A stretch of 64,000 nt of DNA from Gammaproteobacteria bacterium (GTDB taxonomy: Bacteria; Pseudomonadota; Gammaproteobacteria; Xanthomonadales; SZUA-36), in assembly GCA_030431095.1 (NCBI GenBank), contig JAUIJU010000003.1, positions 1-64,000 of the forward strand, read 5' to 3'. Position 1 is the stretch's first letter. Every line of letters begins with the position of its first letter. Below, one piece after another: positions 1-64,000 of the stretch. Both the position numbers and the translations under genes were made by a program. A model generated the notes under the pieces. It had not been told where the DNA came from and ran no database searches. It saw nothing but the letters and a program-made list of their open reading frames with translations.

Positions 1-170
1 GGACCCGCCGGACCTGCCGGACCCTGGTCGCCTTGAGGGCCTGCCGGGCCAGTGGGGCCGGCCGGGCCGGTATCACCCTGTGGACCTGCCGGACCTGCCG
101 GACCCTGGTCACCTTGAGGGCCTGCCGGGCCAGTGGGGCCGGCCGGGCCGGTATCACCCTGCGGACCTGC
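1..170 (-). repeat. 81-bp tandem repeat encoding Gly-X-Y triplets
   Basis: The string accctggtc(g/a)ccttgaggg recurs at 21 and 102, a period of 81 bp (27 residues, nine Gly-X-Y triplets). The two copies are nearly identical at DNA level and sit at the distal end of the collagen-like gene. The array probably continues past the window edge. Identical units of this kind can change in number by slippage or recombination, so stalk length may vary between strains. Confidence 0.8.
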
Positions 171-1043
171 TGGACCTTCCGGACCTTGAGGGCCCGCTTC
201 GCCCTGAGGGCCTTCGGGGCCCGCGACACCTTCGGGGCCTGCCGGACCTTCCGGACCTGCCGGACCTTCCGGACCCGCCGGGCCCTCGGGGCCTGCCGGA
301 CCTTCCGGGCCGGGCTCGCCGGGCAGTCCACGCGGACCCTGCTGCAGATCCAGGCCAAGAATGGTCAGGTCGAACAATGCAATGTTGTCTGGGGTATCGC
401 CGCCGTCATCCTGATCGCCGCCGTCATCATCATCGTGATCGCCGCCGTCGTCATCGTCATCGCCGCCGCCACCTCCCCACCACCAGGTGTCGGTGCCGTC
501 GCCGAGTGCAGCCTTCTTGCAGTCGTCGTCGCCATCGTCGTCGTCATGGTCCCAGGTTTCGGTTCCGGCATCGGATTCCAGGTACCAGTCGTCGATGACC
601 GCTTGCTTGCAATCGTCCGCCGCTACGGCGACCAGTTGCAGGAGATAGTCTCCTCCCGGTACGACGGGTTGGCCGCCGACATCCACCTGTGGCAAATCCG
701 CCACGATGCAGTCGTGGCTCACGGGGTCGAGAGGGGGTGACGGGTTCGCCGCCTGGTCCGCACACGCGCCCTGATCGAGCGCGATATCGAGCGGAAGGCC
801 GTCGGTACCCAGGTAGATCGTGGGGTCTTCACCGCCAGGCCCGAAAAATTCCGTGCCCCAGATAATCAACTGGTCCGGTCCCAGTACGGTGCCGGACGGA
901 CCTTCCACTTCGATGTAGTTGAACTGTACTTCCTTGATTTGGGTGTCCGCCAGGACACCCTGGGTCAGGCCCGCTGCTGCGAAACCGGCGCACGCAAGCG
1001 CAAGTCCGCGTCGAGGCGAAACCAGGTGGGTTTTGGTGCTCAC
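1..1043 (-). CDS. Collagen-like exported protein, 3' end outside window
   Basis: This gene is absent from the ORF track because it runs off the left edge without a stop. Reading leftwards from a GTG at 1043, preceded by CAGGAG at 6-nt spacing, gives about 347 residues. A signal-peptide-like N-terminus (hydrophobic stretch ending near VLA-DTQIK) is followed by a globular domain of roughly 110 residues resembling IPT/TIG-like heads of bacterial collagen-like proteins. Next come an extremely Asp/Gly-rich linker ([15 protein letters not shown]) with a WWWGGGG run, and then uninterrupted Gly-X-Y triplets ([24 protein letters not shown]) to the window edge. The protein is presumably exported, with a triple-helical stalk. 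The function (surface fibre, adhesin or matrix) is inference; C-terminal domains are not visible. Confidence 0.85.
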
Positions 1044-1069
1044 GACAAACTCCTGAAAAAATTTGTCGT
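1042..1069 (-). promoter_or_regulatory. Hairpin holding the ribosome-binding site of the collagen-like gene
   Basis: On the minus strand ACGACAAA (1062-1069) can pair with TTTGTCGT (1042-1049). The stem encloses a loop with the CAGGAG Shine-Dalgarno, and the right arm runs into the GTG start codon. The 8-bp stem is perfect. It could restrict initiation, but no regulator or ligand can be inferred. Confidence 0.45.
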
Positions 1070-1512
1070 CCTTGATGTGACTGCGGCGCACACGATTGCG
1101 CGCCGAGTGGCGTCCCTTTAAGCCGTCCCCTTTTTCACCTGCCGCCAGGCCGGATTTCCTTGTTGTCCGGTCGTGCAGCCGGCGCCCCAATCTTTCGCGT
1201 CAATGCGAAACAGGAACAACCTTTTTTGCGCCGAAGTCGACAAAACCTCCTCTTTCGAGGATTTCTAGATCGTATTTCACTTCATGACCCCCTTCGGCAC
1301 CGGATTCTGGTTCAGGGCGAAAGTCCGGTTACCGAGGCTGATGAAGCCGTCCGATCTGCGCGAATTGCAGTCTTCAGAGCTCGTTGCCTTTCCCCAACAT
1401 AAACCAAACTGAAAAAAAAGCAAGAGAACGGCCAGGAATTTCGATCACCGCCCGCTGAAAACGAAAAAGCCCCGGCAAACGCCGGGGCCACTTACAATTC
1501 CAGGTTTGACGA
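1044..1512. other. Intergenic region upstream of collagen-like gene
   Basis: These 469 bases carry no convincing gene. They hold the 5' leader of the collagen-like gene at the left, relatively A+T-rich DNA in the middle (about 1200-1440), and at the right a terminator for the CTERM-protein gene. The short plus ORFs in the track here lack ribosome-binding sites and recognisable protein character. No promoter was clear enough to call. Confidence 0.6.
1464..1488 (-). terminator. Rho-independent terminator of the CTERM protein gene
   Basis: On minus, GCCCCGGC-GTTT-GCCGGGGC forms a perfect 8-bp stem with a 4-nt loop, followed by TTTTT. It lies 25 nt downstream of the stop codon of the 1513-2262 gene. 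Confidence 0.85.
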
Positions 1513-2262
1513 TCAAGCGCGCCTGAGCACCACGGTTCCCAGCAGGCCCATCAGGCCGATCAGAATGGCGAGGCCCACCGGCGTGTTCGACGGCACCGAC
1601 AGAGACGGCGCGTCCGGCGGTGGCGGCACGGTCAATTGCACGGTGAAGTCGTCGAACCCGAACACGTCGCCAGGATCGGAGTTGAGGAACGTGACCGAGG
1701 AAAACGCCGTCGGGCTGACCAGGCCGAAATAAATCACCGATCCCGTGGGGCCGTTCAGCGTGTGATTGATCGGCACGTTGTTCAGCGAGCCATCGTCATA
1801 GGTGATCTGCAATTGTCCGGCGAAATCACCCATGTCGATGCCATAAAACCCAATCGCCTGCACGGGCGTGTCGAAATCGATGGTGAAATCGCGATCGGTG
1901 TCCCAGTATTGCGAACCGGAGGTCGGAAAACGGCCGTCGCCGTTGGTGGTCGGCGGGGGCGCATTGACGATGAGCCCGTTGCCCGAAAGCGTGGCGGTCA
2001 ACACGGTGAAATCCACCACCAGGGGCGCCGTCATGCCGGGTGAGAAGGACTCGAAGTCCTCGGTGCCCGTACCGCCGGTCTGCAGGCGGGCAAAGAAGTC
2101 CGCGCGCGCCGCGTCCGCATTCGGCGTGTTGGCCAGCGGCGTATTGTTGTCGCCGGTGCCCAGGTCCTCCCCGAAGAAGACCTCCTGCGCCAGGACCGGC
2201 GCCGTGAGCAGCGAACCGACCAGACCGAGCAACAACACCGCCCTGTTAGTCATTCTATTCAT
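1513..2262 (-). CDS. Exported protein with IPTL/PEP-CTERM-like C-terminal sorting tail
   Basis: The 249-residue protein has an N-terminal signal peptide (hydrophobic stretch ending APVLAQ) and a beta-rich body with DFESFSPG and FGFDDFTVQ motifs, typical of PEP-CTERM-class surface proteins. The C-terminus reads VPSNTPVGLAILIGLMGLLG then LRRA: a short Pro-containing motif, one hydrophobic helix and a basic end. That architecture matches IPTL-CTERM or other PEP-CTERM-like tails recognised by a sorting protease; no sorting enzyme is encoded in this window. GGGAGAG lies 8 nt before the ATG and supports the start. The gene stands alone, with its own terminator. The body's function is unknown. Confidence 0.75.
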   Translation of the reverse strand: MNRMTNRAVLLLGLVGSLLTAPVLAQEVFFGEDLGTGDNNTPLANTPNADAARADFFARLQTGGTGTEDFESFSPGMTAPLVVDFTVLTATLSGNGLIVNAPPPTTNGDGRFPTSGSQYWDTDRDFTIDFDTPVQAIGFYGIDMGDFAGQLQITYDDGSLNNVPINHTLNGPTGSVIYFGLVSPTAFSSVTFLNSDPGDVFGFDDFTVQLTVPPPPDAPSLSVPSNTPVGLAILIGLMGLLGTVVLRRA

Positions 2263-2328
2263 TGAATTTTCTCTCCCTTCAGGTGGCGTTTATCATGGCA
2301 GATCGAACTGGGCCGCGCAATCACGCAT

Positions 2329-2730
2329 TCATGACGCGGCCTTACCGATCGGCGCACGTCCCAGCAGGCGCAGCAACAACAGGCGGCCCTGGCGAAATGC
2401 CGGATACAGCGCGCTGCCCAGGCGCTCCGAGCGAAATACCCGGAACATCAGCCGGTTAATGAAGCCCGAAGGCGTGGACAGCAAGCCCAGGACGTGCAGG
2501 GCGCTGCCGCCGGTCCATTCGCGATCACCCACGCGGACCACGATTTCCCGATCGAGGTCATGGCCCGCCGCCTGCAGGGCTTCGATCTCCGCTCCCCCGT
2601 CTCGGGCATTGACCAGCCGCAACCCGCCGCCCGCCTCGCGCAGGCGAAGTCCCGTGAGGTAGTGGTGGCACACGGGACAGTCACCGTCGTAGAAAACGCT
2701 CACGCCCAGGCGCGGATCAGGGTTCGCCAC
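2329..2730 (-). CDS. DCC-family (DUF393) thiol-disulfide oxidoreductase
   Basis: The small protein begins with VSVFYDGDCPVCHHYL. The DGDCPxC motif defines the DCC/YuxK/DUF393 family of thioredoxin-like proteins with a predicted redox-active CxxC. A GTG at 2730 preceded by GAGG (6-nt spacing) gives 133 residues and is preferred over the track's GTG at 2745, which lacks a good ribosome-binding site. The start overlaps the 3' end of the HTTM gene, so the two are translationally coupled. DCC and HTTM proteins are often adjacent or fused in bacteria, suggesting that the thiol enzyme serves the membrane enzyme, perhaps by recycling a redox cofactor. That role is inference. Confidence 0.8.
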   Translation of the reverse strand: MANPDPRLGVSVFYDGDCPVCHHYLTGLRLREAGGGLRLVNARDGGAEIEALQAAGHDLDREIVVRVGDREWTGGSALHVLGLLSTPSGFINRLMFRVFRSERLGSALYPAFRQGRLLLLRLLGRAPIGKAAS

Positions 2731-4141
2731 GCGACACCTCGGCACGTTCCAGCCACCCGCCCAGCCAGGGATCGGGCAGAGGCGTGGTCAGGGGCAGCAC
2801 CCAGTCGTAACCGGTGAAGCGCCGGGGCGCGGCATACAGGTTGAACGCCGGTTCGACGAACCGTTGCATCGGTCTGCCGTTCAGGGAGCAGAACACGTCG
2901 GCGTAGACGCCCGCCACCGGGAAGCCCCGCGCACGGAAATCGTCGCCGATATGGTGCGCGAACTGCAGCAGCATGTCGGGTGTACACACCATCTTCTCCG
3001 CCTGGTTGCGGCTGAGGTAGCGCGGCAGGCTGACCCGCAGTTCATCGCCGTCCGGATCACGCACCACGAAACGTGCCTCGCCTTCCTTGTCACGCAACTT
3101 CATGCGCCAGGAAAAGCGGTGCCCCGCCTCGTTCCAGGCCACATCTCCGGGGATGACCCAGTGCCGCAACGGCACCAGCACCTGCAGCGACAACCACACC
3201 GCAATGGCGGTCACCATCACCACCGGCCAGGGGCGAGCTGGAATCCGCGCCGGATCGAACCGTTCGGTCACTGGCAGGAACACGTCGTCCCGAAAGATCG
3301 GCCAGGCGCGGCGCAGCCGCTTGAACACCTGCTTGGGCCAGTCCGGGTCGAACAGCAGCAGACTGGCGAACAGCGTGAACCACGGAAAGATGCCGATATT
3401 GAAGACGAAGTGGTTCAGCACGTGAAACGCGGCGTAAATGCACAACACCACCAGGCGGGTTCGTCGCAGCAACAACAGCGGCGCGCCGACAAGGTGCAAA
3501 GCGATCACGCCATAGGCCGCCACCGCCACGGCCCAGTCCCTGGTAAACAACGGACCCACGATCGCCAGGTCATCGCGCCAGGACAGCCAGGTGCGCAGGG
3601 GTTCCAGGTTCAGCCAGTCCGGGTTGATCTTGACCACCCCCGCCCAGATCAGCACCAGTTCGAGTTGTGCGCCCAGCAGAAAGATCGGCCAGAACGGCAC
3701 CGTGCGACTGGCCCGGTTCGGTCGCCGCCGGGCGTCCAGGGACAGGTAGTGGTGGGCCGGCACGAAGCACATCAACACGGCGAACAGGATGACCAGGTAG
3801 AAGTGGTTCAGGTACAGCGCCTGGTCCTGTAGAAAGGAGTAAATGAAGGCCACGGTGAAAGTGACCATGCACAGGCGATACCGCCAGCCCAGCGTGATGC
3901 CCACGGCGGCCAGGCCCAGGAACACCCACAACAGGTGCATGCCCGGCGCCGGCAGGGGATGCACCCAGCCGAAACCCCAGTACTTGAACAGGAAGTCGGG
4001 CTCGTTCCAGAAGCAGGAGATACAGAATTTGAACAGGTAGCGCAGGACTTCGAACACCATGATGAGCCCGAAACCCATGCGGAAGACAGCCAGCGAACTG
4101 GCGTCCACTTCCCGGAACAGGTACCGATGGAGCTTGCTCAT
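2717..4141 (-). CDS. HTTM-domain (vitamin K-dependent gamma-carboxylase-like) membrane protein
   Basis: About 474 residues. The N-terminal two thirds hold many hydrophobic helices with the HTTM/VKGC signature (EVDASSLAVFRMGFG near the start, then AGVVKINPDWL), followed by a soluble C-terminal beta-rich domain of about 150 residues. The motif around KINPDW matches the region of human GGCX containing its catalytic-base lysine, and a lysine is kept here. The second ATG (4141) has AAGGGG at about 9 nt; the track's first ATG abuts that sequence, so 4141 is preferred. The gene is coupled to the DCC gene. Whether it carboxylates glutamate or does other quinone-dependent chemistry cannot be decided from sequence. 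Confidence 0.8.
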   Translation of the reverse strand: MSKLHRYLFREVDASSLAVFRMGFGLIMVFEVLRYLFKFCISCFWNEPDFLFKYWGFGWVHPLPAPGMHLLWVFLGLAAVGITLGWRYRLCMVTFTVAFIYSFLQDQALYLNHFYLVILFAVLMCFVPAHHYLSLDARRRPNRASRTVPFWPIFLLGAQLELVLIWAGVVKINPDWLNLEPLRTWLSWRDDLAIVGPLFTRDWAVAVAAYGVIALHLVGAPLLLLRRTRLVVLCIYAAFHVLNHFVFNIGIFPWFTLFASLLLFDPDWPKQVFKRLRRAWPIFRDDVFLPVTERFDPARIPARPWPVVMVTAIAVWLSLQVLVPLRHWVIPGDVAWNEAGHRFSWRMKLRDKEGEARFVVRDPDGDELRVSLPRYLSRNQAEKMVCTPDMLLQFAHHIGDDFRARGFPVAGVYADVFCSLNGRPMQRFVEPAFNLYAAPRRFTGYDWVLPLTTPLPDPWLGGWLERAEVSRGEP

Positions 4142-4179
4142 GGGCGACATCCCCTTGCCCGCAGTATAGCTGCCTGCCG

Positions 4180-6651
4180 CTAGTTACCGATCGGCGAGCC
4201 GGGCGGCGGACTCGGGACCGATGTCGGCGGCCAGCGGTCGGGATCCGCCAACCAGGTCGCCAGTCGCTCCTGCCACGCTTCGAAATGGGCGCTCCACTGC
4301 ACGTCGGCGGGTGGGCGACGGGTTCGCTTGGCCAGCCAGTCGCGCATCAGGCCGAGGGCGGCCGCAGCGTCGGTACGCACCTGCGCGTCCACCGACGGGT
4401 CGGCCGCCAGCTCGCGCAGTGCCTGCAGCACGCGACCCTGCGCCCGTCGCTGGATGGCTCCGTACAGGCCGGCCTCGAGGTCGCGCTCCCAGGTCTCACC
4501 GATCAGGGCCAGCAGCATCTCCCGAAACGCCGGCTGGCCAGCGTCACGAGCGTGAAAGGCGTTCATGCGCGCCGCGCGCGCCGGGTGCAGCGCGACCTCC
4601 AGCACCAGGCCGGTCAGAGCGTCCGCCGGCGCCAGCGGATCGAACACGGCGCCGGTCTCACGGTCGAACCGTTCACGCGAGTCGCCGTAGCCCGGCGGGC
4701 GTGGCGGCAACAGGTCCAGCAAGGACTCGGGTAACGCCAGGTTTGACGGTGACAGCTGCGCGGCCAGCGCCGACATGGCGGCGCGCTGGCGAGCAGCCGG
4801 CACGGTGGCCGATGCGGGCTGACCGTCGCCGCGCAGGGCGTAGCGGAATCGCTGTCCGCCAACCAGCTTGCCGACGGCCTGCAACTGGAACCGGTGCAGC
4901 AGATAGGTGGGCACCAGGGCTTCTTCCAGGGTGGCCAGCGGACGGCCGGGACGAATCACGCGCTCGTCGAACCGCTCCAGCGCAAAGCGGCGCACCTGCA
5001 GCAGGTGCTCCAGTTCCGCGAGTGCATCCGCTCCGTTGTCCCACAGGTTGCCATCCGGGTGTGCCGAGCCGGGATCTCGCGCGTCCTGGTCAGCCACGAA
5101 CAGGAAACCGTCGGTGAAGGTGCGCTCCAGGATGGCGCGCCGCGCCGCGGGCGCGTCGACACCAGGTTCAAAATCACGATACGCGTAGTTCACCGTTCGC
5201 TTGTCCCACTCGCCGATGCCCTCAGCGTAGGCCTGCGACAGGTCCAGGCGCTGGCCGTCGTCGGCAAAACGCACCATTGGAAACGGGTAATCCATGACGG
5301 AAGCCCGGTCGTTGGCGCTGGCCGCGAAATTGTGGGCGATGCCCAGGGTGTGACCCACCTCGTGCGCCGACAACTGGCGGATGCGCGCCAGGGACATTTC
5401 GAGCATGGCGTCGGGTACGGCCTCGTCCGCGTACGGAGCAAGGAGGCCTTCGGCAATCATGTAGTCCTGGCGCACGCGCAGGGAACCCAGGGTCACGTGC
5501 CCCTTGAGTATTTCACCGGTGCGCGGATCGAGCACGGACGAGCCGTAGGACCAGCCGCGCGTCGATCGATGCACCCACTGGATCACGTTGTAGCGCACGT
5601 CCATGGGATCAACGTCCTCGGGCAGGATGCGGACCTGGAATGCGTTGTCGAAGCCGGCGGCCTCGAACGCCTGGTTCCACCAGGCGGCGCCTTCCACCAG
5701 GGCCGAACGGACGGGCTCCGGCGCACCCGGATCCACCCAATAGACGATGGGCGCCACGGCCGGAGACGAAGCCGCCGACGGGTCGGTGCGTTGCAGCCGG
5801 TGGCGCCGCTCGTAGCAGGTGCTCAGGGGGGCGCCGATCGGGCTGGCGTAATCCTGGAACCGCGCACCCGTGATCATGCCGCTGCGCGGATCACAGGGCA
5901 GCGGCGTGTAACCCGCCTCGGGCAGGCGCACGAAGGAATGGTGCAAGTGGACGGTCACAGAGGTCGGATCGGGCACCACGGTGGGCAGAATACCGGAAGC
6001 CGGCCGCCCACCCGGAAGGTACTTTCGCTGGCCGGTGAACGTCACCAGCGCTTCCACCTCGGTGTTGTCGGGAAACGCCCGCGTGCGGGGCAGATAGATG
6101 GCGGAGCGGCCCGGGTCAGCGCTGAAGCTGCCCTCCTCCGCTCGGGACAGCCAGGTGCCGATGCCGTGGGCGTCGCGCAGGAAGAAGTCCGTGGCGTCCA
6201 CCAGCACGCCTTCACCCTCCGCGTGTTCGACTTCGAACCCCCAGACCACGGACCGGGCGAAGGACGCCTCCACGGCCTGCTGCTCGGCCACGTCTTCCGA
6301 TTCAGCCCGGTAGTCGGTGTTGTGCTGCAGCATCAACACCCTGGGGCCGTGGCGCACGAAGCTCACCAGCCGGGTCGCACCCAGCTGTCCACGGTCCAGG
6401 CCGAGGTCGTTGGAACCCACGCCCCGCGCCAGCGAGGACTGGTAGATGAACGGCGCGTCAAAAGCCTCGATACGCAGCCAGAGCCGGCCCTCCTCGTCAT
6501 CCCAGTAAAGGTCAAAAAATCCTTCCAGCGGCGCCGTTCCCCCCAGGAAGCCCGTACCGCCCTCCTCTTCGTCGGCGCCGGCCGACGGAAAGCAGGACAG
6601 GCCGGCAAGGACCAGCAAGGCAAGGGTGACGACACGTTGTAACAGGTGCAT
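4180..6651 (-). CDS. Exported zinc-dependent metalloprotease (DUF4953/DUF5117-type metzincin)
   Basis: The 823-residue protein has an N-terminal signal peptide (residues 1-26). The catalytic motif HEVGHTLGIAHN (H430, E431, H434, H440) is followed by SVMDYPFP, a Met-turn, so the fold is metzincin-like. The 250-300 residues before it and the C-terminal helical part (WDKRTVNYAYRDF onwards) match the architecture of large secreted zinc-dependent metalloproteases. The track ORF starts at 7785, but its first 378 residues are antisense to ptrB. The ATG at 6651 begins the signal peptide (MHLLQRVVTLALLVLAGL) and is taken as the start. The gene is divergent from ptrB across 117 nt. Substrates are unknown; extracellular or periplasmic protein degradation is likely. 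Confidence 0.88.
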   Translation of the reverse strand: MHLLQRVVTLALLVLAGLSCFPSAGADEEEGGTGFLGGTAPLEGFFDLYWDDEEGRLWLRIEAFDAPFIYQSSLARGVGSNDLGLDRGQLGATRLVSFVRHGPRVLMLQHNTDYRAESEDVAEQQAVEASFARSVVWGFEVEHAEGEGVLVDATDFFLRDAHGIGTWLSRAEEGSFSADPGRSAIYLPRTRAFPDNTEVEALVTFTGQRKYLPGGRPASGILPTVVPDPTSVTVHLHHSFVRLPEAGYTPLPCDPRSGMITGARFQDYASPIGAPLSTCYERRHRLQRTDPSAASSPAVAPIVYWVDPGAPEPVRSALVEGAAWWNQAFEAAGFDNAFQVRILPEDVDPMDVRYNVIQWVHRSTRGWSYGSSVLDPRTGEILKGHVTLGSLRVRQDYMIAEGLLAPYADEAVPDAMLEMSLARIRQLSAHEVGHTLGIAHNFAASANDRASVMDYPFPMVRFADDGQRLDLSQAYAEGIGEWDKRTVNYAYRDFEPGVDAPAARRAILERTFTDGFLFVADQDARDPGSAHPDGNLWDNGADALAELEHLLQVRRFALERFDERVIRPGRPLATLEEALVPTYLLHRFQLQAVGKLVGGQRFRYALRGDGQPASATVPAARQRAAMSALAAQLSPSNLALPESLLDLLPPRPPGYGDSRERFDRETGAVFDPLAPADALTGLVLEVALHPARAARMNAFHARDAGQPAFREMLLALIGETWERDLEAGLYGAIQRRAQGRVLQALRELAADPSVDAQVRTDAAAALGLMRDWLAKRTRRPPADVQWSAHFEAWQERLATWLADPDRWPPTSVPSPPPGSPIGN

Positions 6652-6768
6652 GGGCGAATGTCCGGCGTGAAAAGACGCCGAGTGTAGCCCATTCGCCAGG
6701 TTCGGTAGGCTCACGCGCTGAGCTATAGTACGTCGCCTGAACACGCTTCGACCCGGAGACGAACCGAC

Positions 6769-8889
6769 ATGCGCGCACCGACCCTGCTCGCCGCCGCCTC
6801 GCTGGCGCTGGCGCCCACCGCCAACGGGACCGACGCCGATCGGATGGAGGAACCCATGGCCGCCAAGAAGCCCCACGAAATGACCCTGCACGGCGACACG
6901 CGGGTGGACGAATACTACTGGCTGCGCGACGACGACCGCGAAGACCCGCAGGTGCTCTCCTACCTGGAACAGGAAAATGCCTGGTTCGAACAGGAGATGG
7001 CCCACACCGAAGACCTGCAGGAGGCGCTGTACCAGGAAATGACCGGCCGACTCGACCCGGACGAGTCCTCTGTGCCCTACGAAAAAGACGGCTACTGGTA
7101 CTACTCCCGTTACGAACCCGGTAGGGAGTATCCAATCTACGCCCGCAAGAAAGGCAGCCTGGATGCGGAAGAAGAAATCCTGGTGGACGCCAACCGGCGC
7201 GCCGAGGGCCACGAGTTCTACAGCCTGGGCAACCTGGAAGTCAGCGACGACCACCGCTATGTGGCCATTGCCGAAGACACCCTGAGCCGCCGCATCCACA
7301 CGCTGCGGATCCTGGACACCCAAACTGGCGAGTACCTGCCCGAAGCCATCGGCAACGCCGGGGCCTCTCTGGCCTGGTCGGCAGATGGCAAGTACCTGTT
7401 CTACCTGGACAAGCACCCGGAAACCCTGCTGGCCTATCGCCTGATGCGCCATGAACGGGGCACCGACCCGACCGACGACGTACTGGTGTACGAGGAGCAG
7501 GACAACACCTTCTACAACGCGATCTGGCGCAGTCGCTCGGGCGACTGGCTGATGCTCGGCCACGGCAATACCGACACCACCGAGGTGCAGTTGCTGCGTG
7601 CTGACGAGCCACTGGGCGAATTCACTCCGTTTCTGCCACGCAAGACCGGGCACGAGTACGACATCGACCACGCCAACGGTCGGTTCTTCGTGCGCACCAA
7701 CTGGCAGGCGGAAAATTTTCGCGTCATGGAGGCGCCACTGGAAACCTCGACGGACATTGCGACCTGGAAGGAGGTGGTGCCCCACCGCGAGGACGCCATG
7801 GTGCGCGAGTTACTGGCCTTCGACGACTGGCTGGTGCTGAACGAGCGCACCGAGGGCCTGCGCAAGGTGCGGGTCCTGGCCCTGGACGGGGGCGTGGACC
7901 GCTACCTGGAAACGGACGAGTCGGCGTATGTCATGTGGCTGTCCAACAACGCGTCCACCGACACCGAAACGGTCCGCTATGGCATTTCCAGCCTGGTGAC
8001 GCCGGCGCAGATCTGGGAGACCGACCTGGCCAGCGGAAAAAGCACCCTGCTCAAGGCCGACCGCGTACTCGGTGACTTCGACAGCACCAACTACCGCACC
8101 GGCCGCCGCATGATCACCGCCCGTGATGGCACCCAGGTGCCTGTTTCGCTGGCGTGGCGCAAGGACACCCCGCTGGACGGCTCTGCGCCGGCGCTGCAGT
8201 ACGCCTACGGTTCCTACGGCGCCTCTACCGACCCGTGGTTTCGCAACTCGGTCATCAGCCTGCTCGACCGGGGCTTCGTGTACGTGATCGCCCATATTCG
8301 TGGCGGCCAGGAGATGGGACGGCAGTGGTACGAACAGGGCCGCCTCATGAACAAGATGAACTCGTTCACCGATTTCATCGACGTCACCCGCGCCCTGCAC
8401 GGTGACGGCGTGTTCGATCCCGATCGCACCTACGCGATGGGCGGCAGCGCCGGCGGCTTGTTGATGGGCGCGGTGGTCAACCTGGCGCCCGAACTGTACG
8501 ACGGGGTCATCGCCGCCGTGCCCTTCGTCGACGTGGTGACCACCATGCTGGACGATTCCATCCCGCTGACCACCGGCGAGTACCGCGAATGGGGCGACCC
8601 CAATGAACCGGAAGCCTATGCGTACATGCTCAGCTACTCGCCCTATGACAACGTCCAGCGGCAGGACTATCCCAACCTGCTGGTCACCACCGGGCTGCAT
8701 GACTCGCAGGTGCAGTATTTCGAACCGGCCAAGTGGGTGGCGCGGCTGCGTGACCGCCGCACCGACGACAACCGCCTGCTGATGCGCGTGAACATGGATG
8801 CCGGCCACGGCGGCGCGTCGGGGCGCTACCGCCAATACCGTGAAACCGCGGAAGAACTCGCCTTCGTCATCGACCTGGCGGGAGAATAA
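6769..8889 (+). CDS. ptrB: Oligopeptidase B (S9A prolyl oligopeptidase family)
   Basis: This 706-residue serine peptidase cleaves short peptides after basic residues. The N-terminal beta-propeller (about 80-430) precedes an alpha/beta hydrolase domain with Ser560 in GGSAGG, Asp645 in TGLHDSQVQYFEP and His680 in DAGHGGASGRY. This complete triad in oligopeptidase B contexts separates it from other S9 members. A short hydrophobic N-terminus (MRAPTLLAAASLALAPTAN) precedes the usual start of the family (around MAAKKPHEMTLHGD), so this copy may be exported; an internal ATG at residue 30 could yield a cytosolic form. GGAGA lies about 9 nt before the first ATG. It shares a divergent promoter region with the metalloprotease. 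Confidence 0.93.
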   Translation: MRAPTLLAAASLALAPTANGTDADRMEEPMAAKKPHEMTLHGDTRVDEYYWLRDDDREDPQVLSYLEQENAWFEQEMAHTEDLQEALYQEMTGRLDPDESSVPYEKDGYWYYSRYEPGREYPIYARKKGSLDAEEEILVDANRRAEGHEFYSLGNLEVSDDHRYVAIAEDTLSRRIHTLRILDTQTGEYLPEAIGNAGASLAWSADGKYLFYLDKHPETLLAYRLMRHERGTDPTDDVLVYEEQDNTFYNAIWRSRSGDWLMLGHGNTDTTEVQLLRADEPLGEFTPFLPRKTGHEYDIDHANGRFFVRTNWQAENFRVMEAPLETSTDIATWKEVVPHREDAMVRELLAFDDWLVLNERTEGLRKVRVLALDGGVDRYLETDESAYVMWLSNNASTDTETVRYGISSLVTPAQIWETDLASGKSTLLKADRVLGDFDSTNYRTGRRMITARDGTQVPVSLAWRKDTPLDGSAPALQYAYGSYGASTDPWFRNSVISLLDRGFVYVIAHIRGGQEMGRQWYEQGRLMNKMNSFTDFIDVTRALHGDGVFDPDRTYAMGGSAGGLLMGAVVNLAPELYDGVIAAVPFVDVVTTMLDDSIPLTTGEYREWGDPNEPEAYAYMLSYSPYDNVQRQDYPNLLVTTGLHDSQVQYFEPAKWVARLRDRRTDDNRLLMRVNMDAGHGGASGRYRQYRETAEELAFVIDLAGE

Positions 8890-8922
8890 CCGCCTCGTAT
8901 CACGTCGGGACGCGTGTGCCGG

Positions 8923-9594
8923 TCAGCCGGCGCCGCCCCCGATCACCAGCCAGCCGAACACGCCGATAAAGGCCGCGACGCCGGCCACCAGGGCCACCAT
9001 GAACGCGCTATAGGCGGTCTGCAGCAGGCGAAACTTGGTGTTCAGGACACTGCCCAGGCCGTGAATGTCGCGAATCATGGCCTCGTAGACGCCGGGGCGG
9101 TCTTCCATCAGCGCCTCCATGCCTTCCACGAACTCGGCCTCGGCCAGGCAGGCGAAATTGCCGAAGAACAGCAGGTTGCCCTCGCTGTGGCGCAGGTCCT
9201 GCAGGCTGATGGACTGGTGGGTGACCCGCGGCTTGGCCGCCAGGATGGAATAGATCAACGACACCATGGTGCCCAGCAACAGCACCGTGGTGGGCAGCAG
9301 CAACCAGGGATTGGCGTCCAGTTTGGGCGCCACCGCGGCGATGATGATGGAGATGATGATGCCGTTAATGCTGATCATCATGTTGGCCTTGTTATCGGCC
9401 AGGCTGGTGAGGTCCATCTGCACGCGGTAGATGTTCTTGAACATCGTTTCCACGCCGCGGGTGGAACCGGGACCCTTTTTCCTGGCCGGCGGCGACGGCG
9501 TGTCCCCGGACGCTTCCGCCGCTGCCTGGCGCAATGCCGCGGTGGCCTGTTCCAGGCGTTTCTCTACCTTCTGCAACTCGCTCATGGCGGACAT
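8923..9594 (-). CDS. Pycsar-effector-like (PycTM/DUF5706) membrane protein
   Basis: The 223-residue protein begins with a charged coiled-coil-like N-terminus (about 1-30), followed by a Pro-rich linker. Residues about 60-125 carry LADNKANMMISINGIIISII and a second hydrophobic helix ending IYSILAAKP. This paired-helix signature resembles the PycTM domain, the membrane-disrupting effector of Pycsar antiphage systems. A third hydrophobic helix (FMVALVAGVAAFIGVFGWLV) ends the protein. No nucleotide cyclase lies nearby: the neighbours are ptrB and a cyclophilin. GAGG lies 7 nt before the ATG. It may be a housekeeping relative or an orphan effector. Family placement is from motif reading only. Confidence 0.72.
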   Translation of the reverse strand: MSAMSELQKVEKRLEQATAALRQAAAEASGDTPSPPARKKGPGSTRGVETMFKNIYRVQMDLTSLADNKANMMISINGIIISIIIAAVAPKLDANPWLLLPTTVLLLGTMVSLIYSILAAKPRVTHQSISLQDLRHSEGNLLFFGNFACLAEAEFVEGMEALMEDRPGVYEAMIRDIHGLGSVLNTKFRLLQTAYSAFMVALVAGVAAFIGVFGWLVIGGGAG

Positions 9595-9630
9595 GATATC
9601 GCCTCGAGGCGGGCCGGGGCGGCCCGGCGA

Positions 9631-10686
9631 TCAGTCCGATTCCGCCGCGTCGGCCAGCACTTCGCACAAGGCGATGTTGTCAGCCACCACGCGCTCGACC
9701 ACCACGGTACCGTGCAGGCCGAGTTCCGGAAAAGCGTAGTTCACCAGCGCGCGATCGCAGCCAGCGAACTCCACCACCAGGGTGCCCACATCCAGGTCGT
9801 TCACGGGGCTGGGGCTGGCGCTGTCGAACACGCCACCGCGGGTGATGGTGGCGCTGAGCTCGGCGCGATTGCCTTCGAAGGGGCCCTGGGCCGTAATCCA
9901 GCGATGGCCGGGGTCGCCGATCACGGCCGTCACGTCCTCGCCCGGGCGTTCGACCTCGAAGGTGAACCAGGAGAGAAACAGCGTGCCGCCGTCGGGATAG
10001 ACCGTAAAGAAGAGGCCTTGCCCGTCCGTCGAGGGCTGATACCAGGCGTCGTTCAGGCCGGGATTGACCGGGAAGTCGACCACCTCGTCGACGTCAAGGA
10101 TGACGAAGTTGTCCAGGCCCAGCGACCCGGTCCCATCGAAGTCGATCAATGGCGTGCTGGTGAAGCCCGCGGCATTGAGGTTCCAGCGCTGCAGGTCGCC
10201 GATGGCGTCCACGACCTGCATTCCGTCACCGGTAACGCGGCCGAATACCGCGAACCCGCCGTTCTGCGAGTCCAGGTCCTCGTTGTCCGCCAGGTTGATG
10301 AACCACTGGTTGGTGGCGCTGTCGGGATCGCCCTGCAGCTTGGCCATGGACAGGGTGCCGCGGGTGTTGGAGATGCCCGGCTCGTTCTGCACCGGATCCT
10401 TGATCGGACCCACGTTGATCACGCCATCGATCACCTTGTAGCCGCCGGCCTGGATGACGAAACCGGGCTCCAGGCGATGCACCACCACGTCATCGAAGCT
10501 GCCGTCGCGAACGTAGGACAGGAAATTGGCCACCGTGGCCGGGGCTTCCTCGTCGAACAACTCGACGGGAATGTCGCCCAGCGAAGTGCGCATGATCACG
10601 TCGGTGGCGTATACGGAAGGAGAAAACAGCCCGGCCAGCGCGACGGCCAGGTAAGCAGGAGCGGTTCGAAACATGGGCGTCTTCAT
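9631..10686 (-). CDS. Exported cyclophilin-type peptidyl-prolyl isomerase with W-rich C-terminal module
   Basis: The protein has a signal peptide (MKTPMFRTAPAYLAVALAGL to VYA), then a cyclophilin domain (about 30-190) with FDDVVVHRLEPGFVIQAGG, TRGTLSMAK and FFINLADN-type motifs (here QWFINLADN). The C-terminal 150 residues form another domain starting NDAWYQPSTDGQGLFFTV with SWFTF; similar W-rich modules occur twice in the propeller protein at 55633. The track starts at a TTG (10710). ATG codons at 10686 and 10674 both fit better and both begin the signal peptide; 10686 is used here, but AAGGA at 12 nt may favour 10674. The function is assisted folding or turnover of periplasmic proteins. Confidence 0.85.
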   Translation of the reverse strand: MKTPMFRTAPAYLAVALAGLFSPSVYATDVIMRTSLGDIPVELFDEEAPATVANFLSYVRDGSFDDVVVHRLEPGFVIQAGGYKVIDGVINVGPIKDPVQNEPGISNTRGTLSMAKLQGDPDSATNQWFINLADNEDLDSQNGGFAVFGRVTGDGMQVVDAIGDLQRWNLNAAGFTSTPLIDFDGTGSLGLDNFVILDVDEVVDFPVNPGLNDAWYQPSTDGQGLFFTVYPDGGTLFLSWFTFEVERPGEDVTAVIGDPGHRWITAQGPFEGNRAELSATITRGGVFDSASPSPVNDLDVGTLVVEFAGCDRALVNYAFPELGLHGTVVVERVVADNIALCEVLADAAESD

Positions 10687-10847
10687 TCCTTGGGCGCGAG
10701 GGAAGCGCAAAGACGCGCATCATCCCAGTTTACGGGCCGGGATGAAACCCTGCGGGTCCATCAATATGGCGCCGGCTTTGCGGGGGCTTTCACCGAACCG
10801 ACCGGGACCGCTAACATGCGTTCTTTCAGTCCTCGGAAGACCCGCCC

Positions 10848-11714
10848 ATGCAACGCCCTTCCTACATCCTCGCGGCCAGTTGCGCCGACAGAGTCGGCAT
10901 CGTGGCCGCCGTTTCCGGGTTTCTCGCCGAACGCGGCGCGTTGCTGACCGAGATGTCGCATTTCGTCGACGAAGACGCCCGGGTATCGTTCGTTCGGACG
11001 GTTTTCGAGGACGATGTCGACGGTGAGCAGGCAGTGCCCGAGTTGCAGGACCGGTTTCGCGAGGCGGTAGCGCAACGCTTTGGCATGCAATTCGCCTTCT
11101 ATCCATCAAGCAGCCGGATGCGCACCCTGGTGGCCTGTTCTCGCCAGGACCACTGCCTGAACGCGCTGCTTCACCGCTGGTCCAGCGGTCACCTGCCGAT
11201 CGACATCGCCGGCGTGGTCTCCAACCACGACGACGCGCGCTCGCTGGTGGAGTGGCACAAGCTGCCGTTTCATCACCTGCCGATCGAGGCCGGCCGCAAG
11301 GCCGAACAGGAGGCGCGACTGCTGGACCTGTTCGACACCAGCGGCTCGGAGCTGATGGTGCTGGCGCGTTACATGCAGATTCTTTCACCGGTCGCCTGCG
11401 AACGGCTCGCGGGGCGCGCGATCAACATTCACCACTCCTTTCTGCCCGGCTTCAAGGGCGCCCGTCCCTACCACCAGGCCTTCGAGCGCGGGGTCAAACT
11501 GATCGGCGCCACGGCCCACTACGTGACCACCGACCTGGACGAAGGCCCCATCATCGAGCAGGACGTGGGCCGGGTGGATCACACCATGCCGGCCGAGGAA
11601 CTGGTGCGCCTGGGGCAGGACATCGAGTGCACCGTGCTCAACCGCGCGGTGCGCTGGCATGCCGAACACCGGGTGTTTCCCAACGGCAACCGCACGGTGG
11701 TGCTGTCACACTGA
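10848..11714 (+). CDS. purU: Formyltetrahydrofolate deformylase
   Basis: The 288-residue protein has an N-terminal ACT domain (about 5-85; ADRVGIVAAVSGFLAERGA) and a C-terminal formyltransferase-fold domain (about 90-285). The motif SFLPGFKGARPYHQAFERGVK and the following GATAHYVTTDLDEGPIIEQD are diagnostic of PurU, which hydrolyses 10-formyl-THF to formate and THF and so balances the one-carbon pool for purine synthesis. Length is typical. It is a single gene followed by a hairpin terminator shared with the atp operon. Confidence 0.95.
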   Translation: MQRPSYILAASCADRVGIVAAVSGFLAERGALLTEMSHFVDEDARVSFVRTVFEDDVDGEQAVPELQDRFREAVAQRFGMQFAFYPSSSRMRTLVACSRQDHCLNALLHRWSSGHLPIDIAGVVSNHDDARSLVEWHKLPFHHLPIEAGRKAEQEARLLDLFDTSGSELMVLARYMQILSPVACERLAGRAINIHHSFLPGFKGARPYHQAFERGVKLIGATAHYVTTDLDEGPIIEQDVGRVDHTMPAEELVRLGQDIECTVLNRAVRWHAEHRVFPNGNRTVVLSH

Positions 11715-11769
11715 GCCGGATTCAAATCCGGTCGGGCACGAAGCGCTTGGCGGTCTGCTTGCCGCGCAT

Positions 11770-11796
11770 AAAAAAGCCGGCATTGCGCCGGCTTTC
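11770..11796. terminator. Bidirectional terminator between purU and atpC
   Basis: GCCGGC-ATTGC-GCCGGC, extended by A-T pairs, has a run of A on its left and TTT on its right. It is strong for the minus-strand atp operon (six U after the stem) and weaker for purU. It lies 22 nt after the end of atpC. Confidence 0.85.
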
Positions 11797-11817
11797 TGTC
11801 GCGTTGGGGGTAAATCC

Positions 11818-12242
11818 CTACTTGCGCTTGACGTTCTTGCGCAGCTGTTCCAGGGCCTGTAGCTGGGCGATGGCCTCGGCCAGCTTGGCCTGGGCCTCGG
11901 CCACTTCCATGGCTTCGGTGCGATCGGCCAGGGCCCGTTCGGCTTCTTCCTTGGCCTTGGCGGCCGCCGCCGCGTCGATGTCCTCGCCGCGCATGGCCGT
12001 GTCCGCCAGCACGGTGACGATGTGCGGCTGCACCTCGATGATGCCACCGCCACAGAAGAAGAACTGCTCCGCGCCGGACTCGTCGACCACGCGCACCGGC
12101 CCCGGCCTGAGCTGGGTGATCAGTGGCGTGTGCCGCGGGTAGACGCCCAGTTCGCCGGACACGCCGGTGGCGAACACCTGGGCGGCCTGGCCGGACCAGA
12201 TCTCATTCTGGGCCGAGACGATGTCGCATTGAATGGTTTTCA

Positions 12243-12243
<1 letters not shown>
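11818..12243 (-). CDS. atpC: ATP synthase epsilon subunit
   Basis: The 141-residue protein is the central-stalk epsilon subunit of F1. The N-terminal beta-sandwich (about 1-85; MKTIQCDIVSAQNEIWSG, GELGVYPRHTPL) and the C-terminal helical hairpin (about 90-141, rich in Ala/Glu/Lys) are both present. The ATG overlaps the atpD stop (TGATG), so the two are translationally coupled. It is the last gene of the operon, before the terminator at 11770. Confidence 0.97.
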
Positions 12244-13724
<1,481 letters not shown>

Positions 13725-13813
13725 TTACTCACTCAATAAAAAATTCAGTCTCTTGGCGCCCGGAGTACGGAAAGCACATCTCGCCTTCCGCCTGCCTCCT
13801 ACCGCCTACCCGT

Positions 13814-14680
13814 TCAAACAGCCGCCGCCCCGCTCACGATCTCCGAAATCTCCTGCGTGATCGCCGCCTGCCGGGCCTTGTTGTAGTCCAGGCGCAGCTC
13901 GTCGATCAGGTCGCTGGCGTTATCAGTGGCGTTCTTCATGGCGATCATGCGCGCGGCGTGTTCCGAGGCCAGGTTCTCGAGCACCGCCTGGTAGACCAGG
14001 GACTCGATGTAGCGGATCAGCACGCTGTCCAGCAGGGTCTCGGCATCGGGCTCGTAGATGTAGTCCCAGATGTCCGGCACGCCCTCGTCGTCCGACTCGG
14101 GCAGCGGCAGCAGCTGTTCCACTTCCGGGCGCTGCGACATGGTGTTGATGAAGTCGTTGTACGCCAGGAAGACCTCGTCGATGTCCTGGTCGCGGTACTG
14201 ATCCAGCACCACCTTGATGGAGCCGATCAGGTCCTCGACCTGGGGTTTCTCGCCGAGGTCCTGCACGCGCGCGGCGATGTCCACCTTCACGTTGCGGAAG
14301 TAGGAGCCGGCCTTCTTGCCCAGGGTGACCACCGTCACCTCGGCGCCGCGCTGCTTCCACTCGCCCATGTGCGCCAGCACTTTCTTGAACAGGTTGGTGT
14401 TCAGGCCGCCGCACAGGCCGCGGTCGGTGGACACGATGATATAGGCCACCTTCTTGACCTCTTTACCGTGGGACACGGTGAAGGGGTGCCGGTACTCCGG
14501 GTTGGCCTTGCCCAGGTGGCTGATGATGCGTCGCATCATCCGCGCATAGGGCCGCGTGGCGTTCATCAGGTCCTGCGATTTGCGGATCTTGCTCGCCGAG
14601 ACCATTTCCAGGGCCGAGGTCACCTTCTTGGTGTTCTCGACACTCTTGATCTGGCTGGTGATTTCCTTGCCGCTTGCCAT
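13814..14680 (-). CDS. atpG: ATP synthase gamma subunit
   Basis: The 288-residue rotor-shaft subunit of F1 starts with the canonical helix [28 protein letters not shown] (shortened here). The central [11 protein letters not shown] motif and the C-terminal helix ([23 protein letters not shown], ending [10 protein letters not shown]) match the family end to end. GGAG lies 6 nt upstream of ATG. A family-typical acidic segment around [14 protein letters not shown] is present. Downstream is the long spacer before atpD. Confidence 0.97.
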
Positions 14681-14707
14681 GGTTGACTCCGGGGCCGTCT
14701 CGCTCGC

Positions 14708-16252
<1,545 letters not shown>

Positions 16253-16315
16253 GGTCATTTTCCTGTGAACGTCGCTTCCAACGGGTCGCGACCGGTTTCA
16301 CTGCATTTCAAAGCG

Positions 16316-16849
16316 TTAATTCAGGGAGCCTTCCAGCCGGCCGATGCGTCCGCGAAGGGAACCGTCGATGACCTCGTCACCGGCGTAGATCACCGCACCG
16401 CCCAGTACCGAGGCGTCGACCTCGTTGTTCAGCTCGATATCGCGATCGAAGCGCCGGGCCAGGGCCTCGCGCATACGCCGCGACTGGTCTTCGTCCAGCG
16501 CCACGGCCGACACCACGCGCACGTTCAGCCGGTTTTCCGCGGCTTCGCGAAACTCGGCGAACAGCTCAGCGACCTCGGGCAGCAGCGGCAGGCGGTCGTT
16601 GGCGCCCATCACGCCCAGGAAGCGGCGGAAGGCCGGATCCAGTTCGCTGCCCGCGGCGGCCTCGATGATGCCCACGGCGGTGTCCGTGTCCTGCTCCGGG
16701 CTGCCCAGCCAGTCGGCCATGGTGTCCTCGGAGACCACGGCAGCGGCCAGGGCCAGGGCATCGCCCCAGGCGCCCAGCGCCCCGGCCTCACTGGCCAGGT
16801 CGAAAGCCGCCCGGGCGTAAGGACGGGCCAGAGTGGTCAGGTTGCTCAT
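16316..16849 (-). CDS. atpH: ATP synthase delta subunit
   Basis: The 177-residue peripheral-stalk subunit caps F1 and binds the b dimer. It begins with [16 protein letters not shown], the conserved delta start, and ends with the family segment [24 protein letters not shown]. The start overlaps the end of atpF by 4 nt, giving coupling. Length is normal. Confidence 0.95.
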
Positions 16850-17316
16850 AGCTCGGCGATCAGCTTGTCGAGCAGCTCACGGTGGGTCTGCTCGTCCACT
16901 TCCTTTTCCAGGATTTTCGCGGCGCCGGCCACGGCCAGGGCGGCCACGGCATTGCGCAGCTCTTCCCGGGCCTGGTTGGCCGACTGGGAAATCTCGGCCT
17001 CGGCGGCGGACACCTGGCGCTTGCGCTCCGCGGTGGCGTCGTCCTTGGCCTGCTCCAGGATCTGGCCGTGGCGCTGGTTGGCCTGCTCCACGATCTCGCC
17101 GGCCTTGTCACGGGCGACCTTGATCTGTTCGTCGGCGCGCGACTTGGCTTCTTCCAGCTCCTTTTCGGCGCGGTCGGAAGCGGCAAGACCGTCGGCGATC
17201 TTCTCGCGACGCTCGTCCATGGCCTTGAGCAACGGCGGCCAGATGAACTTCATGCAGAACCACACGAAGATCATCATGGCGATCGATTGCAGTATCAGGG
17301 TGGCATTGATATTCAT
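16846..17316 (-). CDS. atpF: ATP synthase subunit b
   Basis: The 156-residue protein has a single N-terminal transmembrane helix ([21 protein letters not shown] and following) and then a long charged coiled coil (about 30-156, rich in Ala/Glu/Lys/Arg) that forms the peripheral stalk. Size equals the E. coli protein. It overlaps atpH by 4 nt. Confidence 0.96.
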
Positions 17317-17347
17317 GCCGGGTCCTCTCGGTCTGGTGGTGCCGTGA

Positions 17348-17371
17348 CGCGGATCGCCCTGGGCGACCGCG
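17348..17371 (-). promoter_or_regulatory. Intercistronic hairpin between atpE and atpF
   Basis: CGCGGTCGCC pairs with GGCGATCCGCG around a CAG loop with one bulged T; the 10-bp stem is very G+C-rich and lacks a U-tract. It follows atpE on minus. Such hairpins can stabilise the upstream atpE message or modulate read-through, which would suit the high c-subunit stoichiometry; this role is inference. Confidence 0.4.
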
Positions 17372-17387
17372 CCTCGTCAGGGCTGCC

Positions 17388-17672
<285 letters not shown>

Positions 17673-17738
17673 TTAAGAGTTTCTGACTTACAAAAATAAC
17701 GTTGATCGATGTCGATTCGTGTGCGCCCGGGGTTCCGA

Positions 17739-18809
<1,071 letters not shown>

Positions 18810-18833
18810 TCAAACCCACCGCCAAGGTGGGTA

Positions 18834-19211
18834 TCAATTGCCCAAAATCAACCCCAGCCAACCAGCCAGGAGGACGATGCCCATGCCGGTGAAAAACCAG
18901 CCGGCGGCCAGGGGCTCCACCGCCGTGAACACCACCACGCAAATGGTGGCGCAGAGCAACCACTTGGCGCACTCGGCCAGCACGGCCGCGCGCAGGAAGG
19001 CGCCGCTTTCCGCCCCGAACCGGCGCGCCACGATCAGGGCGAACGCCAGGCCGGGCAGATACGACGCCAGGCTGCCGAACATCGATGAGTAGGCCGCAAC
19101 TGGCCCCGCGATAACGCCGGCGACACCGGCGAGCCCCAGCCCCGCCAGGGCCTGGACCCTCAACCACCGCCGTGTCATGCGACGGTTGTTTACCGCGGCG
19201 GGAACGGTCAT
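18834..19211 (-). CDS. atpI: ATP synthase protein I (AtpI)
   Basis: The 125-residue protein has four hydrophobic helices and the layout of AtpI, an accessory protein of c-ring assembly or Mg2+ handling encoded first in many atp operons. The track ORF begins upstream at 19319; the ATG at 19211 (MTVPAAVNNRRMTRRWLR) precedes the first helix and is preferred, with GGGGCAG about 8 nt before. Sequence conservation in this family is low, so the call relies on position and topology. Confidence 0.82.
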   Translation of the reverse strand: MTVPAAVNNRRMTRRWLRVQALAGLGLAGVAGVIAGPVAAYSSMFGSLASYLPGLAFALIVARRFGAESGAFLRAAVLAECAKWLLCATICVVVFTAVEPLAAGWFFTGMGIVLLAGWLGLILGN

Positions 19212-19556
19212 CTGCACTGCCCCATCATTGAAACGCGGCGCCAACCCGGCTCGAAAAACACGGGGTTCATGCCGCCCTGTCCTCCGCGCCGAAGGAAATG
19301 AATCCACTGCGAGCGCCAAAGACCGCCCATTTTAACATTCCGGTTTTCTATGGGGCAATAGAAAAGCCGCTTAAAAATGGGTTCCGGGTGGGGTTTTTGC
19401 GGGTTTGGTCCGCATCGGGAGTTCTCTTGGCCGGGAATGGGGGTGCCGACGGCCACGATCGGGCGCGTACCCCGCTCCCGGGATCGGACCTTGGCCAACA
19501 TTCCGATCCCGGAATGGGGTCGTCCCGCTACCCCGGGCCGCCTGATCCAGGCCCGA
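19212..19556. other. Upstream region of the atp operon
   Basis: This 345-base gap holds the putative atp promoter (19329-19358) in a locally A+T-rich patch. Further right is an imperfect inverted repeat, ccccgctcccgggatcgg (19470-19487) against ccgatcccggaatgggg (19503-19519), with a 15-nt loop. That repeat lies downstream of the OsmC gene but has no U-tract, so it is not a clear terminator. No gene is seen. Confidence 0.6.
19329..19358 (-). promoter_or_regulatory. Putative sigma-70 promoter of the atp operon
   Basis: On minus, TTGCCC (-35, 19353-19358), an 18-nt spacer and TAAAAT (-10, 19329-19334, five of six consensus bases) are seen in an A+T-rich patch, placing the transcript start about 110 nt before atpI. 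Only the -10 is strong. Confidence 0.4.
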
Positions 19557-19991
19557 TTAAGTCCCGACCACTTCCACGTTCAGGACATTCTCGGTGTTCA
19601 GCGAAGCGGTCACCAGGCAGGCGTTTTCCGACTTGTGCAGAATGCGTTCCGCCTTATCGGCGTCAGTACCAGCCGGCACGGTCAACCGTGCATCGAGCTC
19701 GAACCGCGTGAAGCGCGTGACGCCCTCCACCCGATCCAGGGTGCCCTGCACATCGCATTCGAGGTTTTCCCAATCGAGCTTTGATGCCCGCGCGATGGCC
19801 CTGAAGGTCAGAATGAAGCAGTCCGCAACGGCGGCGGTCAGCAGCGACTCGGGCGACCAGTGTCCGCCGGGTCCGCCGAACTCGGGCGGCGGCGTGCTGT
19901 CCAGGTCCGCCACACCGTCGGCGCTCAGGGTGACATGGGAAGTCGGCGTCGCGCTGGCGCCGGTGCGATAGACGTGCGGAAAGGGGTGCAT
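19557..19991 (-). CDS. OsmC/Ohr-family protein
   Basis: The 144-residue protein has the OsmC fold hallmarks: SPESLLTAAVADCFILTF with the first redox cysteine and SENACLVTASL with the second. Members reduce organic hydroperoxides through this cysteine pair. The ATG at 19991 has AGAGGA at 8-nt spacing and replaces the track's start at 20048. The family splits into OsmC, Ohr and a YhfA-like group; sequence alone suggests the general group. It lies directly downstream of parB on the same strand. Confidence 0.85.
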   Translation of the reverse strand: MHPFPHVYRTGASATPTSHVTLSADGVADLDSTPPPEFGGPGGHWSPESLLTAAVADCFILTFRAIARASKLDWENLECDVQGTLDRVEGVTRFTRFELDARLTVPAGTDADKAERILHKSENACLVTASLNTENVLNVEVVGT

Positions 19992-20064
19992 GGCGTGATT
20001 CCTCTGTGGATGTCCCCCCCACATGCGGTCCGGGGACTTCCCGGTCAAGGGAAACCGTGTGAAT

Positions 20065-20934
20065 TCAGTCGCGCGACAGATGCCCGATGATGCCCTCCAG
20101 CTCGTCAGCCGAGTTGTAGCTGATCACCAGCTTGCCCTTGCCCTTGGCGTTGTGCTGGATGCGTACCTGGGCGCAAAGCTTCTCGGTCAGGTCCTCCTGC
20201 AAGCGCCGGATGTCCGGGTCCATCGCGCGGGAGCGTGGTGCGGTCGGCTTCTGCAGTCGCTTGACCAGGTTTTCCGTTTCACGAACCGACAGCTGCTTGC
20301 GCACCACTTCGCGTGCGGCCCGGGCCTGCAGGGCTTCGGGCAGCACCAGCAGGGCGCGGGCATGGCCCATCTCGAGGTGCCGGTCGTCGACCAGTTCGCG
20401 AACCTCGGCCGACAGGTCCAGCAGGCGAAGCAGGTTGCTCACCGCCGATCGTGAACGCCCCACGGCCGCGGCTGCCTCCTGATGGGTCAGCTCGAATTCG
20501 TCCACCAGGCGACGCAAGGCCGACGCCTCTTCCAGAGGATTGAGGTCTTCACGCTGGATGTTTTCCACCAACGCCATGGCGATGGCCACCTCGTCCGCCA
20601 CTTCGCGAACGATGGCCGGAATCTTGTCGATGCCGGCCAGCTGCGCCGCGCGCCAGCGGCGCTCGCCCGCGATCAACTCATACTCGCCCTCGCCCAGGGC
20701 ACGCACCACCACGGGCTGGATCACCCCCTGGCGGCGAATGGAGTCGGCCAGCTCTTCCAGGCGGTCAGTGTCGAACACCGAGCGTGGCTGGTACTTGCCG
20801 GCACGCACCCGGTCCACGGGCAGGTCGCGCAAGGACGCGTCGCCGGCGGCCGCGGTGTTCGAGGCCTGGTCCAGGGTGCTCTTGCTGAGCATGGAGGAGA
20901 GGTTGCGCCCCAGGGGACTTTTCTTGGCAGGCAT
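20065..20934 (-). CDS. parB: Chromosome-partitioning protein ParB
   Basis: This 289-residue CTP-dependent DNA clamp binds parS. The N-terminal CTPase domain shows YELIAGERRWRAAQLAG and VENIQREDLNPLEEA. The helix-turn-helix domain follows (THQEAAAAVGRSRSAVSNLLRLL), and the C-terminal dimerisation segment ends the protein. Order after parA and proximity to rsmG are classic for the origin-proximal region. GAGGAA lies 10 nt before the ATG. Confidence 0.96.
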   Translation of the reverse strand: MPAKKSPLGRNLSSMLSKSTLDQASNTAAAGDASLRDLPVDRVRAGKYQPRSVFDTDRLEELADSIRRQGVIQPVVVRALGEGEYELIAGERRWRAAQLAGIDKIPAIVREVADEVAIAMALVENIQREDLNPLEEASALRRLVDEFELTHQEAAAAVGRSRSAVSNLLRLLDLSAEVRELVDDRHLEMGHARALLVLPEALQARAAREVVRKQLSVRETENLVKRLQKPTAPRSRAMDPDIRRLQEDLTEKLCAQVRIQHNAKGKGKLVISYNSADELEGIIGHLSRD

Positions 20935-21009
20935 GGTGCGAATTCCTCAGGCAGACACGGGTTGGGGTGGCGCGGATTCAGACATTCGGAGGCTCACACG
21001 CGCAGGCGC

Positions 21010-21789
21010 TCAGCCGGCTTCGCGCTTGCGGCGCCGGCGCAGGACTTCACCGGCCAGGCCGATGTAGGCCAGGGCGCCACGTGAACCCGGATCGTAGTGG
21101 AGTACCGGCATGCCGTGGCTGGGCGCCTCGGCCACACGCACGTTGCGCGGCACCAGGGTGCGGTACACACGGTCTCCGAAGTTCTCCATCAACTGGTCCG
21201 ACACGGCTGCCGACAGGTTGTTGCGCATATCGTACATGGTGCGCAACAGGCCCTCGATCTCCAGCTGCGGGTTCACGCTTCCACGCACCTGGTCCACCGT
21301 CTCCAGCAGGGCGGCCAGTCCCTCCAGGGCATAGTACTCGCACTGGATGGGAATCAGCACGCTGTTGGCCGCGGCCAGCGCATTGAGGGTCAGCAGGTTC
21401 AGTGACGGCGGGCAGTCGATGATGATCCAGCCATAACGTGGCGCCACGTCCTCCAGGGCTTCGCGCAGGCGAAACTCGCGCCGGTCCCGGTTCATCAGCT
21501 CGAACTCGGCGGCGCCCAGGTCGCCGTTGGACGGCAGCAGGTCAAAGCCGAGCTGTTCCGGGCTTTGCAGGGCCTCGACCACCGTGCATTGGCCCACCAT
21601 GACGTCGTACGCGGTGCGTTCGAGTTCGCGCGGGTTGATGCCGCAACCGGTGGAGGCGTTGCCCTGGGGATCCAAGTCCACCAGCAGGACGCTGTAATTC
21701 ATGTCCGCCAGGGCCGCGGCCAGGTTGACGCAGGTGGTGGTCTTGCCAACACCCCCTTTCTGGTTGGCGACTGCGATGATGCGAGCCAT
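21010..21789 (-). CDS. parA: Chromosome-partitioning ATPase ParA
   Basis: The 259-residue deviant Walker ATPase has KGGVGKTT at residues 11-18, the Walker A' DLDPQGNAS and the DCPPSLNLLTLNAL motif. It forms the ATP-dependent gradient that moves ParB-parS complexes. It is followed by parB 75 nt downstream and preceded by rsmG; no N-terminal DNA-binding extension is present, as in chromosomal (not plasmid type Ia) ParA. Confidence 0.97.
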   Translation of the reverse strand: MARIIAVANQKGGVGKTTTCVNLAAALADMNYSVLLVDLDPQGNASTGCGINPRELERTAYDVMVGQCTVVEALQSPEQLGFDLLPSNGDLGAAEFELMNRDRREFRLREALEDVAPRYGWIIIDCPPSLNLLTLNALAAANSVLIPIQCEYYALEGLAALLETVDQVRGSVNPQLEIEGLLRTMYDMRNNLSAAVSDQLMENFGDRVYRTLVPRNVRVAEAPSHGMPVLHYDPGSRGALAYIGLAGEVLRRRRKREAG

Positions 21790-21807
21790 GTTGCTGTTCT
21801 TGATTCC

Positions 21808-22455
21808 TCAGGTTTCCGGCGTGGCGGCCAGGATGGCCAGGTGACGCCGGGCATCGAGCCCGGGTACGGCCAGGGGTTCCACGGAAATGACGCGCACCCA
21901 GTCCGGCAGCGCAGCCAGCTCCTTGTCGGGGGATTGTCCTTTCATGGCCAGCAGGCGCGTTTCGGGCCGCGCCAGGTGGCGAACCGAGCCGGCGAAATCC
22001 GCCAGGGAACTGAACGCCCGTGAAGTGATGGTACTGAAGTCCGTGCCCGGTGAGAAGCGCTCCACCCGCTCGTGGACCGGTTCGACCCGTTCCAGGCCCA
22101 GCTCGCGCACCACGTGGCGCAGGAACCGCACTTTCTTGCCGGCGCTGTCGAGCAACACCACCGGCTCGTCGGGGCGCATCACGGCGAGCGGCAGGCCGGG
22201 AAATCCCGCCCCGGTGCCCACGTCCAGCAACGGGCCGTCGCCGCGATGAGCATGGATGGACAGGGAATCGAGCAGGTGGCGCACCAGCAGGTGATCGAAC
22301 TCGCCCGGCGCCACCAGGTTGTAGGTGCGGCCCCAGCGACGCAGCAAAGACAGGTAGGCCAGCAGGCGATCGAGCATCAGCGCGTCGGGCGCCAGGCCAA
22401 GTTCGGCCAGGCCCGATTCCAGCGCCGGGCGTTCCTGGGGGTTGCCGGGAGGCAT
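21808..22455 (-). CDS. rsmG: 16S rRNA (guanine-N7) methyltransferase RsmG
   Basis: This 215-residue SAM-dependent methyltransferase (GidB) modifies G527 of 16S rRNA. The SAM motif is LLDVGTGAGFPGLPLA, followed by LLDSAGKKVRFLRHV and TSRAFSSLADF. The ATG at 22455 (MPPGNPQERPALESGLAELG) gives family length; the track ORF's first 85 residues are out-of-family. It leads rsmG-parA-parB. In most gammaproteobacteria mnmG precedes it; here a lipoprotein gene does. Confidence 0.93.
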   Translation of the reverse strand: MPPGNPQERPALESGLAELGLAPDALMLDRLLAYLSLLRRWGRTYNLVAPGEFDHLLVRHLLDSLSIHAHRGDGPLLDVGTGAGFPGLPLAVMRPDEPVVLLDSAGKKVRFLRHVVRELGLERVEPVHERVERFSPGTDFSTITSRAFSSLADFAGSVRHLARPETRLLAMKGQSPDKELAALPDWVRVISVEPLAVPGLDARRHLAILAATPET

Positions 22456-22487
22456 GTGCGGCCGCTGCGCAGGGAGCGCGCGGCGCC

Positions 22488-23117
22488 TCAGATCTGGTCC
22501 GCGCGCTTCATCTGGGACACGATGCGATCGGAGAGTCGCTCGGCCACGTCCTGGTACTCGATGTCCTTGCTTTCGGTGACCATGCTCCAAACGCGCTCGA
22601 TTCGGCGTACGTCGACATAGACGGTCTCCAGCATCAGCTCGGTGGTCTTGTCTTCCCAGCCGGGGCCTTCGCGCACGGTGTAGACGTCGTAGAAATAGGG
22701 GCTGTACCACCCCCCCACACCGGTGCCGATGTTTTCCATCCAGTAGTCGGCGCGTTCGTAGCCGGCACTGGCGCCGCCACCAATGATGAACACGATGATC
22801 GCCGCGTCGGCATTGGCATTGCGCAGCGCTTTCTCCACGTTCTCCCGGGTGAGCTTACCGCGCATCCCGTGAAGCTCGGCGCTTTCCACCGCCTGCACAC
22901 CTTCTTTGCGAAGCCGCGCCACCATGTCGCGCTCGATCACCAGCCGCTGCAGCTGGTCCGGCCAGGCCACCAGGACCGCCATCTTTTCCGGCGCCTCGGG
23001 CGCGATCTTGTCGGATTGCCAGGTATCCACCACCTTGGTGGTGCCACAGGCCGCCAGCAACAGGGCCGCCAGGGCCAGGGCCGCCGTGCGGAGACAGGTT
23101 TGGGAGGAAGTGCTCAT
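22488..23117 (-). CDS. Predicted lipoprotein of unknown function
   Basis: The 209-residue protein begins with a lipoprotein signal (LALAALLLAAC, cysteine at residue 24 from the ATG at 23117). The body has an alternating alpha/beta pattern with EKMAVLVAWPDQLQRLVIERDM near its start, like outer-membrane lipoproteins with a GNA1162/CsgG-like nucleotide-free fold, and a Tyr/Trp-rich middle (GVGGWYSPYFYDVY). I do not recognise the family with certainty. The track start (23141) would add eight residues before the signal peptide. It may share a transcript with rsmG-parAB, 32 nt away. Confidence 0.7.
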   Translation of the reverse strand: MSTSSQTCLRTAALALAALLLAACGTTKVVDTWQSDKIAPEAPEKMAVLVAWPDQLQRLVIERDMVARLRKEGVQAVESAELHGMRGKLTRENVEKALRNANADAAIIVFIIGGGASAGYERADYWMENIGTGVGGWYSPYFYDVYTVREGPGWEDKTTELMLETVYVDVRRIERVWSMVTESKDIEYQDVAERLSDRIVSQMKRADQI

Positions 23118-23160
23118 TGCGAATGCCGTCCGGGAAAACATCGCGGCATTATACGGCCCC

Positions 23161-24201
23161 TCACCCGCTTTTGACGATGGTCAGGTCGAGTTCCTCGGCC
23201 AGGTGGCACGCCACCCAGTCCCCCTGGGGCAATCGGCGCAGCGGCGGCACCTCGATTTCACAGCGTTTCACCGCGTACGGGCAGCGTGGATGGAACACGC
23301 AACCGGCCGGAGGGTCCAGGGGCGAGGGCATGTCGCCGCGCAGTCCACTGGTCGCGGTGCGCCGGCGGGCGGCCGGATCGGGGATGGGCACGGCTTTGAC
23401 CAGGGCGCTGGTGTACGGGTGCAACGGCCGCCGGTACAGGTTGGGCGCGCTCGACACCTCCATGGCCCGTCCCAGGTACATCACCATGACGCGATCGCTG
23501 ATGTGCTTGACCACGGCCAGGTCGTGGGCGATGAAGATCAATGACAGGGCCAGCTTGCGTTGCAGATCCTTGAGCAGATTGATGATCTGGGCCTGGATGG
23601 AGACATCCAGGGCGCTGACCGGCTCGTCACAGATGATCAACCGGGGATTCAGCACCAGCGCCCGGGCGATCCCGATCCGCTGGCACTGACCGCCGGAAAA
23701 CTCGTGGGGGTAGCGATTGATCTGGTTGGGCAGCAGACCGACCATCTTCATCATGCCCCGCACCCGCTCTTCGACCTGCACCCGGGCGATCTTGGGATAG
23801 AACGTCCACAGGGGCTCAGCGATGATGTCGTGCACGGTCATGCGGGGATTCAGCGAGGCCAGGGGATCCTGGAAGATGATCTGCAATTCCTTGCGCTTCT
23901 TGCGCAACGTCTTCTCGTCCAGCCCCACCAGGTCCTCACCCAGCCACAGCACGCGGCCGCGGCGTGGCTGCACCAGGCCCAACAGCGCCCGTGCCAGGGT
24001 CGACTTGCCGCAACCCGATTCGCCGACCACGCCCAGCGTTTCACCGCGTGCCAGCTCGAAACTGATACCGTCCACCGCGTTCAGGGGCCTGGTGTGCCGC
24101 CGCAACAACCCGCCCTGCTGAATGTCGTAGGTCACCGCCAGGTCCTGCACTTTCAGCACCGGGCGCTGTTTGCGGCGCCGGCCGGAGGCGGGGCCGCTCA
24201 T
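23161..24201 (-). CDS. oppF: Oligopeptide ABC transporter ATP-binding protein OppF
   Basis: The 346-residue ATPase has Walker A GESGCGKST, signature FSGGQCQR and Walker B LIICDEPVSALD. The C-terminal oligopeptide-transporter extension with cysteine motif (GCVFHPRCPYAVKRC, an iron-sulfur-type cluster region of Opp/Dpp ATPases) is present. The ATG at 24201 overlaps the oppD stop (ATGA), so the track's longer start is rejected. It is the last gene of oppABCDF. Confidence 0.94.
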   Translation of the reverse strand: MSGPASGRRRKQRPVLKVQDLAVTYDIQQGGLLRRHTRPLNAVDGISFELARGETLGVVGESGCGKSTLARALLGLVQPRRGRVLWLGEDLVGLDEKTLRKKRKELQIIFQDPLASLNPRMTVHDIIAEPLWTFYPKIARVQVEERVRGMMKMVGLLPNQINRYPHEFSGGQCQRIGIARALVLNPRLIICDEPVSALDVSIQAQIINLLKDLQRKLALSLIFIAHDLAVVKHISDRVMVMYLGRAMEVSSAPNLYRRPLHPYTSALVKAVPIPDPAARRRTATSGLRGDMPSPLDPPAGCVFHPRCPYAVKRCEIEVPPLRRLPQGDWVACHLAEELDLTIVKSG

Positions 24202-25163
24202 GGCGCTTTCTCCAGGTGACAGCGCTTCAGGCGCCCCTCGCCCGGCTCGCTCAGTTCGGGCGCCTCGGCGCAGGCCTCGAACGCATGGGCGCAACGCTCG
24301 CGGAAGCTGCAGCCCGGCGGCAGGGCCAGCATGTTGGGCGGATTTCCGGGGATGGCGTGCAATGCTTCGTGGTCCTCGCGATCCAGCCGCGGCACGGAGT
24401 CGATCAGCCCGCGTGTGTAGGGATGCAACGGTTGTGCATAGATCTGCTCGACGGTGCCGTACTCCACCACTTCGCCGGCATACATGACCAGCACCCGGTC
24501 ACTCATACCCGCCACCACGCCCAGGTCATGGGTGATCAGGATCGCCGCCATGTTGGAACGCGCCACGACCTCGTCCACCAGGGCGGCGAGTTGAGACTGC
24601 ACGGTCACGTCCAGCGCGGTGGTCGGCTCGTCGGCGATCAGGACGTCCGGTTCGCACAACAGGCCGATGGCGATCATGATGCGCTGGCGCATGCCACCGG
24701 AAAACTCGTGCGGATACTGGCGTATTCGCGTTTCCGGGTCCGGGATGCGCACCGCGCGCAGCATTTCGATCGCGTGGGTGCGCGCCTCGCGCCGGCCCAG
24801 CCCCTGGTGGTGCATGGCCACTTCGATCATCTGTCGCTCGATGCTCAGGTAGGGATTCAGCGAGGTCATCGGGTCCTGGAAGATCATGGCGATGTCCCGT
24901 CCGCGGTGCCGGTTCAGCTCCTGTGGCGTCATGGCCATCAGGTCTTCTCCCTTGAACCGGGCCTGCCCGGTCGCGGCGCCGTTTTCCGCCAGCAGGCCCA
25001 GGATGGCCAGCATGGCCTGGGACTTGCCCGAACCGGATTCACCCACGATGGCGAGCGTCTCGCCGGGCTGCAGCGAAAAGTTCAGTCCACGCACCGCGTG
25101 CACCTCGCCTTCCGGCGTTTCGAAACGAACGTCCAGCCCGTTGACCTCCAGCAAAACGCTCAC
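24198..25163 (-). CDS. oppD: Oligopeptide ABC transporter ATP-binding protein OppD
   Basis: The 321-residue ATPase has Walker A GESGSGKSQ, signature EFSGGMRQR and Walker B VLIADEPTTALD, and the C-terminal cysteine motif (GCSFRERCAHAFEAC). A GTG start at 25163 overlaps the oppC stop as GTGA; the track's start lies inside oppC. It pairs with OppF as the heterodimeric motor of peptide import. Confidence 0.93.
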   Translation of the reverse strand: MSVLLEVNGLDVRFETPEGEVHAVRGLNFSLQPGETLAIVGESGSGKSQAMLAILGLLAENGAATGQARFKGEDLMAMTPQELNRHRGRDIAMIFQDPMTSLNPYLSIERQMIEVAMHHQGLGRREARTHAIEMLRAVRIPDPETRIRQYPHEFSGGMRQRIMIAIGLLCEPDVLIADEPTTALDVTVQSQLAALVDEVVARSNMAAILITHDLGVVAGMSDRVLVMYAGEVVEYGTVEQIYAQPLHPYTRGLIDSVPRLDREDHEALHAIPGNPPNMLALPPGCSFRERCAHAFEACAEAPELSEPGEGRLKRCHLEKAP

Positions 25164-26101
25164 AGCCGGTCCTTCGGGTCGAGTGCGTCGCGCAGGCCGT
25201 CGCCGATGTAGTTGAAGCAATACAGGGTCACGGTCAGGAACACGGCGGGAAACACCAGGGTCCAGGGCGCCGACTCCATGTCCTGGGCGCCGTCACTGAC
25301 CAGGGCGCCCCAGGAACTCATGGGTTCCTGCACGCCCAGTCCGAGGAAGCTGAGGAACGACTCCACCAGGATCACCTGGGGAATGGTCAGGGTCACGTAC
25401 ACCATGACCACGCCCAGCAGGTTGGGCACGATGTGCCGACGGATGATGTCGCGGTTCTCCACCCCGCAGGCACGCGCCGCCTCCACGAACTCCATGCGCT
25501 TGAGTGACAGGGTCTGGCCGCGCACGATGCGCGCCATGTCAAGCCAGTTGACCGCACCGATGGCCACGAAGATCAGCACGATGTTGCGCCCGAACACCAC
25601 CATCAGCAGGATCACGAAAAACATGAACGGCAACGCGTAAATGATGTCCACCAGGCGCATCATGACCCGGTCGGTCACGCCGCCGTAGTAGCCGGCGATG
25701 GCGCCGTAGCTCACACCGATCAGCAGGCTCACGATGGTGGCGACAAAACCCACCAGCAACGAGATGCGTCCGCCTTCCAGGGTGCGCACCAGGATGTCCC
25801 TGCCCACCGCGTCAGTACCGAACCAGTGGCCATTGGCCAGACTCGGCGGCGAATTGGTGTGGTCCCAGTCGGTGTAATCCATGTCCCAGCTGATCACCCA
25901 GGGGCCGATGACCACCACGAGGATCATCACGCCCATGATGATCGCCGCCGTCACCGCCGCACGGTTTTTGAGCAGGCGGTGCCAGGCATCTTCCCAGGGC
26001 GAGCGACCCTTGACATCGCCGAGGCGAAGCGCCGCTTCGAACGGATCGATTTCGCCGGCCACCGCCTCCCGCTCGTTGCCGGTGAGCTCAGAGCTCTTCA
26101 T
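25160..26101 (-). CDS. oppC: Oligopeptide ABC transporter permease OppC
   Basis: The 313-residue inner-membrane permease has an N-terminal cytoplasmic segment, a first helix near residue 50, a periplasmic loop (DYTDWDHTNSPPSLANGHWFGTDAVGRD, the OppC N-terminal domain signature) and a five-helix core with the EAA loop EFVEAARACGVENRDIIRRHIVPN. It overlaps oppB by 14 nt. Confidence 0.94.
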   Translation of the reverse strand: MKSSELTGNEREAVAGEIDPFEAALRLGDVKGRSPWEDAWHRLLKNRAAVTAAIIMGVMILVVVIGPWVISWDMDYTDWDHTNSPPSLANGHWFGTDAVGRDILVRTLEGGRISLLVGFVATIVSLLIGVSYGAIAGYYGGVTDRVMMRLVDIIYALPFMFFVILLMVVFGRNIVLIFVAIGAVNWLDMARIVRGQTLSLKRMEFVEAARACGVENRDIIRRHIVPNLLGVVMVYVTLTIPQVILVESFLSFLGLGVQEPMSSWGALVSDGAQDMESAPWTLVFPAVFLTVTLYCFNYIGDGLRDALDPKDRL

Positions 26102-27032
26102 AGGCGATCTTGGGATTGAGGATGGAGTACAGCAGGTCCACGACGACGTTCAGCGCAATGATCAGCACGCCGTAAAACAGCACCACGCCCATCACCAGGG
26201 TGTAGTCGCGGTTCAGCGCACCCTGCACGAAATAACTGCCGAGCCCGGGTATCGAAAAGATGCGTTCCACCACCACCGAACCGGTGATCAGGGCCGCGGT
26301 GGCCGGCCCCATGTAGGAAATCACCGGCAAAAGTGCCGGCTTGAGGGCGTGGCGCAGGATGACCTGGCGCTCCGGCAAACCCTTGGCCCGCGCGGTGCGG
26401 ATGAAGTTGCTGTGCAGCACCTCGATCATGCTGCCGCGCATCAGGCGTGCGATGTACGCGATCACCGGCAAGGCCAGGGTGACCACCGGCAGCACCGCGC
26501 TGCGCCAGCTCCAGTCCCAGCCGCCGGCGGGCAACCATCCGGCGTACACCGCGAACAACAGGATCAGCACCGGCGCCACGACGAAATTGGGGATCGAAAC
26601 CCCCAGCATGGCGAATCCCATGGTGGTGAAATCCGCCGCCGAATTTTGCCGCAGCGCCGCGCCCACCCCGATACCGACCCCGAACACGAAGCCCAGCAAC
26701 ATGGCCACGCCGCCGATGGTCAGCGACACGGGAAAGCCCTGCGCGATCAGCTCGTTGACCGTCCAGTCCTTGTACTGGAAGGACGGGCCGAAATCGAGCA
26801 CCAGGATCTGGCCCAGGTAGCGGAAGTACTGCTGCAACAGCGGTTCGTCCAGGTGGTATTTGGCCTCCAGGTTGGCCTGGATCTCCGGCGGCAGCGCTTT
26901 CTCGGTGTCGAAAGGCCCCCCGGGCGCCACGCGAACCAGGAAAAACACCACCGTGATCAGCAAAAGCAAGGTGGGCACGACGCCCAGCAGGCGCCGGGTC
27001 AGCTGGCGCACCAGGCCCTGGTCCAGGGTCAT
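26088..27032 (-). CDS. oppB: Oligopeptide ABC transporter permease OppB
   Basis: The 314-residue permease has an amphipathic N-terminus, a first helix (LLGVVPTLLLLITVVFFLVRV), a long periplasmic loop and the permease core with the EAA loop NFIRTARAKGLPERQVILRHALKPALLP. Its ATG overlaps the oppA stop by 4 nt. Together with OppC it forms the translocation pore. Confidence 0.94.
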   Translation of the reverse strand: MTLDQGLVRQLTRRLLGVVPTLLLLITVVFFLVRVAPGGPFDTEKALPPEIQANLEAKYHLDEPLLQQYFRYLGQILVLDFGPSFQYKDWTVNELIAQGFPVSLTIGGVAMLLGFVFGVGIGVGAALRQNSAADFTTMGFAMLGVSIPNFVVAPVLILLFAVYAGWLPAGGWDWSWRSAVLPVVTLALPVIAYIARLMRGSMIEVLHSNFIRTARAKGLPERQVILRHALKPALLPVISYMGPATAALITGSVVVERIFSIPGLGSYFVQGALNRDYTLVMGVVLFYGVLIIALNVVVDLLYSILNPKIAYEEL

Positions 27033-28753
27033 GGCGCCTCGGCCACCGGCGTCGGCGCGTTCTGTGAGCGCAGCAGGTACATGTGCTTGCTGTAGTGGTG
27101 GTCCATCACGTTGTCGTCCCAGCCACGCAGGTGGGGGTCGACCAGGCGCTTGGTGACGTAGGTGTAGACCGGGATGATGGGGACTTCCTCCAGCAGCACG
27201 CGCTCCGCCTCCTGCATCAGCCGTCGCCGCCGACCGGGGATGCGCTCGGAGGCCACCTGCTCGAGCAGGGAATCATACAGGCTGTTGCTGTAACCGTAGT
27301 CGTTCTGTCCGTCGTTGGTGCGGAACAGCTGAAGAAAGCTGTAAGGGTCGGCGTAATCGCCGATCCAGCCGGCACGAAACACCTGGGTCAGCACGCGCCC
27401 TGAACGATTCTGCAGAAATACCTTCCATTCCTCGTTGATCAGCGTGGCCTGCACGCCCAGCACCTGCTTCCACAGCGAGGCGATGGCCAGGGCGACCTTC
27501 TTGTGGTTTTCGCTGGTGTTGTACCGGATCTCGATGCGCAGGGGCTCGTCCATGCCATATCCGGCCGCAGCGTACAGGCGACGGGCCTCTTCGTTCCTTT
27601 CCGCCTGCGTCCAGCCGGCATATTCCGGCACCTGCGTCTCGTATTCGCCGATGCCCGGGGGCACCAGGCTGAACGACGGCTGCTCACCGAACTGGGTGAC
27701 CTTCTCCGTGATCAATTCACGATCGATCGCCAGCACCAGCGCCAGGCGCAGCTGCGGATCGGCGACGAAGGGTTCCCGCGTCAGGTTGAAGCCGAAAAAA
27801 TAGGAACCCAGCCAGGGACTGACGACCAGCTCATCCGGGTAGTGCTGCTCGAGCCAGTGAAACTGGTTGTTGGGCACCTCGTAGGTCCAGTGCAGGTTGC
27901 CGGAGCGAAACAGTTTCAGCGAGGCGGACAGGTCCTCGAACGGGTAGTAGACCACCCGCTGGAGCAGGGTGTTCGCGGCGTTCCAGTACCGATCGTTTCG
28001 CGTCAGCACGATCCGTGATCGAACCTGCCAGTCGGCCAGCACGAATGCGCCGTTGGAGACCAGGTTGCCGGGCCGCGAAAAGCGCGCGCCGTGTTGCTCG
28101 ACGCTGGCGCGGTGCACCGGGAAAGTCGATGAATGGGTCAGCAGCGCCAGGAAGTACGGCGTTGGATCGGACAGCCGGATCTGCAGGGTGTATTCGTCCA
28201 GCGCCTCCACGCCCAGCAACTCCGGCGTCTCGCGCCCGACGAGCACGTCATGCGCATTCTCGATGGGCAGCAGCATGTTGGCCGAGTTGGAGGCGGTTCG
28301 GGGGTCGACGCTGCGCCGGAAGGAATAAACGAAGTCTTCGGCGCGCAGCGGGTCGCCGTTGGACCAGGTGGCCTCGCGACGCAGGTAGAACGTGTAGGTC
28401 CGTGCATCCCGGCTGATGTTCCAGCGCATGGCCGCACCGGGCACCACCCGTCCGTCGGGCGATTCCGCGGTCAGGCCTTCGAAAAGGTCGCGCAGGATGT
28501 TGCCGGCCGGCACCCCCTCGGCCAGGTGCGGGTCGAGGGTCTGTGGCTCCTCGCCATTGTCACGGTGCAGCACCTGCTCCTCGGCCAGTACCGACGGGTC
28601 GGGAAGCCCGGCGTCGGTGAACACGGGCGTCACCGGTTGGGCACGGTGCGCCCGGTCGATGGGCGTGCTTTCCCCTTCCCCTCCGCAAGCAGACAGCAGC
28701 AGGGCGACGCCGAGCGCCAGGCCGATTCCGGGAACGGGTCGGCGAGAGATCAT
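27029..28753 (-). CDS. oppA: Oligopeptide-binding lipoprotein OppA (SBP family 5)
   Basis: The 574-residue substrate-binding protein has a lipobox ([12 protein letters not shown], Cys at about residue 22) followed by a Gly/Glu/Ser spacer, so it is anchored to a membrane rather than free as in E. coli. The SBP-5 signature is clear ([34 protein letters not shown], shortened to its motif LDPHLAEG). The ATG at 28753 has GGAG at 5 nt; the track start (28795) has neither site nor signal peptide. It is the first gene of oppABCDF, divergent from gshA. Confidence 0.93.
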
Positions 28754-28894
28754 GGCGTCTCCGGGCCCGGGTGGTGCAACAGGCTCGGGTCGCACAATGT
28801 GTTCACGGTTGGGGCGTCAGGCATGGTTTGCGGCGGGCGGCGAGGCATCGATTGGTTTATCCTAATTCATCCGTTGCATCCAGGAGACCCTGCC

Positions 28895-30259
28895 TTGGCG
28901 GGAAACGCATCCAGCACGGTGGTGGAGCACCACCACGAGCTCGTCGACTACCTGGCATCCGGCTGCAAACCGCCGGAAAACTGGCGGCTGGGCACCGAAC
29001 ACGAAAAGTTCGGTTTCACCCTGGACGACCTGCGGCCCCTGCCCTACGAAGGGCCCAGCGGCATCGGTGCGGTGCTTGGCGGCCTGGCCTCGGAGTTCAG
29101 CTGGCGGCCGCAGATCGAAGACGGCAACATCATCGCCCTGACCGACGACACCGGCGCATCCATCACCCTTGAGCCCGGTGGCCAGCTGGAACTGTCCGGC
29201 GCCCTGCTCGAAGACATCCACCAGACCTGCCGCGAGGTCAACACGCACCTGGAGCAGGTCAAGGCGGTGTCCGGGCCGCTCGGCGTGGCCTTCCTGGGCA
29301 TGGGGTTCCAGCCCAAGTGGAAGCGCGAGGACATGAACTGGATGCCCAAGGCGCGCTACCGGATCATGCGCGACTACATGCCGCGCGTGGGGACCATGGG
29401 GCTGGACATGATGAGCCGCACCTGCACGGTGCAGGTCAACCTGGATTTTTCCTCCGAGACGGACATGGTGCGCAAGTTTCGCACCTCGCTGGCCCTGCAA
29501 CCGGTGGCCACCGCGCTGTTCGCCAACTCGCCTTTCCTGGAAGGTCTGTCGAGCGGCTTCGTCAGCTACCGCTCGCATGTGTGGGAGGACACCGACCCCG
29601 ACCGCACGGGCATGCTGCCCTGGGTGTTCGAGGACGGCATGGGCTTCGAGCGCTACGTGGACTACATGCTCGACGTGCCCATGTACTTCGTCTACCGTGA
29701 CGGCCGCTACGTGGACGCCAGTGGCCAGTCCTTCCGGGATTTCCTGGACGGGCGCCTGCCCGCCCTGCCCGGTGAGAAACCCACCATCAAGGACTGGGAA
29801 GACCACCTGACCACGGCGTTTCCCGAGGTCCGGCTCAAACGGTTCCTGGAAATGCGTGGCGCCGACGGTGGCCCCTGGCGACGCCTGTGCGCCCTGCCCG
29901 CATTCTGGGCCGGGCTGCTCTACCACCCGCCATCGCTGGACGCGGCCTGGGACCTGGCCGCCACCTGGAGCCTGGAAGAACGCCTGCAGTTGCGGCGCGA
30001 CGCCGCGCGCCTCGGACTGCGCGCCATCATTCGCGGACGCAGCCTGCAGGAACTGGCGCTGGAGTTACTGGAAATGGCCCACGAAGGGCTCAGCGCCCGC
30101 AACCGCCTGGACGCGGCCGGGGACAACGAAACGGGTTTTCTGGCGCCACTGCAGGAAACCGTGGAGTCGGGACAGACGCCGGCGGACCGAAAACTGCGCC
30201 TGTTCGAGACGGAATGGGGCGGCTCGGTGGACCCGCTGTTCAGGCAGTTCGCCTATTAA
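28895..30259 (+). CDS. gshA: Glutamate-cysteine ligase, plant/alphaproteobacterial type
   Basis: The 454-residue enzyme makes gamma-glutamylcysteine, the first step of glutathione synthesis. The GCS2/plant-type features are [12 protein letters not shown] near residue 30, [35 protein letters not shown] (motif only in part quoted) and [18 protein letters not shown]. This is not the E. coli type; Lysobacterales and alphaproteobacteria carry it. A TTG start at 28895 has AGGAGA at 7-nt spacing; the track's start 760 nt upstream lies inside oppA. No in-frame ATG fits. Confidence 0.94.
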
Positions 30260-30276
30260 ACGCGCCCCGTGGGCGC

Positions 30277-30681
30277 CTACTCCACTTTCCAGATCACCAG
30301 GGCCCAGTCAGCGCGGTTGCTGGAACTGTGGTCAAAGCCCAGGTAATAAGTCTTGCCGGCCTCGAAATCGGCTTCCAGCGGCGGAATCTCGGTCCACTCG
30401 TTGCCCCGCGCCACTTTGCAATAGCTGGTGTCCAGGGCCACGGTGCCCGACAGGGAGTGACTGCCCGGTTCCAGCGTGAAGCCCTGGGGGTGGACGAACT
30501 TCTCGCGCCCGTCGATCTTGCGGATGGCCACGCGGGACAGGCACTCGGTGGGCTTGTTGACCTGCGTGATCACGCGTGCCTTGTCCTGGTCCCACGCCAG
30601 GGCGACCTGGGAACAGGCCAGTACCAGGCCAGCCAGGAGGCCGCCGCCCAGGGCCGCGAGGCGGGTGTTGCGCATATTCAT
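30277..30681 (-). CDS. Small exported protein of unknown function
   Basis: The 134-residue protein has a signal peptide (RLAALGGGLLAGLVLACSQVALA) and a beta-rich mature domain with two cysteines (ECLSRVAIRKIDGRE and DTSYCKVARGNEW) that could form a disulfide. The pattern PGSHSLSGTVALDTSYC followed by EAGKTYYLGFD resembles small beta-sandwich proteins in which a periplasmic strand precedes FxAGKxYxLG; I cannot name the family. It stands alone, convergent with gshA. Confidence 0.7.
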   Translation of the reverse strand: MNMRNTRLAALGGGLLAGLVLACSQVALAWDQDKARVITQVNKPTECLSRVAIRKIDGREKFVHPQGFTLEPGSHSLSGTVALDTSYCKVARGNEWTEIPPLEADFEAGKTYYLGFDHSSSNRADWALVIWKVE

Positions 30682-30798
30682 GACGATTGGCTCCTCGACG
30701 CTTAAGGGGGTTCGCCCTTGGGCGAACCGCGATCCATGCTGGCAGGGGGATTCTGAACGCAGCCTGAATGCCGTTCAGCGAGGGCGCGCGGTATCGAC

Positions 30799-33489
30799 CT
30801 AGAACGGCAGATCGAGGTCCGGGCGTACCGCCAGCAATTGCTCGCGGAAGGCGTCCTGCACGCGCTTCAGCGCTTCTTCGCTGTCGGCGTCGAAGCGCAG
30901 CACCAGGATGGGGGTGGTGTTGGAGGCGCGCACCAGCCCCCAGCCATCATCGAAATCGGCGCGCAGGCCGTCGATGGTATTGATGCGCGCGCCGGGAAAC
31001 GCCGACTGCTCCCGGAATTGTTCGATGAAGGCGTGGTTTTCGCCCTCTTCCAGCTGCACCTTGAGTTCCGGGGTGCTCACCGAATCCGGCAGGGCGCCCA
31101 GCACTTCCGCCGGGGATGCCTCCTCGGCCGCCAGGATCTCCAGCAGGCGACAGGCGGAGTAAATGCCGCAATCGAATCCGTACCAGCGGTCCTCGAAGAA
31201 AAAGTGACCGCTCATCTCTCCCGCCAGCGGCGCACCGATCTCCTTCATGCGGTTCTTCATCAGCGAGTGGCCGGTCTTGTACATCTCCGGCTCACCGCCG
31301 GCGTCCCGGATGACCTGTTCCAGGTGGCCGGTGCACTTGACGTCGTAAATGATGGTCTCGCCCGGCCGGCGAGACAGTACCTCGCGCGCGAACAGCATCA
31401 TGATCCGGTCGGAATACACGATATTGCCGTCCGGCGTGACCACGCCCAGGCGGTCGGCGTCGCCGTCGAACGCCACGCCCAGGTCCGCCTCGGTGACCCG
31501 CACGGAATCGATCAGGTCCCGCAGGTTTTCCGGCTCGCTGGGGTCGGGATGGTGGTTGGGAAAATCCCCGTCAACCTCTTCGTAGAGAGGAATGACCTCG
31601 GCGCCGATGGCGCGCAGCACCTCGGTGGCGCACACCCCGCCGATGCCGTTGCCACAGTCGGCAACGATCTTTAGTGGACGTTTCATCTTCACGTCGCCGG
31701 CGATGCGATAGCGGTAGGCGGTCAGGGCGTCCTTCTTTTTCACTTCGCCCTGGCCTTCGTGCAGGTTCCCGGTGCGGATGCGCTCGAACAACCCGAAGAT
31801 GTCGTCCTCGGCCAGGGTGCGGCCGCCAACCATGATCTTGAAGCCGTTGTAATCCGGCGGATTGTGGCTGCCGGTCACCATGACGCCGGTGCCCTTGCTG
31901 AGTTCGAAAGCGGCAAAGTACAGCACCCCGGTGGGCACAGCGCCGATGTTGATGACGTCACAACCGGCGGCGGCGATGCCCTTGACCAGGCCGTCGACCA
32001 GGTCGGGGCCGGAATGGCGACCATCCCGGCCCACCACCACCGGGCCGGCGATGCTGTCTACCGCCTGGCTGCCCACGGCCTGGCCGATCTGGAAGGCAAT
32101 CCCGTGGTCCAGTGTCTTGCCGACCACGCCACGAATGTCATAGGCGCGAAAAATCTCGCTGCGCAGGCGCACGCTGCCGGCGGTCGACGGTGCGGATGTC
32201 GTCGGGGGAGCCGGTGGGTCGGCGGGCGCGCGCAGGGACGGCGGCGTCTCGTCTCCGGCGTCCACGGTCGCGCCAGGCGTCACCGCCACGGGCGATGGCG
32301 CAGGCGTATCGGCCGCTTCACCGAGCGAGCGGAACGACGGGGGCAATTCCTCTTCATCCAGGGTTGCCGGCTGGGAAATACGCCCGATCAACGGGTCGAC
32401 CGGACGCTCGTCAAAGTCGGGTGGGCGGGTGGGCCGGCCGGTGCGGGCGGGGCTTTCCGGGGCCTGCGGTTCCTGCACCGATGAGGGGGATTCGACGGTC
32501 GCGCCGGGTTGCGGCTTTGACACCGCATTCGGCCCTGATGCGATCGGCGCCAGGGTCGGCTCGCGCTTTGCTTCCGCCAGGGTCGGCGGCGCGGTGCCGC
32601 GCGACGGACGTTCTCGTTGGGTGACGAAACGCTCCGGCATGGTCTCCGCGGCAGGCCGGTCGCGCATCTGGACGCGGTGGCGATACAGCGCCAGCGCCAG
32701 CAGGAGCATGCCGAGCAGCAACAGCACGGTTTGCTCCGTGACGCCGATGATGCCGGCTTCACGGTTGGCCGGATAGACCACCTGCAACATCGAGTTCGGT
32801 ACTTCGATACGGCGAGCTCCGTAACCCGCCGGCAGGCCGTCACCGATCTCCTTCAGCCTGGCCGGCGCGTTGGCGCCGGCGCCGTGCTCGAGCGCGATGT
32901 AGCCGATTGCAGGGTCCGGTACGTTGAACAGGTTCAGCAGGTAAGACGGATCCAGGTAGGCCAGCAGGTAGCCCTTCTCCTGCACCGCGCGTCCGATGGT
33001 CGACGCGCCGGCCACGTAGCTCAGGCCGCCATCGCTGACGAATTGCACCGGGGACAGCTCGTCCTCGCGCGCCGCGGCCATCATGTCGAGCAGGATGAAA
33101 CCGTTGTCGCCCATGCTGTCGAGCGACGTCATGTACACGTCGGTGCCATACACGTGCACGTCGGTGACCTCGGGAATCATGCGCCGCATCTCGGCCAGCA
33201 GCGAAGCCGACAACGCGTCGCCCTCGCGGACCTGTTCGGCCATGAGCTGCACCGAGTCGCTGCGCAGCATCTCGCGCACCTCGGTGATCACGCGCGACAG
33301 CTGGTTCGCCGCCTGGCGGGCCTGCTGCCGGGCCTCGGTGCCCTGCGACGCCTCGCTGCTGCCGCCGAGCATGGACCAGATCGCCACGGCGATGATGATC
33401 ACGCCGGCCAGGAGATAGGGCCACGGAGCGGCCAGGACGCTGTTGGAGGCTGTCCTGACGCGCGTGATGTCGGCGAGGGTCCTGGCCAT
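30799..33489 (-). CDS. algC: Phosphomannomutase/phosphoglucomutase with N-terminal membrane sensor-like extension
   Basis: The protein has 896 residues. The C-terminal 455 residues are a complete alpha-D-phosphohexomutase: start RSEIFRAYDIRGVVG, phosphoserine motif TGSHNPPDYNG (Ser541), metal loop DGDADR and sugar loop GEMSGH. It interconverts 6-phosphate and 1-phosphate of mannose or glucose for LPS and exopolysaccharide precursors. Before it lie transmembrane helix 1 (21-41), a predicted periplasmic domain of about 200 residues, helix 2 (251-270) and a Pro-rich linker (about 272-440). Pseudomonas AlgC has a comparable long form next to dut. The ATG at 33489 lies 2 nt after the dut stop. Confidence 0.92.
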   Translation of the reverse strand: MARTLADITRVRTASNSVLAAPWPYLLAGVIIIAVAIWSMLGGSSEASQGTEARQQARQAANQLSRVITEVREMLRSDSVQLMAEQVREGDALSASLLAEMRRMIPEVTDVHVYGTDVYMTSLDSMGDNGFILLDMMAAAREDELSPVQFVSDGGLSYVAGASTIGRAVQEKGYLLAYLDPSYLLNLFNVPDPAIGYIALEHGAGANAPARLKEIGDGLPAGYGARRIEVPNSMLQVVYPANREAGIIGVTEQTVLLLLGMLLLALALYRHRVQMRDRPAAETMPERFVTQRERPSRGTAPPTLAEAKREPTLAPIASGPNAVSKPQPGATVESPSSVQEPQAPESPARTGRPTRPPDFDERPVDPLIGRISQPATLDEEELPPSFRSLGEAADTPAPSPVAVTPGATVDAGDETPPSLRAPADPPAPPTTSAPSTAGSVRLRSEIFRAYDIRGVVGKTLDHGIAFQIGQAVGSQAVDSIAGPVVVGRDGRHSGPDLVDGLVKGIAAAGCDVINIGAVPTGVLYFAAFELSKGTGVMVTGSHNPPDYNGFKIMVGGRTLAEDDIFGLFERIRTGNLHEGQGEVKKKDALTAYRYRIAGDVKMKRPLKIVADCGNGIGGVCATEVLRAIGAEVIPLYEEVDGDFPNHHPDPSEPENLRDLIDSVRVTEADLGVAFDGDADRLGVVTPDGNIVYSDRIMMLFAREVLSRRPGETIIYDVKCTGHLEQVIRDAGGEPEMYKTGHSLMKNRMKEIGAPLAGEMSGHFFFEDRWYGFDCGIYSACRLLEILAAEEASPAEVLGALPDSVSTPELKVQLEEGENHAFIEQFREQSAFPGARINTIDGLRADFDDGWGLVRASNTTPILVLRFDADSEEALKRVQDAFREQLLAVRPDLDLPF

Positions 33490-33491
33490 GG

Positions 33492-33965
33492 TCAGGCCTC
33501 GCCCGTGTGGCCGAACCCGCCGGCGCCGCGCGCCGTGGCCTCGAAGTCGTCCACCACGTCCCACTGCGCCGTGACCACGGGCAGGAATACCAGCTGCGCG
33601 ATGCGCGCCCCGGGCTCGATGGTGAAAGCCGTGCTGGATCGGTTCCAGCAGGACACGAAGACCTGTCCCTGGTAGTCGCTGTCGATCAGCCCCACCAGGT
33701 TGCCCAGCACCAGGCCGTGTTTGTGGCCCAGCCCCGAGCGCGGCAGGATCACGGCGGCCAGGCCGGCGTCTCCCATGTGCATGGCGAAGCCGGTGGGAAT
33801 CAGTTCGGTGACGCCGGGCGCGATGGTCAGTGGCTCATCCACCATGGCGCGCAGGTCCATGCCTGCCGAGCCGTCGGTGGAATAGTCGGGCAGGGGAAAC
33901 TCCGTGCCCAGCCGCGCGTCCAGGACGCGCAGGCGAACACGCGCATTGTCAGGTCTCCCCGCCAT
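33492..33965 (-). CDS. dut: dUTP diphosphatase
   Basis: The 157-residue trimeric dUTPase has all five motifs: GSAGMDLRA (I), PRSGLG (II), [11 protein letters not shown] (III), [10 protein letters not shown] (IV) and GAGGFGHTG (V). It hydrolyses dUTP to dUMP, keeping uracil out of DNA. AGGGGA lies upstream of the ATG. It is co-transcribed with algC. Confidence 0.97.
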
Positions 33966-34177
33966 GGCTCCCCTGCGTTGTTGAATGTCTCAGCAACTTA
34001 CATACCGTCCCTGGTACCCGGGATCGTGGCAGATCCGGATGTCAGATGGTCAATCTCCCTGGGTAACTACTATACCAAGGCCGGACGGCCTGACACCCCC
34101 TTTTTTGCGAAATGTCCCACGCAGACGCGGGCGAGTCGCCCCTGTCTGGCGTCAACCGGGCCCCGCAGACTGGTGCC

Positions 34178-34870
34178 ATGAGCAAGCCAACAACGCCAAC
34201 CGCACCGGATGCGGCCGCTGCGAACACGCCACCGGCGGACCCCTGCCCTTCGCCGGGACGCGACACCAGCCCGGACGCGGAACTGCTGGCCGACCTGCTG
34301 TATCCGGCCCTGGGCCCCGCGGCCCGGGAAATCGCCGCCGCGGGGCTGGCGAGGGCCGGCGGTCTGCGTCACCTGTTCGACCCGCCCTACGGCGTGCTGG
34401 ACACACTGCCCGGCTGGGACGCGCGCTGCGCGCGCAGCCTGCACGCCGCGCGCGAACTGGTACGGCGCCAACTCGAGGAACGCCTCAACCGAGGGCGGGC
34501 ACTGACCAGCCCGGCGGATACCGTGGCCTATTTGCGGTCTGCCCTGCGTGACCGACGACGCGAGGTGTTCGCCTGCCTGTTCCTGGACACGCGCCACCGC
34601 GTGATCCGCTGCGAGGAGCTGTTCAAGGGCTCCATCGACGGCGCCTGCGTGTACCCCCGGGTGGTGGCCGAAAAGGCGCTGCTGCTGGGCGCGGCGGCGG
34701 TCATCGTGGCGCACAATCACCCCTCTGGCGTGTCGGAACCCAGCCTGGCCGACCAGGCGATCACGCGACGGCTGAAAGACGCCCTGCAACTGCTGGAAAT
34801 CCGCCTGCTGGACCATTTCGTAATCGGCGACGGCGAGCCGGTCTCGATGGCCTCGCGGGGCATGGTGTGA
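34178..34870 (+). CDS. radC: RadC/JAMM-domain protein
   Basis: The 230-residue protein (252 if the track start at 34112 is used; neither start has a convincing ribosome-binding site) has a helix-hairpin-helix-like N-terminus ([15 protein letters not shown]) and a C-terminal RadC domain with the metalloprotease-fold motif HNHPSG followed by the conserved Asp (SLADQAIT). The older link to DNA repair is not well supported; its biochemical role is unknown. It is followed by the rpmBG promoter and is divergent from dut. Confidence 0.9.
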
Positions 34871-34895
34871 CGCACGTGGATCACGCAGGAAATCC

Positions 34896-34924
34896 TTGCA
34901 TCACGGGGCGAAATTGGTTATAAA
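34896..34924 (+). promoter_or_regulatory. Promoter of rpmB-rpmG
   Basis: TTGCAT (-35), an exact 17-nt spacer and TATAAA (-10, five of six) are seen in the gap after radC, placing the start about 30 nt before rpmB. It fits a strong housekeeping promoter for ribosomal proteins. Confidence 0.6.
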
Positions 34925-34964
34925 GTGCGGCTCTTTTTTGCGCCAGTACGTACGGGAACGTCCC

Positions 34965-35201
34965 ATGTCCAGAATCTGTCAGGTCACCGGCAAAAAACCG
35001 ATGACCGGTAACAACGTGTCTCACTCCAACGTGAAGACCAAGCGCCGCTTCCTGCCCAACCTCCACACCCATCGTTTCTGGGTGGAGAGCGAAAACCGTT
35101 GGGTGAAGCTCCGTGTGTCCACCAAGGGTCTGCGCATCATCGACAAGAAAGGCATCGACGCCGTCCTGTCCGATCTGCGCGCCCGCGGCGAAAACGTCTG
35201 A
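34965..35201 (+). CDS. rpmB: 50S ribosomal protein L28
   Basis: The 78-residue protein begins [20 protein letters not shown] and contains [12 protein letters not shown], diagnostic of bacterial L28. The track starts at 34896, inside the promoter; the ATG at 34965 gives the exact family length. It is followed 14 nt later by rpmG, the usual pair. Confidence 0.97.
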
Positions 35202-35215
35202 CGGAGGTCCATCCG

Positions 35216-35383
35216 ATGGCCAAGTCCAACCGTGAAAAAATCCGCCTGGTGTCCACCGCCGACACCGGTCACTTCTACACCACCGACAAGAACAAGAAGA
35301 CCATGCCGGGCAAGATGGAGATCAAGAAGTACGATCCCGTCGTGCGCAAGCACGTGGTCTACAAGGAAGCGAAGATCAAGTAA
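35216..35383 (+). CDS. rpmG: 50S ribosomal protein L33
   Basis: The 55-residue protein [20 protein letters not shown]... ends in the typical [16 protein letters not shown] lies 8 nt before the ATG; the longer track ORF start is in the rpmB gene. This form lacks the zinc-binding cysteines of the C+ type. It is the last gene before the terminator. Confidence 0.96.
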
Positions 35384-35459
35384 AACGCGACCGCGTTTTA
35401 CCTGACCCGGATTCAGTCCTGGGTCCCGCCAAAGACCGGCTGATCTGCTCCTGAGAATG

Positions 35460-35490
35460 GAAAAAACCCGCCCACCGGCGGGTTTTTTTT
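35460..35490. terminator. Bidirectional terminator between rpmG and hydantoinase gene
   Basis: ACCCGCC-CACC-GGCGGGT, a 7-bp stem, is flanked by six A on the left and eight T on the right. It ends the rpmBG transcript on plus and the 35496 gene on minus. Confidence 0.9.
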
Positions 35491-35495
35491 GCCCA

Positions 35496-37514
35496 TCATT
35501 CCCCTTCCCTGCTCAACACCAGGTTGCCGCAGGAATCGAGCCGGGCTTCCCAGCCGGGCGCCACCCAGGCCGTGGCGGCGCGATCGGTGATGATGCACGG
35601 GCCCGGCACGGCCTGGTCCGCCGCCAGCGCATCGCGCTCCCGTACCGGCACCTGGCAGCGCAACTCGGTCATGAACACCCGGCGCGACTCGCCGTTTACG
35701 GCCCGCGGGCGGTGACGCTCCTGCGCCGCCAGCAGCGCCGGGGCGCGGGTGGACAGGCGCAGGTTGACCAGTTCCACCGACCGCTGCAGGCGGTGCCCGC
35801 TGGCCTGCTCGTGGGCCGCATGAAAGGCTTCCGTCATGCGTGGCGCGAGTGCCTCGCCGGCGTCGACATCCAGCACGATGCCCGCGCTCTGTCCGCTGTA
35901 GCGCAGTTCCAGCCGGCGGCGGTGGCGCAGCCGGCCCGCATCGACGCCCTCGGCCACCAGTTCCGCCGCCGCCTGCGCCTCGAGCTCAGCGAAGGCGGTT
36001 TCCAGGGCCGTCTCGTCCTGGCCCGCCAGCGGCGCCAGCACCGCCCGGGACAGGTCGCGCCCGGGCTCGGAAGCGAGCATGCCGTGGGCCGACAACACCC
36101 CGGCCAGGGCCGGCAACACCACGGTCCGCATGCCCAGCAGTTCGGCCAGTTCACAGGCGTGCAGGCCGCCGGCGCCGCCGAAACACAGCAGGGCGTCGTC
36201 ACGTGGATCGTGCCCGCGCTCCACCGATATCACGCGCAGGGCGCGCGCCATGTGCTCGTTGGCCAGGCGCAGCACGCCGCGGGCGGCTTCCTGGCGCCGG
36301 CAGCCCAGGTCGCGGGCCAGGCGGTCCATGGCGGCATTGGCCGCCTCCGTGTCCAGCGGCAGATAGCCACCCAGCAGGGTGTCCGGGGGCAGGCGGCCCA
36401 GCACCAGGTTGGCGTCGGTGACCGTTACCGCCTGGCCACCCTGCCCGTAGCAGGCCGGCCCCGGATCCGCGCCGGCCGATTCCGGGCCGACCAGCAGCAT
36501 GCCGCCGGCGTCCACCCGGGCCACGGAACCGCCGCCGGCGCCGATGGTGTGGATGTCCACGCTGCTGATGGTCAGCGGCCAGCCGGCGATGTTCGAATCG
36601 TTGGTCAGGGGAATCTCGCCGTCGAGCAGGGACACATCGGTGGAGGTGCCGCCCATGTCCAGGGTCAACAGGCGTGACCGACCGGTCACCTTGCCGACCA
36701 GGCGGGCCGCGGCGATACCGCCCGCGGGACCGGACAGCAACAGGCGCACCGCATGGTCCGAGGCCTGGTCCGCGGCCACCGTGGTGCCCGAGCTTTGCAT
36801 CACCGAGATGCGCGCCTGCGGCAACCCCTCCGCCAGGCGACGCAGGTAGCGGCGGATCACCGGACCCACGGCGGCGTTCAGCCAGGTGGCGATGCCGCGT
36901 TCGTATTCGCGGACTTCGGGCAGCACCTCGCTGGACAGGCTGACGAACAGCTCGTCGCCCAGGGCTTTGGCGATGCGCGCCTCCTCCTCCGGGCACAGGA
37001 AGGAAAACAGCAGGTTGACCGCCACCGACTCCACGCCCAGCGTCGCAACCCGTTCCGCGAGCGCCTGCAGCTGTGCGTCCGTCGCGCGCGCCAGCAACTC
37101 GCCGCCGGCGTCGCAGCGCGTGGCCACCTCCAGGCAGTGCGAGGACGGCACCGGCGGCGCCTCGGCCGGCTGTTCCAGTGCATACACTTCGCGCCGGTTC
37201 TGGCGCGCCAGGGCAAGGATGTCGCCGAAGCCCTCGCTGGTCACGTAGGCCACGGTTGCGCCCTTGTTCTCCAGCACCGCGTTGGTGCCCACCGTGGTGC
37301 CGTGGATGACCTGCACCGGTTCCTGGTGGAGCCCGAGCCGACGCAGTCCTTCGACGATGGCGCGCGAGGGGTCGTCCGGCGTGGACAGCACCTTGCCGTG
37401 CTGCAGCCGACCGTCCTTCCAGGCCACGATGTCGGTGAAAGTGCCACCGGTGTCGACCCCGACCAGGATGGCGGGGCGGTCGCTGTCCCCGTTGTTGGGG
37501 GCGTCTGGGCTCAT
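35496..37514 (-). CDS. Hydantoinase/oxoprolinase family protein, subunit A-like
   Basis: The 672-residue protein belongs to the HyuA/5-oxoprolinase/acetone carboxylase ATPase family. The N-terminal actin-fold nucleotide-binding motif VGVDTGGTFTDIV is at residues 18-30, then HGTTVGTNAVLENKG, LLSGPAGGIAAARL and LTLDMGGTSTDVSL. It is an ATP-dependent amidohydrolase of N-methylhydantoin, 5-oxoproline or a related cyclic amide. A HyuB-like partner, normally adjacent, is not in the window, so the substrate is open. It is divergent from mutM. Confidence 0.88.
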   Translation of the reverse strand: MSPDAPNNGDSDRPAILVGVDTGGTFTDIVAWKDGRLQHGKVLSTPDDPSRAIVEGLRRLGLHQEPVQVIHGTTVGTNAVLENKGATVAYVTSEGFGDILALARQNRREVYALEQPAEAPPVPSSHCLEVATRCDAGGELLARATDAQLQALAERVATLGVESVAVNLLFSFLCPEEEARIAKALGDELFVSLSSEVLPEVREYERGIATWLNAAVGPVIRRYLRRLAEGLPQARISVMQSSGTTVAADQASDHAVRLLLSGPAGGIAAARLVGKVTGRSRLLTLDMGGTSTDVSLLDGEIPLTNDSNIAGWPLTISSVDIHTIGAGGGSVARVDAGGMLLVGPESAGADPGPACYGQGGQAVTVTDANLVLGRLPPDTLLGGYLPLDTEAANAAMDRLARDLGCRRQEAARGVLRLANEHMARALRVISVERGHDPRDDALLCFGGAGGLHACELAELLGMRTVVLPALAGVLSAHGMLASEPGRDLSRAVLAPLAGQDETALETAFAELEAQAAAELVAEGVDAGRLRHRRRLELRYSGQSAGIVLDVDAGEALAPRMTEAFHAAHEQASGHRLQRSVELVNLRLSTRAPALLAAQERHRPRAVNGESRRVFMTELRCQVPVRERDALAADQAVPGPCIITDRAATAWVAPGWEARLDSCGNLVLSREGE

Positions 37515-37583
37515 GGGGTGTTCCGGTGACTGGGTCGGGGCAGGCGCCTATTGTAGAGTTGCATCCCGTCACGGAAACACCCC

Positions 37584-38396
37584 ATGCCCGAGCTGCCCGA
37601 AGTCGAAACCACCCTGCGGGGCATAAGCCCCTGGCTGCAGGACCAGACCCTGCGCGCCGTCGAGGTGCGCGAGCCGCGCCTGCGCTGGCCGGTGCCCGAG
37701 GCGGTGCAGGGCGCCGTGGGCGCACGCATCACCGGCCTGCGCCGGCGCGCCAAGTACCTGTTGCTGGACACCGATGCCGGCGGCGAACTGCTGGTGCACC
37801 TGGGCATGTCGGGCTCGCTGCGCGTGGTGACGGACGGCGCGCCGCCGCGCAAGCACGATCACTTCGACCTGGTGACCGACCGCGCCGTGATCCGCTACAA
37901 CGATCCACGCCGTTTCGGCGCCTTCCTGTGGGTGACGCCACCCAGCGAGACGCACGAACTGTTGCGTCACCTGGGCCCCGAACCGCTGGGCGAGGCCTTC
38001 GACGGCGAGGGCCTGTACACGCGCTCGCGTGGCCGGCGCGGCGCGGTGAAAAACTTCATCATGGATGGGCGCGTGGTGGTCGGCGTGGGCAACATCTATG
38101 CCTCCGAGGCGCTGTTCATGGCGGGCATCCACCCCGCGCGCGCCGCCGGGCGGGTGTCGCTCGAGCGTTACCGCTCGCTGGCCGCGGCCATTCGCGAGGT
38201 TTTGCAGCGGGCCATCGCCCAGGGCGGCACCACGCTGCGCGACTACGTCAACAGCGACGGGGCGCCGGGCTACTTCGCGCTGGACCTGCAGGTGTACGGA
38301 CGCGAGAGCAAGGCCTGCTTCCAGTGTGGCGCGCCGGTGCGCCAGAAGGTGATCGGTCAGCGCTCGAGCTTCTACTGCGCGCGCTGCCAGCGCTGA
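37584..38396 (+). CDS. mutM: Formamidopyrimidine-DNA glycosylase
   Basis: This 270-residue base-excision repair enzyme removes 8-oxoguanine and FaPy lesions. The catalytic N-terminus MPELPEVETTLRG (Pro2, Glu3) is present. The helix-two-turns-helix domain and the C-terminal zinc finger (CFQCG...CARC) are complete. An N/K lysine lies in GRRAKYLLL. Length is exactly that of the family. Confidence 0.97.
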   Translation: MPELPEVETTLRGISPWLQDQTLRAVEVREPRLRWPVPEAVQGAVGARITGLRRRAKYLLLDTDAGGELLVHLGMSGSLRVVTDGAPPRKHDHFDLVTDRAVIRYNDPRRFGAFLWVTPPSETHELLRHLGPEPLGEAFDGEGLYTRSRGRRGAVKNFIMDGRVVVGVGNIYASEALFMAGIHPARAAGRVSLERYRSLAAAIREVLQRAIAQGGTTLRDYVNSDGAPGYFALDLQVYGRESKACFQCGAPVRQKVIGQRSSFYCARCQR

Positions 38397-38402
38397 GCGA
38401 CT

Positions 38403-38609
38403 TCAGCCGCCGTCGCCGTCCAGCGCTTCTTCCATGCGGCGCTTGTGCGCTTCCGCCTGCTCCAGGTACTCATCCTCGTAGGCCTCGGCCTCCTGCAGCT
38501 TGCTGACCGGTTCGGCGATGAAGGTTTCTTCCAGGGGAACGGGTTCGGGATCCGGCATGAAGTACCAGACCGCCAGGAGCACCACGACAAGGATCAGCAG
38601 CCAGCGCAT
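38403..38609 (-). CDS. Small single-pass membrane protein
   Basis: The 68-residue protein MRWLLILVVVLLAVWYFMP has one N-terminal transmembrane helix followed by an acidic, Glu-rich helical tail with coiled-coil tendency (EAEAYEDEYLEQAEAHKRRMEEAL). I do not recognise the family. It ends 6 nt from mutM, convergent, and lies downstream of tdk on the same strand. It could be real because its codon use and hydrophobic profile are coherent. Confidence 0.6.
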   Translation of the reverse strand: MRWLLILVVVLLAVWYFMPDPEPVPLEETFIAEPVSKLQEAEAYEDEYLEQAEAHKRRMEEALDGDGG

Positions 38610-38700
38610 GAAGTCAGGATAGGCCCGCCCCGGGCGGTGCGCAAACGACCCGGTCAGCAGCAGATCACGTGAAAGCAGGCCCTGTCGACCGGGTCCGGCA

Positions 38701-39345
38701 TCAGAGCAGCTCGTCCGGGGTCGGCGGGAGGCCCTCCTCGGGCGGGTCGATGAACTTCACCCGCTTGCCGCCGCTGAACACGGCCTTGAATTCCTTGCGG
38801 CTGACCGAGACGTAGCGGTCATTGCCGCCGATCTCCACCTGCGAGCCTTCGCGCAGGGCGTAGCCGTTCTCGTCCACGCGCACCACCATGGTGGCCTTGC
38901 GGCCGGTGTGGCAGATGGTTTTGAGCTCCTCCAGCTCGTCGGCCCAGGCCAGCAGGTGCTTGCTGCCCTCGAACAGTTCGCCCTGGAAGTCCGTGCGCAG
39001 GCCGAAGCACAGCACCGGGATGCCCAGCTGGTCCACCACCTCGCTGAGCTGGTAGACCTGGTCGCGGCTCAGGAACTGGGCCTCGTCGACCAGCACGCAG
39101 TGAATGTTGCGTTCTTCCAGCTCGTCGCGCGTTCGCGCCAGCAGGTCGGTGGCGCCATCGAAGGTCAGGGCCTCCGCCTCCAGGCCGATGCGCGAACGGA
39201 TCACGCCCACGCGGTAACGGTCATCCAGGCGCGGGGTAAACAGCAGTGGGGTCATGCCGCGCTCGCGGTAGTTCCACGCCGACTGCAGCAGCACGGTGGT
39301 TTTGCCGGCGTTCATCGCCGAGTAGTTGAAGTAGAGCTTGGCCAT
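38701..39345 (-). CDS. tdk: Thymidine kinase, lacking most zinc ligands
   Basis: The 214-residue class II thymidine kinase salvages thymidine. The P-loop SAMNAGKTT and the lasso-region [11 protein letters not shown] are clear. E. coli Tdk binds zinc with TICFC and YVSVCRKH; here these read TICHT and YVSVSRKEF, so three of four ligands are replaced and only the first cysteine remains. The reading frame is intact and the rest well conserved, so the protein is presumably functional without zinc. The gene precedes the acyltransferase gene. Confidence 0.93.
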
Positions 39346-39394
39346 CAGGATTCAGTCGTCACCGGTGTCATCATCGGGCAAGGCGGAGCGGCAT

Positions 39395-40279
39395 TCAATC
39401 GCCTCCGGCCAGCACCGGCTCGGCGGTCAGCCAAAGCTGCCACTGGGCGGAATCACTGGCCAGGGCCTCGTCGAGAAAGGCCTCCATGCGTGTCAGCGCC
39501 TGGTCGCAATCCGTCACGGGTTCGGCCGGCGTGACCTCCAGGCGTCTACGGCCAAGCGTGGCGTCCCAGCGCATGACGAACAGGCTGGCCGGCGCGCCAT
39601 GATCCACGACCATCTGCAGACCGCGCGGGTCGATCGGCAGGGCCTGGCCGCGCAGCCGCAACCGCGTGCCGCAGGGGCGCTCGGCCGGCGCGTCGAGCAG
39701 CAGCACCAGGGCGCCGCCGGGCTGGTCCAGCGCGGCGGCGACCGCGTCGCGTCCGCCGGGTACGCGAATCTCACCGCCACGGCACACCTTGCGCAGGTAG
39801 GCCACGCGCCAGCGCAGGTAGGCGTGGAATACGGGGGCGCCCCGCCGGGCGGCGTCCGGAACGTCCCGAAACACGAACCGCGGCGCCCAGCCGGCTGCCG
39901 CCAGGCAACGCAGGAACAGCGTGCCGGGACCCAGGTGGGTGCCCAGCATGACCACGGTGCCGGCCTCGGGCCAGGCCTCGGGACCGCTGACCAGCGCGCG
40001 CGCGATGCGCCGGTCGGAACTGAAATGCCCGTGCCAGGTGTCGACGGCGTCCAGGAACTGCACCAGGCGGAAGGTGGTCTTCCAGGCCTCAGGGTCCGCC
40101 ACGGGGGCCACCCGGCTCACGTTGGCCAGTGCATTGGCGGCATGGGCGCGAAAGAACCAGCCGCGCCGCGCCATCACGCGCGCCACCGCGTTGGCCGCGC
40201 GGGCGGGCAACACGAAACACAGCAGCGGCAGCAGCCAGTAGGCCAGCAGGTCGGCGCCTTGGCGCAGTAACCAGCGCAT
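39395..40279 (-). CDS. LpxL-like lysophospholipid/lipid A acyltransferase family protein
   Basis: The 294-residue protein has an N-terminal membrane segment (DLLAYWLLPLLCFVLPARAA) and the fold pattern of the LpxL/LpxM/HtrB family. The usual catalytic HX4(D/E) motif in a LGxHxGNWE context is represented by LGTHLGPGT, where the acidic residue is missing. It may therefore be a divergent acyltransferase or an inactive relative. It follows a methyltransferase gene on the same strand by 12 nt, suggesting a shared role in envelope glycolipid or polysaccharide modification. Confidence 0.7.
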   Translation of the reverse strand: MRWLLRQGADLLAYWLLPLLCFVLPARAANAVARVMARRGWFFRAHAANALANVSRVAPVADPEAWKTTFRLVQFLDAVDTWHGHFSSDRRIARALVSGPEAWPEAGTVVMLGTHLGPGTLFLRCLAAAGWAPRFVFRDVPDAARRGAPVFHAYLRWRVAYLRKVCRGGEIRVPGGRDAVAAALDQPGGALVLLLDAPAERPCGTRLRLRGQALPIDPRGLQMVVDHGAPASLFVMRWDATLGRRRLEVTPAEPVTDCDQALTRMEAFLDEALASDSAQWQLWLTAEPVLAGGD

Positions 40280-40291
40280 GACGGGCCGGGC

Positions 40292-41482
40292 CTACTTCCG
40301 GTTCCAGGCCGAGAGGTAGAGTTCCGCGTTGGCCAGTTGCTCGAAGCCGTAGTCGAGCAACTCCGGCGAGTACTCCACCAGCGGGCTGGCGCGCAGCGCC
40401 ACGCGCCAGGGCTCGAAGCCCAGTTCGCGCAACTCGGTTTCGAACCCGCGCACCGTGATCGGGTTCAGCTCGGTGTACCACTGCCAGTACTCTGCCGGGC
40501 TGGCGAATTCGCCGCCGCGATCGATGTAGTCCGGCGGGGTGGACAGCACTTTCGACTTCAGCTCCTCCGGCGGCAGCTTGAGGTGCACCCAGGGGTCGTC
40601 GAAGAACTCGCCCAGGTGGTTGCCGCAGGCGCCGTAGAACAGTCCCGGGTGCACGAACAGCAGGCCGTCGGGGCGTAGCACGCGGCGAATTTCCGCCAGC
40701 GTGCGGACGTATCCACCCGCGATGTGTTCCAGTGAACCCCAGGACAGGACCACGTCGAAATGGTCGTCTTCGAACGGCATGTCGTTGCCGTCGAAAGGCT
40801 CGAAGCGCAGCCGGGAATCTTCCTGCCAGTCGCCCGGCAGGTGGTTGCGCCGCGCCACTTCAGGCAGCAACTCGTAGCGTTTCGAGGGATCGATGCCCAC
40901 GAACTCCCGCGGCTGGCAGCGCAGGAACACGCCCAGGTCGGTCATGCCGTCGCCGCAGCCCACGTCCAGGATGCGCCCGCCCAGGCGCTCGTCGCTGTCG
41001 AGCATCAGCTGCACGATGACCCGGGCGGCGTGATCGAAGTGTTTGAAAAACCAGTCGTCGTGGCCGCGGTTCCAGCTCAGGTCGCCGACCGGCACGCCGT
41101 CCAGGCCGTCGAGGGTCCAGGACGGCCGGGCGGCCCGGCCCGGCGGGTGCGTGGCGCCCTGCTCCCGCGGTTCCGGCAGGTCGCGGCGATCCAGCAGGCG
41201 GGGTTCGGCATTGGCCTCGGACCACAGCAGGGCCGAGACCCGCTGCGGGCCGTCGGGCACGACGCCCGGGGACAGCTCGGCCGCGTAGCGCCCGCGCGGC
41301 AGCCAGGCCACGTCCCAGCCCGCCTGCCGGATATGACAGGACAGGGTTTCCTGGCCCGATGCGGCATCGTGCAGCTGCAGCTGCAGGTCGATATCGAACA
41401 GCAGGTCGGCATGCACCTCAAATTCGATGCGGAATCGATCATCGGCGAGGTCGAGTCGGGTGATGGAGGCGGGCTGGCTCAC
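40292..41482 (-). CDS. SAM-dependent methyltransferase with N-terminal beta-sandwich domain
   Basis: The 396-residue protein has a GTG start. Residues about 1-115 form a beta-rich domain resembling the carbohydrate-binding region of Wzt-type proteins, followed by a class I methyltransferase (about 160-300) with ILDVGCGDGMTDLG (SAM), VVLSWGSLEHI and LRPDGLLFVHPG. Such a fusion is typical of enzymes acting on polysaccharide or glycolipid. It lies 12 nt before the acyltransferase gene and 37 nt after prmA. The substrate is unknown. Confidence 0.8.
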   Translation of the reverse strand: MSQPASITRLDLADDRFRIEFEVHADLLFDIDLQLQLHDAASGQETLSCHIRQAGWDVAWLPRGRYAAELSPGVVPDGPQRVSALLWSEANAEPRLLDRRDLPEPREQGATHPPGRAARPSWTLDGLDGVPVGDLSWNRGHDDWFFKHFDHAARVIVQLMLDSDERLGGRILDVGCGDGMTDLGVFLRCQPREFVGIDPSKRYELLPEVARRNHLPGDWQEDSRLRFEPFDGNDMPFEDDHFDVVLSWGSLEHIAGGYVRTLAEIRRVLRPDGLLFVHPGLFYGACGNHLGEFFDDPWVHLKLPPEELKSKVLSTPPDYIDRGGEFASPAEYWQWYTELNPITVRGFETELRELGFEPWRVALRASPLVEYSPELLDYGFEQLANAELYLSAWNRK

Positions 41483-41519
41483 GGCGTTTGGACGTTGTTC
41501 TCGGTGAGGCGGGATTCTA

Positions 41520-42403
41520 TCAGTCCTTCCCCCCCTGCATGCGAACCCAGCCGTCGCGTACGGCCGTGACCTGGACCGGCAGTCCGGCCGCCGCGAAAGC
41601 CGCGCTCACCGGGCCGGCCTGCTCTTCGAGGATGCCGGCCATTACCAGCCGTCCGCCGGGGCGCACCGACGCCACCAACGCATCGGCGAGGCGCTGCAGG
41701 ATGCCCGCCAGGATGTTGGCGATCACCACGTCACCGGCCTGCCCTGCCGGCGTGTCGCCCTCCAGGGTCGTGATGCGTTCCGTCACGCCGTTGCGTTCCG
41801 CGTTCTGCTGCGTGGCCAGGACAGCCTGGGGGTCGTAGTCGATGCAGGTCACGCGGCGCGCGCCGCGCAGGGCGGCGGCGATGCCCAGCACGCCGGAGCC
41901 GCAGCCGAAGTCGAGCACCTCGCGATCCGCCAGGTCGTTGGCGTCGAGCCATTCCAGGCACAGGTGGGTGGTGGCGTGGGTGCCGGTGCCGAAGGCCAGG
42001 CCCGGGTCCAGGTGCAGCAGGGTGCCGTCGGGGTCGGGCGGCTCGGCGCCGGTGGGGATGATCCACAGCCGGCGGCCGAAACGCATGGGTTCGAAGCGGT
42101 CCATCCAGGCCCGTTCCCAGGCCTGGTCGGCCACGTCGCCGGTTTCCGGCTCGGCCACCAGGGGCAGCAGGGCCAGGGCGGCCAGGAGCTTTTCACGATC
42201 CACGCCGGGGTCGAACAGGCCGGTCAGGCGCACCACCTCCCACAGCGGCGTCTCGCCCACGGGGGGCTCCCACAACGGCGTGTCACCGTGATCGGTCAGG
42301 GTCACCGCCAGGGCGCCCTGCCCCAGCATCAGCGTTTCCGCGAGTTCGACGTGGCGCCGTTCCAGCCGCAAGTGGACTTCCAGGAAGCCGGCGCCGGCGT
42401 CGC

Positions 42404-42407
<4 letters not shown>
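41520..42407 (-). CDS. prmA: Ribosomal protein L11 methyltransferase
   Basis: The 295-residue enzyme trimethylates L11. The N-terminal substrate-binding domain ([16 protein letters not shown] onward) is followed by the catalytic domain with [33 protein letters not shown] and NILAGIL. The GTG start at 42407 overlaps the accC stop (GTGA), so the track's longer ORF, which reads through accC out of frame, is rejected. A short direct repeat ([17 protein letters not shown]) in the N-terminal domain is a local duplication. Confidence 0.95.
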
Positions 42408-43768
<1,361 letters not shown>

Positions 43769-43781
43769 GGTGCGACCGCCC

Positions 43782-44243
43782 TCAGCGGATCACGAACAGG
43801 GGCTGGTCGTACTCCACCGGCTGGCCGTTTTCGGCCAGGATGGCCACCACCGTGCCGGAGTAGTCAGACTCGATCTGGTTGAACATCTTCATGGCCTCGA
43901 TGATGCACAGCGTGTCGCCCAGCGAAACCTGCTGCCCCTTGCTGACGAAGGCCTCGGCCTCGGGGCTGGAGGCGGCGTAGAAGGTGCCCACCATCGGGGC
44001 GCGCACCACCTGGCCGTCAGGGACGGCCTCTTCGTCGCTCCCAGCGGCAGGCGCCGGGGCCGCCTCGACGGCAGGTGCGGCTGGCGCGGCGGCTACCGGT
44101 GCCGGCGCCGCCACGTACTGGGGCGGTGGCGTGGCCGAAGCGCGCGTGATGCGCAGCGACTCCTCGCCCTCCACGATTTCGATTTCGGAGAGGCTGGATT
44201 CCTCCAGCAATTCGATGAGCTTTTTGATTTTGCGTATGTCCAT
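43782..44243 (-). CDS. accB: Acetyl-CoA carboxylase biotin carboxyl carrier protein
   Basis: The 153-residue protein has an N-terminal helical start ([23 protein letters not shown]), a long Ala/Pro-rich flexible linker (about 37-72) and the C-terminal biotinyl domain with the target lysine in [10 protein letters not shown]. The characteristic thumb ([13 protein letters not shown]) is present. It follows aroQ by 15 nt in an aroQ-accB-accC order common in gammaproteobacteria. Confidence 0.97.
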
Positions 44244-44258
44244 GCCCGTGCACTCCGC

Positions 44259-44699
44259 TCAGGGTTCGATCCGGTTGAGTATGGCCTGCAGGGCGAGTAA
44301 ATACCCCTCGCCCCGAAAGCCGCTGATCACGCCCTCGGCGATATCAGCAAAATAGGACACCTGCCGAAACGGCTCGCGGGCCGACACGGCCGACAGGTGC
44401 ACCTCGATGAAGGGAATTTTGACCGCCAGCAGGGCGTCCCGCAGCGCGACGCTGGTATGGGTGTAGCCGGCCGGATTGAGAATGATCCAGTCCACGCCGT
44501 CACGACTGGCCTGCTGCACCGCGTCGATCAACTCGCCTTCGGCGTTGCTCTGTACGGCGTCCAGTTGCAGACCCGTGGCGTCAGCCACCTGTTGCAGCTC
44601 GTCGAGAATGTCCTGCAGACCCCGCTGACCATACTGACCGGGCTCGCGCTCACCCAGCAGGTTCAGGTTCGGTCCGTTGACGACGAGTATGCGGGTCAT
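44259..44699 (-). CDS. aroQ: 3-dehydroquinate dehydratase, type II
   Basis: The 146-residue dodecameric enzyme catalyses the third step of the shikimate pathway. It starts [21 protein letters not shown] with the catalytic tyrosine in [20 protein letters not shown] and the catalytic His in [16 protein letters not shown] follow. It lies 123 nt from the thioredoxin-like gene. Confidence 0.96.
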
Positions 44700-44822
44700 G
44701 GCCTGTGGCGGTCCCTTCGAGGGGGCGCAGTCTGCACCAGGGGGCGCCCATTGTAAACAATTCGACGCCGTATTGAAGAAGATCGGCGCAGGATCGTTAC
44801 TGAATTTTAACGATTGGCGGAT

Positions 44823-45368
44823 TCAGAGCAGGGCCCGGATCTGCGCGACCAGCTCCTCGCGCTTCACTTCTCCCAGGCGCGTCCAGCGCACCACGCCGTC
44901 CCGATCGACCAGGACGGTGTAGGGCAGCATGCCGGCGACGTTGCCCCAGGCCATACTCGTGGCCATGACGTCGCCGGCACCCACCAGAACGGTGTAGTCG
45001 ATGCCCAGGCGCTCGGCGAAGTCCCGCGCGCGTTGCACATCGTCCAGCGCAATGCCGACGATGCCCAGGCCCTGGCCGGCCAGCTCTGCGTGCAGCTCAT
45101 CGAGCATGGGCATTTCGGCGCGGCATGGCGTGCACCAGGTGGCCCAGAAGTTCACCAGCAGCACCTGTCCGTCGAAGTCGGATGCCGAGACGCGCCGGCC
45201 ATCGGCGGCGCCCAGGGTGAAACCGGGGTGCGGCTGACCCAGCAACGCGGCGGGGCCCTCGGCCGCCGCGCCGCCATTGGGATCGCCGCGCAGCCACTGG
45301 GCGGTGATGACACCCGCAAACGCGGCCACCCCGGCGACAGCGAAAAACAACAGGACCTGGCGTTTCAT
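44823..45368 (-). CDS. TlpA/ResA-family membrane-anchored thioredoxin-like protein
   Basis: The 181-residue protein has one N-terminal membrane anchor (QVLLFFAVAGVAAFAGVIT) and a periplasmic thioredoxin fold with WATWCTPCRAEMP. GGAGG lies 6 nt before the ATG. It starts 11 nt after dsbD, so it is probably reduced by DsbD and delivers electrons to cytochrome c maturation or to oxidised cysteines; the partner is inference. Confidence 0.9.
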   Translation of the reverse strand: MKRQVLLFFAVAGVAAFAGVITAQWLRGDPNGGAAAEGPAALLGQPHPGFTLGAADGRRVSASDFDGQVLLVNFWATWCTPCRAEMPMLDELHAELAGQGLGIVGIALDDVQRARDFAERLGIDYTVLVGAGDVMATSMAWGNVAGMLPYTVLVDRDGVVRWTRLGEVKREELVAQIRALL

Positions 45369-45379
45369 CCCGGACCTCC

Positions 45380-47692
45380 TCAGCGAGCAGCCAGCACCTG
45401 GCGCAGGTGAGCGGCGAACTCATCGGGTGTGAAGTAACCGACCAGGCGGAAATCCTCGAGCTCCGCGCCGTCGGGACCGAAGAACAGGATGGCCGGCGGG
45501 CCGATCACGCCGTAGGCGCCCATCAGCGCCTGGTCGACGTCATCGTTGTCGGTCACGTCGGCCTGCAGGGGGTGCATCTGCGCCAGCAAGGCCTGTACCG
45601 GGGGCTCCGGAAATGTGTTGCGCTCCATGCGGATACATTCGACGCACCAGTCGGCGTAGAAATCGAGCATCGCCGGCCGCCCCTGGGCATTCGCCTGCCG
45701 CACCTCGCGCCGAAGGTCGTCGAGCGACTTGATGCGCGCGAAGGTCACGTGGTCCGCCTCCGCCACCCGGTGGTCGCCAGACAGGTGGGACAGCGGCCGC
45801 AGCCACCAGTCGCCGCCGGAAGCCGCGCCGATGAATTCGATCGCACCGAACACCAGCAGGGCCACGCCCAGCGCCTTCCATAACTTTCGCCAGCCCGTGG
45901 CGCCCTCGGGTATGCGCTCCAGCGCGCCCAGGTAGACCGCGCAGGCGATGGCCAGCAATCCCCACAGGACCATGATGACCGGCCCCGGAACGATGCGCTC
46001 CAGCATCCAGATGGCCAGCGCCAGCAGGCCCACGCCGAACACGGCCTTGACGGCGTTCATCCATGCGCCGGCGCGCGGCAGCAGCTTGCCAGCCGAGGCA
46101 CCGAACACCACCAACGGCAGCCCCATACCCAGCGACAGCGCAAACAGGGCTGCGCCGCCCAGCAGGGGACTGCCGGTCTCGCCGATCACGATCAGCGCCG
46201 CGGCCAGTGGGGGCGCCACGCAGGGGCCGACGATCAGCGCAGACAAAAAGCCCATCACCGCCACGCCGCCCTGCCGCCCGCCTTGCTGGCGGTTACTCCG
46301 CTCCGCCAGGCGCGATTGCCACCTGGTGGGCAGCTGCAGCTCGTAGAAGCCGAACATGGACAGGGCCAGCAATACGAACACGGCCACGAAGGCGCTGATG
46401 ATCCAGGGATTCTGGAACATGGCCTGCAGGTTCTGGCCGAACAGTCCGGCCAGGACCCCGGCCACGGTGTAGGTCACCGCCATCGCCAGCACGTAAACCA
46501 GTGAAAGCCAGAAGGCGCGCGCGGTCGTGATTCGGTCGCCTTCTCCGGCAATGATGCCGGACAGGATCGGCACCATGGGGAACACGCAGGGCGTGAACGC
46601 CAGCAGCAGACCGGCAACGAAAAACGCCACCAGGGCCCCCGCCGGACGGTCCACCAGCAAGGCGGCGAGACGACCCTGCTCGGATCGCGGTGGCTCGATG
46701 CGTTCGGAAACTTCGGTCGAACGCGCGGCAACAGGCACGGCCGGTCCGGCACCCGCGATCGGAGCGCCGGTGGCCATCGGCGCGACCGGCAGGTCTACCG
46801 ACAACTCGCCCGTCTGCGGGGGGTAACAGATGTCTCCGTCACGACAGCCTTGCCAGTCCGCGATCAGCGAGACCGTGACGCCGGGTCCAGCGGGGCGCTC
46901 GAAGTGGACGGGAATCTCGACCTGGCCGTACACCACCGGCACCGGGCCGAATTCCGGATCGTCCTTGACGGTGCCTGCCGGTAATTCCACCGCGGCCACG
47001 GAAACCAGGTCATCGCCACGCACGCGGAATGCGAATTTGTCCACGTAGAGGTAATACCCGGGCTGGGCGGTAAATCGCACCAGCGCAGTGGCGGCGTTCA
47101 GCGCGATCGCCTCGTAGCGGAAGGCCTGGTCGGCGGGCAGGGCCGGCGCCCCGGCGCCGGGTGCGACGGCCGGCGAAGCGCCCAGCAAGGTGTCCAGCGG
47201 AGACGTACCGGCGATGGGTCTGGGCACCGACGCGATATCGACCGCGGCCGGCAGCTCCACCTGGACCGTCTGGCTCGTGGGGGGATAACACAGCACGCCT
47301 TCCAGGCAACCCTGCGAACGCACGTCGACACTCAGTCGCCGCACGCCCGCCTCCACACGCGCCAGCGGCAGTCCGATCACCAGCTGGTCGTGGTACTTGA
47401 TGACCTCTTCGCCGAGCAGTTCGTCGAAGGATGCCTTGCCCTCCGGAATCTCCGGCTCGCCCAGCGCCACACCCGGCGTGGTGGTGGAGAAACCGAGAAA
47501 GCGGTTGTTGTAAAGGTAATGGTCCTGGGCGATGTCCCAGCGGATCTCGACCCGGTCCGGCGCAACAGCCTCGGCCGAAATGACGAATACCTCGCCGTAC
47601 TGGCGAACTTCGCCCGGCTCGATGGCCGCGACCGGGGCCCCGGTCAGCAGGAGCATGATCAAGGCCAGGCAGGATTGGTGGATTCTTTTCAT
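45380..47692 (-). CDS. dsbD: Thiol:disulfide interchange protein DsbD with two N-terminal alpha domains
   Basis: The 770-residue protein is about 200 longer than E. coli DsbD. After a signal peptide (MKRIHQSCLALIMLLL) there are two tandem DsbD-alpha-like domains, each with a cysteine pair: GCLEGVLCYPPTSQ (about 126-140) and GCRDGDICYPPQTG (about 280-295). The membrane beta domain of about eight helices has the paired cysteines FTPCVFP and GPCVAPP. The C-terminal gamma thioredoxin domain has YADWCVECIRME. It carries electrons from cytosolic thioredoxin to the periplasm. tlpA follows directly. Confidence 0.93.
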   Translation of the reverse strand: MKRIHQSCLALIMLLLTGAPVAAIEPGEVRQYGEVFVISAEAVAPDRVEIRWDIAQDHYLYNNRFLGFSTTTPGVALGEPEIPEGKASFDELLGEEVIKYHDQLVIGLPLARVEAGVRRLSVDVRSQGCLEGVLCYPPTSQTVQVELPAAVDIASVPRPIAGTSPLDTLLGASPAVAPGAGAPALPADQAFRYEAIALNAATALVRFTAQPGYYLYVDKFAFRVRGDDLVSVAAVELPAGTVKDDPEFGPVPVVYGQVEIPVHFERPAGPGVTVSLIADWQGCRDGDICYPPQTGELSVDLPVAPMATGAPIAGAGPAVPVAARSTEVSERIEPPRSEQGRLAALLVDRPAGALVAFFVAGLLLAFTPCVFPMVPILSGIIAGEGDRITTARAFWLSLVYVLAMAVTYTVAGVLAGLFGQNLQAMFQNPWIISAFVAVFVLLALSMFGFYELQLPTRWQSRLAERSNRQQGGRQGGVAVMGFLSALIVGPCVAPPLAAALIVIGETGSPLLGGAALFALSLGMGLPLVVFGASAGKLLPRAGAWMNAVKAVFGVGLLALAIWMLERIVPGPVIMVLWGLLAIACAVYLGALERIPEGATGWRKLWKALGVALLVFGAIEFIGAASGGDWWLRPLSHLSGDHRVAEADHVTFARIKSLDDLRREVRQANAQGRPAMLDFYADWCVECIRMERNTFPEPPVQALLAQMHPLQADVTDNDDVDQALMGAYGVIGPPAILFFGPDGAELEDFRLVGYFTPDEFAAHLRQVLAAR

Positions 47693-47755
47693 TGTGTGTT
47701 CAGACCGTGTCTCCTGGCCGGTTCTTACACGAAGGCCGACCAGGGTATCGCTGAC

Positions 47756-48076
47756 TCAGGTACTGACCGAGGTTCGCAACCATCGCAAGTACGGCTCGGA
47801 GACGTGCTCGGCATCCAGCGCCAGCAACTCGGGCACGTCATAGGGATGATGTTCGTCCAGCCAGTGCTCGATGGCGAAAAAGTGCGAGTGCGTCGTCTTG
47901 ATGATCATCAGCGCCTCCTGCTCATCCTGGATCTCCCCGTCCCAGGTATACACCGACCGCAACGCGGGCAGGATGTTCACGCAGGCGGCATGCCGGTTCT
48001 CGACGATGCCGCGGGCCAGGCGTTCCGCAGTGGCCTCGTCGGGACAGGTGCAGAGAATGGCGATGGTTTCGTTCAT
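47756..48076 (-). CDS. cutA: Divalent-cation tolerance protein CutA1
   Basis: The 106-residue ferredoxin-like trimeric protein contains CTCPDEATAERLARGIVENR near the start, then AACVNILPALRSVYTWDGEIQ and KTTHSHFFAIE, all typical. The proposed copper-tolerance role is weakly supported. It ends about 63 nt from dsbD; the pair cutA-dsbD is common. Confidence 0.93.
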   Translation of the reverse strand: MNETIAILCTCPDEATAERLARGIVENRHAACVNILPALRSVYTWDGEIQDEQEALMIIKTTHSHFFAIEHWLDEHHPYDVPELLALDAEHVSEPYLRWLRTSVST

Positions 48077-48131
48077 CTCGGGACGGGATTCTAGCGCAAG
48101 CGAAGCGCTCCCGGCCGAGCCCGGCGACGCA

Positions 48132-49394
48132 TCAGACGTCGAAGGGGTCGAGCTTTTTCGGCGCCAGGACGCCTTTCATCCGCACGTATTTCGGCAGGCC
48201 CGCCCGGTCGTAGGGCGGATAGTCCTCACCGCGGATCAGCGGCGCCAGGTAACGGCGCGCCGCCGCCGTGATGCCCATCCCGTCTTTTGCGATGAACTTT
48301 TTCGGCATCATTTTTTCCTTGTTGGCCATGCGGCTGAGCTGCGCCACGCCGGACTTCCACTTGTAGGGGTCGTCGGAAACGCGCTCGATAACGGGCATCA
48401 CGCCGGATTCGCCCTTGATGGCCAGCTCGATGGCGGCCTTGCCCATGGCGTAGGCCTGGTCGACGTCGGTTTTCGAGGCCACGTGCCGCGCCGAGCGCTG
48501 CAGGTAATCCGACACCGCCCAGTGATACTTGTACCCCAGCTTGTCCTTGACCAGGCCGGCCACCACCGGCGCCACGCCGCCCAGCTGGGCGTGGCCGAAG
48601 GCATCGCGCACGCCTGAGTCGGACAGGAATTTACCGTCCTTGCCACGCACACCCTCGGACACCACCACGGAGCAGTAACCGTGCTTCTTCACGGCCTTGT
48701 CCACCTTGGCCAGGAAGGCCTTCTCGTCGAAGGTCACCTCGGGGAACAGGATGACGTGCGGCGGGTCGCCCGCTTGGCGCTGGGCCAGGCCGCCCGCCGC
48801 CGCGATCCAGCCGGCATGCCGGCCCATGACTTCCAGGATGAACACCCTGGTGGAACTGGACGCCATGGACTCCACGTCGAGACTGGCTTCCATGATGCTC
48901 ACGGCCACGTACTTGGCCACCGAACCGAAGCCGGGACAGTTGTCGGTGATGGGCAGGTCATTGTCGATGGTCTTGGGCACGCCCAGACACTGCACGGGGA
49001 AACCCATCTTCCTGCTGATTTGAGACACCTTGTAAGCGGTGTCGGACGAATCCCCGCCGCCGTTGTACAGGAACACACCGATGTCATGCGCCTTGAACAC
49101 CTCGACCAGGCGCTCGTACTCGCGCTGGTTTTCCTCGATGCCCTTGAGCTTGTAGCGACACGAGCCGAACGCTCCGCCGGGCGTGTGCCGCAGCGCGGCG
49201 ATGTCGGCCTTGCGCTCCTTGCTGGTGTCGATCAGTTCCTCGCGCAACACGCCGATGATGCCGTCCTTGCCGGCGAACACCTTGCCGATTTTCCCGCGAT
49301 TGGCGCGGGCGGTTTCGATCACCCCGCAGGCGGTGGCGTTGATCACCGGCGTCACCCCGCCCGACTGGGCGTAGAGCACGTTGTTTCGAGCCAT
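48132..49394 (-). CDS. Pyrophosphate-dependent 6-phosphofructokinase
   Basis: The 420-residue enzyme phosphorylates fructose 6-phosphate. It has YAQSGGVTPVINAT at the N-terminus, the phosphate-site NGGGDSSDTA (not the ATP-type GGDGS), VPKTIDNDLP and the catalytic-loop MGRHAGWIAA. This is the long PPi-type clade seen in methanotrophs and Lysobacterales-like bacteria, giving a reversible step in glycolysis. AGGGGA lies 6 nt before ATG. PPi use is inferred from motif, not proven. Confidence 0.9.
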   Translation of the reverse strand: MARNNVLYAQSGGVTPVINATACGVIETARANRGKIGKVFAGKDGIIGVLREELIDTSKERKADIAALRHTPGGAFGSCRYKLKGIEENQREYERLVEVFKAHDIGVFLYNGGGDSSDTAYKVSQISRKMGFPVQCLGVPKTIDNDLPITDNCPGFGSVAKYVAVSIMEASLDVESMASSSTRVFILEVMGRHAGWIAAAGGLAQRQAGDPPHVILFPEVTFDEKAFLAKVDKAVKKHGYCSVVVSEGVRGKDGKFLSDSGVRDAFGHAQLGGVAPVVAGLVKDKLGYKYHWAVSDYLQRSARHVASKTDVDQAYAMGKAAIELAIKGESGVMPVIERVSDDPYKWKSGVAQLSRMANKEKMMPKKFIAKDGMGITAAARRYLAPLIRGEDYPPYDRAGLPKYVRMKGVLAPKKLDPFDV

Positions 49395-49500
49395 TGGAAT
49401 TCCCCTGATGTGCGCGTGAATCTGGTTTGACTGGGCAGCGGCTTGCGGGTAGCTTAGCCACCTTGTTCACTGCCCTATTCTAGAGGACGGAATCCGTCTC

Positions 49501-50076
49501 ATGCGAATCGTTTTACTGGGTGCCCCCGGGTCCGGAAAGGGAACCCAGGCTGCACTCCTGAAGGACCACTTTTCCATTCCCCACATCTCCACCGGCGTGC
49601 TGTTGCGCGAGGCCGTGGCGCAGGAAACTCCGCTGGGGCTGAAGGCCAAGGCCATCATGGACCGCGGCGAACTGGTGCCCGACGACGTGATGCTCAACCT
49701 GATCCGGGAGCGACTGGGGCAGGATGACGTCAAGGCCGGGTTCATTCTCGACGGTTACCCGCGCAACCTGGCCCAGGCCGAGGCACTGGACGGCGTGCTC
49801 GCGGAACTGGACCAGCCGGTGGATGAAGCCGTGCTGATCGAGGTGGACGAAGAGCAGGTCGTGCAGCGAATCGCGCTGCGCGCTTCCCAGGAAGGGCGCA
49901 GCGACGACACCGAGGACGTCGTGCGAAACCGCATGCGCGTGTACGAGGAACAGACCGCGCCGGTGACCGGCTACTACGCGTCCCGGGACTTGCTGACCCG
50001 CGTCCTGGGTGAAGGCACCATCGAGGAAGTGCTGGAACGGATCAAGGGCGCCCTGCAATCGGGCGTCGCCGGCTGA
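49501..50076 (+). CDS. adk: Adenylate kinase, short-LID form
   Basis: The 191-residue enzyme (2 ADP = ATP + AMP) has GAPGSGKGTQ, the AMP-site STGVLLREAV and LDGYPRN. The LID is the short form (ASQEGRSDDTEDVV), giving a protein about 20 residues shorter than E. coli Adk, as in Xanthomonas-type bacteria. Between AGAGG and ATG there is a GACGG-AAT-CCGTC hairpin, so the effective spacing of 15 nt shortens when it folds. Confidence 0.96.
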   Translation: MRIVLLGAPGSGKGTQAALLKDHFSIPHISTGVLLREAVAQETPLGLKAKAIMDRGELVPDDVMLNLIRERLGQDDVKAGFILDGYPRNLAQAEALDGVLAELDQPVDEAVLIEVDEEQVVQRIALRASQEGRSDDTEDVVRNRMRVYEEQTAPVTGYYASRDLLTRVLGEGTIEEVLERIKGALQSGVAG

Positions 50077-50158
50077 GGCCGGGCCGGCCGCGCCGGGCCG
50101 TCATGATGGCCGCGACCCCATCGTCAGCGACGAAGGTGGTGGCCACGGGCTCTCTTTC

Positions 50159-50650
50159 ATGAACGCTTTCTTCCAGACCGTTTTCGACCTTTTGCGCCTG
50201 CGGGCCGGCCCCCAGGACCTGCCCGACAGCCGTCCGCTGACGCTGGCCGTGATCGGGGTCTACCTGGCCCAGATGGTCATGACCTCGCAGACCGTGGGCG
50301 CCGAGCACGAGCCCGCCCGCAGCCTGACCAGCGTCGCCCTGCACTTCGCCGCGGTGGCCGGCATGCTCGCCTGGCGCAAGACGCCTGAACGACTGCAACA
50401 GACCCTGCTGGCCATCACGGCCACCGGCACCGTCGTCAGCCTGGCCGCCTTCATCCTGCTGCTGAACGTGGACCCCGGTGTGAATCAACCGCTGCTGGCC
50501 TTGGTGTGGTTCGCCATTTTCGGCTGGAGCCTGGCGGTGGACGCGAACATTTTTCGCCACGCCCTGCGTATCAGTCTGCCCATCGCCATGCTGATCACGG
50601 TGCTGTTGCTGGCGGTGACCTACGTGGCGCTGGAACTGTTGTTCCCATGA
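50159..50650 (+). CDS. Four-helix inner-membrane protein of unknown function
   Basis: The 163-residue protein has a short cytoplasmic N-terminus (FFQTVFDLLRLRAGPQDLP) and four hydrophobic helices, resembling Yip1-like or unnamed proteins encoded between adk and mpl in related genomes. The track ORF starts upstream in adk; the ATG at 50159 fits the protein start. It overlaps mpl by ATGA. No catalytic residues are recognisable. Confidence 0.75.
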   Translation: MNAFFQTVFDLLRLRAGPQDLPDSRPLTLAVIGVYLAQMVMTSQTVGAEHEPARSLTSVALHFAAVAGMLAWRKTPERLQQTLLAITATGTVVSLAAFILLLNVDPGVNQPLLALVWFAIFGWSLAVDANIFRHALRISLPIAMLITVLLLAVTYVALELLFP

Positions 50651-52005
50651 GCCGGCACATTCACATCCTGGGTATCTGCGGCACCTTCATGGGCGGCGTG
50701 GCCCTGCTCGCGCAGCGTGCCGGTTACCGGGTGACCGGATCCGACCGCAACACCTACCCGCCGATGAGCACCCTGCTCGAATCGGAGGGCATCGAACTCA
50801 CCGAAGGCTACGATCCCGGACAGCTGGAGCCGGCGCCCGACCTGGTGGTGATCGGGAATGCGCTGAGCCGCGGTAACCCCGCCGTGGAGGCCGTGCTGAA
50901 CCGCGGTCTCAACTATGTCTCAGGGCCCCGCTGGCTGAGCGAGAACCTGCTGCGCGGCAAGACGGTGCTGGCGGTGTCCGGCACGCATGGAAAGACCACG
51001 ACCGCGAGCATGCTGACATGGATCCTGGAGCATGCTGGCCACGCACCCGGTTTCCTGATCGGCGGCGTGCCACGAAACTTCGACGTCTCGGCGCGCGACG
51101 GCAAGGACCTCTTCGTGGTGGAGGCCGACGAGTACGACACGGCGTTTTTCGACAAGCGGGCCAAGTTCGTCCATTACCGGCCCTGGATTTGTGTCCTGAA
51201 CAACCTGGAGTACGACCACGCCGACATCTACCCCGATCTCGACGCCATCAAGACCCAGTTCCACCACCTGGTGCGCACCATTCCCGGCGAAGGCACCATC
51301 GTGTGCAACGGCGCCGACCCGCAACTGGACGCTGTGCTGCGCCAGGGTTGCTGGAGCCGGCTGGAACGCTTCTCGACCGGCGAGGACGACGACTGGCGCG
51401 TGCGCCTGCTGGACCCGGACGGAACGCGACTGGCTTTCGATCACAAGGGCCAGGTGGTGGCCGAAGTGCGATGGAACCAGTGCGGCGAGCACAATGCCCT
51501 GAACGCCTGCGCCGCGGTCGCCGCGGCAGTGGCCGCCGGGGTGGACGCCCCCACCGCGGTGGAGGCGCTGGCCGGCTTCCAGGGCGTCAAGCGCCGCCTG
51601 GAAGTCCTCGGTAACTACGGTGGCGTCCACGTATATGACGACTTCGCCCACCACCCGACGGCCATCCGCATGACCCTCTCGGGACTGCGCCGCCACGTGG
51701 GCAACGCGCGCATCCTGGTTGGCCTGGAACCCCGCAGCAACACCATGCGCGCCGGGGTCCACGCCGATCGCCTCGGGCCGTCTCTGATCGCCGCGGACAA
51801 GGTCTGGCTGCTGACCGGCGACGACATCGACTGGGACCCACAGGAGGCGCTGGCGCCGCTGGAGGGCCGCGGCCGCGTGGTTACCCGTACCCGCGACATG
51901 CTTCGGCAGATGCTGGAAGACGCGCGCCCGGGCGACCACGTGGTGTTCATGAGCAACGGCGGCTTCGACGCCGCGCCACGACGCTTCATCCAGGAACTGG
52001 AGTGA
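50647..52005 (+). CDS. mpl: UDP-N-acetylmuramate:L-alanyl-gamma-D-glutamyl-meso-diaminopimelate ligase
   Basis: The 452-residue Mur-ligase-fold enzyme recycles cell-wall tripeptide onto UDP-MurNAc. It starts HIHILGICGTFMGGVALLAQ, has the P-loop SGTHGKTTTASM and VYDDFAHHPTAI. The track starts inside the preceding gene; the ATG at 50647 overlaps its stop. Length and motifs are standard for Mpl rather than MurC. GTGA couples it to the LON-domain gene. Confidence 0.95.
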   Translation: MSRHIHILGICGTFMGGVALLAQRAGYRVTGSDRNTYPPMSTLLESEGIELTEGYDPGQLEPAPDLVVIGNALSRGNPAVEAVLNRGLNYVSGPRWLSENLLRGKTVLAVSGTHGKTTTASMLTWILEHAGHAPGFLIGGVPRNFDVSARDGKDLFVVEADEYDTAFFDKRAKFVHYRPWICVLNNLEYDHADIYPDLDAIKTQFHHLVRTIPGEGTIVCNGADPQLDAVLRQGCWSRLERFSTGEDDDWRVRLLDPDGTRLAFDHKGQVVAEVRWNQCGEHNALNACAAVAAAVAAGVDAPTAVEALAGFQGVKRRLEVLGNYGGVHVYDDFAHHPTAIRMTLSGLRRHVGNARILVGLEPRSNTMRAGVHADRLGPSLIAADKVWLLTGDDIDWDPQEALAPLEGRGRVVTRTRDMLRQMLEDARPGDHVVFMSNGGFDAAPRRFIQELE

Positions 52006-52625
52006 CGGACGCCGCGCAGAACGGCGATTCAGCCGACCTCGCGCTGTTTCCGCTCAACGTGGTGCTGGTGCCGGAAGGCCACCTGCCCCTGCGCATATTC
52101 GAGCGTCGCTACCTGGACATGGTGCGAGACTGCACCAGCCGCCAGGAACCATTCGGCGTGGTGCTGGTGGTCCAGGGTGAAGGACTGGAGCAGCCCGCCA
52201 GCCACGTGCGCATCGGCACCGATGCCTACATTCGTGACTTCCACACGCTGGAGGACGGCCTGCTGGGTATCGTGGCCCGGGGACAGCGCCGGTTCGTCGT
52301 GGAATCCACCCGCGCCCGCGACGACGGGCTGCTGCGGGGCACGGTTCGCTATCTGCCGCCGGAACCGGAGATGGCGCTGCCGCCGGAGTTCGGCCTGCTG
52401 GCGGACATCGTGCAGGGATTCATCGATAAGGTGGGGTCGGATTACCCTTCACTGGGCGAGCCGCGCCTGGAAGACGCCTCGTGGATCAGCTACCGGCTCA
52501 CCGAACTGCTGCCGCTGGACGCGGCGGAAAAACAGGCCCTGCTGGAACTCGAAGAGCCCCTGCAGCGACTCCAGGCGCTGCTGGAAACGCTGCCGCGTTT
52601 CCAGGCCGACGAAGCGGACGAATAA
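52002..52625 (+). CDS. LON substrate-binding domain protein
   Basis: The 207-residue protein has a GTG start overlapping mpl. It carries only the N-terminal LON domain (LALFPLNVVLVPEGHLPLRIFERRYLDMV), with no ATPase or protease part, like the stand-alone LON/YcaO-like peptidase S16 proteins. Its role is unknown; it may bind peptides or partner proteins. The last 128 nt overlap the end of the DedA-fusion gene on the opposite strand. Confidence 0.88.
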   Translation: MTDAAQNGDSADLALFPLNVVLVPEGHLPLRIFERRYLDMVRDCTSRQEPFGVVLVVQGEGLEQPASHVRIGTDAYIRDFHTLEDGLLGIVARGQRRFVVESTRARDDGLLRGTVRYLPPEPEMALPPEFGLLADIVQGFIDKVGSDYPSLGEPRLEDASWISYRLTELLPLDAAEKQALLELEEPLQRLQALLETLPRFQADEADE

Positions 52626-54588
52626 GCAGCAGGTTATCGCTCGCTTTCCTGACCTGCACGCCTGGCCAGCCGACGACGAACTCGTCCAGGAATCCCGGTT
52701 CCGGCGACTGCGGGCGCCAGTGACTGAAGAACCACAACCGCTGCTCCAGCTGCTCCGGGTAAATCTGCCCCAGGTACAGGGGTGTCTCGCGCCTGCCCAG
52801 GCGCACCCCTGAATCCCACAGACGGACCACCTGCTGTCGGTCCGGTTCGTCGCCCTCCAGGCGCATCACCAGTTGTTCGCCCTGGCCCAGGAAATTGCGC
52901 CCGGTCAGCGGCAGGCTGCGTCGGTCGGCGTCAGGGTTCAGGGACTTGAAAATCCATTGCCAGGTAGCGGGGGGCACCTGCTCCCAGCCACGCTGCGCCA
53001 GCCCCTCCGCCACCTGGTCCAGCGTCAGCGCCACCTGCAGATTGAAATCCCGGGCGGGAACGGAGGACGAACGCGTTCGTTGCGCCGGCAGCGTGGCCCA
53101 GCCCTCCGACCACCAGCGGTCGGCCGCCATGGGGCGTTCCTGCACCGGAATGCGCACGGCTGCCAGGTCCTTGTCCATGTGCACGCTGACCTGCCAGCCC
53201 AGGGTGAAGGCCAGGGTGCCGTAGAAAATCGCGCAGGCCACGGCGCCGGAAAACGGCCGCAGTGCCCGGGCGCGATAGGCCATGCCCACGATCGCCGTCC
53301 AGCTCAGGCCCAGGATGAAACCGGTCAGTGCGCCGCTGAGCCAGTCAAGGCCCAGGTAGACCCGGGCGATGACCAGCAGGGTCAGCAACAGGGTGGACGC
53401 CAGGTAGGTCCATTTTCGGTGACGCCGGCGCAGCTCCTTGGCCACCATCACCGAGAAGAAGCCGATCACCACGGTCGCCAGGGTCATGGGCGCGCTGGGC
53501 AGGTAGGCCTGGGAGGTTGGAGCGACCTCGAGCAGGGGCATGGCGCGCAGGGTGAAATCGGTCAGCAGTTGCAGGGCCAGGCCCCCGGCCATGGCCACCA
53601 GCCAGTGCAGGGCGGCATTCAGACGGTTGGCGCCCACCAGCCACAATGCCGTCGCCACCAGGGTGGGAATGAGCACCCAGGCCCGTGAGAGCTGACTGAC
53701 CGCCACCATGAACGGGTCGGTGATGTCATTGCGCAGGGTCTGGGTCCAGGCCAGCACGGCCAGGTCACCACGTCCCGGCTCGGCGCCAAACGGCGCCAGG
53801 AACAGGATCGCCACGAGGCCACACAGGGTCACGACCAGCAGCAACCCCAGCATGCTGACCGACAGCACCTCGGGTTGCGAAGGATCCAGCAGGGGCCCGG
53901 CCACGCGCCCCAGCACCGGGTGGCGGCGTGACCAGCGAATGGAACGCCGTAACCAGCGCGCCGAGTACACCACGCCGATTTCATAAAGCAGGCGGATGAA
54001 CCACAGGCTCAGCCACACGATACCCACGCCCAGGCCCACCACCAGCGCGAGGCGCCCGGCATACTCGGCCGCCACCTCCAGCGAGGCGCCGAACAGCATG
54101 CCGGGCAACAGGTAGGCCGGGGTCCACAGAATGCACCCCGGAATGCACACGGCCAGGAAGCGACCCAGCGGCATGCCCAGCATGCCCGCCGTGGTGGGAA
54201 TCACCGGCCGCAGCGGGCCGATGAAACGCCCGGCCAGCACGCTCTTGGTGCCGTGGCGGCGAAAAAACTCCATGCCGCGCATCAACATGCCCGGATAGCG
54301 CGAAAACGGCCACATGCGGCGCAACTGCATGTGGTAACGATGGCCCAGCCAGAAGCTCAGCATGTCGCCACAAAACGCGCCCAGGGAACCACCGATCCAG
54401 ATCGGCAGCCAGCTGGTCGCCCCCATGCCCAGCAGCGCACCGATGCCGAACAGGATCAGGATGCCCGGCAGGAAAATACCCACGATGACCAGGGATTCCA
54501 CGAAGGCGATCAGGAACAGGACCACGCCGGACCATCCCGGGTTTTCCGAGATCCAGGCCAGCAAATCCTGTAGCAAACCATTTTCCAT
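52498..54588 (-). CDS. DedA/PAP2/LssY-like fusion membrane protein
   Basis: The 696-residue protein combines three parts. A DedA (SNARE-associated) domain covers residues about 1-200, with FVESLVIVGIFLPG and GRFIGPLRPVIPTTAGM. A PAP2 phosphatase-like helical domain covers about 240-430. An LssY C-terminal domain covers about 480-670. In the PAP2 domain the catalytic motifs PSGH and SRxxxGxHW read PSAP and ARVYLGLDW, so both histidines are gone. The ATG at 54588 lacks a clear ribosome-binding site, but the track start lies far inside the SDR gene. The final 40 or so residues overlap the LON gene antisense and are low-complexity. Confidence 0.8.
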   Translation of the reverse strand: MENGLLQDLLAWISENPGWSGVVLFLIAFVESLVIVGIFLPGILILFGIGALLGMGATSWLPIWIGGSLGAFCGDMLSFWLGHRYHMQLRRMWPFSRYPGMLMRGMEFFRRHGTKSVLAGRFIGPLRPVIPTTAGMLGMPLGRFLAVCIPGCILWTPAYLLPGMLFGASLEVAAEYAGRLALVVGLGVGIVWLSLWFIRLLYEIGVVYSARWLRRSIRWSRRHPVLGRVAGPLLDPSQPEVLSVSMLGLLLVVTLCGLVAILFLAPFGAEPGRGDLAVLAWTQTLRNDITDPFMVAVSQLSRAWVLIPTLVATALWLVGANRLNAALHWLVAMAGGLALQLLTDFTLRAMPLLEVAPTSQAYLPSAPMTLATVVIGFFSVMVAKELRRRHRKWTYLASTLLLTLLVIARVYLGLDWLSGALTGFILGLSWTAIVGMAYRARALRPFSGAVACAIFYGTLAFTLGWQVSVHMDKDLAAVRIPVQERPMAADRWWSEGWATLPAQRTRSSSVPARDFNLQVALTLDQVAEGLAQRGWEQVPPATWQWIFKSLNPDADRRSLPLTGRNFLGQGEQLVMRLEGDEPDRQQVVRLWDSGVRLGRRETPLYLGQIYPEQLEQRLWFFSHWRPQSPEPGFLDEFVVGWPGVQVRKASDNLLLIRPLRRPGNAAAFPAAPGVAAGALRVPAGPVFPPRPAAAVR

Positions 54589-54718
54589 GGAGGGAGTCCG
54601 GGGTTGTCCGGGCAGGCCGGAGTGGCCGACTCGGTTATGATACGACAGCCCCGGCGCCACGCTGTGCACGGACCGGGAACCTGGTGATCCTGAGTAACAC
54701 GAGAAGACGCACAATCCC

Positions 54719-55540
54719 ATGACAAGCCTCAGCGACAAGACCCTGTTCATCACCGGCGGCTCCCGGGGAATCGGCAAGGCCATCGCCCTGCGCGCCGCGC
54801 GGGACGGCGCCCGCGTGGCAGTGGCGGCCAAGACCGATACGCCGCACCCGAAGCTGCCCGGCACGATCCACACGGCCGTGGAAGAGATCGAGGAGGCCGG
54901 CGGGCAAGGCCTGGCGCTCCGCCTGGACGTACGCGACGACGCCGCGGTGGATGCCGCCATGGCCCAGGCCGCCGAGCATTTCGGCGGGATCGACATCCTG
55001 GTCAACAACGCCAGCGCCATCACCCTGCGCAACTCGCAGCACCTGCCGATGCGGCGCTTCGACCTCATGTTCGACGTGAACGCGCGCGGCACCTACACCT
55101 GCTCACGGGCCGCCCTGCCCTTTCTGCGCGAAGGCGACAACCCGCACATCCTGAACCTGTCGCCGCCGTTGAACCTCGACCCTGCCTGGTTCAAGGACCA
55201 CACCGCCTACACCATGAGCAAGTACGGCATGAGCCTGTGCGTCCTGGGCATGTCGGCGGAGTTCCGGGAACTGGGCGTGGCCGTCAACGCGCTTTGGCCA
55301 CGCACCGTGATCGCCACCGCCGCGATCAACATGCTCGACGGCATGGTCAAACCGGAGAACTGCCGCACCGAGGAGATCATGGCGGACGCGGCGCACGCCG
55401 TCCTGGTCCGTGACGCGGCCACCACCACCGGCAATTTCTTCATCGACGAGGATGTCCTCGTGCAAGCCGGAGTGCGCGATTTCGACCGCTATGCCGTGAA
55501 GCCGGGGGCGCCATTGATGAAGGACCTGTTCCTGGACTGA
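54719..55540 (+). CDS. Short-chain dehydrogenase (HSDL2-like SDR)
   Basis: The 273-residue protein has the classical SDR cofactor motif TGGSRGIGKAIA, NNASAI, and the active-site segment with YTMSKYG (the Ser position reads LNLSPP). The extended form with AAKTDTPHPKLPGTIHTA after strand 2 identifies the HSDL2-like group, involved in lipid or sterol-related redox chemistry in eukaryotes; the bacterial substrate is unknown. It is divergent from the DedA fusion. Confidence 0.9.
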   Translation: MTSLSDKTLFITGGSRGIGKAIALRAARDGARVAVAAKTDTPHPKLPGTIHTAVEEIEEAGGQGLALRLDVRDDAAVDAAMAQAAEHFGGIDILVNNASAITLRNSQHLPMRRFDLMFDVNARGTYTCSRAALPFLREGDNPHILNLSPPLNLDPAWFKDHTAYTMSKYGMSLCVLGMSAEFRELGVAVNALWPRTVIATAAINMLDGMVKPENCRTEEIMADAAHAVLVRDAATTTGNFFIDEDVLVQAGVRDFDRYAVKPGAPLMKDLFLD

Positions 55541-55632
55541 AACGCCCCGACCACATGGCGAAACCGGGGTGCGTTCTGCTACCCTGAAGGGACATACGAG
55601 CATTGCGGTACATGTTGTCGCGAGGTGTCCCC

Positions 55633-58542
55633 GTGAGTCTTTCCCCGTTCCCGAATTTTTTCCGAACTGGATGTTCCCGGAATCGTTGGCTGCCGGCGCT
55701 GCTGGCACTGTTCCTGGTGCCCATGACCGCCCCGGCCGGGGAACCCGGCGCCAGCAACGGCATCGCCGCTACCGACGATGCCGTGTTCCGCCAGGGAATG
55801 TGGTGGGATCCTGCACGGGAAGGCAGCGGCTGGGACCTGAGCCGCATCGACAACTTTCTGTTCGCCGTCTGGTACACCTATGACGAGGCGGGCGAGCCGA
55901 CCTGGTACACCGCCGGGGCGGAACTGGATGGCCAGCACTTCGAGGCCGACCTGCTGCGCCACACCTGGGACCACGGCACGGGCAAGGTCAAAGCGGCCAC
56001 CGTCGTTGGTACCCTGGCCATCGAGTTCATCCACCCGCAGCTGGCCGACGTGCGCTGGAGGCTGGGGGAGACCAGCGGCGACCGTCGTCTGCAGCCCTTC
56101 ATTTTTGCCGCTGAGCCCACGCTGTTCGACTACAGCGGCATCTGGTATGACGCCAATGAACCGGGCTACGGCATCACGGTGCAGTCCCAGGCCGAGGCCA
56201 CGTTCGCGGTGGTCTACCACTACGACGACGACGGGCAGCCCACCTGGCTGTCAGGTGTGGGGCTGGACGGCGCCACGGAGTTCGAGCTGACCCGAGCACT
56301 GGGTAACTGTCCTTCCTGCAACTACCGCGAGCCCTGGCACGAAACCGCCGGCAGCCTGGCCCTGCAGTTCGCGGCGGAAACCCACATGACAATCGACCTC
56401 GCGCGCCACGACGGCGCCTGGAACCGCCCCGAAGCGGGTCACGTGATGATGTCGAACCCACCTTCGGGCCGCCCGCACCCGGCGGCACTGTCTTCGCTGG
56501 CCTCGGCGGATGCCCTGAAGTTCTATTTCCGCTCGGCCTTCGAAACCAGCGGCAACTTCGCGAGCCCCATCATTTGCATGCCCCCCATCGTCAGCCCGGC
56601 GCCGCCGGCAGCGCTGGACAGCGGCCAGGTGTCCGGCACCAACGTGCAGGAGGCGGGCGTGGACGAAGCCGACGTGGTCAAGGCCACGGCCGACAGCCTG
56701 TTCAGCATTGACCACACCACCTATAACATTCCGGTGGAAACGGTGAACGCGCGCGAGGGAGAGGACGAGGGCGTGCACTACGTGCAGACGGTCTCGCGTT
56801 TCGCGGTGGCGCCGGACGCAGGCAATCCGGCCTACGAGGGGCGCTATGAAATCGCCTTTCCGGTGCAAACGCGACCCCTGGTGCAACTCGAGGGGCAAGG
56901 CCTGTACCACCGGGAAAACGAGGATGGCGCCGGCCAGCTGCTCTACCTGGGCAGCCAGGTCGAAGGCAGCTGCTGGGGCGTGGGCGCCGCCAGCGCCGAA
57001 CTGCGCGCCTGGGACACCGGTCCGGGAGCCGACTTCGAGGTCGACAAGCAACTGCGCATCGACGGCGAGGTGGTGGCCAGCCGCATGATCGGTGACCGGC
57101 TGTTCCTCCTGACGTCCTACCACCCGGATTTCCACACCGTGGCCCAGGCCGCCCTGCCGCCGGACGCGGTCAAGGAGCAGTACACCGACGAAGAGTTCCA
57201 GGCTGTGATCCAGGCCATGGATGGTGAAATGCTGCTACCGAGGATCACCTACCCGGACGGTCGTTCGATCCCCTTGCTGGAGGCGGAGCAGATCCTGATT
57301 CCGCCCCTGCCGGGCGAGCGCCTGTCGGCGAAACTCACCGTGCTGAGCGTGTTCGACGCCAACGACCTTGAGGCGCCGCCGCAGAGCCTGGGTATCCTGG
57401 GTCGCACCGACGGCCTGTACGCCACCCCCGAGGCCGTGTGGCTGGCGGGTAACCGCTACCACCTGGAATTCAACGAGTCCGGCCTCGCGAAGCGCAGCAA
57501 CTGGACCGATACCGATCTGCACCGCTTCGCGGTGAGCGAGAGCGGCATCAGCTACAGCGGCTCGGGCACGGTGGAGGGCTCGGTAGGCCACGACCCGGAT
57601 CGCCTGCCGTTTCGCCTGAGCGAACAAGACGGCGTGCTGCGTGTGCTGACCCACTCGAACTCGTGGCAGGATCGCTGGGGCGAATGGGGCAGCAATCGTC
57701 TGAGCGTACTGAACACCGACGGCGGCGAGGAAAAACTGCTGGGGCTGCGTGCCGTGCTCCCCAACGAACAACGTCCGGATCGCATCGGCAAACCGGACGA
57801 GTCGGTGTATGCCGTGCGCTTCCTGGGCAACCGCGGCTACGTGGTGACCTTCCGCCTGGTCGACCCGCTGTACGCCCTGGACCTGTCGGACCCGGACGAC
57901 CCGTACGTGCTGGGCGAGCTCGAGATTCCCGGGTTTTCCGACTACCTGCACCCGGTTGACGAGAACCGGCTGCTGGGCGTGGGCCTGAACGTGATGTTGC
58001 TGGAAGACGAGAACGGCAACGAGTTCACCGTGCAGCGCGGCGTGCAGGTGGGCCTGTTCGACGTTTCTTCACCCGGCGACCCGGTGCTGCTCGATCGCGA
58101 CGAGATCGGCTATCGCGGCAGCAGCACCCCGGTGCAACAGACGCACCACGCGTTCACCTGGCTGCCCGGCGACGAAACCACCCAGCGCGCGCCGCGTTTC
58201 GTGCTGCCCGTGGCCGAGTTCGGACCCGAGGACGGCATCCCGGACGACGATCCGACGACCTGGTACCCCTGGCTGCGCACCGGCGCGGTGATGTACGAGG
58301 TGGCCGGCGAAGGGGCCGGCTCCTGGCTGATGCGCGCGGGCCGCGCCGACGTGGGTGACGTGTTCACCGTGCCCGACGACAAGCAAGGCTATTTCACCTG
58401 GCTGGAACCCGACGCGGCGCGCACCGTCATCCACAACGACCGCCTGCTGCACGTGTTCCGAGGCGGGCTCTTCACGACGCCATGGGGCGGCTCGGTGTTC
58501 GAGCCGGCGGATAATTGCGAGCTTTGCCTGGTGTGGGAGTGA
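55633..58542 (+). CDS. Large exported beta-propeller protein with two W-rich modules
   Basis: The 969-residue protein has a signal peptide (NRWLPALLALFLVPMTAPAG). Two tandem W-rich modules follow (about 50-150: GMWWDPAREGSGWDLS, FAVWYTYDE, PTWYTAG; and 160-265: GIWYDANEPGYGI, PTWLSGVGL). The remaining 650 residues form a beta-propeller of the Beta_propel family, marked by TNVQEAGVDEADVVK, FLLTSYHP, and FDVSSPGDPV. A GTG at 55633 with GAGG at 7 nt is preferred over the TTG at 55603; the ATG at 55612 is also possible. Function unknown; likely a periplasmic or surface protein. A tandem repeat starts right at its stop codon. Confidence 0.88.
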   Translation: MSLSPFPNFFRTGCSRNRWLPALLALFLVPMTAPAGEPGASNGIAATDDAVFRQGMWWDPAREGSGWDLSRIDNFLFAVWYTYDEAGEPTWYTAGAELDGQHFEADLLRHTWDHGTGKVKAATVVGTLAIEFIHPQLADVRWRLGETSGDRRLQPFIFAAEPTLFDYSGIWYDANEPGYGITVQSQAEATFAVVYHYDDDGQPTWLSGVGLDGATEFELTRALGNCPSCNYREPWHETAGSLALQFAAETHMTIDLARHDGAWNRPEAGHVMMSNPPSGRPHPAALSSLASADALKFYFRSAFETSGNFASPIICMPPIVSPAPPAALDSGQVSGTNVQEAGVDEADVVKATADSLFSIDHTTYNIPVETVNAREGEDEGVHYVQTVSRFAVAPDAGNPAYEGRYEIAFPVQTRPLVQLEGQGLYHRENEDGAGQLLYLGSQVEGSCWGVGAASAELRAWDTGPGADFEVDKQLRIDGEVVASRMIGDRLFLLTSYHPDFHTVAQAALPPDAVKEQYTDEEFQAVIQAMDGEMLLPRITYPDGRSIPLLEAEQILIPPLPGERLSAKLTVLSVFDANDLEAPPQSLGILGRTDGLYATPEAVWLAGNRYHLEFNESGLAKRSNWTDTDLHRFAVSESGISYSGSGTVEGSVGHDPDRLPFRLSEQDGVLRVLTHSNSWQDRWGEWGSNRLSVLNTDGGEEKLLGLRAVLPNEQRPDRIGKPDESVYAVRFLGNRGYVVTFRLVDPLYALDLSDPDDPYVLGELEIPGFSDYLHPVDENRLLGVGLNVMLLEDENGNEFTVQRGVQVGLFDVSSPGDPVLLDRDEIGYRGSSTPVQQTHHAFTWLPGDETTQRAPRFVLPVAEFGPEDGIPDDDPTTWYPWLRTGAVMYEVAGEGAGSWLMRAGRADVGDVFTVPDDKQGYFTWLEPDAARTVIHNDRLLHVFRGGLFTTPWGGSVFEPADNCELCLVWE

Positions 58543-58740
58543 TGGCTTTGTTGGCCGGTGTCGGCTGGAGCACCCCGTTGCGGAATGGGGACGTTGGCTT
58601 GTGTTGGTCATGGCGGGTTCTGTTGACCGGGGTCGGCTGAAGCACCCCGTTGCGGGATCGGGACGTTGGCTTGTGTTGGGGGGTGATGGCTTCGTTGGCC
58701 GGTGTCGGCTGGACGACCCCTTTCCGGGATCGACGCCGTT
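58543..58740 (+). repeat. 72-bp tandem repeat, about 2.7 units
   Basis: tcggctgg(a)gcacccc recurs at 561, 633 and 705 (58xxx), a period of exactly 72 bp. Units diverge by several bases. The array starts at the last codon of the propeller gene: gtgatggctt(t/c)gttggccgg is shared by unit 1, where it contains the TGA stop, and unit 3. A related single unit lies near 63421-63470. Confidence 0.85.
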
Positions 58741-58812
58741 GGCCTTCGGCTTCCCTCTCTGCACCTGCTCTTGGTGGGGTCGGCGCGACAAATCTTCCTG
58801 ATTTGACGCGCC

Positions 58813-58838
58813 TCATTTGGCCATCCCTGGCCAAATGA
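58813..58838. repeat. Perfect 11-bp hairpin in repeat module, version 1
   Basis: TCATTTGGCCA-TCCC-TGGCCAAATGA is a perfect 11-bp stem. It occupies the same place, between a CGCC end and the conserved ccccagtcgctccgg, as different hairpins in the two other versions of the module. Confidence 0.8.
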
Positions 58839-58897
58839 CCCCAGTCGCTCCGGCTTGCTCGGCAACGGCGCCTGAAAGATCCCTACAAGAGGTCATC

Positions 58898-59061
58898 CAG
58901 CCGCCCCCTGCATCGAGACCCCCCACCCCCAGACATTTTGTTGGGGTGCTTTCTTGTCACCCTACCGGGCCTTGTAGGCTGGGAAGTGCGTTTAGCACCA
59001 TGGTGCCGCGCCACGTGGCCTCCGTGGTTCGGCCCCTTCGAGTCGAACGGGGCGGCGTGCA
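58898..59061 (+). repeat. 164-bp core repeat, copy 1
   Basis: It aligns without gaps to 63641-63804 with 6 mismatches (158/164 identical). It contains a terminator-like hairpin at its left (58924-58957) and near its right end a palindrome-like hairpin GCCCCTTCGA-G-TCGAACGGGGC with one bulged C. Of the six changes several would alter amino acids in the only long frame, so it does not look protein-coding. Confidence 0.9.
58924..58957 (+). terminator. Terminator-like hairpin in core repeat
   Basis: CACCCC...GGGGTG with an internal A-T pair is followed by CTTTCTTGT. The same structure is kept in copy 2 (63667-63700). It may end the propeller-gene transcript, about 380 nt after its stop. Confidence 0.5.
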
Positions 59062-59213
59062 GGCGGGAAAACCGGTGAAGACGGCTTTTGTCGTTCGAGC
59101 CAATATGTTCCTGGCTCCGGTTCATCCGCTGGGCAGCCCCGCACACTGCGCCGGACCCCGCCATTGACGGCAGCCGCGAGGAGCGCCCAGCAATCCCGGC
59201 AATAGTTCACCCC

Positions 59214-59294
59214 TGCAGACCGCTTTTCCTTACGGCCCGGGAGCCTGTTCTGTGCAAGCGGATAACAGGTAAGACTCGGTGCCCCAGAAGAACC
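59214..59294 (+). repeat. Distal repeat block, copy 1
   Basis: It aligns without gaps to 63920-64000 with about 10 mismatches over 81 bases; it starts tgcagaccgcttttcctta and ends gccccagaagaacc. The stretch between core and distal block differs completely between the copies (152 against 115 nt), so two conserved parts flank unique DNA. Confidence 0.85.
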
Positions 59295-59337
59295 CCACCC
59301 AAAGAAAGTGATGACCGGGTCGGGTTCTCCGATGCAA

Positions 59338-59554
59338 GGGAACGGGTGGGTCCCCCTTGGGGCGGGCCATTAAGGAGAGAGCCGAGCGACCGGAGCGACT
59401 GGGGAAAGCCGCCTGCAGCGGCTTTAGGCGAGCCTCGTGATGAAGCACGAGCCCGGGAGCGCATCTAAGCGAGCCGTTCCCACCAAGCGCAGGAAGTCGA
59501 GGGAAGCCGAAGGCCGAACGACAGGCCCGCCCCAAGGGGGACCCACCCGTTCCC
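59338..59554. mobile_element. Putative 217-bp miniature element with 31-bp perfect inverted ends
   Basis: gggaacgggtgggtccccct... (59338-59368) is the exact reverse complement of 59524-59554, 31 of 31 bases. Between the arms lies an inverted copy of the hairpin module (59381-59515), which matches 63471-63606 in reverse complement and carries the hairpin AAAGCCGC-CTGCA-GCGGCTTT. No coding sequence is present and no clear target-site duplication is visible. It resembles a MITE, but mobility is inference. Confidence 0.6.
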
Positions 59555-59613
59555 GGCCAACACAGCAACCCAACCCGACCAGGTCAATCACGGCCGAAAC
59601 CCGCCCAGGTCAA

Positions 59614-60906
59614 TCAGGAAAGCCCCCTGAATACCCCACCCGCAGCCCCAATCGTTTCTCTCAGGTCTTCCTCCGTGTGCGCCTGCGACACGAATCCCGC
59701 CTCGAACGCCGAGGGCGCCAGGTAGACGCCGGCATCCAGCATGCCGTGGAAAAAGCGCGGAAAGGCTTCCAGGTCGCAGGCCATGACGCCTTCGAAGCCC
59801 GTGACCTCGGGCGCGTCGGTGAAGAAGAAGCCGAACATGCCGCCCGCCTGGGCAAAGGCCATGGGCACGCCGGCGGAAGCAGCGGCTTCGCGCAGGCCGT
59901 CGACCAGCATCGTGGTCTTGGCTTCCAGTTCTTCATAGAAGCCCGGCACGGTGATCAGGTCCAGGTTGGCCAGGCCGGCCGCCATGGCCACCGGATTTCC
60001 GGACAGGGTGCCGGCCTGGTAGACCGGCCCCAGAGGCGCGACCTGCTCCATCAGTTCCCGCTTGCCGCCGAAAGCGCCCACCGGCATACCGGCCCCGATC
60101 ACCTTGCCGAACGTCGACAGGTCCGGGGTGACACCGAAACGCGCCTGGGCGCCGCCCAGGGCCACGCGGAATCCGGTCATGACCTCGTCGAAGATCAGGA
60201 CGCAACCGTGCTCGTCACACAACCGGCGCAGGCCTTCCAGGTAACCTTCCACGGGCAGAATGCAATTCATGTTGCCGGCCACCGGTTCGACGATGATGGC
60301 CGCGACCTCGTCTCCGGATACTTCCAGCGCCTGGCGCAAGGCTTCCAGGTCATTGAACGGCAGGGTCATGGTCAAATCGGCCAGTGCGGCGGGCACACCC
60401 GGCGAATTGGGCACCCCCAGCGTCAGCGCGCCACTACCCGCCTTGACCAGGAAGGAATCGGCGTGACCGTGATAACAGCCCTCGAACTTGATGATGCGAT
60501 CCCGCCCGGTGGCGGCGCGGGCCAGCCGAATGGCGCTCATGGTGGCCTCGGTGCCCGAATTGACCATGCGCACCAGGTCCAGCGAGGGCACCAGTTCGCA
60601 CAGGCGTTCGGCCATCGTGACCTCGCCCGGCGCCGGCGCGCCGTAGCTCAGACCCCGTGCGGCCGCGTGTTGCACCGCACGGATCACATCCGGATGTGCG
60701 TGGCCGGCGATCATTGGACCCCAGGAACCCACGTAGTCGATGTAGGCGCGCCCATTGACCGCGTACAGTCGCGCGCCCTCGGCGCGTTCGAAAAACAGCG
60801 GATCGCCACCCACGCCGTTGAACGCGCGCACCGGCGAATTGACGCCGCCGGGTATCCGCGCCCGCGCCCGTTCGAGCAGGTCGGTGTTACTGAGCATGGC
60901 GTTCAT
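59614..60906 (-). CDS. hemL: Glutamate-1-semialdehyde 2,1-aminomutase
   Basis: This 430-residue PLP enzyme makes 5-aminolevulinate in the C5 haem pathway. It has [50 protein letters not shown] and the PLP lysine Lys268 in [18 protein letters not shown] lies 6 nt before the ATG at 60906. Divergent from rubredoxin across 231 nt. Its 3' side abuts the repeat region. Confidence 0.97.
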
Positions 60907-61137
60907 GGCGGTCTCCGCGGCTGGCGATTCAGGTAAGGGTCAGGGGGCGCTCATTCTCATCAATGCCGCGATGCGCCGCAAGCTTCACCCGGCGGGTCAC
61001 CGCTGTGCGCCCGACCCATCGCCCAGCCGCTCCGTAGGGCCTGTCCAGGGGTCGGACCGCGGGAACGCCGGTGATACACTCTGGCACCTTACTCTGACCC
61101 CAACTTTTATTGCCGGCGCCAGGACATTGTTCCGAAC

Positions 61138-61317
61138 ATGGAAGACAACGATTACAAAGTGTGGATGTGCATCATTTGTGGGTGGATGTACGACGAGGAG
61201 AAGGGCGCACCCGAGGAAGGCCTGGCCCCGGGCACCCGGTGGGACGACGTACCCGAAGACTGGTGCTGCCCAGACTGTGGCGCCGGCAAGGAAGATTTCG
61301 AACTGGTGGAGGTCTAG
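61138..61317 (+). CDS. Rubredoxin
   Basis: This 59-residue gene falls below the track's size cutoff. The protein is [20 protein letters not shown]...; the four iron ligands are CxxCG (IICGWMYD) and CPDCG ([14 protein letters not shown]). It is a one-iron electron carrier in the cytosol. It lies next to hemL, as in many gammaproteobacteria, and 3 nt before the PspC gene. Confidence 0.95.
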
Positions 61318-61320
61318 GCC

Positions 61321-61515
61321 ATGAGCGGCGGACTGCAGCGCTCACGCCGCAACGCCGTTATCGGCGGCGTCTGCGGCGGGATCGCCGAGCATTTCGGCTG
61401 GTCGCCCACGGGCACGCGGGTGGCCTACGTGTTGCTGTCCATTCTCTCGGTAGCCTTTCCGGGCATCATCGTCTACCTGGTGTTGTGGCTGGTTCTGCCG
61501 CGCGCGAGCGCCTGA
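61321..61515 (+). CDS. PspC-domain small membrane protein
   Basis: The 64-residue protein consists of one PspC domain: LQRSRRNAVIGGVCGGIAEHFGW followed by a transmembrane helix (VAYVLLSILSVAFPGIIVYLVLWLVLP). Such stand-alone domains occur in envelope-stress systems, but no phage-shock genes are nearby. It is likely co-transcribed with rubredoxin. Confidence 0.88.
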   Translation: MSGGLQRSRRNAVIGGVCGGIAEHFGWSPTGTRVAYVLLSILSVAFPGIIVYLVLWLVLPRASA

Positions 61516-61521
61516 TCCCAC

Positions 61522-62256
61522 TCAGTCTTCGGGGCGCAGGATTCCGGTCCGGTACACCCCGTCCGGTTCCAGTTCCAGCCATCGACAGGCGGGCCCGGCT
61601 GCGTCGGGCGTGAAGCGCGCACACCCCGGCAGGGAATTGCTGACCGACGAGGGGCAACCCAGGCCGGTGAGGCCAGCGCGTTCCATGGCGACGTCCTGGT
61701 GCACGTGCCCCCACAGAACGAGCCGCACGTTCGGGTGTCGCGACAGCACGGCTTCGAAGTCTTCGGGGTTCTCCAGCCTGTAGCGGTCGATCCAGGGACT
61801 GCCTACCGGCCAGGGCTGGTGGTGCAGGGCCACCAGGGCCGGTTTGCCACTGTCCGCCAGGGCCTCGGAAAGACCGTCCAGCTGCCGCGGCGTAAATCGT
61901 CCGCCGATCTCGCCCGGCTTGGCGCTGCCCACCAGCACGATGCGCCAGTCCGCGTCCAGCACCTCCGGCCCGTCAGCCGCGCATCGCGAAAAGTGGCGCG
62001 CCATGAGCCCGGCATCATCGTGATTGCCCGGCGTGGACACCACCGGCGCGGAAAGTCGGCCGAAGGTCTCCGCCAGCCACGCATAGGATGCCGCTGAACC
62101 GTCTTCACTGAGGTCACCGGTGGCCAGCACCAGGTCCGGTTGCCACGCCTCCACGGCGCGGAGCACGCGCACCAGGCCCGCACGCGGGTCCTGGCCGCGA
62201 TAGAACTGGTCGGCCGGCCCCGGGACGTGGCAATCGGAGACCTGGACCAGCCTCAC
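61522..62256 (-). CDS. CpdA-like metallophosphoesterase
   Basis: The 244-residue protein has all calcineurin-type metal motifs: QVSDCHV, LATGDLSEDG, TPGNHDD, LHHQPW and LWGHVHQD. The overall layout matches class III 3',5'-cyclic nucleotide phosphodiesterases such as CpdA, so cAMP hydrolysis is plausible but unproven. A GTG start without a good Shine-Dalgarno is used. It converges on PspC with 6 nt between. Confidence 0.88.
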   Translation of the reverse strand: MRLVQVSDCHVPGPADQFYRGQDPRAGLVRVLRAVEAWQPDLVLATGDLSEDGSAASYAWLAETFGRLSAPVVSTPGNHDDAGLMARHFSRCAADGPEVLDADWRIVLVGSAKPGEIGGRFTPRQLDGLSEALADSGKPALVALHHQPWPVGSPWIDRYRLENPEDFEAVLSRHPNVRLVLWGHVHQDVAMERAGLTGLGCPSSVSNSLPGCARFTPDAAGPACRWLELEPDGVYRTGILRPED

Positions 62257-62334
62257 GAACCCACTCGTATGTTTGGGTATCGGCGCACGGCATGACCGCC
62301 GGCACCGGGCAGCCTCGCGAATCGTAAGGAACTA

Positions 62335-62354
62335 CCGGGGCGAAACCGCCCCGG
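62335..62354 (-). terminator. Hairpin after yegP
   Basis: CCGGGGCG-GTTT-CGCCCCGG is a perfect 8-bp stem 11 nt after the yegP stop on minus, followed by TAGTTCCTTACG, only moderately U-rich. It is a possible terminator. Confidence 0.5.
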
Positions 62355-62365
62355 CAAGTCGGGGA

Positions 62366-62695
62366 TCAGGCCTCGACCACCTCTGCGTCGGGTGCGTTGG
62401 CGGCAACAGACTTGATGCCGTTGGCGCAACCGCTGGTGGACTTGTACATCTGGCTCTTGCCGATGGGCTGGCCGTTGGCGGCCTTGAGCACGAAATAGCT
62501 GCGTCCGTCCTTCGCGGTCTTCACCTCGAAGCGTGCTTCGTTCTGGGAGTTCTTGCGCACGGACTCGATGCCGTTGGCGCAGGACTTGCGGGTCTTGTAG
62601 CCCTCGCCGGACAGGATGACCTGTCCATTGGTTGCCTTGAGCACGAACGTGTCCTGCCCGTCCTTCCGCTTGGAGCATACGAATTTTCCAGCCAT
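62366..62695 (-). CDS. yegP: YegP family protein (DUF1508, two repeats)
   Basis: The 109-residue protein consists of two tandem DUF1508 repeats: FVCSKRKDGQDTFVLKATNGQ...SCANGIESV and FEVKTAKDGRSYFVLKAANGQ...GCANGIKSV. Each repeat forms a small beta-hairpin/helix unit. Function unknown; E. coli YegP is similar. An 8-bp palindrome lies 80 nt upstream. Confidence 0.92.
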   Translation of the reverse strand: MAGKFVCSKRKDGQDTFVLKATNGQVILSGEGYKTRKSCANGIESVRKNSQNEARFEVKTAKDGRSYFVLKAANGQPIGKSQMYKSTSGCANGIKSVAANAPDAEVVEA

Positions 62696-62777
62696 GTTTA
62701 CTGTCTCCTCGATGTGGATTTATTGCTTTCCCCCCCGCCACCACCCGGAAACCGCCGGGCATGACAGGAATACGTCA

Positions 62778-62799
62778 TCATTCTGTGTCACCAGAATGA
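62778..62799. promoter_or_regulatory. Perfect palindrome upstream of yegP
   Basis: TCATTCTG-TGTCAC-CAGAATGA has 8-bp perfect arms and a 6-nt spacer, in the 192-nt gap between yegP and the DUF192 gene. It could be an operator or a weak terminator of the DUF192 gene; there is no U-tract on minus. Confidence 0.35.
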
Positions 62800-62887
62800 C
62801 AGATTTACGACAGTCACCTGCCGACTCGGCCGGCGAAGGCGCGGGGCCAGTCGCCGGGCGGCACCCCCGCCGTGTCCCGTCCACCCG

Positions 62888-63328
62888 TCAGGGTTCGAAC
62901 AGGAGCGTCAGGCGGTCACCATCCTGGACATCCAGCGCACGCGCCGTTCCCGCATTGAGCTCGAGCACGTATTGCGCCGGGTTACCACTGGGATAGGTGG
63001 GGCAGGGATCGGCCACGCAGGGCCGGGCATTCTGCGCCATGCCCACCAGGACCAGGTCGCTGTCGAAGTATAGGATATCAAGTGCGATGCGCGTGTTCTT
63101 CATCCAGAAGCTTCGCGGGGCCTCGCGCGGAAAAATGAACAGCATGCCGCGATCGTCCTCGAGATGTTCGACGAACATCAACCCGCGCATCTGCGCTTCC
63201 CGTGTGCGCGCCAGGCTGACACCGAATTCTTCACCCTTGAGCGACACGCGCGGCTCGGCGGCACAGCCGGTGCTGAGCAACACGGCGGCGAAGATGAAGA
63301 GGGCGAGACAGGTGGTGCGGGAGAACAT
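62888..63328 (-). CDS. DUF192 family lipoprotein
   Basis: The 146-residue protein has a lipoprotein-type signal (LFIFAAVLLSTGC) and the DUF192 domain: RTREAQMRGLMFVEHLEDDRGMLFIF, then SFWMKNTRIALDILYFDSD and NAGTARALDVQDGD. The family is found in many bacteria without a firm function. The track ORF extends to 63871 through the repeat; the ATG at 63328 begins the signal peptide. A cysteine pair (RPCVADPC) may form a disulfide. Confidence 0.87.
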   Translation of the reverse strand: MFSRTTCLALFIFAAVLLSTGCAAEPRVSLKGEEFGVSLARTREAQMRGLMFVEHLEDDRGMLFIFPREAPRSFWMKNTRIALDILYFDSDLVLVGMAQNARPCVADPCPTYPSGNPAQYVLELNAGTARALDVQDGDRLTLLFEP

Positions 63329-63448
63329 GCGCGCGATGATAGCAGGTGGGGGTGGGGATTTGGCTTGTCTGGGTATGACGGGTCTGTCGGTCGGTTTTGT
63401 TGGGTGGTTCTGTTGGGTGGTTCTGTTGACCGGGATCGGCTGGCGCAC

Positions 63449-63634
63449 CCCGTTACGGGATCGGGACGTTGGCCTTCGGCTGCCCTCGCTGCCCTTCCGC
63501 TTGGTGGGAACGGCTCGCTTGCATGCGCTCCCGGGCTCATGCTTCATCACGAGGCTCGCCTCAGGCCGCTGAAGGCGGCCTGCCCCAGTCGCTCCGGTCG
63601 CTCGGCAACGACCCTTAAAAGATCCCGCAACGGG
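63449..63634 (+). repeat. Hairpin module, version 2, inside an outer inverted repeat
   Basis: CCCGTTACGGGATC (63449-63462) can pair with GATCCCGCAACGGG (63621-63634), 13 of 14 positions. It encloses the module, whose hairpin is CAGGCCGC-TGAAG-GCGGCCTG between the conserved gaggctcgcct and ccccagtcgctcc. The right half of the outer stem resembles the reverse complement of the 72-bp units. Confidence 0.65.
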
Positions 63635-63640
63635 ATGCCC

Positions 63641-63804
63641 CAGCCGCCCCCTGCATCGAGACCCTCCACCCCCACACATTTTGTTGGGGTGCTTTCTTGT
63701 CACCCTTCCGGGCCTTGTCGGCTGGGAAGTGCGTTTAGCACCATGGTGCCGCGCCACGTGGCCTCCATGGGTCGGCCCCTTCGAGTCGAACGGGGCGGCG
63801 TGCA
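63641..63804 (+). repeat. 164-bp core repeat, copy 2
   Basis: Gap-free match to 58898-59061 with six mismatches. Both the terminator-like hairpin (63667-63700) and the TTCGA-G-TCGAA hairpin near the right end are unchanged. Confidence 0.9.
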
Positions 63805-63919
63805 CTGCCGGTTCGCTGCCGGAATCAGGCGATCTGAATGCCTGCCTGGTGGCATGACCCCGAGACCGCAAAAAGCCACATTAGACAGCCGACCAACGCG
63901 GTATCGAGAAGGCCCTTAC

Positions 63920-64000
63920 TGCAGACCGCTTTTCCTTACGGCCCGGGAATAACTTTTGTGCAAGCGGGTGATAGGTAAGACGCGGTGCCCCAGAAGAACC
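63920..64000 (+). repeat. Distal repeat block, copy 2 (to window edge)
   Basis: It matches 59214-59294 with about 10 mismatches, clustered in two short stretches, and presumably continues beyond the window. Confidence 0.85.

Follow-up and report, generated by a model that had tools for sequence, protein, structure and literature searches.

The structured module at the left end of a dispersed intergenic element in a gammaproteobacterium belongs to a known RNA family, TwoAYGGAY (Rfam RF01731, clan CL00106; Weinberg et al. 2010, PMC2864571), which is found here in a new organisation. The window analysed here is the whole stretch of 64,000 nt at the start of contig JAUIJU010000003.1. A first-pass annotation of this window had pointed out three versions of one repeat module with differing stems, located at 58738-58868, 59381-59515 (inverted) and 63471-63606, and had regarded them as unlike any described family. 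All three modules and their stems are present at these positions. Version 1 and its relatives, here called type I modules, are TwoAYGGAY RNAs as judged by Rfam covariance-model matches, and the proposal of an undescribed family was given up. Three features had been overlooked: a second hairpin in version 1 at 58782-58812, the minus strand as the Rfam-sense strand, and the position of all three modules at the ends of a larger repeat.

The copy in the window matches RF01731 with 39.1 bits (58776-58841, E 3e-5), below the gathering cut-off of 43, and its sister copy C152 reaches 42.8 bits. The cut-off is exceeded by copies in congeners (43.4-52.3 bits) and by those from unrelated families within the class (48.4-55.8 bits). 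TwoAYGGAY is easily missed in this DNA because a window-wide Rfam scan at the gathering threshold gave no match. With our own covariance model R1, built from 32 aligned type I modules, the type I module of the window scored 92.7 bits (E 1.6e-18 per genome).

The module core extends over 58770-58848 on the minus strand, as delimited by R1 and Rfam, and contains two tandem hairpins with GGA loops. Hairpin 1 (58813-58838, minus strand) reads TCATTTGGCC-ATCCCT-GGCCAAATGA on the forward strand and presents the loop AGGGAU, the complement of its GGA being located at 58824-58826. Hairpin 2 (58782-58812, minus strand) has the loop CAGGAAG, with the GGA complement at 58796-58798, and a stem with an internal loop. 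The pairs of both hairpins covary in relatives. Type I modules thus show the two adjacent hairpins and the enclosing stem, together with covariation, that are expected of TwoAYGGAY.

In the first alignment of 32 type I modules, which was made before any model existed, 22 of 27 pairs showed double-sided changes. R1 gathered 61 distinct sequences, and in the resulting alignment, which was fitted to the structure and hence biased towards it, unlike the first one, 25 of 27 pairs carried double changes (414 double-change cells, 94.3% of cells paired). The covariation score of this set was 0.638, compared to 0.153 ± 0.009 after shuffling and a maximum of 0.09 when the partners were slid. GGA was kept in all 59 first loops and in 59 of 60 second loops, a conservation to which the search model itself contributes, and the two GGA loops are spaced 28-30 nt apart. 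The fold energies of type I modules gave z-scores of -4.2 and -11.6 against shuffled sequences. Of the pairs in the modules, 1.3% were G-U, compared to 8.7% for the lineage's RNase P RNA (Fisher p about 3e-24, with cells that are not independent and a hand-summed RNase P count). The rarity of G-U suggests that a constraint on the pairing acts on both strands or on the DNA itself, or that templated copying refreshes the pairing.

The argument that the structure itself matters, as made in the first-pass annotation, is thus borne out by very strong covariation for version 1 and its relatives, but not for the two versions on which it had been based. These are type II modules. Version 2, the inverted partner of the left module (59381-59515, plus strand), carries the stem AAAGCCGC/GCGGCTTT near 59405-59425, and version 3 (63471-63606, minus strand) carries CAGGCCGC/GCGGCCTG near 63563-63583; the arms 59381-59489 and 63498-63606 are 93% complementary. 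The compensated exchange between these versions is real, but the 20 distinct type II copies resolve into two alleles plus one mismatched copy, so it amounts to about one event and not to repeated covariation. Type II modules are uniform in length and were found in the window's genome only. They have the flanks in common with type I (GCCGAG..CGGAGCGACTGGGG and CCACCAAGCGCAGG..GAGGGAAGCCGAAGGCC), whereas the interior is wholly different. Of the 20 copies, 13 have a degraded second hairpin, the RNAs fold no better than shuffled sequences (z about 0), and the GGA loops that characterise TwoAYGGAY are absent from all 20. Type II is therefore classed as derived from TwoAYGGAY and not as a member. 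Within this genome, type I was found as the left modules of element 1 (see below) and of its 92%-identical copy C152, while all other modules read were type II. In most copies of the window's species, the hairpin pair has been swapped for a GGA-less type II filler and multiplication continued. Amplification is thus independent of the GGA loops, which makes a role of these loops as a mobility signal unlikely. Some type II modules (own-genome copies L005, L007 and L009) carry a nested insert of ~60 bp with the palindrome TTTCGCTTCGCGAAA, always at the same site of their outer part.

The three modules form the ends of a noncoding element of ~0.9 kb, of which at least 11 large copies exist in the window's genome, most of which share 81-93% identity with element 1 where they align; copy counts were derived from searches of an assembly of 3.23 Mb in 178 contigs that is 87% complete. 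The 15-mer CCCCAGTCGCTCCGG occurs there 19 times exactly and 27 times with at most one mismatch, compared to a single occurrence of the reversed control pattern. Element 1 (58625-59600, ends approximate) was delimited by the alignment of near-full own-genome copies and by an empty orthologous site in a relative, G004. It consists of a left module on the minus strand, a noncoding core of 438 bp (58908-59345, 11 aligned copies), a right module on the plus strand and terminal TTGACCGG(G)GTCGG-type repeats. Element 2, placed by alignment of own-genome copies, starts at approximately 63420 with the version 3 module at its left end and continues past the window end at 64000, with its right module near contig position 64096. 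The middle of its core (63815-63920) has been swapped for unrelated sequence, hence even the core is mosaic. The element ends (58544-58759 and 63380-63440, and the right flank 59540-59620) are lengthened by variable numbers of short repeats, of the GTTCTGTTGACCGGGGTCGGCTG type on the left and the CGACC..GGTCAATCAC type on the right, which are inverted versions of each other. Flanks were too diverged and end repeats too variable for reading any target duplication. A protein-coding core was rejected, as Pfam, NCBIfam and PHROG gave no match (best E in PHROG 0.023) and the variable columns were spread evenly over the codon positions (34/42/39). A structured-RNA core was likewise rejected, with a double change in just one of 121 predicted pairs among the 11 aligned copies, as was a phage or plasmid origin, with no relative by DNA or translated search. 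Elsewhere in the window, a small gene on the minus strand (62366-62695) is built of two 51-codon repeats (a 153-bp direct repeat).

Matches to R1 were obtained in 18 of 39 relatives and in 22 genomes of a class-wide sample of 229; G109, G124, G185 and G257 contain at least about 20 modules each. Close pairs (<450 bp) were divergent in 27 of 29 cases: all 12 among the relatives, and 15 class-wide next to one convergent and one direct pair. The stem sequences differ between the partners of one pair. At 51 scorable sites, based on gene calls from a simple codon-usage caller, the neighbouring genes were convergent in 31, tandem in 16 and divergent in 4 cases and no module was located inside a gene; for comparison, 5 of 57 gene junctions in the window are convergent. 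The type II elements of the window's genome are all intergenic. Gene context was discarded as a means to choose the strand: where a single module lies between tandem genes, sense and antisense orientations relative to the upstream gene are about equally frequent. The loop sequences favour Rfam's strand.

At the hemL locus, occupied and empty orthologous sites exist, as expected of a mobile element: hemL and the gene for a 979-aa protein are 1072 bp apart in the window, with element 1 between them, while hemL and the homolog of this gene are convergent and about 50 bp apart in G004, without an element. G001 possesses a module pair between hemL and a different gene, and nothing was found there in G002 and G003. 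A conserved ancestral site was rejected, as the elements of G001 and of the window's genome (G000) have only hemL in common, with a short-chain dehydrogenase gene (named from sequence only) as the other neighbour in G001 versus the 979-aa gene in G000. These two look like independent gains. In four genomes, which represent three genera, modules also flank or directly follow rnpB, the gene for RNase P RNA (G001:C2:251287-252283, L223; G005:C12:4225-5213, L237; G008:C19:22530, L261; G009:C78:523, L242). At locus L099 (G050:C1, about 402900-403600), a convergent pair with GGA loops has stems of 13-16 bp with T-runs and is possibly a distinct TwoAYGGAY-like subtype.

We favour, with a probability of roughly 55%, a TwoAYGGAY element whose hairpins are exposed to CsrA in read-through transcripts while the DNA element spreads non-autonomously. 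The tandem hairpins offer GGA in short loops, as in a two-site ligand of the dimeric RNA-binding protein CsrA. Transcripts running past a gene end into the element would expose these hairpins, and binding of CsrA could then result in its titration or in marking of the 3′ end; the element itself would spread as DNA, non-autonomously. CsrA binding of TwoAYGGAY was proposed before from motif matching (Gardner and Eldai, 2014, PMC4333381). The known reference motifs are the CsrB repeat CAGGA(U/A/C)G and the CsrA SELEX consensus RUACARGGAUGU (PMC7652899). The CsrB-like CAGGA[UAC]G or a form longer by one base was present in 49 of 60 second hairpins, and about a quarter of the second-hairpin loops resemble the fuller SELEX core ACARGGAUGU. 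As the hairpins match these consensuses, read-through RNA probably presents paired CsrA sites. CsrA is encoded in the window's genome and, of 31 genomes searched, in 28, so that, as expected of CsrA-binding sRNAs, fitting loops and an encoded CsrA occur together; its presence fails, however, to separate module-bearing from module-free genomes. The module stems are long and stable, unlike the mostly short-stemmed SELEX ligands of CsrA (PMC7652899), which counts against this reading. We found no sigma-70-type promoter at the modules and a single terminator-like site, which is within chance expectation. The rarity of G-U pairs was counted against a role in RNA only.

This rarity fits a possible but rather doubtful alternative, that the modules are giant REP- or REPIN-like DNA repeats. 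Here a RAYT or another HUH enzyme would act in trans on the paired hairpins as single-stranded DNA, with the GGA loops as its recognition sequence, and any RNA role would be secondary. High copy number, extragenic location, inverted doublets and the proximity to gene 3′ ends, as for REP dimers (PMC3733652, PMC3116915), speak for it, and RAYT-type genes were detected in 11 of 12 module-rich genomes. Nevertheless, the link to a RAYT/TnpA-like transposase suggested in the first-pass annotation was not borne out: none of the RAYT-type genes tested had a module within 1.5 kb, none of 32 Y1-transposase (RAYT-type) loci gave an R1 match above 15 bits, and no RAYT-type gene was found in the window's genome, at its 87% completeness. 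A RAYT gene with adjacent cognate repeats was thus not found. Scored on length and architecture, the unit differs from a REP, which is a single hairpin of 20-40 nt with a GTAG or CGTC tag; it comprises two hairpins over 79 nt, and units measure ~80-200 nt. Moreover, the stems of pair partners are unlike each other, so a doublet cannot form a single matched hairpin, and type II elements have multiplied despite lacking the loops.

The siting between converging genes would also suit a two-way transcription end or 3′-end barrier, at which the hairpins halt polymerase or exonucleases from both sides. Such a barrier needs structure on both strands, so G-U pairs would be avoided, and the strong enrichment between convergent genes, the absence from genes, the fold z-scores, the very low G-U fraction and the modules flanking rnpB in four genomes agree with it. 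We consider it unlikely, since U-tract terminators were no more frequent than by chance, a barrier does not account for GGA being invariant in the two loops of a single strand, and the empty sites, with two genes about 50 bp apart, do without it. That the modules constitute a new structured RNA or DNA family after all, as might be argued from the window copy alone, which stays under the Rfam cut-off, and from type II modules without any family match, is highly improbable given that sister copies with identical architecture in congeners and other families of the class pass the RF01731 cut-off.

TwoAYGGAY was described in 2010 and has stayed an orphan among candidate RNAs. New here are its repetitive, paired, gene-end lifestyle across Gammaproteobacteria and a species-specific derivative that has lost the GGA loops; repetition, back-to-back pairing and siting at converging gene ends make CsrA titration, mobile DNA and 3′-end formation concrete candidates for what it does. 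Should the CsrA reading be true, a dispersed repeat would supply a global regulator with a store of binding sites, linking mobile repeats to post-transcriptional control. Tentatively, and with more doubt than confidence, TwoAYGGAY might be seen as a dispersed, selfish-type gammaproteobacterial element and not as a low-copy sRNA: divergent pairs would travel to gene ends with CsrA decoy sites, their expansion would tune the global regulator, and in the window's species the decoys would have been swapped out while the spread continued.

Compared to known systems, the modules share with TwoAYGGAY the tandem hairpin pair, the AYGGAY-type loops, the common closing stem and the occurrence in Gammaproteobacteria. 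Unlike TwoAYGGAY as described, they are present here in high copy, usually as divergent pairs on dispersed intergenic elements, an organisation of which we found no description in the literature searched, and the type II modules of the window lack GGA loops. With the CsrA-sponge sRNAs CsrB, CsrC and RsmX/Y/Z they have GGA hairpin loops and CAGGA(U/A/C)G repeats in common, but there are two sites per unit and many units per genome, located at gene ends, without a recognisable promoter or intrinsic terminator. MITEs are likewise short, noncoding multi-copy elements with inverted ends that are present or absent at orthologous loci; for the element described here neither a target duplication nor an autonomous transposon was identified, and its inverted ends, unlike those of MITEs, are structured and vary by compensation. 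The REP, BIME and REPIN elements associated with RAYT (PMC3116915, PMC3733652) resemble the modules as extragenic palindromic repeats that form inverted doublets and are biased to convergent and tandem gene junctions, whereas the module unit is several times longer, contains two hairpins, has no adjoining RAYT gene and no established GTAG/CGTC end tag, and is paired with a partner of different stems.
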